Source of the DNA: Salinibacterium sp. TMP30
GTDB lineage: Bacteria > Actinomycetota > Actinomycetes > Actinomycetales > Microbacteriaceae
Assembly (NCBI RefSeq): GCF_038397785.1
Contig: NZ_CP151642.1
Location: 868,001 to 932,000 of the forward strand
Reading direction: 5' to 3'
DNA: 64,000 nt
Shown: positions 1 through 64,000 of the stretch, piece by piece
Layout: the number at the start of each line of letters is the position of its first letter
How positions within the stretch are numbered: the first letter of the stretch is position 1
Notes under the pieces: model-generated
The model's database searches: none
Seen by the model: the letters and a program-made list of their open reading frames with translations, nothing else
What the model was told of the DNA's origin: nothing
Made by a program: the position numbers and the translations under genes

Positions 1-1
1 G

Positions 2-1243
2 ATTGCGCGCATCCGCGGCAAGTATCTGCCGGTGCCCTACGCGTCGACAGGCATCTCGGGGTTGCAAGGTAGTTGGAGTTGGGAGCCCGAAGGCCTCACA
101 GTTTCTACCACAAACGCTAACTCGAAAGACCAAGAGTATGAGGTGTCGTACATCACGCCGGCACCATCGATCGAACAGCTCGAGGCAGCCCCCACGTCAC
201 TTCCCGAAGGATTCGAGAAGTACTTAGCGCTGCCCGAAACGTTGCCGGATGTCGTGGCCGAAACGGCGCAACAAGTGGCAGGCGCTGCACCTACTCGGTT
301 TGATCAGGCGCTTGCGCTGCAATCCTTTTTCAAGGACGGCGACTTTGCGTACTCCGAGAATGCGCCGCTGACCGAGAACTATGACGGTTCTGGTGCTGCG
401 GTGCTCGGTGAATTTCTGAGCGCCAAGAGCGGATACTGCGTGCACTTTGCTTCAGCGATGGCGGCGATGGCGCGCACACTCGACATCCCTGCGCGCGTCG
501 TGGTTGGTTTTACGCCAGGGCAAAAGAAGGCTGATGCGGAGACCGATGAGGTCAATTTCGTGGTCTCGACCGACAACCTGCATGCGTGGCCAGAACTGTA
601 TTTTCCGACGATCGGATGGATCCGCTTCGAGCCGACGGTGTCGGTCGGTTCCGAACCACGATTCGCGCAGAGTATTGCCGACGACCCCAGCACTCCTGAT
701 GTCGACGAGTCACAGCCGGAGCCCGCCGCGACTCCCGCACCGACATCCACGGCCACATCCGGAGCGCGCCCTGATTTGCCACTCGACGAGCAACCGACAA
801 CTCCCTCTACAGGTCCGCTAGCGGCATCCCCATTCTGGTGGTTGCTGCTCGCGCTACCGGTTCTGTTGTTTATTCCCGCGCTCGTGCGGGTGGTTCGTCG
901 GGGGCTGCGTCTCGCGGCAGTCTCACGAGGAGCCGTAGCTCCCGCGTGGCGTGAAGTGCGCGATACAGCAACAGACCTGGGCTTCGATCTCAGCGCCACC
1001 GCAACGCCACGGCAGCAGTATGAGCACTTAGCTGCCGGCTTGGGAGCATCGGGTGCTAAAACGCTCGCGGCGCTTCTGGCCAGTGTGGAGACCGCAGCAT
1101 TCAGTCCACGAGATACCCGCGTGCGCCCGGGCGCGGTGGCGGCCGCACTGACATCGCTGAGAGCATCCGCAACGTGGCGAGCTCGGGTGCGTGCTCGCTG
1201 GGCGCCACGCACGGCCTTCGGTCCGGTGGACCGGAGATCCTAG
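2..1243 (+). CDS. TgpA-like transglutaminase membrane protein, C-terminal part (5' end outside window)
   Basis: The reading frame is open to the window edge, so the N-terminus, which in this family holds several membrane segments, is missing; 413 residues are visible. A transglutaminase-like core carries the Cys of GYCVHFASAMA, the His of HAWPELYF and an Asp/Glu in the following strand (RFEPT). A Pro/Thr/Ser-rich linker follows, then one membrane segment (FWWLLLALPVLLFIPALV) and a basic cytoplasmic tail like DUF4129. This order is that of the actinobacterial DUF3488/transglutaminase proteins, which usually lie beside MoxR and DUF58 genes. Those would be upstream, outside the window. The extracytoplasmic substrate is unknown. 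The family assignment is firm, the role is not. Confidence 0.85.
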   Translation: MARIRGKYLPVPYASTGISGLQGSWSWEPEGLTVSTTNANSKDQEYEVSYITPAPSIEQLEAAPTSLPEGFEKYLALPETLPDVVAETAQQVAGAAPTRFDQALALQSFFKDGDFAYSENAPLTENYDGSGAAVLGEFLSAKSGYCVHFASAMAAMARTLDIPARVVVGFTPGQKKADAETDEVNFVVSTDNLHAWPELYFPTIGWIRFEPTVSVGSEPRFAQSIADDPSTPDVDESQPEPAATPAPTSTATSGARPDLPLDEQPTTPSTGPLAASPFWWLLLALPVLLFIPALVRVVRRGLRLAAVSRGAVAPAWREVRDTATDLGFDLSATATPRQQYEHLAAGLGASGAKTLAALLASVETAAFSPRDTRVRPGAVAAALTSLRASATWRARVRARWAPRTAFGPVDRRS

Positions 1244-1293
1244 GCCAGGGTCGTGAAGCGCGCGGGCTAGGCCGGGTTTGCGAACCGAACGCT

Positions 1294-2079
1294 TTAGGCC
1301 GGGCTAAAGCCGATGAGCGGCCTGCCGGTGACGGGGTTCCGCAGAATGGATGCTCGCACCCCATACACCTCGGCGATCAGCGCCTCCGTGAGCACGGTTT
1401 CGGTCGCGCCCGCCGCCACAACGCGGCCTTGGGACAGCACAATGATGTGGTCGCAGTAGCTCGCGGCAAGAGAGAGATCGTGTAGCGCAGCCAGTACCGT
1501 CACGCCGGTCGTGCGCAAGTGCGCCAGTAGGTCAAGAACCGAGAGTTGTGCGGCAATGTCGAGGTGGTTTGTTGGCTCGTCGAGGGCGAGCAATTGGGGT
1601 TGTTGAGCAAGAGCTCGCGCGAGCATTACGCGCTGCTTTTCGCCTCCGGAAAGGCTCTGGAACTCGCGTTCGCGAAACGCTGACATCCCGACGGTAGCGA
1701 GACTTTCGGCAACCACCGCTGCAGATTCTGCAGAATCCGCTTCCCACATCGACTGGTGGGGGAGCCGGCCCAATTGCACAACCATGTCCACGGTCAGAGC
1801 AGAGTCTGTTGTGGCATCCTGCTCCACGAATGCTGCAAGGCGAGCGCGTTGTCGCCGCGGCATCCCGAGCAGATCGTCGCCGTCAAAGTGAACTGAACCA
1901 GATGCCGGCGACTGCACTGCCGTGAGTGCGCGCAGCAGGGTGGACTTTCCGGCACCGTTGGGGCCCACGAGCGCACTCAGCGACCCGCGAGAAACTGTGC
2001 AATCGACATTGTCGATGAGCAGTGTGCCCTCCGCGGTGATGCTGATGCGTTCGCCAACAAGGCCGCTCATCTCACTCAT
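1294..2079 (-). CDS. ABC importer ATP-binding protein, FecE/BtuD type, possibly for F420-0
   Basis: This 261-residue ATPase has Walker A (GPNGAGKST), the signature LSGGEKQR and Walker B (LLALDEPTNHLDI), which is the pattern of iron-siderophore, haem and cobalamin importers. The ATG is chosen because it overlaps the end of the permease gene by four bases; a longer open frame upstream is only an antisense shadow. It is the last gene of a three-gene minus-strand operon of binding protein, permease and ATPase. The binding protein resembles the proposed F420-0 transporter family, so this ATPase may energise uptake of an F420 precursor. The ATPase function is secure and the substrate is inferred. 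Confidence 0.9.
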   Translation of the reverse strand: MSEMSGLVGERISITAEGTLLIDNVDCTVSRGSLSALVGPNGAGKSTLLRALTAVQSPASGSVHFDGDDLLGMPRRQRARLAAFVEQDATTDSALTVDMVVQLGRLPHQSMWEADSAESAAVVAESLATVGMSAFREREFQSLSGGEKQRVMLARALAQQPQLLALDEPTNHLDIAAQLSVLDLLAHLRTTGVTVLAALHDLSLAASYCDHIIVLSQGRVVAAGATETVLTEALIAEVYGVRASILRNPVTGRPLIGFSPA

Positions 2080-3086
2080 GTTGAGCTCCTTCGTCGGGTC
2101 AGCAGGAACGCAAAGATGGGGGCGCCGATCATGGCGGTCACGATTCCGACGGGAATCTCTCGCGGGTCGAAGAGAGTGCGGGCGAGAGTGTCTGCCCAGA
2201 CCAGAAATACGGCACCCAGTAGGGCGCTGAGGGGCAGCAGGGCGCGGTGACCGGGGCCGACGAGCAGCCTCACCGCGTGGGGCAGGATCAGTCCGACAAA
2301 ACCGATTGAGCCGCTCACCGACACCATGGCCCCGGTCACGAGTGCGGATGCCGCCAGAAGCCCCCAGCGAGTCGCGCTGACGTTCACGCCCAGCGACGCT
2401 GCCTGCACATCGCCGAAGGCAAAGGAATCGAGCAGGCGGCCCGTGAGCATCATAGGAATGCCGATGACAATAATCGCCACCACAGTGATGGCAACAGCCG
2501 GCCAGCGCGCTCCGCTCAGTGATCCAAGGAGCCACGAGAGCACTTCGCGGTACGAGTCTCCGGTCACACTCCAGAAGATCACAAAGCTCGTGATTGCGGA
2601 GGCGAGTGCCGAGACTGCGATACCAGCGAGCACCGTGCGTGACGGGGTGATCGTGCCGAGAGACCCCGCAAGCAGCAGCGTCAAGGTGAGCGCGAGCAGT
2701 GCGCCGACGAATGCGGCAAAGGGGAGCAATACCGCCGCGCCCAACAGGAGAACGGACACGGCACCGAGCGCAGCACCCGACGACAACCCCAAAAGATACG
2801 GGTCGGCAAGAGGATTGCGGGTAATGGCCTGCATTACCGCGCCACTCAGCGCTAAGCCAGCACCGACCGCAGCAGCAGTCAGCACTCGCGGCAGCCGCAA
2901 TTGCCACACAATGCCATCTCGCAGTTCTGTCAGCGGGCTTGCTCCAATCCCCACATGGCTGCCGATCGACCGCCACACCTCCTCAAACCGGATGTCGGCA
3001 GGCCCGATCGTCACAGCGACCGTGATCGACACCAGAAGTGCGATCGCCAGCGCGGAGCCGAAAGCGAGCGGAGGAACTTTAGCCAT
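2076..3086 (-). CDS. ABC importer permease, FecCD family, possibly for F420-0
   Basis: This 336-residue polytopic protein is of the FecCD/BtuC type. It has about nine to ten hydrophobic segments and the family patterns GAVMQAITRNPLADPYLLGLSSGAALGA (in part) near residues 75-100 and GSIGFVGLILPHAVRLLVGP near 255-275. The ATG was chosen because it lies inside the last codons of the binding-protein gene, giving an eight-base overlap typical of translational coupling. An extension upstream of it has no such support. It works with the neighbouring lipoprotein and ATPase as one importer. The two-subunit permease is probably a homodimer, as no second permease gene is present. Confidence 0.9.
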   Translation of the reverse strand: MAKVPPLAFGSALAIALLVSITVAVTIGPADIRFEEVWRSIGSHVGIGASPLTELRDGIVWQLRLPRVLTAAAVGAGLALSGAVMQAITRNPLADPYLLGLSSGAALGAVSVLLLGAAVLLPFAAFVGALLALTLTLLLAGSLGTITPSRTVLAGIAVSALASAITSFVIFWSVTGDSYREVLSWLLGSLSGARWPAVAITVVAIIVIGIPMMLTGRLLDSFAFGDVQAASLGVNVSATRWGLLAASALVTGAMVSVSGSIGFVGLILPHAVRLLVGPGHRALLPLSALLGAVFLVWADTLARTLFDPREIPVGIVTAMIGAPIFAFLLTRRRSST

Positions 3087-4053
3087 CGAGCTCCGCAATT
3101 TGAGCGGAGAGGCTTTCGGCAGCCTCAACACTGCGCACGCCAGCCTCACTCGCCGCGAAAGGCACCACGAGGTAGCGACCAGCCTTCACAGCGCTGAGGT
3201 TTGCGGTCGCAGGGTTCGCCTCAAGCACACCGATCTTCTTATCTGCACTGTTCCAGGCGGCATCCACGAGCACAATGAAATCGGGGTCGGCGTCAACGAC
3301 TGCTTCCCAGTTGTATGGGGCCCAGGTGGCGTTCACATCGGCGGCGATGTTGGTGAGCCCCACGGTGTCGAGCAGTAGCTGCGGGGCGCCGATTCCTGCG
3401 CCGACGAAGGGCGTGTCTGAACCAGACGAGAACCAGAGTGCGGTGCGGGCATCACCATTCGCATCGATGGCGGCGAGTCGGTCGCGCTGGTCGGTAACGA
3501 GGTCGCTCGCATCAACACGGAAGATCGATGCCACCGTCTCGATGTCGCTGAACACGTTGTCGAAACTCAGCTTGGCGGGCTGATCCGCGCTCTGGCAGGC
3601 AGAAGGAGCCACAAAAGTATTGATGCCGAGCGCGCCCAGATCGGCGCGCTCACCGGCGCCATCTGCGCTGAACGTGGATTCCCAGCCTGCGAACACGAGG
3701 TCGGGTTCCCGATCGAGCACAGCTTCTTCGCTCGGCACCCGCTCGGCAACCGAGGTGAGCCCGGAAGCTTCGGAGGCCCACTTCTCCGGTACGGGACCAT
3801 CCTGGAATGCGGTTCCGATGATGCGATCGCCCAGGCCAAGCGCCAGCAGCAGCTCGGTAGTCGATGACTTGATGGTGATGACGCGCTCCGGCGCAGTATC
3901 AAAGCTCACATCAACACCGCAATTGCTGAGCTCAACAGTCGTGGGGGCGGCATCGGGTGAGGGCGTCGTCGAGGGCGAGGCGGAAGCAGTGCATCCGCTG
4001 AGGGCAAGAATTGAGACACCAGCGACGAGCGCGGCGCGAGAAAAAACAGACAT
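3079..4053 (-). CDS. Substrate-binding lipoprotein of ABC importer (proposed F420-0 transporter type)
   Basis: This is a 324-residue class III binding protein. It begins with a lipoprotein signal (Lys-free but hydrophobic, lipobox LSGC with Cys near residue 20) and a Ser/Thr/Pro linker. The start is supported by GGAAGG about five bases upstream. The mature part carries APERVITIKSSTTELLLALG, DRIIGTAFQDGPVPEK and SSGSDTPFVGAGIGAPQ. I recall these patterns from the actinobacterial family annotated as proposed F420-0 ABC transporter binding protein, rather than from typical siderophore or B12 binding proteins. It is first in the operon. Two F420-type LLM oxidoreductases in the window fit such a substrate but do not prove it. 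A siderophore or cobamide ligand remains possible. Confidence 0.8.
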   Translation of the reverse strand: MSVFSRAALVAGVSILALSGCTASASPSTTPSPDAAPTTVELSNCGVDVSFDTAPERVITIKSSTTELLLALGLGDRIIGTAFQDGPVPEKWASEASGLTSVAERVPSEEAVLDREPDLVFAGWESTFSADGAGERADLGALGINTFVAPSACQSADQPAKLSFDNVFSDIETVASIFRVDASDLVTDQRDRLAAIDANGDARTALWFSSGSDTPFVGAGIGAPQLLLDTVGLTNIAADVNATWAPYNWEAVVDADPDFIVLVDAAWNSADKKIGVLEANPATANLSAVKAGRYLVVPFAASEAGVRSVEAAESLSAQIAELDG

Positions 4054-4258
4054 GGGGCCTTCCGAGAAACCGCTAATTTCGGCGCCGAGCGCGCCGAAGT
4101 GGGCAAAAAGTGTTTCGAGAAGACCGACCGCCCCAACATGGGCAAGCCAACCACGCCATACCGAGCGCACGGGTCTGTGCGGCCCAGTCTATTGATGTCT
4201 GGATGCCGCGGCTATCCACCACACGCAATGCTTGTGACTGTGCGATCGCTGACCGGGG

Positions 4259-4288
4259 GCGACAGCGAGGGCATTGCGGGGGTAGAAT
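4259..4288 (+). promoter_or_regulatory. Candidate promoter of the DUF177-rpmF-rnc-mutM operon, giving a leaderless mRNA
   Basis: GCGACA (4259-4264) and TAGAAT (4283-4288) are separated by 18 bases. The GTG of the DUF177 gene begins only nine bases after the -10 box, and no Shine-Dalgarno sequence is properly spaced. The transcript therefore probably begins at or next to the start codon, as is common in actinobacteria. Confidence 0.5.
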
Positions 4289-4296
4289 TGACGATC

Positions 4297-4869
4297 GTGT
4301 CTAGAATCAACGAGAACCCGTACGCCGTGTTGGTGCGCGATCTCATGCACCGCCCCGGTGAGATGAGAGAGCACGAGCTCGAAGTAGTAGTTCCCGAGTC
4401 TTTTGGTAACGCCGTAATTGCGGTTCCTGAGGGCTCAACGCTGAGAGTAGACGCACGCTTCGAGTCACTGCATGACGGTGTTTTAGTTGCTGCAGAAGTC
4501 TCGGGCACGGCGAAAGCGGAATGTGTACGCTGCCTCATCGACATCACAATGCCGGTCAAGGTCGAGTTTCAAGAACTTTTCGCGTATTCTGAGGACGAAG
4601 CTTTTGACTACACGGTTATCGACGAACACGTCGACCTGGAACCTGTAGTCAGGGATGCGGTGGTGTTGTCGCTACCGTTCCAGCCGGTCTGTCAGAAAGA
4701 TTGTCTTGGCCTGTGCCCTGAGTGTGGGGTTCGGTTGCTTGACAATCCCGGACATGAACACGAGGCGCCCATCGATGCTCGGTGGGCTGCACTATCCGGC
4801 CTCCAAGATTTCACGCAAGACTCGCACGACGCGAACGATTCACCTGAGACCCAAGAAGAAAAGAGTTAG
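4297..4869 (+). CDS. YceD/DUF177 family protein linked to 23S rRNA and L32
   Basis: This 190-residue acidic protein has the family cysteines in CVRCLIDI (middle) and [17 protein letters not shown] (C-terminal third), a probable metal site. Family members are almost always encoded directly upstream of rpmF, as here with a two-base gap, and have been tied to 23S rRNA and ribosome assembly. The GTG start was chosen because the typical N-terminus ([20 protein letters not shown]) begins here and because a -10 box lies at leaderless distance. An in-frame extension upstream runs through the promoter and is not credible. Confidence 0.88.
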
Positions 4870-4871
4870 TC

Positions 4872-5075
4872 ATGGCAGTACCTAAGCGCAAGATGTCGCG
4901 GGCCAGCACCCGCATGCGCCGCGCACAGTGGAAGGCAACCCCTCCCACTCTCGTCAAGACCATCGAAAACGGCAAGACCGTCTACAGCCTTCCGCACCGC
5001 GCGAAGGTCGTTGAAGACTCCGCCGGCACCCCCCTGTACATGGAGTACAAGGGCCGCAAGGTAGCAGACGTTTAA
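4872..5075 (+). CDS. rpmF: 50S ribosomal protein L32
   Basis: This is a 67-residue L32 with the canonical start [20 protein letters not shown]. It lacks the zinc-binding CxxC pairs of the L32 type that has them: the centre reads [19 protein letters not shown]. It is therefore the Cys-minus, zinc-independent form. It lies two bases after the DUF177 stop and 26 bases before rnc, so it is cotranscribed with both. Confidence 0.97.
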
Positions 5076-5101
5076 CTAGTTTCCCTTCTCGGGTCGAAAT
5101 C

Positions 5102-5803
5102 ATGGCGGTCACGGGCTCTAGCGCACCGGCTGAGCTCTCCGCCGTGCTCGGGGTCACTATTGACCCCGATTTGCTTGTGCTTGCGTTGACGCATCGCTCT
5201 TTTGCGTACGAAAACGGTGGAATTGCCAACAATGAGCGGCTCGAGTTTCTTGGTGACTCAATTCTCGGCCAGGCAGTAACGGTCAAGCTGTATCGCGATA
5301 ACCCGAATCTTGACGAGGGAGACCTTGCCAAGCGTCGGGCTAGTCTTGTTTCCTCTGTCGCGCTTGCTGAAATTGCGCGCCAGATCGGGCTGGGTGCATA
5401 CATTCGGCTCGGCAAAGGTGAAGAGCAAACCGGAGGCCGCGACAAGCCGTCGATTCTGGCCGATACGGTCGAAGCAATCATTGGTGCGGCCTACATAGAT
5501 CTCGGCGGGGACGAAGCTGCTGCGCTCGTCCTACGGCTCGTTGCACCCCTACTGGCCGATCCTGAGCGCTTTGGTGCAGCGATGGACCCCAAGACAAGCC
5601 TTCAAGAGCTTGCAGCACAACTCGGCCGTGGGGTGCCAGACTATCGAATTGAAGATAGCGGCCCCGATCACTCCAAACGTTTTCACGCCAGTGTTGCTCT
5701 CGCCAATGAGGTCATTGCTTCGGGCGCCGGCTCGAGCAAGAAGCAAGCCGAAATGGCGGCCGCGCTCGAAGCATGGACCATCCTTCAAGCCACGGCGAAG
5801 TAA
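5102..5803 (+). CDS. rnc: Ribonuclease III
   Basis: This 233-residue enzyme cleaves double-stranded RNA in rRNA and mRNA processing. The signature NERLEFLGDSILG lies near residues 43-55 and supplies the acidic metal ligands. A second acidic cluster is in LADTVEAIIGAAYIDLGG, and a double-stranded RNA-binding domain occupies about residues 160-230 (DPKTSLQELAAQLG ... GSSKKQAEMAAALEAW). The length is usual for the family. mutM follows after five bases. Confidence 0.97.
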   Translation: MAVTGSSAPAELSAVLGVTIDPDLLVLALTHRSFAYENGGIANNERLEFLGDSILGQAVTVKLYRDNPNLDEGDLAKRRASLVSSVALAEIARQIGLGAYIRLGKGEEQTGGRDKPSILADTVEAIIGAAYIDLGGDEAAALVLRLVAPLLADPERFGAAMDPKTSLQELAAQLGRGVPDYRIEDSGPDHSKRFHASVALANEVIASGAGSSKKQAEMAAALEAWTILQATAK

Positions 5804-5808
5804 CTCTC

Positions 5809-6693
5809 GTGCCTGAACTTCCCGAGGTCGAAGTTGTGCGCGCTGGACTAGAACCGGCGATCACTGGCGCTACTGCGGCATCCGTTACCGTCTACGACGA
5901 ACGCTCTCTGCGCCGCCACGATGGCCCAAGCGAAGACTTCATCGACCGACTCACTGGTCGGGTTTTCCAGTCGCCTCAACGGCGCGGTAAGTTTCTGTGG
6001 ATCCCGCTTGGCGATGGCGACGCGCTTGTAGCGCATTTAGGCATGAGCGGTCAGGTGCTGTTGCGAGATCGCAGCACGGATGACCGGCTCACGCGCATCC
6101 GGATCGAACTTGATCATCCTGATCACGGCGAACTGCGACTCAACTTTGTCGACCAACGAATTTTCGGCTCGATGTCGATCGACAGCATGCTGCCCACCGG
6201 TGATCAGCCGCACCTAGCGGTGCCCAGTCAGGTTGCCCACATTGCGCGTGATCCGCTCGATCCGTTCTTTGATGACGCCAAGTTTTTGCGGACGTTGACG
6301 GCGAAGCGCACGACGGTGAAGCGGGCGCTCCTCGACCAGACGCTCATCAGCGGCATCGGCAACATTTATGCGGATGAGGCACTGTGGGCGGCACGCGTTC
6401 ACTACAACCAGCCAACGGAGTCACTGAGCCGGGCCAAAGCGATCCTGTTGCTCGCTGAAGTGCGTGCGGTATTTGTGAAGGCGTTAGTTGAGGGTGGCAC
6501 GAGCTTTGACACCCAATATCTCAACGTGAACGGCGAATCGGGGTACTTTGCGCACTCGCTGAATGTCTACGGCCAGCAAGGCAATGCATGTCCACGCTGT
6601 GGACGACTAGTGGTGCGCGAACAGTTCATGAATCGCGGCTCGCACTTGTGTCGCTTCTGCCAGCGGGTGCGGGTTGGGTCGCGCGCGGGCTAG
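5809..6693 (+). CDS. mutM: Formamidopyrimidine-DNA glycosylase (Fpg)
   Basis: This 294-residue bifunctional glycosylase/AP lyase removes 8-oxoguanine. The GTG start leaves the obligatory N-terminus (M)PELPEVEVVR, in which the second-residue Pro becomes the catalytic N-terminus and Glu follows. The later conserved Lys is in RRGKFLWIPL. The helix-two-turn-helix carries the Asn-rich SGIGNIYADEALW. The C-terminal zinc finger has CPRCG and CRFC. A longer upstream in-frame start would block the catalytic Pro and is rejected. The gene ends the DUF177-rpmF-rnc-mutM run. Confidence 0.97.
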   Translation: MPELPEVEVVRAGLEPAITGATAASVTVYDERSLRRHDGPSEDFIDRLTGRVFQSPQRRGKFLWIPLGDGDALVAHLGMSGQVLLRDRSTDDRLTRIRIELDHPDHGELRLNFVDQRIFGSMSIDSMLPTGDQPHLAVPSQVAHIARDPLDPFFDDAKFLRTLTAKRTTVKRALLDQTLISGIGNIYADEALWAARVHYNQPTESLSRAKAILLLAEVRAVFVKALVEGGTSFDTQYLNVNGESGYFAHSLNVYGQQGNACPRCGRLVVREQFMNRGSHLCRFCQRVRVGSRAG

Positions 6694-6706
6694 CACCCGC
6701 CGCAAG

Positions 6707-7777
6707 CTAGCGAAGCAGGCGCTTCCACACCCCGTCGTGGCCAATGGGCACAAACCCGACCGATTCGTTGACTGCGAGCATGTGGCGGTTCTCTTCGGCG
6801 TTGTAGGTGATAACCGAGGGATGCCCGGGTGCGAAGCGTTCGAGGTGGGCCAGGTTCGCAACTTTAAGCAGCATCCCCAGCTTGTGGCCGCGATGTTCCC
6901 GACGAACCAGAGTGTCTAATTGGGTGACGGCGCGCATGCTGTCGCGAGGAATCCCGAGTCCGGTGAATCCGACCAGTGTGCCTGTAGCGACATGCTCTGC
7001 TGCCGCAAACAGAGTGGTGATTGTGCTCTGGATTAACCGCGCTTCATCCTCGTGGAGTCGGTCAACAGTCCACACGTCTTCTGGTGGTTCGAGGCCAGCA
7101 GATGGTGCATCAGTGCTCATCCTTGTGTACAGCACTGCCAAGTCTTCGCGCCATCGTTCCGGGCACTCGTTGACCCATTCGTGCAGCGCGTAGTCACGGG
7201 TGCTGCGGTCGATGGCGTTGTCGACAAGCGAGTGTAGCCCAGCGACCGGCAGGGGAAGACGACTCACTCGTTCGACCTGTTCAAAGCTGAAGCCTCTGGC
7301 GAGCATAAATTGTGTTTCGGGGTTGTCGCGGGGGACCGAACCGAACCCGGTCGGCGCGGCAAGCATCGGACCATCGCCGAGCGCGGCAGGTGCGTAGGTG
7401 TGGGCTTGGCGTTTGCCATCGTCTTGCGCAAGAGATTCGAGCTCGACGAGCAGTGCGCTTCCTATTCCACGCCGCCGATAATCGGGATGCACGTTAACGC
7501 TTATCCACGCCGTATCAGCGTCGTCGCCATCAGAAGTTTCGTAGTCGCCGCGACCCACTACGCGGCCGTCGACGGTGGCTACGAGCATCTGGTAATGCTC
7601 AAATTTGCTCGGTTGCCAGAGTGCAAGCTCTTCGACTGCATCCAGAGCAGTATCGGTGGTGCCGTAGATAAGCGCCTCAACGTGATTGCGCAGCGTTGTG
7701 GCTTGGCAAAATTCGTCGCTGCCCGTGGGGTCGACTTTTGTGGGGATGTCGACCGTTGTGATCTCGAACTCAGTCAT
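6707..7777 (-). CDS. GNAT-family acetyltransferase with two GNAT domains
   Basis: This 356-residue protein has an N-terminal GNAT domain with the acetyl-CoA loop DYRRRGIGSALLVELE (near residues 97-112) and a second, more degenerate repeat with RREHRGHKLGMLLKVANL (near 290-307). The double arrangement recalls MshD-like enzymes, but I see no reason to call mycothiol synthase. It is convergent with mutM and divergent from smc. The substrate is unknown. Confidence 0.85.
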   Translation of the reverse strand: MTEFEITTVDIPTKVDPTGSDEFCQATTLRNHVEALIYGTTDTALDAVEELALWQPSKFEHYQMLVATVDGRVVGRGDYETSDGDDADTAWISVNVHPDYRRRGIGSALLVELESLAQDDGKRQAHTYAPAALGDGPMLAAPTGFGSVPRDNPETQFMLARGFSFEQVERVSRLPLPVAGLHSLVDNAIDRSTRDYALHEWVNECPERWREDLAVLYTRMSTDAPSAGLEPPEDVWTVDRLHEDEARLIQSTITTLFAAAEHVATGTLVGFTGLGIPRDSMRAVTQLDTLVRREHRGHKLGMLLKVANLAHLERFAPGHPSVITYNAEENRHMLAVNESVGFVPIGHDGVWKRLLR

Positions 7778-7979
7778 GAGCGCACCATTCTGTGGTGGGG
7801 AGGTGCTACGTGAATAGCCGACCAGAATACCCCGCCCTGACGGTGTGGCACCAGAGCAATGTGCGCGCAGTTACCTGCGCGGCAGAACGGCGGGGCCCCG
7901 CGCATCCGGTACCGTATATCAAGGCTCTGACCAGCGACGTGGCCGGCACAGTGTTGGCCAGGACAGTGAAGGCGGTGAC

Positions 7980-10900
7980 GTGTACCTCAAGAGTTTGACC
8001 CTCAAGGGGTTTAAGTCATTCGCTCAGCCGACCACTTTTGCTTTCGAACAGGGCGTGACGTGTGTCGTCGGCCCCAACGGTTCGGGCAAGTCGAATGTGG
8101 TGGATGCTCTGGCCTGGGTCATGGGCGAGCAAGGCGCTAAAACTTTGCGCGGCGGCAAGATGGAAGACGTCATCTTCGCCGGCACCGCCACTAAGGGTCC
8201 GCTCGGTCGTGCCGAGGTTGTGCTCACCATCGATAACGCCGATGGTGCACTGCCCATTGAATACAGCGAGGTCACCATTAGTCGCACGCTGTTCCGCAAT
8301 GGCGGCAGTGAGTATGCGATCAATGGCACCCAATGCCGACTACTGGATGTTCAAGAGCTGTTGAGCGATTCCGGTCTTGGCCGCGAAATGCACGTCATTG
8401 TCGGCCAGGGTCAGCTGGATGCGGTGTTGCATGCCAGCCCCGAAGATCGCCGCGGTTTCATTGAAGAAGCTGCCGGCATCCTCAAGCACCGTCGTCGCAA
8501 AGAGAAAACTATTCGCAAGCTCGACGCGATGCAGGCCAACCTCACTCGCCTTTCTGACTTGGCGGGCGAGATCCGTCGCCAACTGAAGCCGCTCGGCCAA
8601 CAGGCGGAGATTGCCAAAGAAGCCGCATCGATTGCCTCCATTGTTCGGGATGCTCGCGCACGACTCCTCGCCGATGAGGTTGTCGAACTGCGCTCAAGCA
8701 TCAATGATTTCAGCCGCAGTGAGAGCGAGCGCAAGACTCAGCGCATCGTGCTTCAAGAACAGCTCGATCAAAACAAGCTGCGCGAAGCCCGCCTTGAGCA
8801 AGCTCAGGTTGGTGGCGAAGTCGACGAAGCTCGACGTGTGTCGTTCGGTCTCGAATCGGTGCAAGAACGCCTTCGCAGTCTTTACACTCTTGCCAACCAG
8901 CGGCTCTCGTTGCTGGGGCAACAGTCCGATGCCCCCACCTCGGGCAATACCGTCAGCCAGACTCTTGTCGATGAGGTCATTGCCGAAGCTGATGCGCTCG
9001 CCGCTGGTGTCGCAGATGCCGAGAAGGCTGTCGGTGCGGCCGCAGCGACAACGGCAACAGCGAAAGCCGCGCTCGATTCTCTTGACGAAGAGATTGCTGC
9101 GCAGAGTGCGCTCGTCTCGCGTCACGAACTCGAGAGTGCCGGGCTCACCGCCCGCGTTGAGGTTGCCACGTCGACGCTCACGGCCGCTCAGGGCGAGCTT
9201 GTGCGTCAGCAGCAGGCGCTTGCCGAAGCGCAGTCCCGTCGTGAAGCGGCACAAGCCGAGTTCGAAGCCCTTGAGGTTCAGGCCAACAATTCCACCACCG
9301 AGTCGGATGGGTCGCGTGACAATGCCTATGAGGCGGCCGAGGCGAAAGTCGCGGGAATCCAGGCCGATATCGAGTCGCTTAGAGACGCGTTGCATGCTTC
9401 CGAACGTGAACGCGATGCTCTTGCCGCCCGCAACTCGGCGCTTTCGCTCGCGGTCGATCAGAAAGATGGGTCTAGCGCACTCGTCGCCGCCAAACTTTCC
9501 GGCATCCGGGGTCTGGTCGCAGAACATGTCAAGATCACCCCCGGTTTCGAGGCGGCGATTGCGGCAGCGCTCGGTACTCTCGCGGATGCCGTACTCGCGG
9601 ACGACCGCGACTCTGCGATCGATGCACTCGCCGAATCTGCCAGCCGCGACTTCGGAAGGGTAGAAGTTGTTGTGGCTGATGCCAAGAAATCGAGAGTCTC
9701 TCTCGGCACCGCCGCAGGCACCATTCCGGCAACGGACGTAATCACCGCACCGGATGGTGTGCACGGTCTCCTCACGCACGTGCTGATTGCGGATAACCTC
9801 GATGCCGCCCGCGCCGCCTACGGTTCACTCTCTAACGCCGCAGAGATCACCTTCGTGACCCGCCAAGGTGACGTGCTCACCCAGTTCGTTTTGCGCGGCG
9901 GATCGGGAGCCAAACGATCACGACTCGAACTCGTTGCCGAACGGGATGCTGCCGCCAAAAAACTGGGCATCGTTACTACCCAGATCGAGCGCACCAGCTT
10001 TGAGCTCGACGAGAAGCGTCGCGAACTAACGTCCGCCAAAACGGATGCCGAAGCAGCACTCGCCGCACTACGCGAATACGATGCCCAGTTGGCAGCGCAA
10101 TCAGAACTTCTTGGCCGACACCGCATCCAGGCGGATGCCGCCCAGGCCGAATGCGACCGCCTCGCCCGTGCCGTTGATGTGGCCTCAGAAGCCGTCGCGG
10201 ATGCCACCGCAGAAGTCGGTCGCGCCCAGACCGCAGCCGACGAGTACCAGTCCGCCCCGCGGCCCATGCTCGACATCTCGGAACGAGACCCCATGCTTGC
10301 TGAAGTCGAGAACGCCCGGGCGCGAGAAGTTGACCATCGAATCCAGCTCGAAACCATCCGTGAGCGGGTGCGCGCTGAGCGCGCCCGTGCCGAACAACTT
10401 GCCGCCCAGCTTGTGCGAGAGCGTGAAGCGGCCGCGGAACAGGCACGACTGGCGGTGATTCGTCAACGGCAGATCGCATCCGCAACTCGTGTCGTAGAGA
10501 TGCTGCCTGCGGTACTCGACTCGGTCGACCGTTCGCTGTCTGAGGCTCGTGTGGATCTTGCGGCGAAAGAAGCAGAACGTTCTGCGCACAACCAGGAACT
10601 CTCGGGGCTGCGCCGTGACGAGTCATCGCTGCGTGAACGACTCTCGGCAGTCAGTGAGAGTGTGCACGGCCTGGAAATGCAGATTTACGAAAAGAAGCTG
10701 CACCTTTCCAGTTTGCTTGAACGGTCTGGCGAAGAACTCGGTCTCGTCGAAGATGTACTCGTTGCGGAATATGGGCCAGAGGTTGCGGTTCCGGAGGACA
10801 CAATCTCCGACGTTAGTGCGAGCACGGATAGCGCGGCTGGCGCGGGTATTCCGGATGGCGCTGCTGGCGCAGCTGATCCTGATGGCTCCTCACGGGACGA

Positions 10901-11606
10901 CGACGACGCGGCCGAGCCGATGGCATCCGGTCGACCATTTGTTCGCGCCGAGCAAGAGGCGCGACTGCAGAAAGCGGAGCGAAAACTTTCCCGTTTGGGC
11001 CGAGTGAATCCGCTCGCGCTTGAAGAGTTTGAGGCACTGGAACAACGTCACAAGTTCTTGACCGAGCAACTCACCGATCTCTCGAACACACGTAAGGATC
11101 TGTTGACGATCATCGATGAGCTCGACGAGAAAATGCAGGCAATTTTCTCAAGTGCGTTCGAGGACACCAAGAATGCGTTCAACGATGTCTTCCCTGTGCT
11201 GTTCCCCGGAGGCACCGGCAGTATCTTCTTGACCAACCCTGATGACGTGCTCACTACCGGCATTGAGGTCACGGTGAAGCCCGCAGGCAAGAAGATCGAA
11301 CGCCTCTCGCTGCTGAGCGGTGGTGAAAGATCACTGGCCGCTGTTGCCCTCTTGATCGCCATTTTCAAGGCACGCCCTAGCCCGTTTTACATTATGGATG
11401 AGGTAGAAGCGGCACTAGACGATGCCAACTTGGGCCGACTGCTCGCGATCTTTGAAGACCTGAGACAGACCAGTCAGCTCATCATCATTACCCACCAGAA
11501 GCGCACGATGGAGATCGCGGATGCTCTGTATGGCGTGAGCATGCGTTCCGATGGCATCAGCGCGGTTGTCGGTCAGCGCGTGGCCAAGGAGACCGCCGCA
11601 AGCTAG
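7980..11606 (+). CDS. smc: Chromosome segregation protein SMC
   Basis: This 1208-residue condensin subunit has Walker A (GPNGSGKSN) near residue 35, two long coiled-coil arms around a hinge near 520-660 (GIRGLVAEHVKITPGFEAAIAAALG), the ABC signature LSGGERS and Walker B FYIMDEVEAALDDAN. The GTG was chosen because MYLKSLTLKGFKSFA is the family N-terminus; the open frame runs 45 codons further upstream without homology. Around residues 941-985 there is a low-complexity Ala/Gly/Asp/Ser insert in the C-terminal arm. ScpA and ScpB are not nearby. ftsY follows on the same strand after a minus-strand phosphatase, which is the usual actinobacterial order. Confidence 0.97.
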   Translation: MYLKSLTLKGFKSFAQPTTFAFEQGVTCVVGPNGSGKSNVVDALAWVMGEQGAKTLRGGKMEDVIFAGTATKGPLGRAEVVLTIDNADGALPIEYSEVTISRTLFRNGGSEYAINGTQCRLLDVQELLSDSGLGREMHVIVGQGQLDAVLHASPEDRRGFIEEAAGILKHRRRKEKTIRKLDAMQANLTRLSDLAGEIRRQLKPLGQQAEIAKEAASIASIVRDARARLLADEVVELRSSINDFSRSESERKTQRIVLQEQLDQNKLREARLEQAQVGGEVDEARRVSFGLESVQERLRSLYTLANQRLSLLGQQSDAPTSGNTVSQTLVDEVIAEADALAAGVADAEKAVGAAAATTATAKAALDSLDEEIAAQSALVSRHELESAGLTARVEVATSTLTAAQGELVRQQQALAEAQSRREAAQAEFEALEVQANNSTTESDGSRDNAYEAAEAKVAGIQADIESLRDALHASERERDALAARNSALSLAVDQKDGSSALVAAKLSGIRGLVAEHVKITPGFEAAIAAALGTLADAVLADDRDSAIDALAESASRDFGRVEVVVADAKKSRVSLGTAAGTIPATDVITAPDGVHGLLTHVLIADNLDAARAAYGSLSNAAEITFVTRQGDVLTQFVLRGGSGAKRSRLELVAERDAAAKKLGIVTTQIERTSFELDEKRRELTSAKTDAEAALAALREYDAQLAAQSELLGRHRIQADAAQAECDRLARAVDVASEAVADATAEVGRAQTAADEYQSAPRPMLDISERDPMLAEVENARAREVDHRIQLETIRERVRAERARAEQLAAQLVREREAAAEQARLAVIRQRQIASATRVVEMLPAVLDSVDRSLSEARVDLAAKEAERSAHNQELSGLRRDESSLRERLSAVSESVHGLEMQIYEKKLHLSSLLERSGEELGLVEDVLVAEYGPEVAVPEDTISDVSASTDSAAGAGIPDGAAGAADPDGSSRDDDDAAEPMASGRPFVRAEQEARLQKAERKLSRLGRVNPLALEEFEALEQRHKFLTEQLTDLSNTRKDLLTIIDELDEKMQAIFSSAFEDTKNAFNDVFPVLFPGGTGSIFLTNPDDVLTTGIEVTVKPAGKKIERLSLLSGGERSLAAVALLIAIFKARPSPFYIMDEVEAALDDANLGRLLAIFEDLRQTSQLIIITHQKRTMEIADALYGVSMRSDGISAVVGQRVAKETAAS

Positions 11607-11620
11607 CAAACGGTGGCGAG

Positions 11621-12184
11621 CTAGTCGACGCCTGACAGCGGTTCACCGTTGACGGTGCGCACAGCCCAACCATTGGCGAGTGGTTCGATGGTAGAAATTG
11701 AGCCGTTCAGAATGTGGTCGAAGTCTCGACCGGCAAGCTCGGAGAGCGTGTAGCGGATGATCGTTCCGTGACACACAACGATTACCTTGTTGTCGGGGTA
11801 GTCAACTGAAATCTTGTCGAGAGCTGCGATGCCGCGTGTGACAACCGAGTCGAGGGGTTCAAGGCCGGGGTAGCCGCGCACATCAGGCCAGCGGGCGTCG
11901 ATTTCGGCTTTGGTGAGACCCTCACCCTCGCCATAGTTGCGCTCGATGAGTAGGTCATAGCTGCGTCCCAGCTCAAGCCCGAGTCCATCGGCAATGATTT
12001 GCGCTGTTTCGCTGGCACGTTGCAGGGGAGAGCTGACAATCACATCCCATTCGCTTCCGCGCAGCAGTTCGACAGCATCCCGAGCTTGCTGACGCCCGAC
12101 ATCATTGAGCGGAATGTCGCTGGAGCCTTGCATGCGTCCGGCAGCGTTCCAGTCGGTTTGGCCGTGGCGAATCAGTGAGAGCAT
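11621..12184 (-). CDS. Histidine phosphatase family protein (phosphoglycerate-mutase-like)
   Basis: This 187-residue protein starts with the catalytic motif LIRHGQTDWN (His near residue 7). It also has the Glu region NYGEGEGL and the second His in VVCHGTIIR. These are the branched histidine phosphatase residues. It is probably a small-molecule phosphatase rather than a glycolytic mutase, given its short length. It is convergent with smc, with a gap of 14 bases, and divergent from ftsY. Confidence 0.9.
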   Translation of the reverse strand: MLSLIRHGQTDWNAAGRMQGSSDIPLNDVGRQQARDAVELLRGSEWDVIVSSPLQRASETAQIIADGLGLELGRSYDLLIERNYGEGEGLTKAEIDARWPDVRGYPGLEPLDSVVTRGIAALDKISVDYPDNKVIVVCHGTIIRYTLSELAGRDFDHILNGSISTIEPLANGWAVRTVNGEPLSGVD

Positions 12185-12238
12185 CCAAAAATCCTAGCGC
12201 GGTTACGGTGCGGGGCCGACCTGCCTTAACCTGTAGGT

Positions 12239-13108
12239 ATGGCAGCATCCTGGTCCCTCTCGGGCGCACTCAAATCTATGTTCGCGCGCGACACGATCGA
12301 CGCCGATACGTGGAGCGATCTTGAAGATGCGCTCATCTCGGCCGACTTTGGGCCCGACATCACTGACTCGGTCATCGAAGAACTGCGGGCCAGCGTTACC
12401 AAGTACAAAACTGATGATCCGACAGATCTGAAGCGGATGCTGCGTGAAACCCTCGAGGAACGTCTGGCTCGACTCGACCCCACTCTCACTCTCAGCGCCC
12501 GCCCTGCGGTTGTTCTGGTTGTGGGCGTCAATGGCGTCGGAAAGACCACCACGATTGGCAAGTTCGCCAAGTTTTTGGTTGGCCACGGTCGCACGGTTGT
12601 TGTTGGCGCGGCTGACACGTTCCGTGCTGCTGCCGTCGAGCAGTTAGCGACGTGGGCGGAGCGTGGGGGAGCGGAGATTGTGCGTCCTCAGCAGCAGGGC
12701 CAAGATCCGGCATCCGTCGCGTTCCAGACTGTGGAGCGGGCTCAACGAGATTCGATCGATATTGCCATCATCGACACTGCTGGGCGGTTGCAGACCAAGA
12801 GCGGCCTCATGGATGAGCTCGGCAAGATCCGTCGCGTTGTAGAGAAGCAAACTGAGATTGCCGAAGTGCTCCTCGTACTCGATGCCACTACGGGCCAGAA
12901 CGGTGTTGCTCAGGCAGAGGCTTTCATTCAGCACGCCGGCGTCACGGGTCTCGTGATCACCAAACTGGATGGCTCGGCCAAAGCCGGGTTCGTGCTTGCG
13001 GTGCAGGAGCGCACAGGCATCCCGATCAAACTGATCGGGCAGGGCGAGGGCATCAATGACCTCACCGGTTTCACCCCGCACGTCTTTGTGCAGGGGCTCG
13101 TCGGTTAG
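12239..13108 (+). CDS. ftsY: Signal recognition particle receptor FtsY
   Basis: This 289-residue SRP GTPase carries an N domain (residues 1-85), G1 (VVGVNGVGKTTTIGKFAK), ADTFRAAAVEQL, DTAGRLQ and TKLDGSAKAGF. It lacks the long acidic A domain of E. coli FtsY, as is usual for a compact actinobacterial form. It docks Ffh-bound ribosomes at the membrane; ffh is about 9 kb downstream. TAACCT lies six bases before the ATG with no Shine-Dalgarno sequence, which suggests a leaderless start. Confidence 0.97.
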   Translation: MAASWSLSGALKSMFARDTIDADTWSDLEDALISADFGPDITDSVIEELRASVTKYKTDDPTDLKRMLRETLEERLARLDPTLTLSARPAVVLVVGVNGVGKTTTIGKFAKFLVGHGRTVVVGAADTFRAAAVEQLATWAERGGAEIVRPQQQGQDPASVAFQTVERAQRDSIDIAIIDTAGRLQTKSGLMDELGKIRRVVEKQTEIAEVLLVLDATTGQNGVAQAEAFIQHAGVTGLVITKLDGSAKAGFVLAVQERTGIPIKLIGQGEGINDLTGFTPHVFVQGLVG

Positions 13109-13242
13109 CGGTTAATCGAACGCTCCTACCGCGCATGGGCTCGAACTCTGGGGTTCCGATATTGAGATCCAAGAGTTGCTCACGGGCGAAGATACTCCTC
13201 CGCTGAATCCACCCGCGTCGAGGAGTAGAGGGCTGAGAATAG

Positions 13243-13274
13243 AATCGGCCCCCGCACAAGTGCGGGGGCCGATT
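13243..13274. terminator. Strong bidirectional terminator hairpin between ftsY and the NhaC-type gene
   Basis: Two perfect 14-base arms (13243-13256 and 13261-13274) are separated by a CAAG loop. The stem is G+C rich and is flanked by AAT on one side and ATTT on the other. It sits between two convergent genes, so it can end transcription from both. The 134 bases between ftsY and this hairpin hold nothing else I can recognise. Confidence 0.8.
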
Positions 13275-13289
13275 TCGAAATGCGAGGTG

Positions 13290-14750
13290 CTACGACGCGT
13301 TGACGGTTTCGGTAACCGGCTCCGCAGTGCGGATCTGAATTCCGTCGGCACCTTCAAAGCGTCGACCCCAGCCGGTGAATACGGCCACAATCATCACTGC
13401 GGTAAGCAAGAGGGGATAGAGCGTGCCGCCAAAGAGTTGCGTTGTTGAGAGTGCTGGCGCCCCCTCATATCCGCTCGTGAGGAGTGCGCCGATAAACAAG
13501 TAGGCGCTCAAAACAGGGACGATGGAAGCAATGCCCAAAGCGAAGCAATCCATGACGTTGGCACGCCGGTATGGGTGAAGCCCAACTCGGGAGCCAATCT
13601 CGTCCGCCACCGGCCCGAAGGTTAGCATCGATGCGGAGTTTACGCCGCCGAAGAGGAGCGTCGTGACGGTAACACCAAGGCCGATTGCCGCCTCGGCTCC
13701 GCGTGGCGTGCTCGCAAGCTTGCCTTGGGTCAGCGCATCCACGGTGCGGGTCAGAACACCGGCGTTGGTTAGGACACCCATAATTCCGAATACGGCGATG
13801 ACCAAAGCCACTGTGCCGAGCATGCCGCTGAAACCGGAGACCAAGAAACCGGTCGGGGCGCCGTCGGTCACACCAACGATTCCGGAAGGCTCGAGGAGGC
13901 CAGTCACGAGTGCAACGATGATTCCGAGAACGATACCGACCGTGACGGCTTTGAAAATGTCACGGGTGATGAACGCCGTCGCGATCATGATCGCGACGGG
14001 AATCAGCATCACCAGGCCCAGCGGATTGGAACTGGAGGCTAACACCTCGGCTGCGGCGCCACTGGATGCACCACTGCCTCCGAAGATCAGGAAGCCCACT
14101 GCGCTGATCGCGGCCGCGACCAGCGCGTACTTCGCACGTGAAGTCACGACACCGCCAATGTCCGCAACGCCTATCTTGCGGCGAAAACGCTGAGTTGAGG
14201 ACGAGATGATGGTGGTATCGGAGATGGGCGCCATGTTGTCACCAAAAATGGCTCCTGAGACGAGAGCGCCTGCTAGGAACACCGGGTCGGCACCGAGGAG
14301 AACCCCGGCCGGATAAAAGATGGGGAACACGGTAAACATGGTTCCGATCGATGATCCCGTAGCCATCGCGACGAAACACACGGTGATGAACGCAAAGAGG
14401 ACGAACGCACCGCCGTTGACGCCTGCAAGGTCTGCAAGCCAGACGAAGCCACCGGAGACGTTTGTCACCTTGATCAATTGTGAAAGCATCCCGACGACGA
14501 ACAGGATTACTACTATGGAGACCGCAGTCGGGCTGCCGATACCCTGCATCACGCTGGCCCAAAACTTGCCATAATTGCGAGAAAATACCGCGCCAACCAG
14601 CAAGGCGACAAATCCGCCCATCGCCAGAGCAGTCATATCGAACGCGTTGAACACTACGAAGTAGAGCACGCAGAAGAACAGGAAAACCACGACCGGTATA
14701 AAGGCCATCCCCCACCCTCCTCGGAAGGTCAAGGTGCTGTCTTGATTCAT
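13290..14750 (-). CDS. NhaC-family Na+/H+ antiporter-like carrier
   Basis: This 486-residue protein has about 11-12 membrane segments and the family motif GDNMAPISDTTII near residues 170-182. It also has paired glycine-rich membrane segments (FVAMATGSSIGTMF and LLFGGVNSASMLTFG). The upstream ATG is preferred because LTFRGGWG resembles the conserved NhaC-family N-terminus and AAAGG lies eight bases before it. A second possible ATG at 14708 also has a good GAGGAGG. NhaC-family members include organic-acid and amino-acid exchangers as well as Na+/H+ antiporters. Its position divergent from a catabolic operon suggests that it imports that operon's substrate. Confidence 0.85.
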   Translation of the reverse strand: MNQDSTLTFRGGWGMAFIPVVVFLFFCVLYFVVFNAFDMTALAMGGFVALLVGAVFSRNYGKFWASVMQGIGSPTAVSIVVILFVVGMLSQLIKVTNVSGGFVWLADLAGVNGGAFVLFAFITVCFVAMATGSSIGTMFTVFPIFYPAGVLLGADPVFLAGALVSGAIFGDNMAPISDTTIISSSTQRFRRKIGVADIGGVVTSRAKYALVAAAISAVGFLIFGGSGASSGAAAEVLASSSNPLGLVMLIPVAIMIATAFITRDIFKAVTVGIVLGIIVALVTGLLEPSGIVGVTDGAPTGFLVSGFSGMLGTVALVIAVFGIMGVLTNAGVLTRTVDALTQGKLASTPRGAEAAIGLGVTVTTLLFGGVNSASMLTFGPVADEIGSRVGLHPYRRANVMDCFALGIASIVPVLSAYLFIGALLTSGYEGAPALSTTQLFGGTLYPLLLTAVMIVAVFTGWGRRFEGADGIQIRTAEPVTETVNAS

Positions 14751-14846
14751 TTAAATAGCCTTTCGCCACATCATTGAGGCCGCGCGGCGCGCGGAAGGTG
14801 ACTGCGAAACCGCAGAACGCGTACCAGTATCCACACCGCAGACATT

Positions 14847-14867
14847 TTGTGCAACTGCACTGCACAA
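14847..14867. promoter_or_regulatory. Candidate operator in the divergent promoter region of the catabolic island
   Basis: TTGTGCA and TGCACAA form a perfect inverted repeat with a seven-base spacer. The same span contains an inner GTGCA-AC-TGCAC repeat. A further GCAC-ACA-GTGC lies at 14928-14938. All are within the 234-base gap between the carrier gene and the regulator gene, so they are reasonable binding sites for the cupin regulator. This is inferred from position and symmetry only. Confidence 0.45.
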
Positions 14868-14972
14868 GAAATATTGACCTGCAGGGGGAAGATCTGCTTC
14901 AAATGCCCGTTAAGGTAGCGATAACTTGCACACAGTGCGGACTAGCTCCGTCAACTTTGGGCAGTCTGAGTG

Positions 14973-14978
14973 TATAGT
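14973..14978 (+). promoter_or_regulatory. Candidate -10 box of the regulator-led catabolic operon
   Basis: TATAGT lies six bases before the ATG of the regulator gene and no ribosome-binding site is present between them, which points to a leaderless transcript. I do not see a convincing -35 box at the usual distance, which is compatible with an activated promoter. Confidence 0.4.
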
Positions 14979-14984
14979 TCCCTC

Positions 14985-15521
14985 ATGATCGGTAATCGAC
15001 TTCGAGCGCTCCGCGACCAGCGAGGATATACGCTGCGCGCTCTGGCTACGGAGACTGGACTCTCTGCGACCCTGCTCAGTCAAATCGAGCGGGGGGTTAC
15101 CGAACCAAGTTTGAAATCCCTGCGTCTCTTGGCGATGGTCTTCGGGGAATCGGTCTCAACGCTATTCGACGATTCGGCGTCGCTCACCGTTCACGTGAGC
15201 CACGCGGGCGAAAGGTCACGCATCACGACCCCGAAAGGCCACGTGCAGTATGAGCGTATGGCCCCCAGCAATGGTCAGCTTGAGGTGCTACGAGGAGTGC
15301 TTGCTCCAGGGGAGACGTCCAGCGATGAACAATGGGGGCATCCCGCCGTCGAGTGCGTTTATATAGTCGCCGGAACACTCACTGTCGAGGTGGCCCGCGG
15401 TTCGTTTGATGTGGTGAAAGGCGACGCGATAACGATCGATTCTCGCCAGCCACATCGCTATTGCAACGAAACTACCGGGACCGTCGAATTCATCCTCGCG
15501 GTCACGCCACCAACCCCCTAG
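14985..15521 (+). CDS. XRE-type helix-turn-helix regulator with C-terminal cupin
   Basis: This 178-residue protein has an XRE helix-turn-helix at about residues 5-55 (LRALRDQRGYTLRALATETGLSATLLSQIERG) and a cupin at about 105-170 (HPAVECVYIVAGTLTVEVARGSFDVVKGDAITIDSRQPHRY). Such fusions sense small metabolites and often control amino-acid or polyamine catabolism. It is first in the plus-strand operon, ten bases ahead of the DapA-family gene. It is the natural candidate to control both that operon and the divergent carrier gene. A five-codon-longer start is possible but would cover the -10 box. Confidence 0.88.
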   Translation: MIGNRLRALRDQRGYTLRALATETGLSATLLSQIERGVTEPSLKSLRLLAMVFGESVSTLFDDSASLTVHVSHAGERSRITTPKGHVQYERMAPSNGQLEVLRGVLAPGETSSDEQWGHPAVECVYIVAGTLTVEVARGSFDVVKGDAITIDSRQPHRYCNETTGTVEFILAVTPPTP

Positions 15522-15530
15522 GAATACACC

Positions 15531-16463
15531 ATGGATCGAAACGACATTGCTTGGACGGGGTACATCCCGGCCATCACCACCCCCTTCGCCAGAGAGGGCG
15601 AGCTGGATTTGGATGCACTTGCCGCTCAACTTGGTTGGCTGATGCAGCAGCGCATGCATGGGGTCATTCTCGCAGGCACGAGCGGAGAGTGGTTCAGCAT
15701 GAGCGCTGACGAGCGCGCGAGTCTTTTTGCAGAGTCTGCGCGAACAGTCGACGGTTCGATGTGGGTTCTCGGTGGGTGCAACGCCTTCACCCAAACTGAA
15801 GCCATTGCTCACGCTCGTGCCGCAGAAAAGGCCGGCTTGGACGGCATCCTGATCACCCCGCCGCCATACATGGTCCCCAACCGGCGAGAGATCGTGAAGT
15901 TCTATCAAGATATCTCAGACGCGACAGAACTCCCGATGTGTGTTTACAACTGGCCGCGGGGTTGCGTCGTAGATCTGGACACCGACACACTCACAGAGCT
16001 ATCGCAGATTGAGAATGTGGTGGCAATAAAGAACTCCACCGGGAATTTTGCTGGGTTCTTGCAGGGGATGTATGCGTTGGAAGACACAGTTCGCTACTTC
16101 GGTATGCCTACAAGCGAACTGGGAGCGGACCTGTCTTTGCTTGGGCACGGTGATGGAATGATGGGCTCCGGTGCGCCTTTGGGCGCTGACCACCCCGATT
16201 TTTGGCGTGCTATTGCCGCCGGCGACCGCGCCCGAGCAGTTGAGCTTGGCGCACGGGACCGAGTAGTTATGGAAAGCTGGTTCCGCCCTGACTACGGTGT
16301 GCAGTTCGGAAACCAGCAGGCAATCATGAAGACGGCGCTGCGATTCCAAGGCGTTTCTGCGGGGTACGTCCGAGACCCGCTGATTGAACTCACGCCTGAG
16401 GAATGCAATCGCATTGAAGCGACGCTGCACGCACTCGGCATTAACACAGTCCCATTGCGATGA
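15531..16463 (+). CDS. Dihydrodipicolinate synthase family lyase; possible pyrroline-4-hydroxy-2-carboxylate deaminase
   Basis: This 310-residue class I aldolase has the pyruvate-binding GTSGE motif (residues 49-53), catalytic Tyr139 in MCVYNWPRG and the Schiff-base Lys167 in VAIKNSTGN. Biosynthetic DapA is unlikely because the neighbours are a flavin dehydrogenase trio and a carrier. In hydroxyproline degradation a DapA-family enzyme deaminates and dehydrates the pyrroline produced by D-hydroxyproline dehydrogenase, and that fits here. It overlaps the next gene by four bases (ATGA). The lyase fold is certain; the substrate is an inference, and a sugar-acid or other 2-keto substrate is possible. 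Confidence 0.85.
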   Translation: MDRNDIAWTGYIPAITTPFAREGELDLDALAAQLGWLMQQRMHGVILAGTSGEWFSMSADERASLFAESARTVDGSMWVLGGCNAFTQTEAIAHARAAEKAGLDGILITPPPYMVPNRREIVKFYQDISDATELPMCVYNWPRGCVVDLDTDTLTELSQIENVVAIKNSTGNFAGFLQGMYALEDTVRYFGMPTSELGADLSLLGHGDGMMGSGAPLGADHPDFWRAIAAGDRARAVELGARDRVVMESWFRPDYGVQFGNQQAIMKTALRFQGVSAGYVRDPLIELTPEECNRIEATLHALGINTVPLR

Positions 16464-17659
16464 CTGAGCGTTGCGACGTTGTTGTCGTTGGCGGCGGGCT
16501 CCTAGGATGCGTTCTCGCATGGATGTTAGCGCGCGAGGGCGCGGATGTTGTGTTGCTAGAGCGCGATCAGGTGAACCAGCATGCCTCTGGGCAAAATGCG
16601 GGCAGTCTGCACTTCCAGCTTGAGTACCGCATGGTCGAGGCAGGACTCGAGTCGGCGCGGCGAGCTGCTGAGGCTATGCCTTTACACCTTGATTCTGCGA
16701 GCCTCTGGGCCACGCTCGGTGATGAACTGGGCGAAAGTCTTGGCGTCATCCAAAATGGCGGATTAATGCTTGCAGAAAGCGCTGAGCAAGCAAAACTGCT
16801 TGAAGCGAAGTCCGACATCGAGCGCTCTTGGGGGCTCGATGTGCGGATGATGGACGGCGATGAGGTTCGGGCTATCGCTCCGTACCTCTCCGATACCGTC
16901 GTGGCTGCTGCATACTGCCCGATTGAGGGTAAGGCTGACACGCGAACTGCAGCACCAGCCCTTGCCAGAGGTGCAATGCGGCACGGAGCAAGAGTGCGGA
17001 CCAGAACCGCCGTGACAGCAATGAACCGCAAAGCGGGAGGATGGGCGGTGAGTACCGAAGAGCACGCCATCCACGGTCGCAGAAGCTCCAACATTGTACA
17101 CGCGGACTCGGTAGTAATCGCAGGTGGCGTGTGGACAACCGAACTGGGCGACATGGTTAGCGCGCACCTACCCACCATCGCTGTCGCACTCACCATGACG
17201 GTGACCGTGAAGGTGCCCAAGTTCATCCCTCATCTTGTCCAGCATGCCGGCGCGAAGCTCTCACTTAAGCAATCGGGGGACGGCAACATATTGATAGGTG
17301 GAGGATGGCCCGCACGGTTACTGAATACGCCCGAAGGCAAGCCGGACTTGTACTCGCGCCCCGAATTGCTTCGGAAGTCTGTCGCAGGCAATGCTCGTGC
17401 TGCATCTCGAGTCGTTCCTGCTGTCCAAAAGATTCCTGCGCTGAGGACATGGGTGGGGACCACCACACTTACACCAGACCAATTGCCACTTGTGGGACCC
17501 GTCCCCAATGCTCCGGGAATGTTCGTAGCCACGGGTGGCTCGGCGTTCACTCTCGGACCGAGCTTTGCCCGGGTGCTGACTGAACTAGTGCTTGGCCGAC
17601 CGCCAAGTATTGATCTCAGCCCTTACGATCCCAGCCGATATAGGAGCCAGAATGCCTAG
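16460..17659 (+). CDS. FAD-dependent amine oxidoreductase, DAO/DadA family; putative D-hydroxyproline dehydrogenase subunit
   Basis: This 399-residue protein has the FAD dinucleotide-binding motif VVVVGGGLLGCVLAWMLAREGADVVLLER at its N-terminus, a second FAD-contacting NAGSLHFQ, and the C-terminal GPVPNAPGMFVATGGSAFTLGPSFARVL of the glycine oxidase/D-amino-acid dehydrogenase group. With the next two genes it matches the three-part HcnABC-like dehydrogenases, in which this subunit oxidises the amine and passes electrons to the partner flavoprotein. It overlaps the small ferredoxin-like gene by eight bases, so the subunits are probably made together. Confidence 0.87.
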   Translation: MTERCDVVVVGGGLLGCVLAWMLAREGADVVLLERDQVNQHASGQNAGSLHFQLEYRMVEAGLESARRAAEAMPLHLDSASLWATLGDELGESLGVIQNGGLMLAESAEQAKLLEAKSDIERSWGLDVRMMDGDEVRAIAPYLSDTVVAAAYCPIEGKADTRTAAPALARGAMRHGARVRTRTAVTAMNRKAGGWAVSTEEHAIHGRRSSNIVHADSVVIAGGVWTTELGDMVSAHLPTIAVALTMTVTVKVPKFIPHLVQHAGAKLSLKQSGDGNILIGGGWPARLLNTPEGKPDLYSRPELLRKSVAGNARAASRVVPAVQKIPALRTWVGTTTLTPDQLPLVGPVPNAPGMFVATGGSAFTLGPSFARVLTELVLGRPPSIDLSPYDPSRYRSQNA

Positions 17660-17936
17660 AAGCACTCGCATACCGATAAAGCGTGGTGTCCCGGTCACTG
17701 TTAACTTTGAGGGCACGCCAGTCGAGTGCTGCCTCGGCGAGACAATTGCAGTTGCCTTATTGGCATCTGGCCACGACGAGTTCGGTACCACTCGAGATGG
17801 AGCTCCACGACAGCCACTGTGCAACATGGGTACCTGCTTCGACTGCGCAGTCACTGTCGACGGTGCCCCACTGGTGCGAGCTTGCCTGACACCGGTTGCC
17901 GACGGCATGGACGTGCGGCCGACAAGGGGAGTCTGA
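17652..17936 (+). CDS. Small [2Fe-2S] subunit of the dehydrogenase (HcnA-like, Fer2_4)
   Basis: This 94-residue protein has the Cys pattern C-N-M-G-T-C-F-D-C followed by a fourth Cys in RACLTPV, which would bind one [2Fe-2S] cluster. An earlier Cys pair in VECCLGETIAVALLASGHD is in the family's N-terminal strand. The ATG inside the end of the previous gene is chosen; a longer in-frame start would run far into that gene. The subunit would carry electrons between the two flavoproteins. Confidence 0.87.
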   Translation: MPRSTRIPIKRGVPVTVNFEGTPVECCLGETIAVALLASGHDEFGTTRDGAPRQPLCNMGTCFDCAVTVDGAPLVRACLTPVADGMDVRPTRGV

Positions 17937-17938
17937 AC

Positions 17939-19381
17939 GTGTACGACCTCGCAATTATTGGTGCTGGACCGGCAGGCATGGCAGCCGCGGTCACGGCGGC
18001 TGATCAGGGACTTTCGGTAGTGGTGTTCGATGAGCAGCAACGCGTTGGCGGCCAGATTTTCCGCCAGCCCCCAACCCAATTCACCGGTGCAAAGACGGTA
18101 TTTGGCGCTGGGTACGGGTGGGGACGTGAGCTGATCGGCCGCTCAGAGTCGAACATGAAGATCGCTTGGGAGTTCGGGACGACAGTTTTCGGGCTTTTGC
18201 GAGACCGCGTCGATGGCACTGTCTCCACGAGAGTTGCGGTGACTGGACCAAACGGTTCGAAAGCGGTGGCTGCGCGTCGAATAATAATTGCGACAGGTGC
18301 GTATGACATGCCGGTCGCCATCCCCGGCTGGACTCTCCCCGGAGTGATCATGGCAGGGGCAGTTCAGAGCCTATTGAAAAGCCAAAAATTGCTGAGTGCT
18401 CCCCGCCTAGTTCTGGCAGGTTCGCACCCGCTCTTGATCGTCGTAGCAGACCAGCTGCGTAAGGCTGGGGCAGATATTGCCGAGGTTGCGTTTGCGCGAG
18501 GTCTCCCCACCATGAGAGAGAGCATCGGATCCATCAGTGCGGTTCCAGGTCACGTTGGCCTCTTCGCTGAGACTGGAGTCGCGATCGCGCGGCTACTTTC
18601 TGCCGGGGTGAAAATCAGCACCAAAACGATTGTTACCGCAGCACTGGGCGATCGCCATGTTGGTGCCGTCGAACTCACAAAGGTGGACGCACAGTGGCAT
18701 GAAGTTGGCCGTACCCGACGCATCGAGACGTCAGCGCTCGTGCTTGGATACGGATTCCAGCCCTCCACTGAATTAGCACGGCAAGCGGGATGTGAGATGG
18801 TGTGGGACTCGCCAAAGGGCGGCTGGGTTGTTGCACACGACGAATTGATGCGCACGAGCGCTCCACAGGTTTATGTTGCAGGCGAGCCCACAGGAGTGGC
18901 AGGCGCCGAACAGTCGCGTGCTGAGGGCAGACTTGCGGCACTCGCAGTCGCTAAAGATCTGGCAGCCGAGGGTGTTGCCGGGCCTTATCCGTTGGCTGAT
19001 GGTGATCTTAGGGGCGCTCGCAGGGAGCTTCGGTACGCGCAGAAGTTCTCGGTGGTTGTGCAACGCTTGTTTGAACCTCAGCGCGAAGCGCTCTCAGCGT
19101 TGGCAACGCCTGAGACACAAGTGTGCAGGTGCGAGCTCGTCACGAAGGGCGCGATCTGCGAAACCCTTGACCGCAATCCCGAAATGTCGACCGCGAGCGC
19201 GGTCAAGCTTGAGTGCCGCAGCGGTATGGGCGCATGTCAAGGCAGGTATTGTGAGTCATCCGTCGCTGCACTGGTCGCCACGAAACGCCAGCGTTCAGTC
19301 TCAGACGTCGGATACTTTTCGGCGCACCTTCCCGTTAAACCGGTCCCGGTCGAGGCACTAACAATGCTCGACGGGGATTAG
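17939..19381 (+). CDS. FAD/NAD(P)-binding and BFD-like [2Fe-2S] subunit (HcnB-like)
   Basis: This 480-residue flavoprotein begins with LAIIGAGPAGMAAAVTAADQG. It has a second nucleotide-binding stretch (LVLAGSHPLLIVVADQLRKAGADIAEV) and ends with a BFD-like Cys domain (VCRCELVTKGAI ... CRSGMGACQGRYC). The GTG two bases after the preceding stop is selected because the flavin fold starts immediately. This is the usual alpha subunit of HcnABC-type dehydrogenases. It closes the operon of regulator, lyase and three dehydrogenase subunits. The epimerase and the semialdehyde dehydrogenase needed for a complete hydroxyproline route are not in the window. Confidence 0.87.
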   Translation: MYDLAIIGAGPAGMAAAVTAADQGLSVVVFDEQQRVGGQIFRQPPTQFTGAKTVFGAGYGWGRELIGRSESNMKIAWEFGTTVFGLLRDRVDGTVSTRVAVTGPNGSKAVAARRIIIATGAYDMPVAIPGWTLPGVIMAGAVQSLLKSQKLLSAPRLVLAGSHPLLIVVADQLRKAGADIAEVAFARGLPTMRESIGSISAVPGHVGLFAETGVAIARLLSAGVKISTKTIVTAALGDRHVGAVELTKVDAQWHEVGRTRRIETSALVLGYGFQPSTELARQAGCEMVWDSPKGGWVVAHDELMRTSAPQVYVAGEPTGVAGAEQSRAEGRLAALAVAKDLAAEGVAGPYPLADGDLRGARRELRYAQKFSVVVQRLFEPQREALSALATPETQVCRCELVTKGAICETLDRNPEMSTASAVKLECRSGMGACQGRYCESSVAALVATKRQRSVSDVGYFSAHLPVKPVPVEALTMLDGD

Positions 19382-19530
19382 TGCGTGTGGATGCAGCGAA
19401 AAGTTCTAGAACCCCACTTTCAAGCCGAGCCGCATTGGCAGCTCGAGATTCTTGGGGATTCCGGATATAGCGCAGCAGATTGACGTCGGCGAATTGCGCA
19501 GGCACGCGTCAGCCCTCAGTACAACTTTTG

Positions 19531-20052
19531 CTAGTTGCTGGCCGCTTTGTGCGCTGCGGAAATATCAAGGTAGTGGGTGGCGTTCTGACGCACGCCGGCG
19601 ATCTCTTCGTCGCTCAGTTCTCGGCGCACTTTTGCGGGCACGCCGGCGACGAGTGATCCGGGCGGCACGATGGTGCCTTCGAGCACGACAGCTCCTGCGG
19701 CGACGAGTGATCCGGTGCCGATGACGGCTCCGTTGAGCACTGTTGCGCTCATGCCGATCAGGCAGTCGTCTTCGACGGTGCAGCCGTGCAGCACGGCGCC
19801 GTGGCCGACGCTGACCCCTGAACCCACGGAGGTGGGGAATCCTTCGTCGCAGTGCACCGTGACGTTGTCTTGCAGGTTTGACCCTTCGCCGACGGTGATC
19901 GAGTCGACATCGCCCCGCAGAACGGCACCGTAGAAGATGCTTGCACGCTCACCAAGGGTGACCTGCCCAATCAGTGTTGCGTTGGGCGCGACGAAGGCGC
20001 TGTCAGAAACCTGGGGGGTGTGTCCGCTGATGGGCACGATAAGAGCTGTCAT
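19531..20052 (-). CDS. Gamma-carbonic anhydrase family protein (left-handed beta-helix)
   Basis: This 173-residue protein is a hexapeptide-repeat beta-helix (APNATLIGQVTLGERASIFYGAVLRGD and later turns). It keeps the metal-ligand histidines in TVHCDEGFP and VSVGHGAVLHG, so metal binding is plausible. Many such YrdA/PaaY-like proteins have no proven carbonic anhydrase activity. It stands alone on the minus strand. The 149 bases between it and the dehydrogenase operon hold no gene I can recognise. Confidence 0.88.
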   Translation of the reverse strand: MTALIVPISGHTPQVSDSAFVAPNATLIGQVTLGERASIFYGAVLRGDVDSITVGEGSNLQDNVTVHCDEGFPTSVGSGVSVGHGAVLHGCTVEDDCLIGMSATVLNGAVIGTGSLVAAGAVVLEGTIVPPGSLVAGVPAKVRRELSDEEIAGVRQNATHYLDISAAHKAASN

Positions 20053-20082
20053 GGTTCCACGCTAGCGCTCTTAGTGGTCACG

Positions 20083-20964
20083 TTACCGCGAGAAGCGTGA
20101 CGCGATCTCGATCAGCACACTTTCGTCGCCCGCATAGATTCCGTCTGCTCGGGGCCAGTGCCCAATCACGTCGGTGAAGCCGAGAGCTTCGGCGCGACCG
20201 ACAGCGTCATCCCACGCACCAACACTTTCGAGGCTGAACTGCGGTGCACCGTCGAGGTTGAGATAGCGATCAAGAGTGGCGGATGCTCGGTCAGCCTCGC
20301 CGAGGGTGTTGTCGAGGCGCTGCGACACGTCTGCTACCGCCTGCCACCACTCCTCAAGGGTGTCTGCGGTGCGGCCGAGGGTGAGCCAGCCGTCAGCGAG
20401 TTCGACGGCAAGCTTCAGCCCCCGGCGGCCTTCGGCGGCAACTACGAACGGCAAGCGCGGAGATCGTGCCGGGGCGCCGACCATCCGTGCATTCACTGCG
20501 GTGAACCAGTCGCCGCTGAAGCTGATGCCACCGCTGCCGGGCTCTTCGAAGCGAAGAAGTTCGTCGAGGCCGCGCACAAATTCTTCAAAACGGGCGTGGC
20601 GTTCGCGGGGGCTCAGTTCGGGAACCCCGAGCACGGTTGAATCAAATCCGGTGCCGCCCGAACCAACACCGAGCAAGAAACGACCACCGCTGACATCGTC
20701 AAGCGTTGCCAATTCTTTGGCGAAGGTGACGGGATGCCGAAAGTTGGGTGAGGCGACAAAAGTACCGAGCCCAATACGGCTGGTCACACTCGCGGCCGCC
20801 GTCAGTGTCGGAACAGTCGCATGCCACGGCTCATCGGCAAGGGACTTCCACGAGAGGTGATCGTAGGTCCACGCATGATCGAAGCCCAGTTCTTCGGCCT
20901 GGATCCAGCGATGTTTGGCTTCAGTCCAGGGCTGTTGGGGGAGGATTACGATGCCGTGTCTCAC
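20083..20964 (-). CDS. LLM-class, probably F420-dependent oxidoreductase
   Basis: This 293-residue luciferase-like TIM barrel has an N-terminal strand (GIVILPQQPWTEAKHRWIQAEELGFDHAWTYDH, in part), LATLDDVSGGRFLLGVGSGG and a C-terminal helix. These are typical of F420-using LLM enzymes of actinobacteria. It starts with GTG after an AGGG. The substrate is unknown. It is the first of two such genes in the window. Confidence 0.85.
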   Translation of the reverse strand: MRHGIVILPQQPWTEAKHRWIQAEELGFDHAWTYDHLSWKSLADEPWHATVPTLTAAASVTSRIGLGTFVASPNFRHPVTFAKELATLDDVSGGRFLLGVGSGGTGFDSTVLGVPELSPRERHARFEEFVRGLDELLRFEEPGSGGISFSGDWFTAVNARMVGAPARSPRLPFVVAAEGRRGLKLAVELADGWLTLGRTADTLEEWWQAVADVSQRLDNTLGEADRASATLDRYLNLDGAPQFSLESVGAWDDAVGRAEALGFTDVIGHWPRADGIYAGDESVLIEIASRFSR

Positions 20965-21057
20965 ACTCTCACCCTACTGTGGCGCGCTGTCAGCAAAAAA
21001 GGGCCGGGCGGGAACTGCAGATACCTCTGGGATGCGCAAGCCTCTAATAAGTGCAGA

Positions 21058-21093
21058 CGCGGAGCCGACGCCACAATCGTGATCAGCTCCGCG
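21058..21093 (-). terminator. Hairpin downstream of the DUF4352 gene
   Basis: CGCGGAGC and GCTCCGCG form an eight-base stem with a 20-base loop just after the minus-strand DUF4352 coding region, in the 151-base gap before the next minus-strand gene. A T-tract is absent, so efficiency is uncertain. Confidence 0.45.
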
Positions 21094-21115
21094 CCGACAG
21101 GCGACTCAGATCTTT

Positions 21116-21904
21116 CTATTTAGCGGCGAAGGTTACGCCCTCGCCGAAGAACAAGTCGGTGTTAAAGGTGACGGTGTCCAGACCGCTATCGGCGGGAACG
21201 TCAATGTACGCCGTGAATGCAACGGTCAGTCCGGGGTTGATTTCTTCGTACACATACCAGTCGCCGCTTTCGGTGCCGTAAACCCTCGAAGCGCCGTATT
21301 CAGCTTCACCTATGAATCCCTTTACCGCGCTCTCCGAAATCGCGACGGCTTCATTCGTGCCGTTAGTCATCGACATGCTTACTGCAACTAATGTTCCGCG
21401 GACTTCGGAAGCGAAGTATTCGTCGGGAGATGTTGCTCCCGGCGTGATGCTCACAAGCGTAATTTCGATCCCATCGTCCGTGGTGATGGTGTCTCCGATA
21501 CCGGCCGGGGCAGGAGCTTCTTCCTCTGCGGCGTCGCCTTCATCGGTGGTTGCATCAGACTCGGATACTGACGGTGCTTCGTTCAGGCTGTCGTTGACCG
21601 CTGTCGCAACGACTGCGATTCCGACGAAGATCGAGATTATCCAGAAGAGGAAGCTGAGGATGAGTGCGATCAGGGCGGTTGTCTTGCCTTGTCCCTTGCG
21701 AGTCAAAGCGACAATCGCGACGATGAAGGCGCCGAGGAGGACCACCCATGAGAAGCCGTTAGTCGCCGGAATGACCGCGAACAGGGCGCCGAGTACTGCG
21801 AGGCCGAGCGCCACGAGTCCAAGAGTATTGCGAGCCTTCTTCGCCGCTGCGGGCGGAGTCGTCGAGTCCGGGGTTGAATCGGGTGTGGTTTCGGGCATAG
21901 TCAT
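21116..21904 (-). CDS. DUF4352-domain membrane-anchored protein
   Basis: This 262-residue protein has a short Thr/Pro-rich N-terminus and two hydrophobic segments (LGLVALGLAVLGALFAVIP and TALIALILSFLFWIISIFVGIAVV), which leave the rest outside the membrane. An acidic Ser/Glu linker follows, then a beta-rich domain (DTITTDDGIEITLVSITPG ... GTLVAVSMSMTNGTNEAVAI) of the DUF4352 immunoglobulin-like type. The ATG nine bases after GGAGG is chosen; a 14-codon-longer start lies upstream of that site. The role is unknown, probably cell-surface. Confidence 0.8.
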   Translation of the reverse strand: MTMPETTPDSTPDSTTPPAAAKKARNTLGLVALGLAVLGALFAVIPATNGFSWVVLLGAFIVAIVALTRKGQGKTTALIALILSFLFWIISIFVGIAVVATAVNDSLNEAPSVSESDATTDEGDAAEEEAPAPAGIGDTITTDDGIEITLVSITPGATSPDEYFASEVRGTLVAVSMSMTNGTNEAVAISESAVKGFIGEAEYGASRVYGTESGDWYVYEEINPGLTVAFTAYIDVPADSGLDTVTFNTDLFFGEGVTFAAK

Positions 21905-22022
21905 ACTGTGGAGCCTCCGAGGATTTACTGTGAATTTCACGGCCACGATTGTGGCGAAGTGTCGTACAGGCTATGTTTACCGCCCGCAACCGACATTGTG
22001 AGTATGGCTCTAAACAAAACGG

Positions 22023-22075
22023 CGTGCAACAGTCTTCGAGGCCCCAGTTCGCGGCACTTCGCGAGCTGTTGCACG
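22023..22075. repeat. Ten-base inverted repeat upstream of ffh
   Basis: CGTGCAACAG and CTGTTGCACG are perfect inverted arms around a 33-base loop that itself contains TCGCG/CGCGA pairings. It lies in the 290-base gap between the DUF4352 gene and ffh, upstream of the presumed ffh promoter. It could be a terminator-like or regulatory stem. There is no SRP-RNA-like conserved loop in it. Confidence 0.5.
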
Positions 22076-22156
22076 TGGCTTGCCTCCATCGTTGGGCTGG
22101 ATTCTGCCGGCCATCGTCGGGAGGATCGCCGAAAGTCGCGTGAATAGGTAGAGGGG

Positions 22157-22185
22157 TTCAGACTCTGCCTGTCGCCGGATAAACT
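22157..22185 (+). promoter_or_regulatory. ffh: Candidate ffh promoter
   Basis: TTCAGA and TAAACT are separated by 17 bases, each matching four of six consensus positions. The ATG of ffh begins nine bases after the -10 box without a Shine-Dalgarno sequence, so the message is probably leaderless or nearly so. Confidence 0.45.
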
Positions 22186-22194
22186 GGTGTGATC

Positions 22195-23757
22195 ATGGCC
22201 ACTTTTGGAAATCTCACCGACCGCCTCGCGGATACGTTCAAGAACCTGCGCGGCAAGGGCAAGCTCAGCGAAGCGGATGTCGATCGCACGGTTCGCGAGA
22301 TTCGCCGTGCACTGCTCGATGCTGACGTTGCGCTCGAGGTCGTCAAGGATTTCACGGGTCGCGTTCGTGAGCGTGCCCTCGGTCATGAGGTGTCGCAGGC
22401 GTTGAACCCTGCCCAGCAGGTGGTCCAGATTGTCAATGACGAGCTGGTCACGATTCTGGGTGGCGAAGCCCGACGTATTGAGTTCGCTAAGAATCCGCCG
22501 ACGGTCATCATGCTTGCTGGTCTTCAGGGTGCAGGTAAGACAACTCTTGCCGGAAAGCTCTCCAAGTGGCTTGCCGCTGACGGTCACACTCCGCTGTTGG
22601 TCGCGGCCGACCTTCAGCGCCCCAACGCGGTAACCCAGCTTGAGGTGGTCGCCGGGCAGGCAGGTGTCGCGGTGTTCGCGCCCGAGCCGGGTAACGGCAA
22701 AGGCGACCCGGTCAAGGTGGCGAAGCAGGCGCTCAAGTTTGCCAAAGATAAGCAGCACGATGTCGTCATCATTGACACCGCTGGTCGTTTGGGTGTGGAT
22801 GCCGAACTCATGAAGCAGGCGGCCAACATCCGCAAGGCTGTCGACCCCGACGAAGTGCTCTTTGTCATTGATGCGATGATCGGTCAAGACGCGGTGAAGA
22901 CCGCGCGTGCCTTCCAAGAGGGTGTCGATTTCACGGGGGTCGTGCTGTCCAAGCTCGACGGTGATGCTCGTGGTGGCGCGGCACTATCGGTGGCCTCGAT
23001 TACGGGTCGCCCCATCATGTTTGCGTCCACAGGCGAGGGGCTCGACGACTTTGAGCCGTTCCACCCGGATCGCATGGCGAGCCGAATTCTCGATCTGGGA
23101 GACATCCTCACCCTTATTGAGCAGGCGCAGAAGACTTTCAACGAAGAAGAGTCACGCAAGGTTGCCGAAAAGTTTGCGACCGACTCGTTCACACTCGACG
23201 ACTTTCTTGAGCAGATGCAGCAGCTCAAGAACATGGGCTCGATCAAGAGCATGCTGGGCATGCTGCCCGGTGCTAAGGGAATGCGCGAGCAACTCGACAA
23301 CTTCGACGAGTCGGAGATTACGCGCACTGAGGCCATCATCCAGTCGATGACAAAGCAAGAGCGCACTGTGCCGAAACTGCTCAATGGCTCGCGTCGTGTG
23401 CGTATCGCTCGTGGTTCGGGAACGACCGTTACCGAAGTGAATGCTCTCGTGAATCGCTTTGAGCAGGCGGCGAAAATGATGAAAACTGTTGCGAAGGGTG
23501 GCACGCCACAGATTCCTGGCATGGGCCCCATTCCTGGCGGTCATGGCGGCAAGTCGGCAAAGAAGAACCAGAAGAAGAAGGGTTCCAAGTCGGGCAACCC
23601 GGCTAGGCGGGCGGCAGAAGAAGCAGCAAGCGCTCAGGGTGCTGGTGGGTCATCAGCGCCTGCGGGTTCTGGCTTCGGTCTCGGCGGGGCAAAGCCAGCT
23701 GCTGGTAGCCCTTCGCCCGAAGAGCTTGAGAGTCTGCAGAAGTTCCTTGGGCGTTAA
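22195..23757 (+). CDS. ffh: Signal recognition particle protein Ffh
   Basis: This 520-residue SRP54 GTPase has an N domain, G1 GLQGAGKTTLAGKLSKW, DTAGRLGVDAEL and SKLDGDARGGAAL, then the methionine-rich M domain (EQMQQLKNMGSIKSMLGMLPG ... RRVRIARGSGTTVTEVN). A Lys/Gly/Ala-rich tail ends it. It binds signal sequences and SRP RNA and delivers ribosomes to FtsY. The ATG of MATFGNLTDRL is the family start; a GTG two codons earlier is possible but less likely. The SRP RNA gene is not in the window. Confidence 0.97.
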   Translation: MATFGNLTDRLADTFKNLRGKGKLSEADVDRTVREIRRALLDADVALEVVKDFTGRVRERALGHEVSQALNPAQQVVQIVNDELVTILGGEARRIEFAKNPPTVIMLAGLQGAGKTTLAGKLSKWLAADGHTPLLVAADLQRPNAVTQLEVVAGQAGVAVFAPEPGNGKGDPVKVAKQALKFAKDKQHDVVIIDTAGRLGVDAELMKQAANIRKAVDPDEVLFVIDAMIGQDAVKTARAFQEGVDFTGVVLSKLDGDARGGAALSVASITGRPIMFASTGEGLDDFEPFHPDRMASRILDLGDILTLIEQAQKTFNEEESRKVAEKFATDSFTLDDFLEQMQQLKNMGSIKSMLGMLPGAKGMREQLDNFDESEITRTEAIIQSMTKQERTVPKLLNGSRRVRIARGSGTTVTEVNALVNRFEQAAKMMKTVAKGGTPQIPGMGPIPGGHGGKSAKKNQKKKGSKSGNPARRAAEEAASAQGAGGSSAPAGSGFGLGGAKPAAGSPSPEELESLQKFLGR

Positions 23758-23847
23758 CTGAGCCCGACCCGCTCTGCTGGTGGGGCGAATTCGCGCCGCG
23801 CTCCGTTAGGTTTTCTTCGTGTCACCGCGACGGGATACTGTGGAGCA

Positions 23848-24630
23848 ATGACTCAGAGCCGCCCCGTTCGTATTGCCGTTCAGCTTCAACCGCAGCATGC
23901 CGAGTATTCGGTCATCCGAGACCGTGTTCGCGAGCTTGAACAGGTGGGTGTCGATGTTCTCTTCAACTGGGATCATTTCTTCCCCCTCTATGGCGAGCCC
24001 GACGGCTTGCACTTTGAGGCATGGACAGAGCTCGCCTCGTGGGCTGAACTCACCAGCCGCGTAGAGTTCGGCACCCTCGTCAATTGCAACAGCTACCGCA
24101 ACCCCGACCTGCAGGCAGATATGGCTCGCACCCTTGACCACATCAGCGGTGGGCGTTTCATCTTCGGCACCGGCTCGGGGTGGTTCGAGCGCGACTACGA
24201 CGAATACGGCTACGAGTTCGGTACCGTGGGATCCAGATTGGATGCTCTTGCTGAGGCACTTCCGCGCATCGAGTCCCGCTGGGGCAAGTTGAACCCGGCG
24301 CCCACCCGCAAGATTCCTGTGCTGATCGGTGGTGGAGGAGAGAAGAAAACCCTCAAGCTGGTCGCCAAGCACGCAGACATTTGGCACAGCTTCGCCACCG
24401 GCGATGAGCTCGTGCACAAGATGAAGGTCTTGGCCGGTCACTGCGAGACTGTTGGCCGCGACATCAAAGAAATTGAGATCTCCAACGAGCTGCGCGATAA
24501 GAGCGTTGAAGACGCCGACAGCATGCGCGAGCAGGGCATCACGCTGTTCACGCTAGGAATCACCGGGCCCGACTATGACCTCACCAACGCTAAGCAGTGG
24601 CTGGCGTGGCGCGATTCGCAAAACGGATAA
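23848..24630 (+). CDS. LLM-class, F420-dependent oxidoreductase (second copy type)
   Basis: This 260-residue luciferase-like protein has VGVDVLFNWDHFFPLYGEPDG (in part), LDHISGGRFIFGTGSGWFERDYDEYGYEFGT (in part) and IPVLIGGGGEKKTLKLVAKHADIWH (in part). These are hallmarks of the F420-dependent actinobacterial LLM subfamily. It is not closely similar to the LLM protein at 20083-20964, so it is probably not a recent duplicate. It stands alone between ffh and rpsP. The substrate is unknown. Confidence 0.85.
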   Translation: MTQSRPVRIAVQLQPQHAEYSVIRDRVRELEQVGVDVLFNWDHFFPLYGEPDGLHFEAWTELASWAELTSRVEFGTLVNCNSYRNPDLQADMARTLDHISGGRFIFGTGSGWFERDYDEYGYEFGTVGSRLDALAEALPRIESRWGKLNPAPTRKIPVLIGGGGEKKTLKLVAKHADIWHSFATGDELVHKMKVLAGHCETVGRDIKEIEISNELRDKSVEDADSMREQGITLFTLGITGPDYDLTNAKQWLAWRDSQNG

Positions 24631-24822
24631 CGTCACGTCTTTGGGGCTTTCTTTGCTATCGGTTCCCGAAGCGCTCAAAACTCTGGCAGAATAGGCGGTT
24701 GAGTCCTTCGTAGCCCGACCCTCTAATCGGCACGAACGGAATCCACTAGAGCTTTTGTGCCGAGTGTGCCCCCACGCTCACGGCTAGCGGTTCGCCACCA
24801 AAACATTTAAATCAGGAGAATT

Positions 24823-25269
24823 GTGGCTGTAAAGATTCGTTTGAAGCGCATGGGCAAGATCCGTGCACCCTACTACCGCATCGTCGTTGCCGACTCGCGC
24901 ACCAAGCGCGATGGTCGTGTCATCGAAGAAATCGGAAAGTACCACCCCACCGAGGAGCCCTCGTTCATCGAGGTCGAGTCCGAGCGTGCACAGTACTGGT
25001 TGGGCGTTGGCGCGCAGCCAAGCCCCCAGGTTGAGGCAATCCTCAAGCTGACTGGCGACTGGGGCATCTTTAAGGGTGACAAGAACGCTAAGAGCACCGT
25101 CAAGGTGAAAGAAGCTAAGGCAGAGTTCCAGGCTGACGAAAAGAAGAAGCCTGTTCTCAAGCCCAAGACCGAGAAGGTTGAGCCTAAGGCTGAAGCAGCA
25201 CCCGTTGAAGCAGCAGCAGAAGCTCCCGTCGCAGACGAGACTCCTGCAGCTGACGCAGACAAGGCTTAG
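24823..25269 (+). CDS. rpsP: 30S ribosomal protein S16 with a C-terminal extension
   Basis: S16 occupies residues 1-85 ([26 protein letters not shown]). A tail of about 60 residues rich in Ala, Glu, Lys and Pro follows, as in many actinobacteria. The GTG start has AGGAGAA just upstream. It opens the rpsP-khpA-rimM-trmD operon, with gaps of 3, 3 and 16 bases. The 192 bases before it hold no gene; they should contain the promoter, but I could not define it. Confidence 0.97.
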
Positions 25270-25272
25270 CAG

Positions 25273-25509
25273 TTGCTCGCTCCCGCTCTCGAACACCTCG
25301 TCAAAGGAATCGTCGACCACCCCGAAGATGTCCAGGTCGTTGCAAAGAACACGCAACGCGGTGACCTCCTCGAGGTTCGCGTGCACCCAGAAGATCTTGG
25401 CCGCGTAATCGGTCGCGCTGGGCGCACCGCGAAAGCGCTGCGTACGCTGATCACGGCTCTCGCCGATGGTCGCAAAGTGCGTGTCGACGTCGTCGACACT
25501 GACTTCTAA
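25273..25509 (+). CDS. khpA: KH-domain RNA-binding protein KhpA (YlqC)
   Basis: This 78-residue protein is a single KH domain with VHPEDLGRVIGRAGRTAKALRTLI (in part), which contains the GxxG-type loop IGRAGRTAK. It starts with TTG three bases after rpsP, with AAGG from the end of rpsP as the likely ribosome-binding site. KhpA proteins bind RNA, usually with KhpB, and in other bacteria affect cell elongation and division. The place between rpsP and rimM is conserved in Gram-positive bacteria. Confidence 0.93.
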   Translation: MLAPALEHLVKGIVDHPEDVQVVAKNTQRGDLLEVRVHPEDLGRVIGRAGRTAKALRTLITALADGRKVRVDVVDTDF

Positions 25510-25512
25510 CCA

Positions 25513-26139
25513 GTGGGCGAAGTAAAAACACCCCGCGAAGGTCGCACACAGCTGCGAGTGGGGCGCCTGACGAAGGCTCATGGGCTCAAGGGAGCCGTCA
25601 AAGTAGAGATGTACACGGATGCCCCGGAACGACGTTTCGTTCCGGGCGCCGTGTTCTCTTTGCAGGTGCCAACGAGTTCCTCGTGGCACGGAAAAACGCT
25701 CGAACTTATCGAACTCAAGTGGTTCAACGCCCAGCCGGTCGCCTTCTTCACAGGAGTGCATGACCGCAGCGAGGCGGAAACCCTGGTCAAGGCCATCCTC
25801 TGGATCGAACACGATCCCAATGAGGAGCCAGAAGAAGATGCGTGGTTCGACCACCAACTCATCGGACTCAAGGTAATCCGCGACGGCATTCAGGTGGGAA
25901 CTCTCGCGCAGGTGGATCATTTTCCTGCACAAGACCTGCTCACCGTCACGACGGAAAATGGCGATGTACTCGTACCGTTCGTGAAGTCAATTGTCGCCAG
26001 TGTCGATCTTGAGACCGGCGAAATGGTTGTGACTCCACCGCCCGGCCTCTTCGAAGACCTCGCAGAGGATGCAGACGCGCCAGCAGCCGATGCAGTGGAG
26101 ACCTCAGCGCCCGAGACTGACGCGCCTGAAGCCAAATAG
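25513..26139 (+). CDS. rimM: Ribosome maturation factor RimM
   Basis: This 208-residue protein has an N-terminal RimM barrel (LRVGRLTKAHGLKGAVKVEMYTD) and a PRC-barrel domain (WFDHQLIGLKVIRDG ... DLLTVTTENGDVLVPFVKSIV). It assists assembly of the 30S head by binding S19. A GTG start three bases after khpA is used. The final 30 residues are an acidic Ala/Asp/Glu tail beyond the family domain. Confidence 0.95.
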   Translation: MGEVKTPREGRTQLRVGRLTKAHGLKGAVKVEMYTDAPERRFVPGAVFSLQVPTSSSWHGKTLELIELKWFNAQPVAFFTGVHDRSEAETLVKAILWIEHDPNEEPEEDAWFDHQLIGLKVIRDGIQVGTLAQVDHFPAQDLLTVTTENGDVLVPFVKSIVASVDLETGEMVVTPPPGLFEDLAEDADAPAADAVETSAPETDAPEAK

Positions 26140-26155
26140 CAGTTAGGGTCAACGC

Positions 26156-26842
26156 GTGCGCATCGATATCGTGACGATCTTCCCCGACTTCTTTGGGGTG
26201 CTCGACATCTCACTGCTGGGTAAGGCGCGCGAGCGGGGAATCATCGAACTCGGTGTTCACGATCTGCGGGACTTTACGTACGATCGCCATCGCACAGTCG
26301 ATGACACCCCTTACGGTGGGGGCGCAGGTATGGTGATGCGCCCCGAGCCGTGGGGTGAAGCGCTGGATGCCACTCTGACGCCCGAAACGGTGGTGATCGT
26401 TCCGACTCCTGCCGGCGTTCCTTTCACGCAGGCTGCCGCCCGTGAGCTCGCTCAGGAGAAGCATCTCGTCTTCCTGTGCGGGCGATATGAGGGTATCGAC
26501 CAGCGCGTCATCGACTACGCGGCATCGACTGTTCGGGTCCGCGAGATAAGTCTCGGAGATTACGTTCTCAACGGTGGTGAAGTTGCCACAATGGCGATGA
26601 TTGAGGCCATCGGTCGGCTTGTTCCTGGAGTAATTGGCAATCCAGAAAGTCTCACCGAGGAGAGCCACGAGCTGGGCCTCATCGAGTACCCGAGCTACAC
26701 CAAGCCGGCGACTTGGCGCGAACGCTCAGTGCCCGACGTTCTGCTCAGTGGAAACCACAAAGCGATTGCCGATTGGCGTCACGAGCAGCAGCTCGAACGC
26801 ACCCGTCGGGTGCGCCCCGACTTGCTTGCGGGTGATCAGTAG
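26156..26842 (+). CDS. trmD: tRNA (guanine-N1)-methyltransferase TrmD
   Basis: This 228-residue SPOUT enzyme makes m1G37 in tRNA. It has [10 protein letters not shown] at the N-terminus, [18 protein letters not shown], the knot region [13 protein letters not shown] and [13 protein letters not shown], which binds S-adenosylmethionine. The start codon is GTG. It ends the rpsP operon. Confidence 0.97.
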
Positions 26843-26858
26843 CAGACTTGTTCGCCGA

Positions 26859-26875
26859 CGATCAGTAGCTGATCG
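26859..26875. terminator. Hairpin between convergent trmD and map
   Basis: CGATCAG-TAG-CTGATCG is a perfect seven-base stem in the 40-base gap between two convergent genes, so it may act in both directions. There is no strong T-run. Confidence 0.5.
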
Positions 26876-26882
26876 GCTTCAC

Positions 26883-27650
26883 CTACGTGCGGGCGGTTAG
26901 CACTAGCGGACCTTCGGGCGTGATCGCTACCGTGTGCTCGAAGTGGGCGGCACGTGAACCATCAATGCTGCGCAAGGTCCAGCCGTCGTCATCCGTGTAG
27001 ATCTCGTCGGTGCCGATCATGAGCCATGGCTCGATCGCGAATACGAGGCCTGGCTTGAGCGGCATCCCCCGACGCGCCTTGCCGTCGTTGGGAATGTGGG
27101 GGTCGCCGTGCATTTCGCGTCCAACACCGTGACCGCCAAAGTCGAGGTTCACTTCGTAGCCGGCGCCATAGGCGACATCGCCGATGGCCGCAGAGATGCC
27201 TCCGATGCGATTGCCGACGACTGCCGCAGCGATGCCGGCGTCGAGGGCGCGAGACGTGACTTCCATCAGCCGGAGATCTTCGTCGCGGGGAGTGCCGACC
27301 GCGAAGGTGATAGCAGAGTCAGCGACCCAACCGTCTACCGCAACAGCGAAGTCGAGGCTCAGCAGGTCGCCGTCTTTGAGCGTGTAGTCGTGGGGGAGCC
27401 CGTGAAGTGCAGCATCGTTGACAGAGGTGCAGATGACTTTGCCGAAAGGTGAGGTACCAAACGAGGGGTGGTAGTCGATGTAGCAGCTTTCAGCGCCACG
27501 TTCCCGAATCATGCTGTGGGCAAGTGCATCGATTTCGAGCAGATTGACGCCTACCGCGGATGCCGCTTGCGTGGCGGTCAGGACGCTGGCAACAAATTCT
27601 CCCGCGGCTTTCATCTCGTTGATTTCGGCTGGCGTTCTCAACTCGATCAT
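26883..27650 (-). CDS. map: Methionine aminopeptidase type I
   Basis: This 255-residue enzyme removes the initiator methionine. The metal ligands are visible in SLDFAVAVDGWVADSAITF (two Asp), GHGVGREMHGDPHIPN (His) and FAIEPWLM (Glu). CTSVNDAALHGLPHDY carries the conserved substrate-contacting His. The gene follows a TetR-type gene with an ATGA overlap, so the two are cotranscribed. Confidence 0.96.
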   Translation of the reverse strand: MIELRTPAEINEMKAAGEFVASVLTATQAASAVGVNLLEIDALAHSMIRERGAESCYIDYHPSFGTSPFGKVICTSVNDAALHGLPHDYTLKDGDLLSLDFAVAVDGWVADSAITFAVGTPRDEDLRLMEVTSRALDAGIAAAVVGNRIGGISAAIGDVAYGAGYEVNLDFGGHGVGREMHGDPHIPNDGKARRGMPLKPGLVFAIEPWLMIGTDEIYTDDDGWTLRSIDGSRAAHFEHTVAITPEGPLVLTART

Positions 27651-28273
27651 TCGGTGGTTGCCTCTTTCATGTGCGGTGCCAAGAGTTGCGCAATGAACTC
27701 TCGAAGTTTGTCGATAAACGGTTCTTCACCGCGCGGGTCATACAAGAATGCACGCTCAAGCAGGGAATCTGCTATTTCGACGGTGACTTCGATGTCGAAA
27801 GTGAGAGCAGTTGAGGCGGGAACCTCGTAGGTGGTGACCAGTAGTTCGGTCAGGATCTCGGCAAGTGCGGTGTTATTGCTCTTGCGATCGACGTTGAATC
27901 GGCGGTCGATGATGTTGCCGAAAGAAAGAATTCGAAACCCCGGCTCGGTGCGACTGAGCTCGACATAAACATCGATTGCCACGTTGAGCGCATCAAGCGC
28001 GTTGGTCGCCCGCTTGTTGAGGGTCGCAGTGAGGCCTGCGCGGTACTTGTCGAAGTTGCGCGACGCGAGAGCGCGCAGTAGTGACTGGATGTTGGGGAAG
28101 TAGCGATAGATAACGCCCACCGAGGAGTGTGCCCGCTTGGCAACATCGCTCGTAGTTATTGCGTCGATTCCGAGTTCATCGAGCAGCACTGCTGCTGCGT
28201 CGAGGAGCACGTTGATGCGCTCGGCGCTTCGTTGCTGCACGGGTTCATTACGCACATTGGTGGGGTTTGGCAC
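27647..28273 (-). CDS. TetR-family transcriptional regulator
   Basis: This 208-residue protein has an N-terminal helix-turn-helix (GIDAITTSDVAKRAHSSVGVIYRYFPN, in part) near residues 35-60 and an all-helical C-terminal sensing domain. The GTG start is tentative; other in-frame starts are close. It is translationally coupled to map. That is an odd partner for a ligand-responsive regulator and may be a matter of position only. Confidence 0.85.
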   Translation of the reverse strand: MPNPTNVRNEPVQQRSAERINVLLDAAAVLLDELGIDAITTSDVAKRAHSSVGVIYRYFPNIQSLLRALASRNFDKYRAGLTATLNKRATNALDALNVAIDVYVELSRTEPGFRILSFGNIIDRRFNVDRKSNNTALAEILTELLVTTYEVPASTALTFDIEVTVEIADSLLERAFLYDPRGEEPFIDKLREFIAQLLAPHMKEATTE

Positions 28274-28344
28274 GGGGGACCACCCAGGTCTTTCGGTGTG
28301 AGTTTTTCAGCATTCTTATTCACATCGACGATACCCTGTGAACC

Positions 28345-28830
28345 ATGATGATCAGGCGCGCTTTTTATTACTGGCAGTTCATCGCTGTGATTGTGTTGCC
28401 CCTGTGGGTGCTGGTCGGGCGTGGAGTTTTTGGTTCAAGTGTTGGTTGGGATTTTGTTCTCTTCTTGCTTTTGTGCCCCATTTTGGCTTTTGCACTTCTT
28501 GCCATCGCGGGCCTGACCACTGCACGCAAGAGTGTTCGGTCTGAGCGCGCGGTCTCCTGGATTGATGCCGGGGTGATCGCCGCGTGGCATGCGGTGATCA
28601 TTGCTTACGGATTTGTAGATGCTCCGCTGCTAGCAGCGCTCATCGTTGTCGTGGCGGTGGCTGGCTTCTGGATCGCGCTCTGGCAGCTCGTTACTGAGAC
28701 GCGCAATCGCTTTACGAGCCTCGTTGAGGGCTTTGAGCGTGACGCGCAGCGGCCTACCTATCCGGGGGAGCGGCTCAATAACGGCAATGTCATCATCCTC
28801 GACGACGATGAGAATCGCACTTCTGACTAA
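28345..28830 (+). CDS. Small four-helix membrane protein of unknown function
   Basis: This 161-residue protein has hydrophobic segments at about residues 10-28, 32-56, 70-90 and 94-112, then a hydrophilic C-terminal tail of about 45 residues. Two adjacent Met codons (28345 and 28348) are possible starts. TACCCT lies at near-leaderless distance. I do not recognise a family. It is divergent from the TetR gene, so the TetR protein may control it. Confidence 0.7.
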   Translation: MMIRRAFYYWQFIAVIVLPLWVLVGRGVFGSSVGWDFVLFLLLCPILAFALLAIAGLTTARKSVRSERAVSWIDAGVIAAWHAVIIAYGFVDAPLLAALIVVVAVAGFWIALWQLVTETRNRFTSLVEGFERDAQRPTYPGERLNNGNVIILDDDENRTSD

Positions 28831-28835
28831 ATCTG

Positions 28836-28874
28836 TGGCAGAATTGTTGATTGTGCTCGCGCACGACTCTGCCA
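28836..28874 (+). ncRNA. Two-tier stem in the rplS leader region
   Basis: TGGCAGA and TCTGCCA form a perfect outer stem, and GTGC-TCGC-GCAC an inner stem. It lies just after the membrane-protein stop and about 85 bases before the L19 start. No T-run follows, so it looks more like a structured leader than a terminator. Ribosomal-protein leaders of this kind bind their own product in several bacteria; for this one it is inference. Confidence 0.4.
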
Positions 28875-28960
28875 TGAGGGCGTCGTAACCGCTTGAAGCA
28901 CAATCTTTCTTTTCTAACTATGTGTGTTCGACTCATGGCGGGCGCAGAGAGCGATCAATA

Positions 28961-29308
28961 ATGCATATCCTCGATGACGTCGACAAGGCGTCTCTCAAAG
29001 ACAACATTCCTGAATTCCGTGCCGGCGATAACGTCAAGGTTCACGTAAACATCATCGAAGGTACGCGTTCGCGTATTCAGGTGTTCCAGGGCGTTGTAAT
29101 CGGTCGTTCAGGCCACGGCGTTCGTGAAACCTTCACGGTTCGCAAGGTCAGCTTCCAGGTCGGTGTCGAGCGTACCTTCCCGGTTCATTCCCCAGTCATC
29201 GACCACATTGAGGTCGTCTCACGTGGTGCTGTTCGCCGCGCCAAGCTGTACTACTTGCGCGCACTTCGCGGCAAGAAGGCAAAGATCAAAGAGAAGCGCG
29301 ACAACTAA
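28961..29308 (+). CDS. rplS: 50S ribosomal protein L19
   Basis: This 115-residue L19 has [20 protein letters not shown] and [22 protein letters not shown]. The ATG of [19 protein letters not shown] is chosen; an in-frame start 13 codons earlier lies in the leader and lacks homology. The preceding 130 bases contain a two-tier stem. lepB follows after a terminator-like hairpin. Confidence 0.97.
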
Positions 29309-29334
29309 CACGGCTCGCAATTCACAAACCAATG

Positions 29335-29363
29335 GCTCCCAGCGGCATATGCTTGCTGGGAGC
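29335..29363 (+). terminator. Terminator or attenuator between rplS and lepB
   Basis: GCTCCCAGC and GCTGGGAGC form a perfect nine-base stem with an 11-base loop containing GCATATGC, followed by TTTGGGGTT. It ends only 11 bases before the lepB ATG, so it may reduce rather than abolish read-through into lepB. Confidence 0.7.
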
Positions 29364-29374
29364 TTTGGGGTTAA

Positions 29375-30130
29375 ATGACAAACGAAACCGTGGGAGACGC
29401 GCTGCACAGCAGCCGTAGTCACCGCCGCCATGCTGCCCAGAAGAGTGGCGGCTGGAAACTCTTCCTGCGTGATCTTCTGATCATCTTCGTCGCAGCCATC
29501 ATGATCTCCTTTCTGATCAAGACATTCTTGGTGCGCTCGTTCTACATTCCGTCGTCGTCGATGGAGAACACTCTGCAGATTGACGACCGAATCTTGGTCA
29601 ATCAGTTAGAACCCAGACTCTTCCCCGTCTCACACGGTGACGTTGTCGTGTTTACTGATCCCGGGGGCTGGCTTCCCGCGATCTCTAGTGAACCAGCGAA
29701 CTGGTTTGTGGGTGCGGTCGATGGCGTGCTCGCCTTTGTGGGCCTCAGTGCCCCCGACAGCAGCAATCACCTCATCAAGCGCGTCATCGGATTGCCGGGC
29801 GACACGGTGGAGTGCTGCAACGAATTCGGCCAAATCATCGTCAATGGCATCCCACTTGAGGAGCCATACATTGTGCTTCCGGATGCCGTCACCAAGGCCA
29901 CTCGCGATGACTTCACTGTCACCGTGCCCGATGACTCCCTCTGGGTCATGGGCGACAATCGCTACAACTCCGCAGACTCCGCATTTCACAAAGATGACCC
30001 CACGGGTGGTTTCGTGAAGATCGGCTCTGTTGTCGGGCGTGCGTTCATCATTAGTTGGCCCACTGACCGGTGGAGTGTGCTCGACAATTACCCCACCACT
30101 TTTCAGCGGGTCACCCAGAACGCAGAGTAA
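29375..30130 (+). CDS. lepB: Signal peptidase I
   Basis: This 251-residue membrane peptidase removes signal peptides from exported proteins. A basic cytoplasmic N-terminus is followed by one membrane segment (residues 33-50). Catalytic Ser62 is in YIPSSSMENTL, Lys135 in HLIKRVIGLPGD, and the late motif is GDNRYNSADS. It is followed after three bases by rnhB, an arrangement conserved in actinobacteria. Confidence 0.96.
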   Translation: MTNETVGDALHSSRSHRRHAAQKSGGWKLFLRDLLIIFVAAIMISFLIKTFLVRSFYIPSSSMENTLQIDDRILVNQLEPRLFPVSHGDVVVFTDPGGWLPAISSEPANWFVGAVDGVLAFVGLSAPDSSNHLIKRVIGLPGDTVECCNEFGQIIVNGIPLEEPYIVLPDAVTKATRDDFTVTVPDDSLWVMGDNRYNSADSAFHKDDPTGGFVKIGSVVGRAFIISWPTDRWSVLDNYPTTFQRVTQNAE

Positions 30131-30133
30131 CCA

Positions 30134-30769
30134 GTGGCAGTAGCTGATCCGAGCAACGCTGTTGAACTCGAACTGTTTGCCGCTGGCGCGCGGCTCGTCA
30201 TCGGATGTGACGAGGTCGGCAGGGGAGCCATCGCCGGTCCCGTAGCCGTCGGCATGACCGCAATGAGTGCTCTGCACGGTCCCTGGCCAGTAGGCCTACG
30301 TGATTCCAAGATGCTCAGCGAGAAACGCCGCGAACTTCTCGAACCGCTCACTCTTCAGTGGGCACCGCTCTCTGCGGTCGGATATGCGGATGCCACCGAA
30401 GTCGACTCCATCGGAATTTCCGCCGCCCTCGGGCTTGCCGGCAAACGCGCGCTCATCCAACTTCACGAAGCAGGCGTTGACGTCATGTCGAGCGTGGTGC
30501 TGCTCGACGGCTCCACCGACTGGCTCAGCACCGCCCTGAACGTTGCGCCGCGAGTGCATACCAGGGTGAAAGCCGACCGAGACTGCGTATCGGTTGCTGC
30601 GGCATCCGTGGTGGCAAAAGTGCACCGCGACCGGATGATGATTGACGCCGACGGCGAGTATCCCGGGTATCACTGGCCCAGCAATAAGGGTTATGGCTCT
30701 GCCGCTCACTTTGACGCTATTCGTAGCCTCGGAGCGACGGAACTTCACCGGCACACATGGTTGCGCTAG
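30134..30769 (+). CDS. rnhB: Ribonuclease HII
   Basis: This 211-residue enzyme removes RNA from RNA-DNA hybrids. The active-site Asp and Glu are in GCDEVGRGAIAGPVAV, a further Asp is in LRDSKMLSEKRRE, and the later Asp region is in VKADRDCVSVAAASVVAKVHRD (in part). It starts with GTG three bases after lepB. Confidence 0.96.
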   Translation: MAVADPSNAVELELFAAGARLVIGCDEVGRGAIAGPVAVGMTAMSALHGPWPVGLRDSKMLSEKRRELLEPLTLQWAPLSAVGYADATEVDSIGISAALGLAGKRALIQLHEAGVDVMSSVVLLDGSTDWLSTALNVAPRVHTRVKADRDCVSVAAASVVAKVHRDRMMIDADGEYPGYHWPSNKGYGSAAHFDAIRSLGATELHRHTWLR

Positions 30770-30791
30770 TGCGGCCTACAATGAAGACAGC

Positions 30792-31115
30792 ATGGATGAA
30801 GACGAGTTTGAAGACTACGACCGCGAGGTCGAGCTAGCGCTGTACCGCGAGTACCGCGATGTGGTGAGCCAGTTCCGTTTCGTGATTGAAACCGAGCGAC
30901 GCTTTTACCTCGCGAACGAGGTCGATTTGGTGCGTCGCGATACCGAGCACGACTTCTATTTCGAGCTCTCGATGACGGATGTGTGGGTCTGGGATGTTTA
31001 CCGTTCCGACCGTTTCGTCAAGAGTGTGCGTGTGCTGACGTTTAAAGACGTGAACATCGAAGAGCTCAGTGCGAAAGACCTCGAACTGCCCAAGGAACTC
31101 GCGCTCGACGAATAA
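30792..31115 (+). CDS. DUF2469 family protein
   Basis: This 107-residue acidic protein, beginning MDEDEFEDYDREVELALYRE, has the conserved actinobacterial core FRFVIETERRFYLANEV and DVWVWDVYRSDRFV. It lies 22 bases after rnhB, as in most actinobacteria. TACAAT nine bases before the ATG suggests an own leaderless promoter within or after rnhB. The function is unknown. Confidence 0.9.
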   Translation: MDEDEFEDYDREVELALYREYRDVVSQFRFVIETERRFYLANEVDLVRRDTEHDFYFELSMTDVWVWDVYRSDRFVKSVRVLTFKDVNIEELSAKDLELPKELALDE

Positions 31116-31120
31116 CAGGT

Positions 31121-31150
31121 TTAGGCGTCGCAGCCTTTGGCGCGGCCTAA
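31121..31150. terminator. Weak hairpin between convergent DUF2469 and dehydrogenase genes
   Basis: TTAGGC and GCCTAA are inverted arms with a small GCC-TTT-GGC helix inside the loop. The position between convergent genes suggests termination on both strands. Confidence 0.35.
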
Positions 31151-31183
31151 TTGTCGCGCTCGCGCTCGGGGAACGCAGTGTTA

Positions 31184-34093
31184 TTACTCGGGTAATGCCG
31201 CCGACAAAACCTCGGCGAGATGTTTTCCTTCGGAATTGGCCAACTGGCGTGCCTGAGTGCGGCACGAGAATCCGTCGGCGAGCAGCGTGCTGCCCGGTTC
31301 CGCGCTGCGAAGCGCTGGAAGAATCCCGTTTTCGGCGACCGCGACCGAAACGTCATAATGGCCCTTCTCCATGCCGAAGTTGCCAGCTAGGCCGCAGCAT
31401 CCACTGATCTCGGTGATGGTGGCGCCGGTCGCAGCCAGCAAGGCACGATCGGCGTCGAAACCCATCACGGCATGCTGGTGGCAGTGAGGCTGCACAATAA
31501 ATGTTTCGCCGCTCAGGCTCGGCGGTCGCCAGTCGGCGGGCCCCATCGGCGCGGGGGCCGTGAGCAGTTCTGAAAGCGTGAAGGTTGAGCGTGCGACCGC
31601 TGCCGCTTCCGCACTATCGGGCAACAACTCGGTGAGATCGGAACGCAACACGGCCGTGCACGAAGGTTCGATCCCCACGATCGGGATACCGCGGTCAACG
31701 TAGCGAGAGAACTCGCGTACCAGCTCGGTGAGTCGCTTTCGCGCACCCTCCAACTGCCCCGTGGTGATCCAGGTCAAGCCGCAACACACATCGCGTTCGG
31801 GCAGCAGCACGTCGTAGCCGGCATCATCGAGCACGCGGATCGTGGCCCTGGCAATGGCTGGCGAGAAGTTATCGGTGAAGGAATCCGCCCAGAGCAGAAC
31901 TTGGGGGCGCTCACCCCGATTGGCGGTGAGTGTTGGGTTGTCGGATGCAGCTTCTCGGGTGGGTTGCACTCCGAGCAGTGCGCTGCGGCTGGATGCGCGC
32001 AGGGCGCGAGCCTCGGAGCTCACGCGGAACGGGCGGCGGGCGAATCCGGGGAGCGAGCGCCGTGCATCCATTCCGCCAGCCCAGAGTGCGACGCGGGCGA
32101 AGAGGGGGATCCGCAGCATCGCATTCACGACGGGCGCTACCGGCGAAACGAGGCGTGCCCAGCGCGGGAGTTGCCCGAGAAGGTAGTGGCTGCGGGGCCG
32201 GATTTTGCCGTCATAGCGGCGGTGCAGCACCTCGGCTTTGAGGATGGCCATGTCGACGCCGGCAGGGCAGTCGCTTGCGCACGCTTTGCAGGAGAGGCAG
32301 AGGTCGAGGGCGTCGTGTACTTCGGGGGAGTTGACGCCGCCCGTGACAAGTGTTCCGTTCGCCATTTCTTGCAACACGCGGGCGCGACCTCGGGTGGAGT
32401 CTTTTTCGTCGCCGGTCGCGAGGAATGACGGGCACATCACACCATGGCTGGCGGAGTTGTCGGCGCGACACTTGCCGACCCCCACGCACCGATGGGCGGC
32501 AGTCGTGAAATCGCCATCGTCCTGGCTGAACGCGAAACCGTTGATCTTAGTGATGGGGAGCGCCGCAGGGCGGCGCAGATCAGCATCGACAGGAGCCGGG
32601 TCCACGACGATGCCGGGATTCATGAGGTTGTGGGGATCGAATAGTCGCTTGAACTGGCCGAACAGGGCGATTGCGGCCGGCGAATACATGTGCGGCAAGA
32701 GTTCGCTGCGTGCCCGACCGTCGCCGTGCTCACCCGAGAGGGAACCGCCATGGGAGGCCACAAGTTGTGCGGCGTCATCCACGAAGGCACGCAACACTGC
32801 GCCATCCGTTGCGAGAGGAATATCGAGGCGCACATGAACGCAACCGTCCCCGAAATGGCCATACGGCATCCCCTCGATGGAATATTCGGCCAACAGCGCG
32901 TCGAAGTCGCGCAAGTAGGCGCCCAGGCGTTCGGGAGGCACGGCGGCGTCTTCGAACCCGGGCCACGCTTGAGCTCCGGATGCTGTGCGCCCGGCTAAGC
33001 CTGCACCGTCTTCTCTGATGCGCCACAGTTGTTTCGCCACCACCGCATCGGTAATGATGCTGGCCTCGATGGCTTCGGAGTCGCCAGCAATGCGTTGTGC
33101 GCGCTGGAGTGCTTCTGCGGGGTCGTCTCCCGTGACCTCAACCAGAAGCCATCCGGCGCCTCGGGGGAGGGCGGCAACGGCGCGGGCGCCTCTGGCGCGG
33201 CTCACGGCGTCGACAATGCGCGCGTCGAGACCTTCGATTGCGCTGGGGTGGTGTGCAATCAAGGCGGGCACGACGTCGGCTGCAGTAGCCATGTCAGGGT
33301 AGCCGAGAGCGACGAGAAGTGGATGCTGTGGCTTAGCCACAAGGTCGACCGTGGCTTCGAGCACGGTCACGAGGCTGCCTTCGGTGCCCACGAGACTACG
33401 CGCTAGGTGTTGGCCGTGCTCGGGCAGGAGGTGTTCCAAGCTGTAGCCCGATACCTGACGACCGAAGCGGCCCAGCTCGGTGCGGATTGTGGCGAGGTTG
33501 CTGCTGACGAGAGAATCGAGGCCGTCGACCGCGTTCGGGTTGTTGGCGGCGGTGAATCGTCGACCGAGACCGTCCACGACGTCGAGCCTCCGCACATTGT
33601 CGGCGGTGCGGCCAAACTGCAGCGAGTGTGCGCCGCACGCGTTGTTACCAATCATTCCGCCGACGGTGCAGCGAGACCAGGTCGATGGGTCGGGGCCGAA
33701 GCGCAGACCGTGGGGTCGCGCGACAGAGTGGAGGGTGGCCAACACGGTGCCGGGCTGCACGCGGGCGGTCCGAGCATCCGGGTCGATCTCGATTACCTGA
33801 TTGAGGTGGCGCGAGAAATCGAGAATGATGCCTGCGCCGATGGCGTTGCCCGCAACTGAGGTGCCGCCGCCACGAGCAGTGATGGGCGTGGAACTATCGC
33901 GCGACACAGCAAGGGTGGCAAGCACATCATCGGTGTCACGGGGGAACACCACTACCTCTGGCACGACTCGATAGTTGGAGGCATCGCTGGAGTATTCAGC
34001 GCGGCGGCGGGTGCTGTCGTCTACCTCGCCACCGACCGCACTGTGGAGGGCATGAACAACGTCGCTGCGATCCTGCAGTGACGTGTCGGGCAT
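31184..34093 (-). CDS. FAD-linked oxidase fused to 4Fe-4S and CCG domains (D-lactate/2-hydroxyacid dehydrogenase type)
   Basis: This 969-residue protein joins a PCMH-type FAD domain (residues 40-255, ITARGGGTSVAGNAIGAG and TVGGMIGNNACGAHS) and the oxidase C-terminal domain (to about 500, with GEHGDGR at 454-460). A dicluster ferredoxin region follows (Cys536, 542, 554 and Cys599, 602, 605, 609), then two CCG repeats near the end (CCGLTWITTG and GCCGLAGNFGMEKG). It is a one-chain GlcD-GlpC arrangement that oxidises a 2-hydroxyacid and passes electrons to the respiratory chain. D-lactate is the likeliest substrate, but other 2-hydroxyacids cannot be excluded. Confidence 0.9.
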   Translation of the reverse strand: MPDTSLQDRSDVVHALHSAVGGEVDDSTRRRAEYSSDASNYRVVPEVVVFPRDTDDVLATLAVSRDSSTPITARGGGTSVAGNAIGAGIILDFSRHLNQVIEIDPDARTARVQPGTVLATLHSVARPHGLRFGPDPSTWSRCTVGGMIGNNACGAHSLQFGRTADNVRRLDVVDGLGRRFTAANNPNAVDGLDSLVSSNLATIRTELGRFGRQVSGYSLEHLLPEHGQHLARSLVGTEGSLVTVLEATVDLVAKPQHPLLVALGYPDMATAADVVPALIAHHPSAIEGLDARIVDAVSRARGARAVAALPRGAGWLLVEVTGDDPAEALQRAQRIAGDSEAIEASIITDAVVAKQLWRIREDGAGLAGRTASGAQAWPGFEDAAVPPERLGAYLRDFDALLAEYSIEGMPYGHFGDGCVHVRLDIPLATDGAVLRAFVDDAAQLVASHGGSLSGEHGDGRARSELLPHMYSPAAIALFGQFKRLFDPHNLMNPGIVVDPAPVDADLRRPAALPITKINGFAFSQDDGDFTTAAHRCVGVGKCRADNSASHGVMCPSFLATGDEKDSTRGRARVLQEMANGTLVTGGVNSPEVHDALDLCLSCKACASDCPAGVDMAILKAEVLHRRYDGKIRPRSHYLLGQLPRWARLVSPVAPVVNAMLRIPLFARVALWAGGMDARRSLPGFARRPFRVSSEARALRASSRSALLGVQPTREAASDNPTLTANRGERPQVLLWADSFTDNFSPAIARATIRVLDDAGYDVLLPERDVCCGLTWITTGQLEGARKRLTELVREFSRYVDRGIPIVGIEPSCTAVLRSDLTELLPDSAEAAAVARSTFTLSELLTAPAPMGPADWRPPSLSGETFIVQPHCHQHAVMGFDADRALLAATGATITEISGCCGLAGNFGMEKGHYDVSVAVAENGILPALRSAEPGSTLLADGFSCRTQARQLANSEGKHLAEVLSAALPE

Positions 34094-34121
34094 GGTCCTA
34101 TTGTGCCCCTAGAGTCAATTC

Positions 34122-34742
34122 ATGCCCCTGATTGTCACCGTCGTGCTTGCCGGCTTTGGTTTCGGTTTGTCGCTGATCATCGCGATCGGGGCCCAAAACG
34201 CGTTCGTGTTGCGCCAGGGTTTGCGCAGTGAGCATGTGACCGCTGTCGTGCTCGTGTGCACCCTCTCAGACATTGTGCTGATTGGTGCAGGCATCGCCGG
34301 GCTCGGAACGCTCATTCAGCAGGCGGGTTGGCTGCTCATCATTGCCCGCGTTGGTGGCGCACTTTTCTTGCTCGTGTACGCGTTCTTGTCGATTCGGCGG
34401 GCGGCCAAGCCTCAGGCGCTCACGACGAGCACAGGTGGCACGGGGATGACGCTCGCCGCAGCCCTCTCGACAGCGCTCGCGCTCACCTGGCTCAACCCGC
34501 ACGTGTACATCGATACCGTGCTGCTTCTCGGTTCCATTGGTGGAACGTATGGTGGCGACCGCTGGTGGTTTGCGCTCGGAGCCTGCCTCGGCAGTGTCGT
34601 CTGGTTTGCGGCGCTCGGCTATGGCAGCCGGTTCTTGCGTCCGCTTTTCGCTAAGCCCGCAGCTTGGCGCGTGCTCGACATTGTTATTGCCGTGATCATG
34701 GTGGTGCTTGCGGCGAGTTTGATCGCGGGGTTGTTCGAGTAG
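34122..34742 (+). CDS. LysE/ArgO-family amino-acid exporter
   Basis: This 206-residue protein has about six membrane segments and the family motif GLSLIIAIGAQNAFVLRQGLR (in part) near the N-terminus and LALTWLNPHVYIDTVLLLG later. It is the basic-amino-acid branch (LysE/ArgO) rather than RhtB by these motifs. It is divergent from the large dehydrogenase gene, with a 28-base gap. No LysG-type regulator is adjacent. Confidence 0.88.
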   Translation: MPLIVTVVLAGFGFGLSLIIAIGAQNAFVLRQGLRSEHVTAVVLVCTLSDIVLIGAGIAGLGTLIQQAGWLLIIARVGGALFLLVYAFLSIRRAAKPQALTTSTGGTGMTLAAALSTALALTWLNPHVYIDTVLLLGSIGGTYGGDRWWFALGACLGSVVWFAALGYGSRFLRPLFAKPAAWRVLDIVIAVIMVVLAASLIAGLFE

Positions 34743-34754
34743 TTGAGTGCGCGC

Positions 34755-35051
34755 CTAGTTCGGGGTGCGTAGGGCAGCGAGGTCGAACATCCATTCGTTG
34801 ACTCGGATGGGGTGGCCCAGGGGGTAGTCATAGTCGGCTTTCCCAGTGAGCGTGAATCGGATGCGGAACATGCGTGCTTCGTTCGTCTCCCACAGACGGA
34901 GAAACTTGGCATGTCTCGCAATGACCTGTTGGGCACTCTCGGGCCCGCCGACAAATCTCGTTATCTCGGGGGTGTTGCTTCTTTCGAGCACGCGAAGATC
35001 GTCGAGCTGCCAACACTCAAGCCACACGCCGTTGTGGGCACTGCCCGTCAT
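34755..35051 (-). pseudogene. GNAT acetyltransferase remnant with an internal deletion
   Basis: The N-terminal half of an actinobacterial GNAT enzyme (LRVLERSNTPEITRFVGGPESAQQVIARHAKFLRLW, in part) is joined in frame to a short C-terminal piece (DYDYPLGHPIRVNEWMFDL). The centre is missing: I find no Q/R-x-x-G-x-G/A acetyl-CoA loop and no strands around it. I estimate that some 70-80 residues are lost. The ATG at 35051 is the likely original start. A folded enzyme is improbable; a short stable protein of new function cannot be ruled out. Confidence 0.65.
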
Positions 35052-35200
35052 GTGAGCACGATATCGCCTGACAACGGATGCCGACAGGCCCGGCTTGCAT
35101 GGCCGGCGTCTTCTCCTCACCATGATGCGGTAGTCGCGCACTGCGCGCTGACCTCACATTCGGCGCCTTCGACGTTGTGCACCTGCAGCAGGCTTGAGCC

Positions 35201-35557
35201 ATGGCAGCAAAAGACGAACTAGGTGCTCGTGGCGAAAGCCTCGCGGCTGATCATTTGAAGGGCAACGGGCTCGAAATTCTCGACCGCAATTGGCGGTGCT
35301 CGCAGGGCGAACTCGACATAGTGGCGCGAGATCGCGACGAGGTGGTGTTCGTGGAGGTCAAGACTCGATCGAGCGTGCTGTTTGGGCATCCATTCGAATC
35401 GATTACCTCCACCAAGGTTGCACGCTTGCGACGGCTTGCGGCTGCATGGTGTGAGGAGCACCCCGGCTCGAGCGCCGCCATTCGCATAGATGCGATTGCG
35501 GTGATTGTGCCCACTCGTGGCACTGTTGAGATCGAGCACCTGAAGCGTGTTTCGTGA
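35201..35557 (+). CDS. YraN/UPF0102 family, endonuclease-fold protein
   Basis: This 118-residue protein has the restriction-endonuclease-like core GELDIVARDRDEVVFVEVKTRS with the D-ExK pattern and the N-terminal GARGESLAADHL. The gene overlaps yifB by four bases (GTGA). YraN next to YifB and DprA is a common bacterial trio. The function is not established. Confidence 0.92.
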   Translation: MAAKDELGARGESLAADHLKGNGLEILDRNWRCSQGELDIVARDRDEVVFVEVKTRSSVLFGHPFESITSTKVARLRRLAAAWCEEHPGSSAAIRIDAIAVIVPTRGTVEIEHLKRVS

Positions 35558-37086
35558 TCGGCAGAACCTACGCGGTTTCGCTGCTCGGCCTCGAAGGCGC
35601 GATCGTGGAGATCGAAGCCGACCTTTCTAACAACCTGCCCGGCTTCGTACTAATCGGGCTACCCGACACAGCCCTCGGCGAAGCCAAGGATCGCGTGCGG
35701 GCGGCAGCAACGAACTCCGGATGCGGGCTGCCGAACCGCAAAATCACCGTCAACCTGTCACCGGCCGCGTTGCCCAAACACGGCTCTGGCTTCGATCTCG
35801 GAATCGCCGTCGCGGCGCTCGCCGCATCCGGCACCATTTCTGCTGAATCGATAGACCGCGTTGTGCACATCGGAGAGCTCGGGCTTGATGGCCGACTGCG
35901 TCCAGTGAACGGCGTACTACCCGCAGTGCTCGCAGCATCACGTGCCGGCTTCGGCGCCGTTATGGTGCCCACCGGCAATGCTGACGAAGCGTCACTCGTT
36001 CCCGGAATCCGCGTCATCGCGGTTCCGTCGCTCCGAGACGCCGCAATCTGGCACGGGGGAGATTTTGAGCCCGAACCAGTGGAAACCATTACGAGGCCCA
36101 GTGTTGAGGCTCCTACCGCCGAGAGGGGCGACCTCTCCGACATGATTGGCAGTGGGGACGCGATTGACGCGATGCTCGTCGCCGCAGCGGGCGGCCACCA
36201 TGTTTTCCTCCTCGGGCCGCCCGGCGCAGGCAAAACAATGCTTGCTGCTCGACTTCCCGGCCTCCTACCCGACCTCGACCCACAAGCCGCGCTTGAGGTG
36301 TCGTCAATACGCTCGCTTGCCGGGCTTCCGGTCGGCAGCAGCCTCACCACCAGGCCACCACTCGAAGCCCCGCACCACACTGCCACTGCTGCGGCGCTCG
36401 TGGGCGGAGGCAGTTCGCAGATACGCCCAGGGGCTGCAGCGCGAGCCTCAGACGGAGTGCTCTTTCTTGACGAAGCACCCGAGTTCGCGCCCGCCGCCCT
36501 CGATGCACTTCGGCAACCGCTCGAATCAGGAATCATCAGCATCCACCGAGCCAACTCAGTCGCTCACTTTCCCGGTCGCTTTCAACTCGTGATGGCCGCC
36601 AACCCCTGCCCCTGCGGGCAATGGGGCGCCCGAGAAAGCGAGTGCACGTGCCCACCGAATTCGCGGCGCCGTTACCTTGCCCGGCTCTCCGGCCCGCTGC
36701 TCGACCGCATCGACATCCAGTTCCGGGTTGAACGCATTACCAGTGCGCAGTTGCGCCTCGCGGGGGAGCGACCGACCCTCAGCACCGCGGATGCTCGCGC
36801 CACCGTCACCGCGGCGCGGCAGCGTGCACTCGCGCGACTTGCTGCAACGCCCTGGCGACTCAACTCGCAAGTACCGGGGTCCTATCTGCGAGGCCGCGAA
36901 CTCCGTCTAGCGCCTAAGGTCACCGCGGGTCTCGACCGCGCTCTCGAACGTGGCGGAATCACCATGCGCGGCTACGACCGCGTGCTGCGCGTCGCCTGGT
37001 CGCTGGCCGATCTCGCCGATGATGAACGACCCGACGAAACCCACGTTGGTCAAGCACTGTATCTACGAAAGGCAATGTCACAGTGA
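35554..37086 (+). CDS. YifB/ComM family magnesium-chelatase-like AAA+ protein
   Basis: This 510-residue protein has an N-terminal Lon-S5-like domain (to about 170), Walker A GPPGAGKTMLAARLPG, Walker B GVLFLDEAPEF and a Cys cluster NPCPCGQWGARESECTCPP typical of the family. In competent bacteria ComM helps branch migration of incoming DNA. Here it stands between yraN and dprA with four-base overlaps on both sides, so the trio is one transcription unit. Confidence 0.95.
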   Translation: MIGRTYAVSLLGLEGAIVEIEADLSNNLPGFVLIGLPDTALGEAKDRVRAAATNSGCGLPNRKITVNLSPAALPKHGSGFDLGIAVAALAASGTISAESIDRVVHIGELGLDGRLRPVNGVLPAVLAASRAGFGAVMVPTGNADEASLVPGIRVIAVPSLRDAAIWHGGDFEPEPVETITRPSVEAPTAERGDLSDMIGSGDAIDAMLVAAAGGHHVFLLGPPGAGKTMLAARLPGLLPDLDPQAALEVSSIRSLAGLPVGSSLTTRPPLEAPHHTATAAALVGGGSSQIRPGAAARASDGVLFLDEAPEFAPAALDALRQPLESGIISIHRANSVAHFPGRFQLVMAANPCPCGQWGARESECTCPPNSRRRYLARLSGPLLDRIDIQFRVERITSAQLRLAGERPTLSTADARATVTAARQRALARLAATPWRLNSQVPGSYLRGRELRLAPKVTAGLDRALERGGITMRGYDRVLRVAWSLADLADDERPDETHVGQALYLRKAMSQ

Positions 37087-38324
37087 GCATGTTTGGACTC
37101 AAAGAATCAGAAGTTGCGAACCTCGTCCGCGCAGTGAGTAGCCCCGGAGACCTCGATCGTGAAGCAATTGAAAACCGCTTTGCACGAGCCGCCTGGAGCG
37201 GACTCGCAGAACCCGGCGACCGGCTAGCAGGGCGTGCAATTCAGCAGCTTGGCCCAGCGCGTGCGCTCACTGCTGTCGTCGAACACTGGGATTCCGCACG
37301 CTTCGCTGCCGGACTCTCCACAGACGGAGACCAGGTGCCGGAGGACGACATGCGGCAAGCGATCGAGCGGTGGCTGCCCCGACTCAAATCAGAGAGTGCA
37401 CTCATCGCGTTGCGTCAAGCAGCTCGCTTCGGCGCACGACTACTGACACCCGATGACGCCCTCTGGCCCACGCGGCTCAATGACCTCGATTGGCATGCGC
37501 CTGCAGCACTCTGGGTGCGAGGAACGGATGCTGCGCTCGCCGGGATCGTCGACGGCATCGCGCTCGTCGGAGCTCGAGCCGCAACCGGCTACGGGGAACA
37601 CATCACCATGGAAGCCTCCGCAGGTCTCGTCGATCGCCGCTACACAATCATCTCCGGCGCGGCCTATGGAATCGACGGAATGGCACACCGTGCAGCCCTC
37701 GCCAGTCAAGGTCTCACCGTGGCATTTCTTGCCGGGGGAGTAGACCGTTTCTACCCCAGCGGCCACGACAGCCTTCTCACCCGGATCGTCGAACACGGAG
37801 CCGTGATCTCCGAACTCCCGTGCGGATCACCACCAACCAAATGGCGGTTCTTGCAAAGAAACAGACTCATCGCCGCCGCGAGCCTGGCAACTATCGTGCT
37901 CGAAGCGGGCTGGCGTTCAGGTTCCCTCAATACCGCCGGCCATGCGGCTACCCTCGGCCGACCGCTCGGAGCCGTACCGGGTCCCGTAACAAGCGCGGCA
38001 TCTGCTGGCTGCCATCGACTCATCCGCGACTACGACGCCGTCTGCGTCACCACCCCTGACCAGATGGCAGAACTTGCGCCGATTGACTCCGAAACCCGAT
38101 CTGAACCTGCGGATGTTGACAACCAACACAGCACAGAAACCATCCGCCTACTCGATGCTCTCAGCACTCGCAGCGCGCGCACCACAGACGACATCGCCTC
38201 TCGCAGCGGCCTCGCGCTCACCACTGTTCGTGCTCAGCTGGGAATGCTCGAACTCGACGGTCGCGCCAGCGAAACCGAGCGTGGCTGGAAGCGATGCGCG
38301 GCCGCAACGACTTCCCAGCGTTGA
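37083..38324 (+). CDS. dprA: DNA-processing protein DprA
   Basis: This 413-residue protein has the Rossmann-like core GARAATGYGEHITMEASAGL (in part), IISGAAYGIDGMAHRAAL, LPCGSPPTKWRFLQRNRLIAA and GAVPGPVTS, and a C-terminal winged helix near 345-405. It binds single-stranded DNA and loads RecA in transformation. With YifB it suggests, but does not prove, natural competence; ComEC is not in the window. It starts with GTG, overlapping yifB. Confidence 0.94.
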   Translation: MSMFGLKESEVANLVRAVSSPGDLDREAIENRFARAAWSGLAEPGDRLAGRAIQQLGPARALTAVVEHWDSARFAAGLSTDGDQVPEDDMRQAIERWLPRLKSESALIALRQAARFGARLLTPDDALWPTRLNDLDWHAPAALWVRGTDAALAGIVDGIALVGARAATGYGEHITMEASAGLVDRRYTIISGAAYGIDGMAHRAALASQGLTVAFLAGGVDRFYPSGHDSLLTRIVEHGAVISELPCGSPPTKWRFLQRNRLIAAASLATIVLEAGWRSGSLNTAGHAATLGRPLGAVPGPVTSAASAGCHRLIRDYDAVCVTTPDQMAELAPIDSETRSEPADVDNQHSTETIRLLDALSTRSARTTDDIASRSGLALTTVRAQLGMLELDGRASETERGWKRCAAATTSQR

Positions 38325-38498
38325 TGATGAACCGCCACGCTCACCCCAGAATTCGGGCGAGCGGAGGCATCCCACGCTAAAAAACCAAACAATTTCACGC
38401 GTGTGCGCAAGAGGTGAAAGCTGTGAACTCACACATCGTGGTGCAAAAAACCTGCACGAACTCCCCAAACATGCGACAAAGCTGCAGAAAGAACCCAA

Positions 38499-38573
38499 TA
38501 CATTAAAAAATGTAATGCTTTGCACGTGCGCATCGAGATTGTTCCTAATCCTTATGTCTGTCAAAGTAGACAG
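38499..38573 (+). promoter_or_regulatory. putP: putP promoter region with two inverted repeats
   Basis: TACATT-AAAA-AATGTA (38499-38514) lies just upstream of a possible -35 TTGCAC (38520-38525). CCTAAT (38544-38549) is a possible -10, and CTGTC-AAAGTA-GACAG (38558-38573) lies at the presumed transcription start. The order of upstream operator, promoter and downstream operator suggests regulated expression. The rest of the 285-base gap after dprA shows no gene. Confidence 0.4.
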
Positions 38574-38609
38574 GCTTAGCCCACGGATGTGCATGAGAAA
38601 GGCGAGACA

Positions 38610-40130
38610 ATGAACGATCAATTCTTCCAAATTATCGCAATGGTCCTGTATTTGGCCGCAATGCTCGGTATCGGTTGGTGGGCATACAAGCGAACAACCA
38701 ACCTTGATGACTACATGCTCGCAGGGCGAAAGCTCAGCCCGGGAGTAGCAGCACTTAGCGCCGGAGCATCCGACATGTCGGGCTGGCTCCTCCTCGGACT
38801 TCCCGGCGCCTTCTACCTCGGTGGCCTCTTCCAGGGCTGGATTGCCATCGGCCTCACTATTGGCGCGTGGCTCAACTGGAAGTTTGTAGCACCGCGACTT
38901 CGCGCCTACACCGAAGTCTCAAAAAACTCGATCACGCTGCCAAGCTTCTTCGAGAACCGCCTCCGTGACAAGTCACGCATCCTGCGCATCACGGCCGGCA
39001 TCATCATCCTCGTCTTCTTCACGTTCTACGTCTCCTCAGGAATGGTCGCCGGTGGTGTCTTCTTCCAGAGCGCATTCGGCTCCGAGTACTGGATCGGAAT
39101 GCTCGTCGTTGGTGGAGTTACCGTGCTCTACACCCTCTTTGGAGGATTCATCGGCGCAACGTATACCGATGTTGTCCAGGGCGTCATGATCTTCCTCGCC
39201 CTCATCGCAGTGCCGATCGTCGGAATCACCCAGACCGGTGGAGTCGCCAACACGATCGAATCGATTCGTGCAGCAAACACCGAAATCGACATGTTCAGCC
39301 TCTTCACTGGCGGAACTGTGCTCGCCGCGATCTCGGCAGCAGCATGGGGACTCGGCTACTTCGGCCAGCCCCACATCCTCGTACGCTTCATGGCACTTCG
39401 TTCGCCTGGGGATGCCGTAGCCGGTCGTCGTATCGGAATTAGCTGGATGATTATCTCCGTGCTCGGCGCCATGGCATCCGCCCTCATTGGTGTTGCTTAC
39501 TTCCAGCAGCACCCCGAGCTCTCGCTCGAGAACCCTGAGCGTGTGTTCCTTGAGCTCGCACAAATCTTCTTCCACCCGCTGATTGCCGGACTTGTGCTAG
39601 CAGCAGTGCTCGCCGCCGTCATGAGCACCATCTCCTCGCAGCTCATCGTTTCGTCATCGGCACTGGTCGAAGACCTCTTCAAGATCGTCGCCAAGAAAGA
39701 AGCAACGCCCAAGGCCCAGGTAATCCTTGGTCGCATGGGTGTTCTGATTGTTTCGATCATCGCGATCATCCTCGCGTGGGACCCCAACTCGTCGATCCTC
39801 AGCCTCGTCGCCTACGCCTGGGCTGGCTTTGGTGCGGCATTCGGACCGATCGTGCTCCTGTCGCTCTTCTGGCGCAAGCTCACCAGCATGGGTGCGATCG
39901 CCGGTATGGTCGCCGGTGCAGTCACCGTCATCGTCTGGGGCAACGTTCCCGCGCTCACCGGTGCGATGTACGAAATCGTTCCCGGCTTCGCGCTGTGCTT
40001 GGTTGCCGCAGTCGTCGTCAGCCTGCTCACGTTCAAGAACAGTGACGGAATTACCCGCGAATTCGATACCACCGTCGAAAGTGTTCGCACCGGAACCGTT
40101 CAGCTGCCCGTCGTCACCAAGCAGGACTAA
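38610..40130 (+). CDS. putP: Sodium/proline symporter PutP
   Basis: This 506-residue SSS-family protein has about 13 membrane segments, LDDYMLAGRKLSPGVAALSAGASDMSGWLLLGLPGAFY (in part) near residues 30-65 and GFIGATYTDVVQGVMIF. These are the Na+ and proline-site regions of PutP. The ATG after AAAGG was chosen over one seven codons upstream. It stands alone between two intergenic regions with its own terminator. Import of proline, perhaps as an osmoprotectant, is the likely role. Confidence 0.92.
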   Translation: MNDQFFQIIAMVLYLAAMLGIGWWAYKRTTNLDDYMLAGRKLSPGVAALSAGASDMSGWLLLGLPGAFYLGGLFQGWIAIGLTIGAWLNWKFVAPRLRAYTEVSKNSITLPSFFENRLRDKSRILRITAGIIILVFFTFYVSSGMVAGGVFFQSAFGSEYWIGMLVVGGVTVLYTLFGGFIGATYTDVVQGVMIFLALIAVPIVGITQTGGVANTIESIRAANTEIDMFSLFTGGTVLAAISAAAWGLGYFGQPHILVRFMALRSPGDAVAGRRIGISWMIISVLGAMASALIGVAYFQQHPELSLENPERVFLELAQIFFHPLIAGLVLAAVLAAVMSTISSQLIVSSSALVEDLFKIVAKKEATPKAQVILGRMGVLIVSIIAIILAWDPNSSILSLVAYAWAGFGAAFGPIVLLSLFWRKLTSMGAIAGMVAGAVTVIVWGNVPALTGAMYEIVPGFALCLVAAVVVSLLTFKNSDGITREFDTTVESVRTGTVQLPVVTKQD

Positions 40131-40172
40131 TTTCTGCACAGTTGCCAGCATCTAGCCAGATGTAAGCGCTAA

Positions 40173-40208
40173 GGATGCCCGGCTCCACAATCGTGGGGGC
40201 GGGCATCC
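40173..40208 (+). terminator. Terminator hairpin after putP
   Basis: GGATGCCCG and CGGGCATCC form a perfect nine-base outer stem. CTCCAC and GTGGGG pair inside it with one G-T pair. No clear T-run follows. Confidence 0.65.
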
Positions 40209-40299
40209 TGCGTTAACCGTGCGGTAGCAGTACCTAGTCGACGGATGCCACGGCACCCGACCCCTGTCGGATGACACTTGACGCGCCTAGGCTACAACC

Positions 40300-41229
40300 G
40301 TGATCCAACTCGGCCAATACCCTGCACCCAGTCATGTCATCGCTCACGTCAGCGACACCCACCTCCTAGCAGGCGGCCGACCGCTCTACGGCATAGCCAA
40401 CACCATCGAGCACCTCGAGCAGGCCCTCGCTCAGCTTGAGCGATCCACCGCGCACCCTCAGGCCATCGTGTTCACAGGAGACTTGGCCGACCTCGGCGAA
40501 CCAGACGCCTACATACGGCTTCGCAGCATCGTCGAACCAGCCGCGGCACGAATGAACGCCGAAATCATCTGGGTCATGGGCAACCACGACGAGCGCGCAC
40601 AGTACTCATCACTCCTTTTTGATGAAGAATCGGATGCCCCACAAGACCGCGTCTATGTGATCGATGGACTGCGCATCATCTCCTTCGACACCACCGTGCC
40701 GGGATACCACCACGGAGACATTAGCGACGAACAGCTGGAGTGGCTGCGCCACGAACTCGCCACCCCGGCACCGCACGGCACTCTGCTCGCGGTGCATCAT
40801 CCGCCCATCCCCACACCCATGCTCGAAGCCATGGGGATGCTAGAGCTTCAGCGTCAGGAACGCTTGGCTGAAGTGTTGCAGGGCAGCGACGTGCGTGCGA
40901 TTCTCGCCGGTCACCTGCACTACTCAACCCACTCGACCTTTGCAGGCATTCCTGTTTCGGTGGCTTCTGCAACCTGCTACACCCTCGATCTCAGCGCTCA
41001 CGACCGTCTTCTTTCGGGCGTTGACTACGGCCAAGCAGTCAACGTCGTGCACATCTACGAAAACCAGACGGTGCACTCGATCATTCCTGTCGGCGATACG
41101 ACAGAAATCACGGGCCACTCGGCCGAGGCATGGGCGCAAATTGAAGCGATGACGCCCGAACAGCGAATGGAAACCTTCTCGGCGAAGAACTCCACCTTCA
41201 ACTCTGCCGAGGTGGCCGCCTCCGACTAG
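40300..41229 (+). CDS. cpdA: CpdA-type metallophosphoesterase (3',5'-cAMP phosphodiesterase)
   Basis: This 309-residue class III phosphodiesterase has all metal motifs: HVSDTHLL, FTGDLADLG, MGNHDER, AVHHPP and LAGHLHYSTH. The length and spacing resemble actinobacterial cAMP phosphodiesterases. TAGGCT six bases before the GTG and the absence of a Shine-Dalgarno sequence suggest a leaderless message. Other phosphodiester substrates are possible. Confidence 0.85.
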   Translation: MIQLGQYPAPSHVIAHVSDTHLLAGGRPLYGIANTIEHLEQALAQLERSTAHPQAIVFTGDLADLGEPDAYIRLRSIVEPAAARMNAEIIWVMGNHDERAQYSSLLFDEESDAPQDRVYVIDGLRIISFDTTVPGYHHGDISDEQLEWLRHELATPAPHGTLLAVHHPPIPTPMLEAMGMLELQRQERLAEVLQGSDVRAILAGHLHYSTHSTFAGIPVSVASATCYTLDLSAHDRLLSGVDYGQAVNVVHIYENQTVHSIIPVGDTTEITGHSAEAWAQIEAMTPEQRMETFSAKNSTFNSAEVAASD

Positions 41230-41263
41230 GGCACAGCCTCCAGCCGGGCGCTAAGCAGCACCA

Positions 41264-41284
41264 GCCTGCATAACTCACGCAGGC
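41264..41284 (+). terminator. Short hairpin after the phosphodiesterase gene
   Basis: GCCTGC-ATAACTCAC-GCAGGC is a six-base stem 34 bases after the stop codon and just before the next gene. It has no T-run. Confidence 0.35.
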
Positions 41285-41304
41285 AAGCGTGAAATCATTG
41301 CCGC

Positions 41305-42174
41305 ATGAGTCTGGGAGCCGAGAACACATCACCACGTACACGAATCGATCAAGAACAGCTAGCGATTGCCCCCGAATTCGTCACGGACACCATCCGTGTA
41401 CTCACCAGTCATGAATCGATTCGCAGCTTTCAAACAACGCCGATCGCTGCCGACGCTCTAGAGGCGATCCTGGTTTCTGCGCGCAGCGCACCCACCTCCT
41501 CGAACCTGCAGGCATACAGCATTATCGTTGTCGAAGACGAGCAGCGCCGAGCGCGGATGGCTCACCTTGTTGGCGATCAACGCTATGTTGCCGAAGCCCC
41601 CGTTATGCTCATCTTTTGCGCAGATGTCTCGCGGCTTCACTACCTCTCCCAGCGACAAGGCCATTCCTTTGCGGCGGACAACCTTGAGATGTTCTTGACG
41701 GCATCCATTGATGCCAGTCTTGCTCTTGAGAATGCTCTCGTTGCCGCAGAATCGCTCGGGTTCGGTGCGGTGCCCATCGGATCTGTTCGCAATGAACCTG
41801 GCCTTATCGCCGAAGAGTTGGCGCTGCCCACTGGCGTATTCGCGGTCGCTGGGCTCACGATTGGCTACCCGACCCCCGGAGTGCGCAGAGGTGCAAAACC
41901 GAGGCTTCCCAGTGAATCGGTTGTGCATCGTGAGCAGTATTCCACGGAGAGTGTCGAGCGGCACGTCAGTGATTATGACGCGGTAATGATAGCCAACGGA
42001 CTATACGCCGGACGACAAGTTGCTAGCGACCCTCATATTCCGGATGCCGAATACGGGTGGGCGGAACACACCGCGCGTCGCACAAGCAAACCAGAAACGC
42101 TCGCTGGCCCATCGGCTGCGCTGCGGGATCATCTCAAAGATGAGGTCGAGGCGCGCGGGTTCTCAATTCGCTAG
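41305..42174 (+). CDS. Nitroreductase family, NfsA-like NADPH-dependent FMN oxidoreductase
   Basis: This 289-residue flavoprotein has HESIRSFQTTPIAADALEAILVSARSAPTSSNLQAYSII (in part), where Arg and Ser contact FMN, ALVAAESLGFGAVPIGSVRN, and VAGLTIGYPTPGVRRGAKPRLP near residue 185. These mark the NfsA/FRP branch. It would reduce quinones, nitro compounds or flavin. It is convergent with an SDR gene, 12 bases away. Confidence 0.88.
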   Translation: MSLGAENTSPRTRIDQEQLAIAPEFVTDTIRVLTSHESIRSFQTTPIAADALEAILVSARSAPTSSNLQAYSIIVVEDEQRRARMAHLVGDQRYVAEAPVMLIFCADVSRLHYLSQRQGHSFAADNLEMFLTASIDASLALENALVAAESLGFGAVPIGSVRNEPGLIAEELALPTGVFAVAGLTIGYPTPGVRRGAKPRLPSESVVHREQYSTESVERHVSDYDAVMIANGLYAGRQVASDPHIPDAEYGWAEHTARRTSKPETLAGPSAALRDHLKDEVEARGFSIR

Positions 42175-42186
42175 CGGGGGAAGCTG

Positions 42187-42993
42187 CTAACGCGTCGGCG
42201 TATTCGATGCTCGGCCTGCTCGGGCCACGAATACCATGATCAGTGGCTGCGCCACCTTCATCACTGACCATAGTATTTTGTAGCGCAGACTCGGAATCGA
42301 CACGGCGCGACCGCGGCCAGCGCTGCGAAGAGCAGATCGCACCACGAATTCAACGTCAAGCCACATCCACTTCGGTGCAATGGATGAGCGCTCAATGCCA
42401 AGCCGCGAGTGGAACTCGGTTCGAACAAATCCCGGCGCGAGCGCGGTGAAAGTCACCCCACGGCTCCGATAGTGTGCGTTCGCCCACCTGCTGAAACTCA
42501 AAGGCCACGCTTTCGCCGCAGCATAGAGCCCGAGCGGAGCTTCGCCAGCAATGCTCGCAACGTTCAGCACTGTGCCCGATTCGCGACTGAGCATCCCGCC
42601 CAGAACCGCATGGCTGAGTCGCAGCGGAACTATTGCCAGAATTTCGAGCATCCGCGCTTCATCGTCAACAGAGTTGCGCTCGAATTCCTGAGGCAACCCA
42701 TAGCCAGCATTGTTTACGAGGAATGTGATGGGGTCAGTCGCAGACTTTAGTCGACGTTCAACCTCATCTCGCTCTGTCGAATTCGTCAGATCGGCCGCGA
42801 TTACTTCTACCGCAACGTGGGCGGCCTCCCGCAATTCAACGGCCACCGCGTCGAGACGGGTACGGTCGCGCGCCACAAGAACAAGGTCATAGCCGTCGTG
42901 GGCGAGTTGTCGCGCAAACTCGGCACCAATACCAGACGTCGCACCCGTGACGAGAGCAGTGCCCTGAGGGGAGGGGGAAGATTCTGTGGCCAT
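42187..42993 (-). CDS. Short-chain dehydrogenase/reductase
   Basis: This 268-residue classical SDR has TGATSGIGAEFARQLAHDG for the cofactor, NNAGYG, a Ser in LNVASIAGEAP and the catalytic YAAAK. The Arg in VARDRTRLDAVA after the second strand suggests NADP(H). The C-terminal helix (LWSVMKVAQPLIMVFVARAG) is hydrophobic. The substrate is unknown. Confidence 0.88.
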   Translation of the reverse strand: MATESSPSPQGTALVTGATSGIGAEFARQLAHDGYDLVLVARDRTRLDAVAVELREAAHVAVEVIAADLTNSTERDEVERRLKSATDPITFLVNNAGYGLPQEFERNSVDDEARMLEILAIVPLRLSHAVLGGMLSRESGTVLNVASIAGEAPLGLYAAAKAWPLSFSRWANAHYRSRGVTFTALAPGFVRTEFHSRLGIERSSIAPKWMWLDVEFVVRSALRSAGRGRAVSIPSLRYKILWSVMKVAQPLIMVFVARAGRASNTPTR

Positions 42994-43049
42994 CCCGAAA
43001 CGCTACCGCGGCGAACCCGAATGCTGCGAGCATGCCGCACGATAGAGTC

Positions 43050-43958
43050 GTGAACCTTCACCATCTTGTGGATACGTTCGCCGAGTATCTTGCGGCCGAC
43101 CGTGGATTCAGCGTGCACACGGTGCGTTCCTACCGCTCTGATCTCACTAATCTTGTGGAGTTCGCCACTGCGCGCGGGGCACATGAGCCCGATGACCTCG
43201 ACCTTGAGCTGTTGCGAGATTGGCTGTGGCACGCTTCTCAGGGGGGCTTCGCCAAGTCGACTCTCGCCCGCCGGGCTGCCGCCTCCCGCGGTTTCAGCCT
43301 GTGGTTAGAGAAAACCAATCAGGCGTCGACGGATGCCGCGGCACGGCTCAAAGCGCCGAAAGCGGAGCGGCACCTTCCCCGGGTGCTCAATCGCGACCAA
43401 ATGTCCGACATGTTGCAGAGCGTCGCGGCGCGGGCATCATCTGCAGATCCGGTCGCCTTGCGAGATCAGGCGATGGTCGAGTTGCTCTATGCCTCGGCGC
43501 TGCGGGTGAGCGAACTTACGGGCGTGAGCTTGAGCGATATCGATGATTCGCGACTGACGGTACGAGTGATGGGAAAGGGTTCCAAGGAACGAGTTGTGCC
43601 TTTTGGTATTCCTGCCCAGAACGCAATCTCTGAATACCTCGAGCGCGGGCGCCCCCAGCTCACCGCTGAGGTAGCGGGGTCAGCGGCACTCTTCGTTGGT
43701 GCGCGCGGTAAACGATTGACCACTCGAACGGTGTACGAGGTGATTGCGCACTTGCTCGCTGATGTGCCAGGTTCCGGTGGATCCGGCCCCCACACGCTCC
43801 GGCACACTGCTGCAACTCACCTGCTTGATGGGGGTGCAGATTTGCGCGCCGTGCAAGAGATGCTGGGTCACGCCAGCCTGGCCACGACCCAGATTTACAC
43901 GCATGTCTCGACGGAGCGTTTGCGCGAAAGTTATCGAACGGCGCACCCGCGGGCTTAG
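43050..43958 (+). CDS. xerC: Tyrosine recombinase XerC/XerD
   Basis: This 302-residue recombinase resolves chromosome dimers. The catalytic set is complete: Arg152 in ALRVSEL, Lys176 in GKGSKE, His248 and Arg251 in HTLRHTAATHLL, His274 in LGHASLATTQ and Tyr283 in IYTHV. The GTG is favoured because homologues begin close to it; an ATG six codons upstream (43032) is possible. The location between dprA and rpsB is the usual one for actinobacterial xerC, so it is housekeeping and not part of a mobile element. Confidence 0.93.
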   Translation: MNLHHLVDTFAEYLAADRGFSVHTVRSYRSDLTNLVEFATARGAHEPDDLDLELLRDWLWHASQGGFAKSTLARRAAASRGFSLWLEKTNQASTDAAARLKAPKAERHLPRVLNRDQMSDMLQSVAARASSADPVALRDQAMVELLYASALRVSELTGVSLSDIDDSRLTVRVMGKGSKERVVPFGIPAQNAISEYLERGRPQLTAEVAGSAALFVGARGKRLTTRTVYEVIAHLLADVPGSGGSGPHTLRHTAATHLLDGGADLRAVQEMLGHASLATTQIYTHVSTERLRESYRTAHPRA

Positions 43959-43981
43959 CCCTTCGGTTGCACGGGAGGGAC

Positions 43982-44470
43982 TTACCCTTTTTCGGGAAGA
44001 ACCTGGGTGGGTTCAGGTAATTGATCACGATAGATGGTGACTACGCGGTCGAGGTAGCGCTCAATCACCGTCGTTTCTGCCTCATCGAATTCGTCGAGTA
44101 CTTGATCGATGCCCATGATCATGGGCATCAGTGTTGCCATCGCGGTCTCGACGGAACGAGGGTTGGGCACCACAACCACGCTGCGGCGGTCGGTGGGGTG
44201 CTGTTCTCTGGTGACATGCCCGACACCGATCAGTCGATCGATTACTGACGTCACTGCGGCGGTCGAAATATTGAGTCGACGTGAGAGTTCTGTGGGTGGG
44301 AGCGGGCCATTCATGATCAGGTGTTCCATGGCTTCAAGGTCGGTCGCGTTCACTGACAGGGTGCGCCCGACATGCTGTTCGAACTCTTCGCTGGTATCGA
44401 GGATGTCGCGCAACAGTCGAGTGGGTCGCCGCGCTGCGGGGGGCGCCATAACTTCTCGACTGTGTTGCAT
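43982..44470 (-). CDS. MarR-family transcriptional regulator
   Basis: This 162-residue protein has a winged helix-turn-helix (LPPTELSRRLNISTAAVTSVIDRLIGVGHVTREQHPTDRR, in part), with the DRR wing near residues 90-97. It is divergent from the MMPL transporter gene with a 78-base gap, so it most likely controls that gene and itself. AAGTACTT at 44522-44529 in the gap is self-complementary, but I cannot assign an operator. Confidence 0.9.
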   Translation of the reverse strand: MQHSREVMAPPAARRPTRLLRDILDTSEEFEQHVGRTLSVNATDLEAMEHLIMNGPLPPTELSRRLNISTAAVTSVIDRLIGVGHVTREQHPTDRRSVVVVPNPRSVETAMATLMPMIMGIDQVLDEFDEAETTVIERYLDRVVTIYRDQLPEPTQVLPEKG

Positions 44471-44548
44471 GAGGACCAGTTTACGACTATGTTCCTAACT
44501 TGTCGAATATCTAACCAATCGAAGTACTTGTTCCTCAGAAGGAGCGCA

Positions 44549-46717
44549 ATGTCTCGCCTCACAACCTTCATCACCTCACGCCGCACGTCATGGATTGTGC
44601 TGGTTGGTGCACTCGTCGCGGCGGGCGCACTTTTCGCCGCTGGCCCCGGCACCGAAGAGGGGGCTTTGCCCGGAATTGGTCTGCCAGAGTCCGCCGAATC
44701 CGCTCAAGCAGCTGCTGCGGCAGAAGACCTCGCTGGATCGGATTCGACAGTCGCACTGCTGGTATTTAGCCGGTACGGCGAGACTCTAAGCGACGATGAC
44801 ACCGCTGCCGTAGCTGAAGTAGCAACCACCCTGAGCGACCTCTCCGCCGAGGGCTTCGTTCCCCCGCCGGTGTTTTCTGATGACGGAACAACCGCGCTGG
44901 TAACGGTTCCCCTCGACAAGCTTTCTGAGGCAGGTGCGCAAGCCGAACGCGCCGATGAGATTCGCGCAGAAGCGAATTCAGGCCTTCCTGCTGGCCTTGA
45001 AGCGCTGCTCAGTGGCCCGGAGGGTTTCGCCGTCGACATCGCGGCCGTGTTCGAAGGCGCCGACTTCACACTGCTTCTCACGACCGTCATTGTGGTTGCG
45101 GTTCTGCTTCTCGTTACCTACCGCAGCCCCTGGCTCTGGCTCGTACCCCTGATCGTCGTCGGCACGGCTGACGGGCTTGCCGGAATCGTCGCCGCGCGAG
45201 TAGCGGCACTCGCGGGCATACAACTCGACGCTTCGGTAACCGGCATTCTTTCGGTTCTCGTTTTCGGTGCAGGAACCAACTATGCGCTGCTGCTGATCGC
45301 CCGCTATCGAGATGAGCTTCGCCTCGTTGAGGATCGTCGCGAGGCAATGTCGCGTGCGCTGCGCGGCGCTGGCCCGGCAATTATTGCCAGTGGTAGCACC
45401 GTCGTCCTGGCACTGCTCACTCTCGTCTTCGCTGAGCTGCAGGGTAACCGTGCACTCGGAATTGCCTGTGCGACTGGGGTTGTCATCGCGATGATCTTCG
45501 CTCTCGTCGTGCTGCCAGCCGCACTCGTGCTCTTTGGCCGTGGACTGTTCTGGCCCTACATCCCCAGGTTCGGATCGGAAGGCAGCGCTGAGCGCGGTGC
45601 CTGGCACAAGCTCGGTGTTCTGGTCTCCAAGAAGCCAGTCGCCGTCGCCATCGTGGGAGTCGTCGTCTTGGGTGCTCTCTCCTTGGGCGTTCCCCAGATC
45701 AAGATCGGACTATCGCAGACCGAGAGCTTCACTCGGGTTCCGGAAGCGGTTCAGGGTCAAGAGATTATTGCGGATGCGTTCCCGGCGGGTAGTGGTTCAC
45801 CAGCCTCCGTCATTGTGAACGCTGGTTACGCCGAAGAGGTTGCCCAGGCAGCCGAGGGCGTTGACGGCGTCGATTCGGTGCGCATTGGTGAGAGCACAGC
45901 CAGCATCACGCAACTCACCGTGGTTTTGGATGACGCAGCCGAGACTGAAGCCTCGTTTGCAGCGATTGAGGCGCTTCGCTCGGAGCTATCCACCGTCGAC
46001 GGTGCCAATGCTCTCGTTGGCGGCTTGGACGCTCAGGCTCTCGACGTAGAGCGTGCCCAGCAGTCTGATCAAGATCTTGTGATCCCGCTGATTTTGGGGC
46101 TGGTATTCATCGTTCTCGTACTCTTGCTTCGGTCGTTGGTCGCACCGATATTGCTGCTGCTGACGGTGGTCGCATCGTTCTTTGCGAGCCTTGGCGCCAG
46201 CTGGTTGCTTTTTCAATCGGTATTCGACTTCCCGGCAATAGATACCAACGTTGTGCTGTTCAGTTTCTTGTTCCTCGTCGCGCTGGGTGTTGACTACAGC
46301 ATTTTCTTGGTGACGCGTGCTCGTGAAGAGGCACTTCAGTACGGTACGCGAGCCGGGATGATCCGCGCTCTATCGTCGACTGGTGGTGTGATCACGAGCG
46401 CGGGCATCCTGCTCGCCGCAGTATTCGCAGTGTTGGGCGTGCTGCCTCTGATCACATTGACTCAGATCGGAATCATCGTCTGTATTGGTGTGCTTCTCGA
46501 TACCCTGTTGGTTCGTACCGTTATCGTTCCCTCGCTCGCGTTCATTGCCGGGGAAAAATTCTGGTGGCCGGGTCGCGCGACCTCGGTGGGAGTCGAAGGC
46601 CACACACCGAAGCATTCAGCCGGGCAGCGCTCTACCGCCGCAAGCGCTGACGAGCGGAATACCCCTGATCACCAGGCGGACAAATCGCACTCTGCCAAGC
46701 ACACCGTGAATCGGTAG
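44549..46717 (+). CDS. MMPL/RND-family membrane transporter
   Basis: This 722-residue protein has two repeats, each with a membrane helix, an external loop of about 150 residues and five or six further helices. Both repeats carry the MMPL acidic helix: GTNYALLLIARYRDEL near residue 235 and GVDYSIFLVTRAREEAL near 575. The ATG after AGAAGGAG is chosen. It is adjacent to, and probably repressed by, the MarR-type regulator, which fits drug or lipid efflux. The C-terminal 50 residues are hydrophilic and His/Thr/Ser rich. Confidence 0.92.
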   Translation: MSRLTTFITSRRTSWIVLVGALVAAGALFAAGPGTEEGALPGIGLPESAESAQAAAAAEDLAGSDSTVALLVFSRYGETLSDDDTAAVAEVATTLSDLSAEGFVPPPVFSDDGTTALVTVPLDKLSEAGAQAERADEIRAEANSGLPAGLEALLSGPEGFAVDIAAVFEGADFTLLLTTVIVVAVLLLVTYRSPWLWLVPLIVVGTADGLAGIVAARVAALAGIQLDASVTGILSVLVFGAGTNYALLLIARYRDELRLVEDRREAMSRALRGAGPAIIASGSTVVLALLTLVFAELQGNRALGIACATGVVIAMIFALVVLPAALVLFGRGLFWPYIPRFGSEGSAERGAWHKLGVLVSKKPVAVAIVGVVVLGALSLGVPQIKIGLSQTESFTRVPEAVQGQEIIADAFPAGSGSPASVIVNAGYAEEVAQAAEGVDGVDSVRIGESTASITQLTVVLDDAAETEASFAAIEALRSELSTVDGANALVGGLDAQALDVERAQQSDQDLVIPLILGLVFIVLVLLLRSLVAPILLLLTVVASFFASLGASWLLFQSVFDFPAIDTNVVLFSFLFLVALGVDYSIFLVTRAREEALQYGTRAGMIRALSSTGGVITSAGILLAAVFAVLGVLPLITLTQIGIIVCIGVLLDTLLVRTVIVPSLAFIAGEKFWWPGRATSVGVEGHTPKHSAGQRSTAASADERNTPDHQADKSHSAKHTVNR

Positions 46718-46720
46718 CCA

Positions 46721-46745
46721 GTTTTGTATCCTCACTGAGGAAAAC
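46721..46745. terminator. Short bidirectional hairpin between MMPL and M23 genes
   Basis: TCCTC-ACT-GAGGA is flanked by GTTTT on the left and AAAAC on the right, so either strand would show a short stem followed by T residues. It overlaps the stop codon of the minus-strand M23 gene. Confidence 0.5.
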
Positions 46746-47208
46746 GCGTCGGCAGCAACACGGCGCGCGGAATCTCGCTCAGATAGTTGAGCGGCGACAC
46801 GTACTCGCCATCGAGTCGAACCCCAAAGTGCAGGCAGGCCCGCTCGCAGTGGCCCGCCTGCACTTTGCCAATCGGCTGGCCCTGCGTCACCACATCTCCG
46901 CGCGCCAAAGTGCTTGTTACGGGCTCATAGCTGGAGATGAGTCCATCCGGATGCCGGATCGAGAGCACAGGGCGGTCAACCACAGTTCCCACAAAGTGCA
47001 CGATTCCGTCGGCAGGTGCTCGCAGTTCAGCGGTCGCGCCTACATCGATGTCGACACCGCGGTGCCCGGCCGAGTACGGAGTTTCCGGCGCAATGTACGG
47101 GCGAACAATCGGATGTGGATTCGCAACTGGCCACTCCCAGGCGTTCGAAGCCCCACCAGCGGACAGCAGGGCTAGCGCGAGTATTGCGAAAACGGTGGCT
47201 CGAAACAT
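46732..47208 (-). CDS. Secreted M23 (LytM-type) peptidase-fold protein
   Basis: This 158-residue protein has a signal peptide (residues 1-23) and a small M23 domain with HRGVDIDVGA and ACLHFGVRL, which holds two of the zinc ligands. A final HxH-type motif is reduced to LHFG. It may cut peptidoglycan cross-links or only bind wall. It lies between the MMPL gene and rpsB, the usual place for an M23 gene in actinobacteria. Confidence 0.88.
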   Translation of the reverse strand: MFRATVFAILALALLSAGGASNAWEWPVANPHPIVRPYIAPETPYSAGHRGVDIDVGATAELRAPADGIVHFVGTVVDRPVLSIRHPDGLISSYEPVTSTLARGDVVTQGQPIGKVQAGHCERACLHFGVRLDGEYVSPLNYLSEIPRAVLLPTRFPQ

Positions 47209-47279
47209 CCATCAACTGTCGATGATTGTGCGGCCCGGTGGCAATCGAATCGAACGCTCGGGGATAGCTGACCGCGGTG

Positions 47280-47308
47280 ATGACGTTGTGGGGGAGCGAT
47301 GGTATGAT
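47280..47308 (+). promoter_or_regulatory. rpsB: Candidate rpsB promoter
   Basis: ATGACG and TATGAT are separated by 17 bases. Transcription would start near 47315, just ahead of two stable stems, leaving a leader of about 215 bases. Confidence 0.55.
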
Positions 47309-47316
47309 TTTTACAG

Positions 47317-47375
47317 CACCGCGTGTATTCGCGGTGACTACGCGTGCCTTGCCGCAGTACAACTACTGCAGCGTA
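47317..47375 (+). ncRNA. Structured 5' leader of rpsB-tsf mRNA
   Basis: The gap of 321 bases before rpsB holds no gene but several stems. The first is CACCGCG-TGTATT-CGCGGTG (47317-47336). The second is GCAGTA-CAAC-TACTGC (47354-47369), enclosed by TACGC/GCGTA (47339-47343 and 47371-47375). Leaders of S2 genes bind S2 in some bacteria. Whether this one does is inference. From 47376 to the ribosome-binding site I see no further strong structure. Confidence 0.45.
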
Positions 47376-47529
47376 CGGCCACTATCTCCACTCAGTCCCC
47401 TCTCGTGCACCGTTGCGATTGGGGCGGAGGTATGCCCGGGCACCAGGATTCGCGCCAACCGGCAGCGAGTATTAACTGAGAAGGCAGCTGTTGCCGTAGG
47501 TAGCAGTGTGCCAGAAAAGGAGAACGGCC

Positions 47530-48561
47530 ATGGCCGTCGTAACCATCCGCCAGCTGCTCGACAGCGGCGTACACTTCGGACACCAGACTCGTCGTTGGAA
47601 CCCGAAAATGAAGCGCTTTATTCTGACCGAGCGCTCGGGCAGCCACATCATCGACTTGCAGCAGTCGCTTGCTCACATCGACGCGACGTATGACTACGTC
47701 AAGGAGACGGTCGCCCACGGCGGAACCATCCTCTTCGTCGGCACCAAGAAGCAGGCACAGGGCACTATCGCTGAGCAGGCACTGCGTGTAGGCCAGCCCT
47801 ACGTCAACCAGCGCTGGCTCGGTGGACTCCTCACCAACTTCCAGACGGTTTCCAAGCGTCTTGCACGCATGAAGGAACTCGAAGAAGTCGACTTCGACGA
47901 CACCACACGTGGTTTCACTAAGAAGGAACTGCTCATTCAGAAGCGCGAGCTTGTGAAACTGCAGAAGAGCCTCGGTGGTATCCGCAACCTCACGAAGACC
48001 CCCTCCGCTATCTGGATCGTCGACACCAAGAAAGAGCACCTCGCAATTGACGAAGCTCACAAGCTGGGCATCCCCGTCATCGCGATCCTCGACACCAACT
48101 GCGACCCCGACGACGTTGCTTACCCGATCCCAGGTAACGACGACGCGATTCGCTCAGTAGGCCTCCTCACCCGCATCGTCGCTGACGCTGCAGCTGAGGG
48201 TCTCATCCAGCGCCACCAGAAGCCAGAAGAGGGCAAAGAAGTAGAGCCGATGGCTGCTTGGGAAGCTGAGCTTCTCGGACAGGCAGACGCTGACGCAACT
48301 GCCGCAAAGGCCGACAAAGCTGAAGAGCCCGCCAAGGCCGAAGAGCCTGCCAAGGCCGAGAAGGTTGAAGCACCCGCCAAGGCCGAGAAGGTTGAAGCAC
48401 CCGCCAAGGCCGAAGACGCTGAGAAGCCAGCCAAGGCAGAGGCTGCAAAGCCCGCCAAGGCAGACAAGGACGAGGCTAAAGCAGCAAAGCCTGCCGCTGC
48501 TAAGCCCGCAGCCAAGAAGCCCGTTGCACAGGCCGCTGACGCAGCCGACGACAAGAAGTAA
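47530..48561 (+). CDS. rpsB: 30S ribosomal protein S2 with long Ala/Lys/Glu tail
   Basis: This is a 343-residue S2 with the canonical start [27 protein letters not shown] (in part) and [15 protein letters not shown]. The core ends near residue 235. About 100 residues of repetitive Ala, Lys, Glu and Pro follow, including an exact tandem pair of AEKVEAPAK. The ATG follows AAAAGGAGA. It is cotranscribed with tsf, 13 bases away. Confidence 0.97.
48355..48408 (+). repeat. Exact 27-base tandem duplication in the rpsB tail
   Basis: Two identical 27-base copies encode AEKVEAPAK twice. Neighbouring stretches repeat [13 protein letters not shown] in a looser form. This points to replication slippage in the tail-coding region. 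Confidence 0.9.
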
Positions 48562-48574
48562 GGATTCGAAAAAA

Positions 48575-49402
48575 ATGGCAGACTTTAGCCTCGAAGACCT
48601 CAAAACCCTGCGCGAGCGCCTCGGCACCGGCATGGTTGAAACCAAGAATGCCCTCGTAGAAGCGGGTGGTGACCTCGACAAGGCCACCGAGTTGCTGCGT
48701 CTGCGCGGTGCCAAGAGCAACGCGAAGCGCTCAGACCGTTCCACCAGCGAAGGCCTTATCGCCGCACAGTCGTCTGGTGCGACAACAACCATCATCGAGC
48801 TCGCGTGCGAGACCGACTTTGTTGCCAAGAGTGACAAGTTTGTTGCTCTCGGTGAGGCCGTAGCTAGCGCAGTTGCTGATTCTGGTGCGTCGAGCGTGGA
48901 AGAAGGCCTCGCGGCATCCGCTGGGTCGTCAACGGTTGAGCAATTGATCAGTGACGAAGCTGCGATTCTCGGCGAGAAGTTCGAGCTTCGTCGTCTCGCC
49001 AAACTCGAGGGTGATTCATTCGAGGTCTACATGCATCGCACCAACAAGGACCTGCCTCCGCAGGTTGGCGTCGTTGTTGCCTACACGGGAGACGATGCCG
49101 AGACCGCTCGCGGAATCGCACAGCACATCTCGTTCGCAGCTCCGACGTACCTCTCGCGTGAAGACGTTCCGGCAGATGATGTCGAAAACGAGCGTCGAAT
49201 CGTGGAGGAAATCAGCCGTGGAGAGGGCAAGCCTGATGCTGCTCTCCCCAAGATTGTTGAAGGTCGTTTGGGTTCGTTCTTCAAGCAGGTTGCGCTGCTT
49301 GACCAGGACTACGCTCGCGACAACAAGCTGTCGGTTGCCAAAGTTGCCGCTGATGCGGGCATTACCGTAACCGGTTTTGCACGCTTCAAGGTAGGCGCCT
49401 AG
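48575..49402 (+). CDS. tsf: Elongation factor Ts
   Basis: This 275-residue nucleotide exchange factor for EF-Tu has the N-terminal UBA-like region LKTLRERLGTGMVETKNALVEAGGDLDKA (in part) and the EF-Ts core with ACETDFVAKSDKF. The ATG is preferred over an in-frame extension that overlaps rpsB. A terminator follows. Confidence 0.97.
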   Translation: MADFSLEDLKTLRERLGTGMVETKNALVEAGGDLDKATELLRLRGAKSNAKRSDRSTSEGLIAAQSSGATTTIIELACETDFVAKSDKFVALGEAVASAVADSGASSVEEGLAASAGSSTVEQLISDEAAILGEKFELRRLAKLEGDSFEVYMHRTNKDLPPQVGVVVAYTGDDAETARGIAQHISFAAPTYLSREDVPADDVENERRIVEEISRGEGKPDAALPKIVEGRLGSFFKQVALLDQDYARDNKLSVAKVAADAGITVTGFARFKVGA

Positions 49403-49416
49403 CACGCACACTAATG

Positions 49417-49446
49417 AAGGCCCGGGGCGATTATGCTTCGGGCCTT
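49417..49446 (+). terminator. Rho-independent terminator after tsf
   Basis: AAGGCCCG and CGGGCCTT form an eight-base stem, followed by T and GGT. It separates rpsB-tsf from pyrH. Confidence 0.75.
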
Positions 49447-49570
49447 TGGTGCGCCGGGACCACCTTTGCGGGAGTCGCGGGTGTGCTTTGCGGCGAATGT
49501 GCTGTGCGCGACTGCTGAACGCTGCTCAACCCAATAACCTGTACATGATGACCTCGAAGGAAAGAAGACG

Positions 49571-50284
49571 ATGACAACACAACGCAAACGCCGGGTGCTG
49601 CTGAAACTGTCGGGAGAGGCCTTCGGTGGTGGACAACTGGGGGTTAACCCTGATGTTGTTTCGGCACTTGCTAAACAGATTGCTGCTGCTTCGGCCAATG
49701 TCGAAATTGCTATTGTCGTCGGAGGCGGAAACTTCTTTCGTGGCGCCGAGCTGAGCCAGCGTGGAATGGACCGCGGTCGCGCCGACTATATGGGCATGTT
49801 GGGCACCGTGATGAATGCCCTCGCCCTTCAGGACTTCCTTGAGCAAGCAGGTGTCGCCACGCGCGTGCAATCTGCGATTGCTATGACCCAGGTTGCTGAG
49901 CCCTATATCCCGTTGCGTGCCGAGCGCCATCTTGAGAAGGGCCGTGTCGTCATCTTTGGTGCCGGCGCTGGTTTGCCATACTTCTCCACCGACACTGTTG
50001 CTGCGCAGCGAGCCCTAGAGATCGGTGCTGAAGAAGTTTTAGTCGCCAAGAATGGCGTCGATGGCGTGTACGACGCTGACCCCCGCAGCAATCCGGATGC
50101 TCGCAAGCTCGACTCGATCAGCTTCCAAGACGCTCTCGTTCAGGGGCTCAAGGTCGTCGATTCCACCGCCTTTAGCCTCTGCATGGATAACTCGATGCCA
50201 ATGCTGGTATTTGGCATGGAGCCGACAGGAAACCTCACCCACGCAATCATGGGGGAGCAGATCGGAACCCGGGTGCATGGCTAG
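49571..50284 (+). CDS. pyrH: UMP kinase
   Basis: This 237-residue amino-acid-kinase-fold enzyme phosphorylates UMP. It has [39 protein letters not shown] and [19 protein letters not shown]-like [15 protein letters not shown]. The ATG follows GAAGGAAAG. frr and cdsA follow on the same strand. Confidence 0.97.
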
Positions 50285-50411
50285 CGTGCCGTGCTGAGAA
50301 CCGCCATCAGACCAAACAAACCCCGAGCCGAGCCGAACAAGCCGCGAGCGTTCCGCAGGCGTCGTTATGACGACTGCACGCTAAACTCAGGTGAGACTAA
50401 GAGGAGTGCCA

Positions 50412-50963
50412 GTGATTAGTGATGTTCTAGCCGAGGCTAGCGAAAAGATGAACAAGGCAGTGGAAGCTGCCAAAGATGACTTCGGCACAGTGCGCACCGG
50501 CCGTGCTAACCCCGCCCTTTTCCAGAAGGTGCTCGTGGACTATTACGGCACCCCCACGCCGCTGCAACAGCTTGCCTCGATGGTTAATCAAGAAGCACGC
50601 ACGCTGCTCATTACCCCGTTCGACAAGTCCGCACTCAAAGACATTGAGAAGGCGATTGCTGGGGCTCACCACCTGGGCGCCAGCGTTGGCAATGATGGCA
50701 ACGTCATTCGTGCCACGCTTCCCGAGCTAACTGAAGAACGGCGCAAGGAATTCGTCAAGATTGTCCGCGACAAAGCAGAGCAGGCCCGCGTTTCGCTGCG
50801 CAACGTGCGCCGCAAAGCTAAAGATGACCTGGATGCCCTCACTGAGGTTGGCGAAGACGAAGTGGCTCGTGCCGAGAAAGAGCTCGAAGCGAGTACCAAG
50901 GCTCACGTAGACGCAATTGACGAGGCCCTCAAGCGCAAAGAGACCGAGTTGCTCGAGGTCTAA
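50412..50963 (+). CDS. frr: Ribosome recycling factor
   Basis: This 183-residue L-shaped protein has [37 protein letters not shown] (in part) and VRKKAK-like [13 protein letters not shown]. The GTG after AGAGGAG is used instead of a start seven codons upstream. A TAAACT box lies just before it at 50392. The stop codon shares one base with the cdsA start. Confidence 0.96.
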
Positions 50964-51838
50964 TGGTTTCCGAATTCGAAGCTCAGGTTCGCGCAACCAA
51001 CGAGAAGATTAACGCCCGCACAGGGCGTCCTTTGGCGATGGCGCTCACTGTAGGGCTCGCGTTGGGACTCTCGTTGTTGTTCAGCTTGATCTTCGTCAAG
51101 GAGCTATACATGCTCTTTGCTGGCGTTCTCGTCGCATTCACTGCGTTCGAGTTGGCGAGCGCGCTCCGGTTCGCCGGGCTTAACATTCCGCGGCTCCCCA
51201 CGGTCATCGCCGCGGTCGCGGTAGTTCCTGCCTCGTTCTATTGGCTTGCTGAAGGTCAGTGGTACGTCACGCTCGCCGGCATCGCATTTGTCAGTGTGTG
51301 GAGGCTTGTCTGGCTTGTTCAGCCGAAACACCGTGGATCAGCGCGTGCGGTGCTCAGAGACCTCGGTGCAGGCGTCTTCGTCATTCTTTATGTGGCATTC
51401 TTGGCAAGCTTCACCGTGCTCCTGACCGCTCAAGAGGGCGGTGAATGGTGGACGTTGGCAATGCTGATCGTCGTAGTTGTGAGTGATATTGGGGCCTATG
51501 CAAGTGGGCTCTCCTTCGGAAAGCACCCGATGGCGCCAACGATTAGCCCTAACAAGACGTGGGAGGGTTTTGCCGGAGCTGCTGTCGCCTCTGTTACTGC
51601 GGGAATTCTTCTCGCACTCTTCATGATTGACCAACCCGTGTGGGTAGGAATCATCTTTGGCCTTGTCATTCTCGGCACCGCCACGATGGGAGATCTCGCG
51701 GAATCGTTGATCAAGCGTGACTTGGGGATCAAAGACATCAGCACGTGGCTTCCCGGGCATGGCGGGTTCCTTGACCGCGTTGATTCATCGTTGCTCTCGG
51801 CCGCTGCCGGCTACGCGCTGTTTCTTATCTTCGCGTAG
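50963..51838 (+). CDS. cdsA: Phosphatidate cytidylyltransferase
   Basis: This 291-residue membrane enzyme makes CDP-diacylglycerol. It has about eight membrane segments and the signature GDLAESLIKRDLGIKD followed by LPGHGGFLDRVDS near the C-terminus. SPNKTWEGFAGA is also typical. The ATG overlaps the frr stop by one base, so translation is coupled. A DivIVA-type gene follows after 14 bases. Confidence 0.95.
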   Translation: MVSEFEAQVRATNEKINARTGRPLAMALTVGLALGLSLLFSLIFVKELYMLFAGVLVAFTAFELASALRFAGLNIPRLPTVIAAVAVVPASFYWLAEGQWYVTLAGIAFVSVWRLVWLVQPKHRGSARAVLRDLGAGVFVILYVAFLASFTVLLTAQEGGEWWTLAMLIVVVVSDIGAYASGLSFGKHPMAPTISPNKTWEGFAGAAVASVTAGILLALFMIDQPVWVGIIFGLVILGTATMGDLAESLIKRDLGIKDISTWLPGHGGFLDRVDSSLLSAAAGYALFLIFA

Positions 51839-51852
51839 GGCACAATAGAACT

Positions 51853-52404
51853 GTGAGCACCACTTTCCCCCGAACCCGCAAGTCGAAGTTGGGTTACAAC
51901 GTTGACCAAGTTGAGGACTTCCTTGAGGAGGCGCGCAGTGCGTACACCTCTGACAGAGCCGGCACGGCTGTGGTCTCGTCGCGCAGCATCCGCAAGCTCG
52001 CGTTCGCCATGCAAAAAGGTGGCTACTCGCCTGTGCACGTCGACTCCGCTCTAGAGCGCCTCGAAGACGCATTCGCCGCTAGAGAGCGTGATCGTTCGAT
52101 CGATGATCTTGGTGAGTCGGCGTGGTACGCCAATGCCAGGTCTGAAGCCCAAGAGATCCTCAACAGGCTTGCCCGGCACACGGGCAAGAAGTTTTCTCGG
52201 GTCAGCTCGTTCACGACCGGCTACGCGACAAAAGATGTCGACGCGTTTGCAGAAGAACTGGCTAACTACTTTCAACATGGTGCCCCACTCACGATCGAGC
52301 GCGTGCGCACGGTCGCTTTTCGCAGCGTCAAGGGTGGTTATCGTGAGTCGCAGGTCGATTACCTTCTCGACTCTGTGATTGATGTGATGCTGGCTGTTCG
52401 CTAG
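51853..52404 (+). CDS. Protein with two DivIVA-type domains
   Basis: This 183-residue protein contains two related modules. The first (residues 6-30, FPRTRKSKLGYNVDQVEDFLEEAR) and the second (about 112-145, FSRVSSFTTGYATKDVDAFAEELANYF) both carry the GY-x-x-x-x-VD-x-F membrane-curvature motif of DivIVA. After each module a helical segment repeats (SIRKLAFAMQKGGYSPVHVDSALERL and VAFRSVKGGYRESQVDYLLDSVI, in part). It starts with GTG directly after cdsA. Wag31/DivIVA proteins mark poles and septa; a tandem, tail-less version may be an adaptor. Confidence 0.85.
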   Translation: MSTTFPRTRKSKLGYNVDQVEDFLEEARSAYTSDRAGTAVVSSRSIRKLAFAMQKGGYSPVHVDSALERLEDAFAARERDRSIDDLGESAWYANARSEAQEILNRLARHTGKKFSRVSSFTTGYATKDVDAFAEELANYFQHGAPLTIERVRTVAFRSVKGGYRESQVDYLLDSVIDVMLAVR

Positions 52405-52448
52405 TTCCTTCTGTTTTTTCAGGTCTGTGGGCTAACATCGCCAATATT

Positions 52449-53096
52449 GTGGTAAAAAATTCGCGAACAGCTATTCTCCGCGCTCAGGCAAAAAGCCAGG
52501 GCGCGGATCTCTCTGGGCGCCACACACGTTTGTCGTGGAGCCTCCCCATCTTCGCGTCCCTAGCGAGCTTGGGCTTCGTAGCCACCTTCATGATGGTTCC
52601 ACCCAACCCAGTCAGCGTGGTCTCTGCGGCCAGCTTGCCCGTGAATTCGATTGAGCGGGCCGAAGTGCAGTCCCTCACTGTCGCAGAGGGATTCGTCAAC
52701 GAGATCGCGCGCGACAAGTTCGCCGTCAAAGAGATCGTCGTTGAACCGGTGTTGCCTGCTGCACCCGTAGCGCCAGCTGCAGGAGTTCCTGATCCTGGCA
52801 CCGCGCAAGCGATCGCGAAATCAATGCTCGCGGCTCGCGGCCTTGGCGACGACCAGTACAACTGTTTGGTCAGCCTGTGGAATCGCGAATCAGGGTGGAA
52901 CGTGTACGCCATGAATTCGTCTAGTGGCGCCTACGGCATCCCGCAGGCCCTTCCTGGCAGCAAGATGGCGACCGCTGGCGCCGACTGGGCCACAAACCCC
53001 GCGACGCAGGTCGCGTGGGGACTCAGCTATATCGAGGGCCGCTACGCGACACCGTGTGGTGCCTGGTCTCACTCTGAGAACAACGGCTGGTACTAG
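52449..53096 (+). CDS. Secreted lytic-transglycosylase-like protein
   Basis: This 215-residue protein has an N-terminal membrane or signal segment (about residues 28-48), a Pro/Ala-rich linker and a C-terminal lysozyme-like domain. The domain contains DQYNCLVSLWNRESGWNVYAMNSSSGAYGIPQALPG (in part), with the catalytic Glu in NRESGW. It ends with WSHSENNGWY, as in actinobacterial surface transglycosylase-like proteins. A GTG start is used. It would act on peptidoglycan. Confidence 0.85.
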   Translation: MVKNSRTAILRAQAKSQGADLSGRHTRLSWSLPIFASLASLGFVATFMMVPPNPVSVVSAASLPVNSIERAEVQSLTVAEGFVNEIARDKFAVKEIVVEPVLPAAPVAPAAGVPDPGTAQAIAKSMLAARGLGDDQYNCLVSLWNRESGWNVYAMNSSSGAYGIPQALPGSKMATAGADWATNPATQVAWGLSYIEGRYATPCGAWSHSENNGWY

Positions 53097-53127
53097 TTCC
53101 GCTTGATCGAACGCATAAGCTTGAGCT

Positions 53128-53427
53128 ATGCCTCGTTCGAATCGCCCCCGCGGCAGGCGTCGCCCTGACGATGGCGACCGTGGTGACCTAAGTCAGGCGC
53201 TATACGGTTCGCGTCGCACCGAGCACAAGTCAGACGGCGAATGGAACGTTCAGCCGGTTTCGTCCGGCAACGCCGTGAAGACTTACACCTGCCCCGGATG
53301 CTCACAGCCCGTGACTGTTGGCGTCGCGCACACGGTCACCTGGCGCGCCGACGGAATCATGGGTGAAGCAGACGACCTCGCGGCGCGACGCCATTGGCAC
53401 CAGCACTGCTGGAAAATCAGATTGTGA
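53128..53427 (+). CDS. Small conserved actinobacterial protein with a Cys/His metal site
   Basis: This 99-residue basic protein has a disordered Arg-rich N-terminus and a C-terminal CPGCSQPVTVGVAHTVTW ... RRHWHQHCW. The pattern CxxC, His and HxxC suggests one zinc ion. Homologues in actinobacteria carry the uninformative label ATP/GTP-binding protein, but I see no P-loop. It lies 10 bases ahead of a hydrolase gene and probably shares its message. Confidence 0.75.
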   Translation: MPRSNRPRGRRRPDDGDRGDLSQALYGSRRTEHKSDGEWNVQPVSSGNAVKTYTCPGCSQPVTVGVAHTVTWRADGIMGEADDLAARRHWHQHCWKIRL

Positions 53428-53437
53428 GAGTTAACTC

Positions 53438-54172
53438 GTGAGCGAAGCTATTAGAGGCGCCACCGAACTTCCCGCCACTCGTGAGAATATCGAATTGCAC
53501 ACGAGCGATGGCTTCACCCTCGTTGGTGAGCTTTCTCTGCCCGAGTCGGGTCATATCGCCGCAACCCTGGTGACCTTGCACCCGCTGCCAACGGCCGGCG
53601 GCTTCATGGACTCGCACATCATTCGTAAGGCAGCAGCGCGGTTGCCTGCGCTTGCGGATATTGCGGTGTTGCGGTTCAACTTTCGAGGGGTCTCATCACC
53701 GCGCGGTACTTCAGAGGGATCCTTTGGCGAAGGGAAACTTGAGCAACTCGACCTCGCTGCCGCGATGGATTTTGTGCGCGAACGGGGCTTGCCCAATGTG
53801 TGGCTGATGGGCTGGTCTTTTGGCACAGAAGTCACTCTCAAGTTTGGCCGCGAGCATCCCATCACTGGCGCGATATTGCTTTCACCGCCTCTTCACCGCG
53901 CGAGCGATGACGAGCTAGCAGCGTGGGCGGGTGATGATCGCCGCCTAGTTGCGATCATCCCGGAGCTTGATGACTATTTGCGGCCAGAAGAGGCCGCGAA
54001 GCGCTTTGCTTCCGTGCCCGAGGTTGAATTCGTCGTCGTTGAGGGAGGAAAGCATCTCTGGGTGGGAGAGGCGCAGACCTACCGCGTGCTCAGCGAGGTT
54101 GTGGCGCGGCTGAACCCGATGGTGCTGCCTTTGCCACGCACGTGGCCGCCGGAGCCTTCCCAGCCGCGGTAA
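53438..54172 (+). CDS. Alpha/beta hydrolase
   Basis: This 244-residue hydrolase has the nucleophile elbow GWSFGTEV, an oxyanion region LHPLPTAGGFMDSH and a late His in EGGKHLW. Its FRGVSSPRG and the lack of a cap domain match the dienelactone-hydrolase-like group found beside the small Cys/His gene in actinobacteria. It starts with GTG. The substrate is unknown. Confidence 0.85.
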   Translation: MSEAIRGATELPATRENIELHTSDGFTLVGELSLPESGHIAATLVTLHPLPTAGGFMDSHIIRKAAARLPALADIAVLRFNFRGVSSPRGTSEGSFGEGKLEQLDLAAAMDFVRERGLPNVWLMGWSFGTEVTLKFGREHPITGAILLSPPLHRASDDELAAWAGDDRRLVAIIPELDDYLRPEEAAKRFASVPEVEFVVVEGGKHLWVGEAQTYRVLSEVVARLNPMVLPLPRTWPPEPSQPR

Positions 54173-54191
54173 GCGCGCGCGCCGCCTCCGT

Positions 54192-55253
54192 TTAGAGGTC
54201 TGCCTGGCGCGGAACAATAACCTGTTGAACGATAAGCAGGATCGCCGCGGCCACGGGAATGGCGATCAGCGCGCCCAGAGGGCCTAGCAGCGTTCCTCCA
54301 GCGAGAACCGCGATAACGACGAGTGCTCCGGGTACTTTCACCGCTTTAGTCATTATTCGTGGGTTGAGAACGTAGGCCTCAAGCTGCATATAGATCAAGA
54401 AATATATACCGACCGCGATCACGCTTGGGGCACCGTTGAACAGCAACACGAGCAGGGTGATGACAATCGAACCACTCAGTGTTCCTACGAGAGGGATGAG
54501 TGAGCCAACAAACGCGATGAATGCCAGCAACGCTGAATACCGCACGGGCAGCCCAAACGCTGGGAAGATCCACGTGAGCACGATGAATGACAGCACGCCG
54601 TTGACGAGCGCCAACGACGCTTGACCGATGACATACCGTCCGACTGCGGTGCTGACCTGCTCAGCGAGATCGATGAAGGTGGCGCGCCTAGACGCGGGGA
54701 CCAGCCGGTAGATGCCCGATTTGATGCTGTTGATCGATGAAACAAAGTAAATCGTCAGAATGAGCACGATAAAGGCGCCCGTGATGCCGGTGGCGATACC
54801 GATGCCGACCGCAAAAACGCCTCCGCCAATCGTGGTGAAGTCGAGTTCGCTTACCCACGTTGTGAAACCATCGAGCAGGTCCTGCACTTCGAGCCAAGGA
54901 AACGCCGTCTCAACGTTTTCGCGGATCGTTCCGTCGATGAATGCCGTCACGACTCGCGGAATCGCCCGAGAAGCTGTGCGCACTTGTTCTGCGATCACGG
55001 GGACTATCGCAAACACCAGTCCCGCAAAGACGCCGAGTACGCCGACCAATACGGTGAGAATTGCCGTCCACCGGGGAAACTTCTTCGTCTCAAGCCAGGT
55101 CACCAGCGGATCGAGTCCGAGCGCAAGGAATAGCGCCGCACCCACATAGGTGAGGATCGTAGCCAAGGAGATGATCGTTTGGCCGATTCCGACCGCGACG
55201 AGTACACCCAGGCCGCCCAAAAGTCCGAGGCGGAAAGGGTTGAGAATCTTCAT
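54192..55253 (-). CDS. AI-2E transporter family membrane protein
   Basis: This 353-residue protein has about seven membrane segments: an N-terminal pair, a central amphipathic region and a C-terminal block with PLVGTLSGSIVITLLVLLFNG and GGTLLGPLGALIAIPVAAAI. This is the PF01594 pattern. The ATG seven bases after GGAG is chosen over a TTG ten codons upstream. The family includes transport of autoinducer-2 and Na+/H+ exchange; the role here is unknown. It lies next to, and on the same strand as, the large coiled-coil gene. Confidence 0.88.
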   Translation of the reverse strand: MKILNPFRLGLLGGLGVLVAVGIGQTIISLATILTYVGAALFLALGLDPLVTWLETKKFPRWTAILTVLVGVLGVFAGLVFAIVPVIAEQVRTASRAIPRVVTAFIDGTIRENVETAFPWLEVQDLLDGFTTWVSELDFTTIGGGVFAVGIGIATGITGAFIVLILTIYFVSSINSIKSGIYRLVPASRRATFIDLAEQVSTAVGRYVIGQASLALVNGVLSFIVLTWIFPAFGLPVRYSALLAFIAFVGSLIPLVGTLSGSIVITLLVLLFNGAPSVIAVGIYFLIYMQLEAYVLNPRIMTKAVKVPGALVVIAVLAGGTLLGPLGALIAIPVAAAILLIVQQVIVPRQADL

Positions 55254-55323
55254 TGCGAGGCTCCGTCCGGCCTGTAGCGACAAGGTGTCAGGCTGGACGC
55301 AATTCTAAGTGCCCGCGGGCAAT

Positions 55324-57666
55324 TTACTGGCCAACGTCTTCGGCTTGGCTGAGAACTCCGCGCAGGTTCTCGAAGTAACCGGCGACGGTCTCTCGCTCCG
55401 CCTTGATCTTGGCGAGGCGTTCCTCGGCGTCGCTGACAAGCTCATTCGAACGCTTCTCGGCATCGTCGACGAGCGACTTGGCGCGCTGCTCAGCATCCGC
55501 AATTTCGTTGGCAGCACGCTCGGATGCATCCGCCAGGATGGACTTCGCTTCAGCCTGCGAGTTGTTGCTGAGCTCTTCGGCTTCGTGGCGCTTGGCATTT
55601 GCTTCTCGCACAGCCTCGCCCAGTTGCGCTTGAGCTTCCTCGAGGTAGTTCTGTGTCTGAGTTGAGGCTTCCTTGTGCTGTGCCAAGAACTCTTTCTCGG
55701 CGTCATCACGTCGTGCGGCAATCTCTTGTTCCAGCGCGATGCGGGCTGCGTCAGCTTCGCGTTCGATTGTGCTGCGAGTTTCTTCGAGCTGGTGCTGGAT
55801 GGCTGCCCGAGTTGACTCCACTTCATTAGCGAGTTCTGCGCGCTGGCGTGCGATGTCTCGCTCTAGGTCTGCGGTTTGTTTGTGCACGTCGTGGGCTAGG
55901 GCCGCGCGAGTCTCTGTGTCTTCGGTCTCGAGTGCGGTTCGCTTATTGTCGATCTCAGCATCGAGGTCTGCGTGGCGACGCGCCATCTCTTCTTCGAGCC
56001 CAGCGGTTGCCGACGCGATCTCTGCTTCGAGCTCGTTTCGGCGCGTTGTCATCTCGGTTTCGAAGTCTGCTCGTGCCGTTGCGGTTTCGAGTTCGAATGC
56101 GCTGCGCGCGGTAGTGATCTCGTCTTCGAGACCCGCACGAGTCGCCTCAACGTCTGCATCAAGGGCGGCTCGCGTTGAACTCACTTCCTTGGCGAGTGCC
56201 TTCGTTGTCGAAGTGACCTCGCGGTCTAGTGCCTTCTTTTGCGCCGCCAGATCAGCTGCAAGTTCGTTTCGGGTCAACTTGACGTGTGCTTCGAGGTCGG
56301 CCCGCGTAGTTGTCACCTCGTCTTCGAGCGCTGCCGTGGCGGTCGCAACCTCGTGTTCCAAGTTCGAACGAGTCGTTGTGACTTCTTGTTCAAGGGCCGC
56401 TTGCGCAACTTTGACTTCTTGTTCGAGCGCCGTCTTCGTCGTCGTAACTTCTTGTTCGAGGGCTGCTTTCGTGCTTGTTACCTCGTGTTCGAGAGCCGCC
56501 TGTGTAGTCGATACCTCGTCGTCGAGCGCTGCACGGGTGCTGCTGACGTCGCTGTCGAGTTGTGCCCGTGCTTCGCGTTCGCGGTGCTCCCACTGTTCGC
56601 GTGCTTCAGCGAGCTCGTTCTCCAGCGCTGCGCGTGTGCTGAGCACATCTTTTTCCAGTTCGCTGCGAACACGAGCTGCTTCAGACTCAACTGCAGTGCG
56701 GGTGGCTACAGTCTCTGCTTCGAGTGCGGCGTAAGCAGCATCGAGCTCTGCCTTTTGCTTGGCCTGCGCTGCTGCGCTTTCGTTGGCGAGCGTCGTGCGC
56801 GCCGCCTTCGTTTCATTGGCGAGCGTGGTGTGAGCTGCTTTAGTTTCGTTGGCGAGGGTTTCGCGAGCTGTTGTTGTTTCAGTTTCCAACTCGCCGCGAG
56901 CGGTGTCGATTTCGCGCGCGAGGTCGGTGCGGGCCTGTTCGACATCGCGTTCAAGGTCGTCACGTTGCTTCGTGTTTTCGGCTTCGAAGGTGGCGCGGCC
57001 AAGTTCGGCATCTCGGGCGAGCGCTTCGGCAGCCTCGCGGGCTTCAGCCACTTCGGTAGCGGTGCTGGCGCGAAGTTCGGTCATTGCGCGCTCAGTTTCG
57101 GCACGAAGGGCGGCAGCTTCGCGCTTAGCAGACGTGCGAGCATCCGCAGCTTCAGTAGCAACGGCGCCTCGAATGGTGGCGGCTTCGCGTGCAGCATCTG
57201 CAGTGAGTTGCGCTGCTTCGTCGCGAGCGCGGGCAATGAGAGCGTCCGCTTCGGCCCGCGACGCTTTGGCTAGCGAATCTGCTTCGCGATTGGCATCCGC
57301 GAGAATTCGCTCTGACTCGCCAGTTGTTTCGTTACGAAGGTTCGTGGTTTCTGCCTGAACGGCCTTGCGCATTTTTTCGGCGTCGATATCAGCTTGGCTG
57401 ATCAACTGCGTTGAGTGCTCCTCGGCAACGCGGAGCATGCTCTCGAGTTTGGAGCCGAGTCCGCTATATGTGGGGCTGCCCGACTCGTCGAGTTCTGCTT
57501 GCAGATCTTCATTGACGGCAAGCAGCCGCTTGACCTCTTTTGTGGAGGCCGTTCGGTCGGCTTTGGCGGCAACAAGTTCGCGACGAAGTTCGCCAATGAG
57601 CTTGTCGACATCGTCCTTCTTATAGCCGCGCATTTCGGTGCCGAAATCAGTGTCGTTGGCGGCCAA
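55324..57666 (-). CDS. Giant hendecad coiled-coil protein with DivIVA-like N-terminus
   Basis: This protein has 780 residues. Residues 8-35 (FGTEMRGYKKDDVDKLIGELRREL) resemble the DivIVA membrane-binding head. Residues 91-761 can be written as 61 consecutive 11-residue units with no insertion or deletion. The first 13 have the form xAxxEAxxLxA. Units 14-52 (residues 234-662) have a (T/A)R-x-x-L-E-x-E-(V/I)-x-x consensus. The last nine are of ADAExRA type. The sequence has almost no aromatic residues, no Cys and only a few Pro, all near residue 65. The TTG start has GAGGAG five bases upstream; an ATG at residue 12 would cut the head. I infer a rod about 100 nm long, perhaps a cytoskeletal or polar scaffold like Streptomyces Scy or FilP; this is not proven. 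Confidence 0.85.
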   Translation of the reverse strand: MAANDTDFGTEMRGYKKDDVDKLIGELRRELVAAKADRTASTKEVKRLLAVNEDLQAELDESGSPTYSGLGSKLESMLRVAEEHSTQLISQADIDAEKMRKAVQAETTNLRNETTGESERILADANREADSLAKASRAEADALIARARDEAAQLTADAAREAATIRGAVATEAADARTSAKREAAALRAETERAMTELRASTATEVAEAREAAEALARDAELGRATFEAENTKQRDDLERDVEQARTDLAREIDTARGELETETTTARETLANETKAAHTTLANETKAARTTLANESAAAQAKQKAELDAAYAALEAETVATRTAVESEAARVRSELEKDVLSTRAALENELAEAREQWEHREREARAQLDSDVSSTRAALDDEVSTTQAALEHEVTSTKAALEQEVTTTKTALEQEVKVAQAALEQEVTTTRSNLEHEVATATAALEDEVTTTRADLEAHVKLTRNELAADLAAQKKALDREVTSTTKALAKEVSSTRAALDADVEATRAGLEDEITTARSAFELETATARADFETEMTTRRNELEAEIASATAGLEEEMARRHADLDAEIDNKRTALETEDTETRAALAHDVHKQTADLERDIARQRAELANEVESTRAAIQHQLEETRSTIEREADAARIALEQEIAARRDDAEKEFLAQHKEASTQTQNYLEEAQAQLGEAVREANAKRHEAEELSNNSQAEAKSILADASERAANEIADAEQRAKSLVDDAEKRSNELVSDAEERLAKIKAERETVAGYFENLRGVLSQAEDVGQ
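55681..56967 (-). repeat. 33-base periodic region coding for 39 similar hendecads
   Basis: The motif ACTTCTTGTTCAAG or ACTTCTTGTTCGAG (plus-strand reading) recurs at 56381, 56414 and 56447, exactly 33 bases apart. Diverged copies continue on both sides. The DNA period matches the 11-residue protein period, so the array probably grew by tandem duplication. Confidence 0.85.
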
Positions 57667-57687
57667 GACGTCTCCTCGAAGTCAGCG

Positions 57688-57700
57688 GAAAGGACCTTTC
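57688..57700. promoter_or_regulatory. Symmetric site in the divergent promoter gap
   Basis: GAAAGG-A-CCTTTC is a perfect odd-length palindrome just upstream of the ribosome-binding site of the coiled-coil gene. The 281-base gap to the divergent membrane protein holds no gene that I recognise. Operator function is conjecture. Confidence 0.3.
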
Positions 57701-57947
57701 GAGTTTAGTGGTGCTGAGCCGCTTACTGTGATTCGGGCCTCGCTGCGTTTAGTGCACTCAACGTTCTCCCAGCCAGTTCCCAGATGACGAACTAGGTGCC
57801 CACACACCCATCGGCTAGTCTGGAACGTCTTTGTTGTTGCCTACCCGCCTAGATCGGGCCCTCAACCTGCAGACCGAACTGAGGTTCCGCCACGGTGGCG
57901 AAGGGTTTCGTGGCGCAAGTCACAGGGGCAGCACGAAAGGAGAGATA

Positions 57948-59696
57948 GTGAGATTCGTTCTCGCCATAGTTAGTTTTATGCTCGCGGCCGTAATGATTGG
58001 CTTCGGCATCGCGCAGCAAACCATTCTTGCGACGCCTGATGAGGTCAGTGTGTCGGCTGAAACTGACGGCACCGCACCCCTCACTGTGGTTGATGGGGCT
58101 GCGTTCAACGCATATTCGGGCAACCAGACAATCAGTGTGGCGGGCCCAGGGCGCATCGTTGCCGCCTATGGCCGCACGTCAGACGTACTGGCCTGGGTCG
58201 GTGATGCCAGCTACAACATGGTTACCGTCGATCCCGAGTCGGGTGAGCTGGTGGCTGAGGCGATTCGCGGCAGTGAACAAGAAGTGCCGGACCCCTATGA
58301 TTCTGATCTGTGGCTTGAGAACTACACGGCTGACCTTGAGCTCGCACTAACCGTCAAGATACCTAGCGACGTCTCATTCATTCTGGCTGCTGACGGCGTA
58401 GAACCAGCCCCCAACACCGTTTCGCTCTCGTGGCCGCTCGACAACAGCACGCCGTGGGCCGCACCGCTGATTTTAGGAGGCGCTGCCGTGCTTCTCCTTG
58501 GGCTCATCTTCCTGATGTGGGCCGTGCACCACATGCGCCGCGCCGGAGGACCTCGTCGGAAGCAACAAAAAATGCCCAAGGTGCCCAAAAAGCCTCGCTA
58601 CAAGCCGTCGAAACGATTAGTACGCAGCAGTGAGAGCAGCGCCGTCACGACGACTAAGCGCATCGCCGTTCCTGCGGTGCTGCTGAGCGCATTGATCTTG
58701 AGTGGATGCACGGTCACGTCGTCTCCTAGCGCAACTGAAGAGGTGAGCGCCCCGACCCCATCGCCGACCTCTACCTCACCAGGCAGCGAAACTCTGCCGC
58801 CCGCGGCATCCGTGCGCCAGGTGGAGAAGATTGTTGCTCGAGTGAGTGCGGTCTCGCTTGAGGCGGACGAGTCCCGCGACGCTGACCTCATCACGACACG
58901 ATTTACCGATGCGGCGCTTGAGTATCGTCTCGCCAACTACAAGATGCGCACGGCAGACAGCTCCATTGCGTCGCCGATTGCCATTCCCGACGGTCCTGTG
59001 CAGTTGACGCTGCCACAGCAAACCGACTCGTGGCCGCGCACCGTGTTCACGATCATCCTCGACGAGACTGATACCACCGTTGCGCCCATCGCACTCTTCC
59101 TTGAGCAAGCGTCGCCTCGCGAGAACTACAAAGTCAGCTACTCGATGAACCTAGAACCCTCAGTGGTGTTCCCGGATGTAGTCGCCGCCAGCGTCGGCAC
59201 ATCGCGCTTGGCTCCAGATAGTGGTTTGCTTCGTTCATCACCAACCGAAGTGGCGCTCGACTATGCCGAAATTCTCGAACAGGATGTTGACAGCGACTCC
59301 TACCTCGACTTCGAGGTTGACGGCGACAGTCTGCGAGTGAACGTCGGCCTCGCCGTGAAAAACAAAGAGAAGGCTGAGCTTTCGAGCACAGCAACCCTCA
59401 CCTACGGCCACGCACTTGGCTCGGCCGAGCCGATCGCGATGGCGACCGTCGATGCGGGAGCGATTGTTGCAGTGCACCTCTATGAGACAAAAGTTGCGAA
59501 ACCGAAGGAAGAAGGCTCGGCGGTGACCTTTAGCGGTCAGACGAAGGCACTTTCAGGGATCTCTATCACAGAAACTGGCATCAAATCTACCTACGGGGAT
59601 CAGCTACTCTTTTATGTTCCGGCAGCAGGTAGTGCCGAAAAAATCGTCCTGCTCGGATACACCCAAGGACTTGTTGCAGCATCGGAGTTGAATTGA
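57948..59696 (+). CDS. Three-helix membrane protein with an internal lipobox and two extracytoplasmic domains
   Basis: This 582-residue protein has a first membrane segment (residues 4-24), a beta-rich external domain (30-165), a second membrane segment (171-192), a very basic cytoplasmic linker (198-238) and a third hydrophobic segment. The third segment ends in the lipobox-like LILSGC at residue 254. A Thr/Ser/Pro linker and a large acidic external domain (270-582) follow. The tail looks like a complete lipoprotein fused behind a membrane protein. The GTG after AAAGGAGAG is used. It overlaps the next gene by four bases. I recognise no family; a surface role is inferred. Confidence 0.75.
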   Translation: MRFVLAIVSFMLAAVMIGFGIAQQTILATPDEVSVSAETDGTAPLTVVDGAAFNAYSGNQTISVAGPGRIVAAYGRTSDVLAWVGDASYNMVTVDPESGELVAEAIRGSEQEVPDPYDSDLWLENYTADLELALTVKIPSDVSFILAADGVEPAPNTVSLSWPLDNSTPWAAPLILGGAAVLLLGLIFLMWAVHHMRRAGGPRRKQQKMPKVPKKPRYKPSKRLVRSSESSAVTTTKRIAVPAVLLSALILSGCTVTSSPSATEEVSAPTPSPTSTSPGSETLPPAASVRQVEKIVARVSAVSLEADESRDADLITTRFTDAALEYRLANYKMRTADSSIASPIAIPDGPVQLTLPQQTDSWPRTVFTIILDETDTTVAPIALFLEQASPRENYKVSYSMNLEPSVVFPDVVAASVGTSRLAPDSGLLRSSPTEVALDYAEILEQDVDSDSYLDFEVDGDSLRVNVGLAVKNKEKAELSSTATLTYGHALGSAEPIAMATVDAGAIVAVHLYETKVAKPKEEGSAVTFSGQTKALSGISITETGIKSTYGDQLLFYVPAAGSAEKIVLLGYTQGLVAASELN

Positions 59697-60616
59697 CAAA
59701 CACCCCACTGAACGCCGCTAGTTTGCGCGGTGCCGTCGACCTCTCATCATTGGTTCGTCAGCACAATACGCCCGCCACTGCTTCGACTGCCGGAGAAGCA
59801 CCGCAGTCGGGTGGCTTTGCGACCAACGCCAATGATGCATCGTTCACTCAAGTACTTGAACTCTCGAACACCGTTCCAGTGATCGTAGAGTTCTTCGGTC
59901 AAGGCATTGAGCCGACTCTTGAGCCAACAATCTCTGCCTATGCGGGCAAATTCGCTCTCGTGACGGTTGACGCTACGAACAACCCCCAGCTTGTTCAGGC
60001 CTTCCAAGTGCAGCAGGTTCCGACCGTTGCTGCCGTGATCGGTGGGCGGCCCGTGCAACTCTTTGCCGGGGTCCTGTCTGAGAACGAACTTAAAGAGGTG
60101 CTTGAGCAGGTCTTGCAGCTTGCAGCACAAAACAATGTGACCGGAACGCTGCCGGCTGGTGAGGCATCCGAAGATGATGCTCAGGAGCCCGCAGAAGAGC
60201 CGCTGCCGCCGCTGCATCAAGAAGCATATGATGCTATCGCTGCCGGCGATTTTGCTACCGCGATCTCAAAGTACGAGTCCGCCATCGCACAGAACCCCCG
60301 CGACCAGCAGGCGGTTGCTGGGCTAGCCCAAGTGTCGCTGCTCGCACGACTTGAGAACGAAACGGCAGACTCGGTGCGCAGCGTGGCCGCGCAAGATCCT
60401 ACTGATGTAGCAGCCCAGCTGGCCGTTGCTGATCTTGACGTGTCTGGTGGTCACTTGGGCGACGCATTCGCTCGCTTGCTTGAGCTTTTTCCTTCTGCGG
60501 ATGTCGATGGTAAGAACGCGATTCGCACCCGCATGCTCGACTACTTTGAAATTGCGGGCGCCGAAGACTCTCGGGTAGCTGATGCCCGTCGTCGCTTGAC
60601 CCTCCTTCTCTACTAA
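59693..60616 (+). CDS. Thioredoxin-fold plus TPR protein (CnoX/YbbN-like) lacking the CxxC
   Basis: This 307-residue protein has a thioredoxin fold at about residues 45-150 (VPVIVEFFGQGIEPTLEPTISAYAGKFALVTVDATNNPQL, in part, then QQVPTVAAVIGGRPVQLF). The usual WCxxC is replaced by FFGQGIEPT, so it cannot do dithiol chemistry. TPR-like helices follow from about 175. The form is that of CnoX-type chaperedoxins, of which many lack reactive Cys. It starts with TTG, with GGAG five bases upstream and a TTGA overlap with the previous stop. Confidence 0.85.
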   Translation: MTNTPLNAASLRGAVDLSSLVRQHNTPATASTAGEAPQSGGFATNANDASFTQVLELSNTVPVIVEFFGQGIEPTLEPTISAYAGKFALVTVDATNNPQLVQAFQVQQVPTVAAVIGGRPVQLFAGVLSENELKEVLEQVLQLAAQNNVTGTLPAGEASEDDAQEPAEEPLPPLHQEAYDAIAAGDFATAISKYESAIAQNPRDQQAVAGLAQVSLLARLENETADSVRSVAAQDPTDVAAQLAVADLDVSGGHLGDAFARLLELFPSADVDGKNAIRTRMLDYFEIAGAEDSRVADARRRLTLLLY

Positions 60617-60643
60617 CGCTTTCAGTAGTGGGGCGAACCCAGC

Positions 60644-61132
60644 TCACAGATGCAGACTATTGCGAGCGACAGCGGCGATCGTTGCTCTAGTGGCCCGCAC
60701 AAGGTCGCTGGGGGCGAGCTCGATATCGAATCCGCGCTTTCCGCCGCTGACAAACACGGTGTCAAACAGCTCGACTGTTTCATCGATGACGGTGCGGTGA
60801 GCGGTTTTTTGGCCGACCGGGCTGATACCTCCCACAACATAGCCGGTGCGGCGTTGAGCCACGATCGGGTCAGCCATAACCGCTTTCTTGCCGTGAACCG
60901 CCATAGCGAGCGCTTTGAGGTCGAGCTTTCCTGAGACAGGAACAACGGCAACGACGAGTTCACTGTCCACCATCGCCATCAGCGTCTTGAATACTCGTTC
61001 GGCGTTGATTCCTAGTTCGGTTGCCGCCTCGAGACCAAACTCGGTGGCAGAGGGGTTGTGGTCGTACGGGTGCGCGGTGAACGCGATTCCGAGTGCGTCA
61101 AGCGCAACTGTGGCTGGGGTCCCGAGCGCCAT
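60644..61132 (-). CDS. ybaK: YbaK/EbsC family Cys-tRNA(Pro)/aminoacyl-tRNA deacylase
   Basis: This 162-residue protein has VFKTLMAMVDSELVVAVVPVSGKLDLKALA (in part) with the catalytic Lys in KTL, then GYVVGGISPVGQK, the YbaK signature. It hydrolyses mischarged Cys-tRNA(Pro). The ATG at MALGTPATVALDAL is chosen over an open stretch of 27 codons upstream that shows no homology. It is divergent from the cysteine desulfurase gene. Confidence 0.9.
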   Translation of the reverse strand: MALGTPATVALDALGIAFTAHPYDHNPSATEFGLEAATELGINAERVFKTLMAMVDSELVVAVVPVSGKLDLKALAMAVHGKKAVMADPIVAQRRTGYVVGGISPVGQKTAHRTVIDETVELFDTVFVSGGKRGFDIELAPSDLVRATRATIAAVARNSLHL

Positions 61133-61248
61133 TAGCACGCACCGGCAGTTGTCAGCGGGGCGATCAGGTCGAAGCGAGGGTGCATGCGATCTAGAGTAAT
61201 GACACACGGGCATCCACGGGGAGTGCGCGCGAGAGTAGCGGAGTATCG

Positions 61249-62439
61249 GTGACTATCTATCTGGATCATGCGGCCACGACGCCGATGCGTCCTGCCGTGG
61301 TTGAGGCATTCGCTGCGGCCCTCCCACTGGTAGGCAACCCTTCGTCGATTCACTCCCAGGGGCAGTCGGCAAAACGCATGCTTGAAGAAGCTCGCGAGAC
61401 TGTTGCCGCAAGCCTGGGGGCTGATTCCGTTGAGGTCACTTTTACTTCCGGGGGAACTGAGGCGATCAACCTCGCTATCAAGGGGCTGTTTTGGGACCGA
61501 AATTCTGGTGCGGTTGTCCGTCCGCGAATCTTGGTAGCGCGAGCCGAACATCACGCCACGATTGATGCAGTGGAGTGGATGCGCGAGCACGATGGAGCAG
61601 TGCTCGACTGGATTCCTGTTGATGCTTTCGGCCGCGTCGACGTCGACTACGTTCGCGAAGCGCTCGCGGAGGACGTTGCGCTTGTGACGATGCTCTGGGC
61701 CAACAACGAGGTCGGAACCCTTCAGCCAGTTTCTGAGGTTTCGGCGCTCGCTGCAGCTCACGGGGTTCCTGTACATGTGGATGCCGTGTCAGCGTTCGGC
61801 TATGTACCGCTCGATTTTCATTCTTCGGGGGTCGCGGCGCTGAGTGTGTCTGCTCACAAGATCGGGGGACCGGTTGGGGCGGGCGCGCTGGTAATTGCGC
61901 GTTCGGCGTCGGTGACGCCGCTAATTCACGGTGGCAGTCAGCAGCGTGCGCGTTCGGGAACTTTGGATGCTCCTGGCGCGGTTGCGTTTGCCGCCGCTGC
62001 CCGGGCGGCGACAGGGGGCTTGGCGGAGAGCGCTCAACGATTGGCCGGGCTGCGAGACTTGCTGATCGCGGGAGTGCGCTCGGCGGTGCCAGACGCGGTG
62101 CTTCGCGGCGATCCCGATGCACGGCTGCCGGGTAATGTGCACTTCACCTTCCCCGGCTGTGAGGGCGATTCGCTGTTGTTCTTGCTTGATGTTGCTGGAT
62201 TCAGTGTGTCGACGGGTTCGGCCTGCCAAGCGGGGGTGCCTGAGGCCAGTCATGTGTTGCTTGCCATGGGTCTTGATGAGCCGACGGCGCGCGGTGCACT
62301 GAGAATTTCGTTAGGGGAGTCGACGACTGCTGACGAAATCGCACTGTTTGTGCAGGCACTGCCACGGGTTGTTGAGCAGGCTACTGCTGCAGGATATTCG
62401 AGCCGAGACACTGTTCTGGGTCATTATCCCGGCGCCTAG
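61249..62439 (+). CDS. Cysteine desulfurase (NifS/IscS family)
   Basis: This 396-residue PLP enzyme has the cofactor Lys204 in SVSAHKIGGPVGAG, His near 102 in RAEHHATIDA and the catalytic Cys326 in STGSACQAGVPEASHVLLAMGL (in part). The group II-like spacing and the position two genes before mnmA suggest that it supplies sulfur for tRNA 2-thiouridine. It may also serve Fe-S assembly. GTG start. Confidence 0.93.
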   Translation: MTIYLDHAATTPMRPAVVEAFAAALPLVGNPSSIHSQGQSAKRMLEEARETVAASLGADSVEVTFTSGGTEAINLAIKGLFWDRNSGAVVRPRILVARAEHHATIDAVEWMREHDGAVLDWIPVDAFGRVDVDYVREALAEDVALVTMLWANNEVGTLQPVSEVSALAAAHGVPVHVDAVSAFGYVPLDFHSSGVAALSVSAHKIGGPVGAGALVIARSASVTPLIHGGSQQRARSGTLDAPGAVAFAAAARAATGGLAESAQRLAGLRDLLIAGVRSAVPDAVLRGDPDARLPGNVHFTFPGCEGDSLLFLLDVAGFSVSTGSACQAGVPEASHVLLAMGLDEPTARGALRISLGESTTADEIALFVQALPRVVEQATAAGYSSRDTVLGHYPGA

Positions 62440-62456
62440 CGCAGCCGCGCCACATA

Positions 62457-62496
62457 TTGACAGTCTTCACTTGCACCTGTAAGTTTTTCATTACAG
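62457..62496 (+). promoter_or_regulatory. Promoter and inverted repeat ahead of the HTH gene
   Basis: A perfect -35 TTGACA (62457-62462) is followed after 17 bases by TAAGTT (62480-62485). The inverted repeat CTGTAA-GTTTTTCA-TTACAG (62477-62496) covers this -10 box and the transcription start, which is a good layout for an autorepressor. The ribosome-binding site GGAGGTGG follows. Confidence 0.5.
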
Positions 62497-62509
62497 ATGG
62501 AGGTGGCCT

Positions 62510-62857
62510 GTGAACTCTGACGAACTCGGTGCCTGGTTGGCGGCAGTTGCCAATCCGCAGCGCATGCGAATTCTTGCGGAGCTCTCTGGGGGACAAAAAC
62601 ATGTCAGTGATCTGGCCAGACGAGTCGGGATGTCGCGCGCTCTTTTATATATGCACCTAGCGAAGCTCGAGGAATCGGGTTTTGTCGCTGGCCATCACGA
62701 ACTGAGCGACGACGGTAAAGCACTCAAGTTTTTCGAAGTCGTGCCCTTTCGCGTGACGGTAACACCAGCGTTGCTCGCCAGAGCAGTGACTCAGTCAGCG
62801 AAAGACCTCGAAGCAGAAGCACAACACCCCAGCAACAACACTCACGAAGGAAAATAA
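62510..62857 (+). CDS. ArsR-like winged-helix regulator
   Basis: This 115-residue protein is a single winged helix (VANPQRMRILAELSGGQKHVSDLARRVGMSRALLYMHLAKLEESGFV, in part) with no metal-binding Cys set. It starts with GTG after GGAGGTGG. The stop overlaps the following membrane-protein start by one base. The inverted repeat on its own promoter suggests autorepression. The ligand is unknown. Confidence 0.85.
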   Translation: MNSDELGAWLAAVANPQRMRILAELSGGQKHVSDLARRVGMSRALLYMHLAKLEESGFVAGHHELSDDGKALKFFEVVPFRVTVTPALLARAVTQSAKDLEAEAQHPSNNTHEGK

Positions 62858-63111
62858 TGGAACTCTTCTTTAGCCTCTGGTTCTGGATTGGCGTTATCGC
62901 TGTCACCGGAATCATCGCCGGCGTCATCACGAACGCCGTAAATAAGAAGGCCGAGACGGCCAAGCACGTCGCGGACTCTCAGGCAGGCGGCGACTATCGC
63001 GCACTCGCCGAGCAAACTCTCGAGGCCAACCGAGCACTTCTTGAACACCTCGGTGCCGTTGAGCAGCGACTTGCGGCCGTGGAAAAGACCCTCACCGACA
63101 TCCCGCAGTAA
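62857..63111 (+). CDS. Small single-pass membrane protein with a coiled tail
   Basis: This 84-residue protein has one N-terminal membrane helix (residues 5-28) followed by a charged helix likely to form a coiled coil (ALAEQTLEANRALLEHLGAVEQRLAAVEKTL, in part). It is translationally coupled to the HTH gene. I do not recognise a family. HTH plus small membrane protein pairs of this kind recur in actinobacteria, where the membrane protein may be the target or the partner of the regulator. Confidence 0.75.
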   Translation: MELFFSLWFWIGVIAVTGIIAGVITNAVNKKAETAKHVADSQAGGDYRALAEQTLEANRALLEHLGAVEQRLAAVEKTLTDIPQ

Positions 63112-63135
63112 GAACTTGCCCAGTGACACCTCTCG

Positions 63136-63141
63136 TACACT
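63136..63141 (+). promoter_or_regulatory. Candidate -10 box of mnmA
   Basis: TACACT lies six bases before the mnmA ATG and no ribosome-binding site is present, which suggests a leaderless transcript. Confidence 0.4.
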
Positions 63142-63147
63142 GGTTCT

Positions 63148-64000
63148 ATGAAGGTTTTAGCGGCAATGAGTGGCGGAGTGGACTCCGCGGTAGCTGCCGC
63201 GCGGGCAGTTGAGGCAGGGCACGAAGTCGTCGGAGTGCATTTGGCGCTCAGTAGACAGCCCGGCACCCTGCGCACGGGCGCCCGCGGTTGTTGCACCATT
63301 GAAGATTCTATGGATGCGCAGCGGGCGGCCAACATCATCGGCATCCCCTACTACGTGTGGGACTTTTCTGAGAGATTCAAGCTCGATGTTGTGGATGATT
63401 TCATCGCCGAGTACACGGCCGGACGCACACCTAACCCCTGTATGCGCTGCAATGAGCGCATCAAGTTTGCGGCCCTTCTCGAGAAAGCTGTTGCTCTGGG
63501 CTTCGATGCGGTTGCTACCGGCCACTACGCCAACATTGTTGACGATGAGCAGGGCAATCGCGAACTGCACCGAGCAGCAGCGTGGGCGAAAGACCAGTCG
63601 TATGTTTTGGGCGTGCTCACTACCGAACAGCTTGCCCACAGCATGTTCCCCCTAGGCGCGACGCCGTCGAAGGACGAAATCCGCGCAGAAGCAGCCGAAC
63701 GTGGTTTGTCGGTAGCAAACAAGCCAGATTCCCACGACATCTGCTTTATCCCCGATGGCAACACTCGCGGATGGCTCGCCGATAAAGTCGGCGCTGAGCA
63801 GGGTGAGATTCTTGACCGCTCCGGAGACGTGCTCGGCAAGCACGAGGGTGCCCTCGCCTTCACGATTGGTCAGCGCAAAGGCCTGAATGTCGGGTATCCG
63901 ACGGATGACGGCAAGCCCCGATTTGTGTTGGAGATTCGCCCCAAGACCAACCAGGTTGTTGTTGGGCCACGCGAAGCGCTCGCATTGGCAGAAATTGCAG
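63148..64000 (+). CDS. mnmA: tRNA 2-thiouridine synthase MnmA, 3' end outside window
   Basis: The first 284 residues are visible and the frame is open to the window end. The ATP loop [13 protein letters not shown] lies at residues 5-17, the first catalytic Cys98 in [22 protein letters not shown] near residue 148 and the second catalytic Cys199 in [10 protein letters not shown]. It thiolates U34 of tRNA. The cysteine desulfurase about 700 bases upstream is the likely sulfur donor. The window cuts the C-terminal tRNA-binding barrel. Confidence 0.95.

Follow-up and report, generated by a model that had tools for sequence, protein, structure and literature searches.

A 64,000-nucleotide stretch of the genome of Salinibacterium sp. 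TMP30, a single contig of 2.69 Mb (NZ_CP151642.1, positions 868,001 to 932,000; hereafter the window), encodes a 780-residue protein built largely of eleven-residue repeats. The locus raises the question of what kind of protein this is, and of how so regular a rod changes in length among its relatives. The reading frame, which a preliminary description of the DNA had placed here, is real and lies on the minus strand (Table 1). Its TTG start and the GAGGAG upstream of it are common to all 11 close relatives. A search for relatives returned seven loci, six of them at 82–86% identity (five Salinibacterium records and the marine actinobacterium PHSC20C1) and the seventh a short match at 55% identity.

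Table 1. Coordinates, in window positions, of the rod gene, its parts and its neighbors
Feature	Position	Strand	Basis
FilP-family rod protein, 780 aa, TTG start	55324..57666	(-)	ORF translation
GAGGAG, ribosome-site-like, upstream of TTG	57672..57677	(-)	sequence seen; putative role
DivIVA-like domain with RGYKKDDVD and first (heptad) coil, residues 8-60	57487..57645	(-)	profile matches GpsB/DivIVA/Wag31 structures
Second FilP motif SPTYSGLGSKLESMLRVAEE, residues 64-83	57418..57477	(-)	matches FilP motif
Conserved inner block, N-terminal rod end, residues 159-225	56992..57192	(-)	column identity
Expandable hendecad zone, residues 216-635	55762..57021	(-)	gaps placed in close pairs
Conserved inner block, C-terminal rod end, EQEIAARRDDAEKEF..., residues 632-687	55606..55773	(-)	column identity
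Constant tail ERETVAGYFENLRGVL, heptad-like at end, residues 700-779	55330..55569	(-)	FilP tail match
Tandem-DivIVA (PolyDIV) neighbor, separate from rod	51853..52404	(+)	TIGR03543 192.1 bits, cut-off 154.2
Lipoprotein-like/membrane protein, 621 aa, divergent neighbor	57831..59696	(+)	NCBIfam lipo_SCO2278 31.6 bits, cut-off 210
Presumed cdsA-like gene	50963..51838		named from position and sequence

Judged from its sequence, the protein belongs to the FilP family and is not a new scaffold that resembles FilP only in role. The family has been defined, in passages of PMC2680258, by two motifs that mark the borders of the first two coils, and the window protein has both: RGYKKDDVD and SPTYSGLGSKLESMLRVAEE align with FilP and are kept in an alignment of 57 heads. 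The head profile picks up the FilP proteins of five Streptomyces-like genomes at 2e-23 to 2e-25, and a tail profile built without Streptomyces loci matches FilP tails with domain E-values of about 1e-12 among the matches listed. Single comparisons of the window protein with FilP gave 3e-12 for the head and 3e-5 for part of the tail. What we take to be Scy and FilP in the five genomes, named by arrangement, size and sequence, form a neighboring pair of 1278–1389 and 317–322 residues. The window protein thus has both N-terminal motifs, the DivIVA-like head, a coiled-coil rod and a matching tail in common with FilP, and differs from it in its gene neighborhood, in a purely hendecad rod middle and in a rod of 693 residues between anchors (from the GLG motif to the tyrosine of VAGYF) as opposed to 202 in FilP of the five genomes. 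The preliminary description had proposed a role comparable to that of Scy/FilP with another repeat: kinship with both is borne out by sequence and the repeat does differ from that of Scy, but the protein belongs to the FilP family itself.

The head, described beforehand as DivIVA-like, does not reach the Pfam DivIVA threshold by itself (PF05103, 17.2 bits; curated 28 bits), but its affinity is clear with the profile of 57 heads, which matches GpsB (4ug3, 7.2e-6), DivIVA (2wuj, 1e-4) and Wag31 (6lfa, 0.0017) in the PDB; these three kinds account for all of the first 10 rows, and later rows are general coiled coils. An AlphaFold2 model of the head (95 aa; pLDDT 85.9, pTM 0.44) has two helices, one spanning residues 12–58 of this piece. 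Searching the PDB with the whole protein gave no match up to 0.01, and in Pfam and NCBIfam scans the sole matches were to coils and DivIVA, all of them sub-threshold, with no known enzymatic domain, signal or membrane segment. DivIVA/Wag31 and GpsB have this head domain in common with the rod protein and lack its long hendecad rod. We rejected an identity with DivIVA/Wag31 since the protein scores below the family cut-offs, including that of NCBIfam NF050102 for Wag31 (23.9 bits; curated 260), and the genome holds a separate DivIVA-family protein, a 253-aa frame scoring 49.5 bits. PolyDIV (PMC9858780; TIGR03543), encoded in the rod's neighborhood, is of the same DivIVA-like superfamily and, unlike the window protein, carries several DivIVA-like domains in one short chain with no rod; the window protein has a single such head, and further weak profile matches fall in the coil.

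The eleven-residue periodicity of the rod lies far above chance, in agreement with the preliminary description. Strong hydrophobics (VILMFYW) in residues 91–761 peak at 3.665 residues with a power of 63.8, where none of 100 shuffles exceeded 10.7; at 11/3 the power is 60.7, at 7/2 it is 0.1 and at 51/14 it is 0.3. The proposed count of 61 unbroken hendecads holds in that no indel interrupts residues 91–761, but the C-terminal stretch weakens and about 50 units are solid. Hendecad power in 66-residue windows is at least 4.4 from residues 54–119 through 615–680 and falls to 2.5–3.3 at 648–746, and in the last window (714–779) heptads fit better (P7 8.1, P11 1.7). The hydrophobic stripe is accordingly solid to about residue 680, the last ~100 residues turn heptad-like, and the core columns drift along the rod from 1/5/8 to 0/4/8 to about 0/4/7. 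The pattern R-x-x-L-E-x-E, earlier assigned to 39 units, is exact in only 7 of 61, although 28 units carry at least three of the four residues and 38 at least two; it is the family consensus, with R at 0.72, L at 0.71 and the two E at 0.42 and 0.66 in the central rods of 88 relatives. Within units 14–52, strong hydrophobics occupy column 4 at 0.95, column 8 at 0.74 and every other column at 0.08 or less. Alanine stands at column 0 at 0.38 and is equally frequent at columns 2 and 3; in 88 phase-0 relatives it reaches 0.55 at the corresponding column of the central rod. Hendecad dimers are described in PMC9858780, in the passages available, as needing small core residues such as alanine, which FilP and Scy have. 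The same period runs through the family: in 166 of 175 homologue rods the peak is no more than half a resolution element away from 3/11, the central part of 54 long rods has a period of 3.6666 (sd 0.0016), and prolines number 5 in 93,842 rod residues, with none in 185 of 189 rods.

Two other classes of helical repeat protein have to be weighed against this profile. A very long hendecad rod behind a DivIVA-like head is what Scy, of the same superfamily, also presents, and the window gene might be its orthologue. Scy-type rods, however, peak at 3.639–3.642 with a power of 37–48 at 51/14 and 0.4–1.9 at 11/3, the 51-residue repeat of Scy, whereas the window rod and its relatives peak at 11/3. Scy starts right before RGYD, according to passages of PMC9858780; at the predicted start of the window protein 12 residues precede RGY, and the chain ends in a FilP tail. 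Given the differing repeat period and start position, we rejected an orthologue of Scy, which we consider scarcely credible. Eleven-residue repeats are also typical of LEA group 3 proteins and, as helical repeats, occur in apolipoproteins A1/A4/E, so the rod could be an amphipathic helix that binds membranes or protects against desiccation and forms no coiled coil. The Pfam Apolipoprotein family (PF01442) does score 70.1 bits against the protein, below its curated 90; here, too, hydrophobics are confined to the narrow core stripe of columns 4 and 8 in units 14–52, the head is of the DivIVA-like dimer type, and phase is kept across up to 1012 residues. A score below cut-off and a different stripe led us to reject this identity; the narrow stripe and phase-true length changes disfavor an LEA-like helix, which from these sequence features appears very improbable. 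The Apolipoprotein match itself (residues 400–569) has an E-value of 2.6e-19 though sub-cut-off, and could mislead automatic annotation of such rods.

How the rod changes in length was followed in 189 homologues from 91 genera and 16 families, 152 rows and 62 genera of them from the window's family. They come from 160 stretches taken out of longer match lists that are themselves samples, each search having scored at most 10, 25 or 26 candidates per genome at first look; 7 of 196 head-positive frames were left out (five Scy-type, one on a cut contig, L018, and one PolyDIV false match, the second frame of L051), as were loci L030–L037 and L078–L142 (genome repeats, short, cut or unrelated). As the preliminary description had anticipated, unit number varies while the head stays constant: rods span 202 to 1012 residues in 80 distinct lengths. 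These lengths fall overwhelmingly into three classes, 73 of 80 being 0, 4 or 7 mod 11 (0 in 42, 7 in 23 and 4 in 8), with seven outside (3 in 3, 6 in 2, 5 in 1 and 8 in 1). The mod-11 entropy has a z of −37, and across moduli 2 to 23 the signal is confined to 11 and its multiple 22; C-terminal extensions, used as a control, had no mod-11 pattern (z 1.1).

Because the clades are related, these counts are not 189 independent cases, and pairs and a tree are the fair tests. Of 63 nearest disjoint pairs sharing at least 70% identity, 29 have rods of unequal length, the difference being divisible by 11 in 28 and equal to 40 in one; when all 94 pairs are counted, 43 of 50 length differences are multiples of 11. 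A tree of heads and tails (134 columns, with 78 of 185 inner forks open) requires at least 103 length changes and 14 phase changes, where random lengths in the same classes require 78–87 phase changes (20 draws). More than one length occurs in 29 genera and a single phase in 24 of them; three of the other five involve a 256-residue second copy. In the relatives examined, rod length thus mostly shifts by whole eleven-residue steps, as if the geometry were protected. Tempo differs between clades: length is 693 in 11 species (L001–L011) at 80–86% identity, and pairs elsewhere at 86–99% head–tail identity differ by 11 to 176 residues.

Where changes could be placed, they stay in the middle of the rod. 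Gaps placed in close pairs are multiples of 11 in 41 of 49 cases at rod identity above 0.55 and in 37 of 40 cases in the 27 pairs at 0.6 or more; total lengths are certain, while placement inside repeats is uncertain. All 40 of these gaps keep at least 145 residues from the head anchor and at least 129 from the tail anchor. Conservation follows the same division, as column identity over 88 relatives is 0.59–0.67 in the N-terminal inner block as opposed to about 0.3 mid-rod, and reaches 0.49–0.66 in the C-terminal block. Counted from the head, phase-0 and phase-7 rods have the same register (0.89 and 0.90 strong hydrophobics at +2), and by eye the distance from the C-terminal block to the tail is constant in most rods of both phases examined, which together place the four-residue difference just upstream of that block.

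Steps of eleven could come from repeat DNA alone, through 33-bp slippage or unequal exchange that keeps the coil in phase without selection. The window gene contains tandem repeats of period 33; inserted blocks are closer in DNA to the block beside them (mean 0.66) than to other in-phase blocks (0.45), the adjacent one being the best match in 8 of 17; and one insertion is a 33-bp tandem copy, identical once its boundary is slid (L145/L146). The units are nevertheless old and diverged, with adjacent-unit DNA identity averaging 0.48 in the window gene, so slippage should be weak. Moreover, 8 of the 14 phase shifts are of 4 or 7 mod 11, sizes that unit slippage does not make (hand count on the tree, P 0.0024; 7 of 13 without L259, which sits on a very long branch and is unsure in phase), and the head coil changes mostly by 7, the distance between its motifs being 57 in 158 of 189 homologues, 64 in 10, 50 in 6, and 52, 53, 56 or 58 in 15. 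We therefore regard repeat DNA as sole cause as unlikely, if a serious contender. The pattern of steps suggests that selection on coil phase enforces them beyond what repeat DNA alone would yield, and the two may both act.

Selection might instead bear on length itself, the rod then being a spacer or ruler tuned to define a cell dimension. Constant ends around a variable middle would suit such a part, as would the fixed length in the 11 species above. Close relatives in other clades, however, have rods 33 to 176 residues apart in length, a spread equally compatible with weak selection on length, and we hold a tuned ruler to be rather improbable. A further proposal, unlikely in our estimate though worth stating, is that the rod is an evolvable length standard, in which whole hendecads between fixed ends set a spacing (mesh size, pole-cap depth or striation period) while phase is selected. 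If true, 202 to 1012 residues would correspond to about 30 to 150 nm, and unit number would predict a measurable cell dimension.

We consider it probable that the protein is a dimeric, intermediate-filament-like cytoskeletal rod of the FilP family, lengthened by whole-hendecad duplication between fixed ends. In this proposed mechanism the DivIVA-like head would dimerize and, like FilP in Streptomyces, probably contact DivIVA/Wag31 at growth zones. Behind it an uninterrupted hendecad coiled coil, rich in alanine, would form a nearly straight rod, closed by the constant, heptad-ending tail; an α-helical coil rises 0.15 nm per residue, so 693 residues would span about 100 nm. By analogy with FilP, such rods may be parallel dimers, located at pole or septum, that join into filaments or a mesh and stiffen poles or envelope. 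Length would evolve by gain and loss of whole hendecads within the middle zone, since any other indel would rotate the hydrophobic stripe. In the accounts available from PMC2680258, FilP, Janibacter JNB03975 and M. bovis Mb1709 assemble spontaneously into filaments in vitro, those of the Janibacter member being 40 nm, and passages of PMC6599971 describe striated FilP filaments with a 54–60 nm repeat near hyphal tips.

Passages of PMC9858780 already describe FilP and Scy with their hendecads, the head that they have in common, and lengths from <200 to >1000 residues. In the portions of the open literature searched we found no earlier report of whole-hendecad length steps, and these steps across homologues are new here. 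FilP and Scy are among the better known bacterial intermediate-filament-like proteins. Members of the present family form a natural series that differs in rod length under one constant head and tail, against which striation, mesh size and cell shape can be set directly. Indels also record coil type cleanly over evolution, with steps mostly of 7 in the head coil and 11 in the rod, and step sizes thereby offer a sequence-only way of mapping coil zones.

FilP is described in passages of PMC4255298 as widespread in actinobacteria and absent from coccal ones. A head match at 1e-8 was found in at least 160 of 199 sampled genomes of the window's family (71 of 85 genera) and at least 108 of 197 of the class, with at most 25 (family) or 26 (class) candidates scored per genome at first look, so that absences in these searches are not proof. 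Of 14 family genomes examined that gave no head match, 13 have the neighboring hydrolase. At all 13 of these intact-looking loci, which belong to other genera (L263–L275), tblastn and both profiles find no rod; the hydrolase, lipoprotein-like and thioredoxin/TPR genes are kept there, and the AI-2E gene is missing in two. The rod gene therefore has no essential role at those loci, which argues against an essential scaffold. In one of them (L266) a 654-aa membrane-type ORF stands in the rod's place.

The surroundings of the gene are well kept within the family. Tandem-DivIVA and cdsA-like genes do lie nearby, as the preliminary description had it. The lipoprotein-like gene is the most constant neighbor, present at 23 of 23 family loci excluding second copies, and PolyDIV is present at 21 of the 23, one of the two without it being a cut contig. 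Elsewhere in the order, 11 of 12 loci from other families keep at least one tested neighbor; the five Streptomyces-type loci keep none. Second copies without the neighborhood make up 5 of 28 family loci (L046, L052, L054, L061 and L064); their FilP-like rod, unlike that of the main copy, is exactly 256 residues in 6 of 6 rows. In the window, the lipoprotein-like protein seems to have a membrane part followed, at about residue 285, by an apparent second lipoprotein-type signal (LSALILSGC), and an ORF at 52449–53096 (+) with an aggregation-promoting-factor C-terminal domain (NF052397, 121.4 bits against 40) adjoins PolyDIV in the same cluster.
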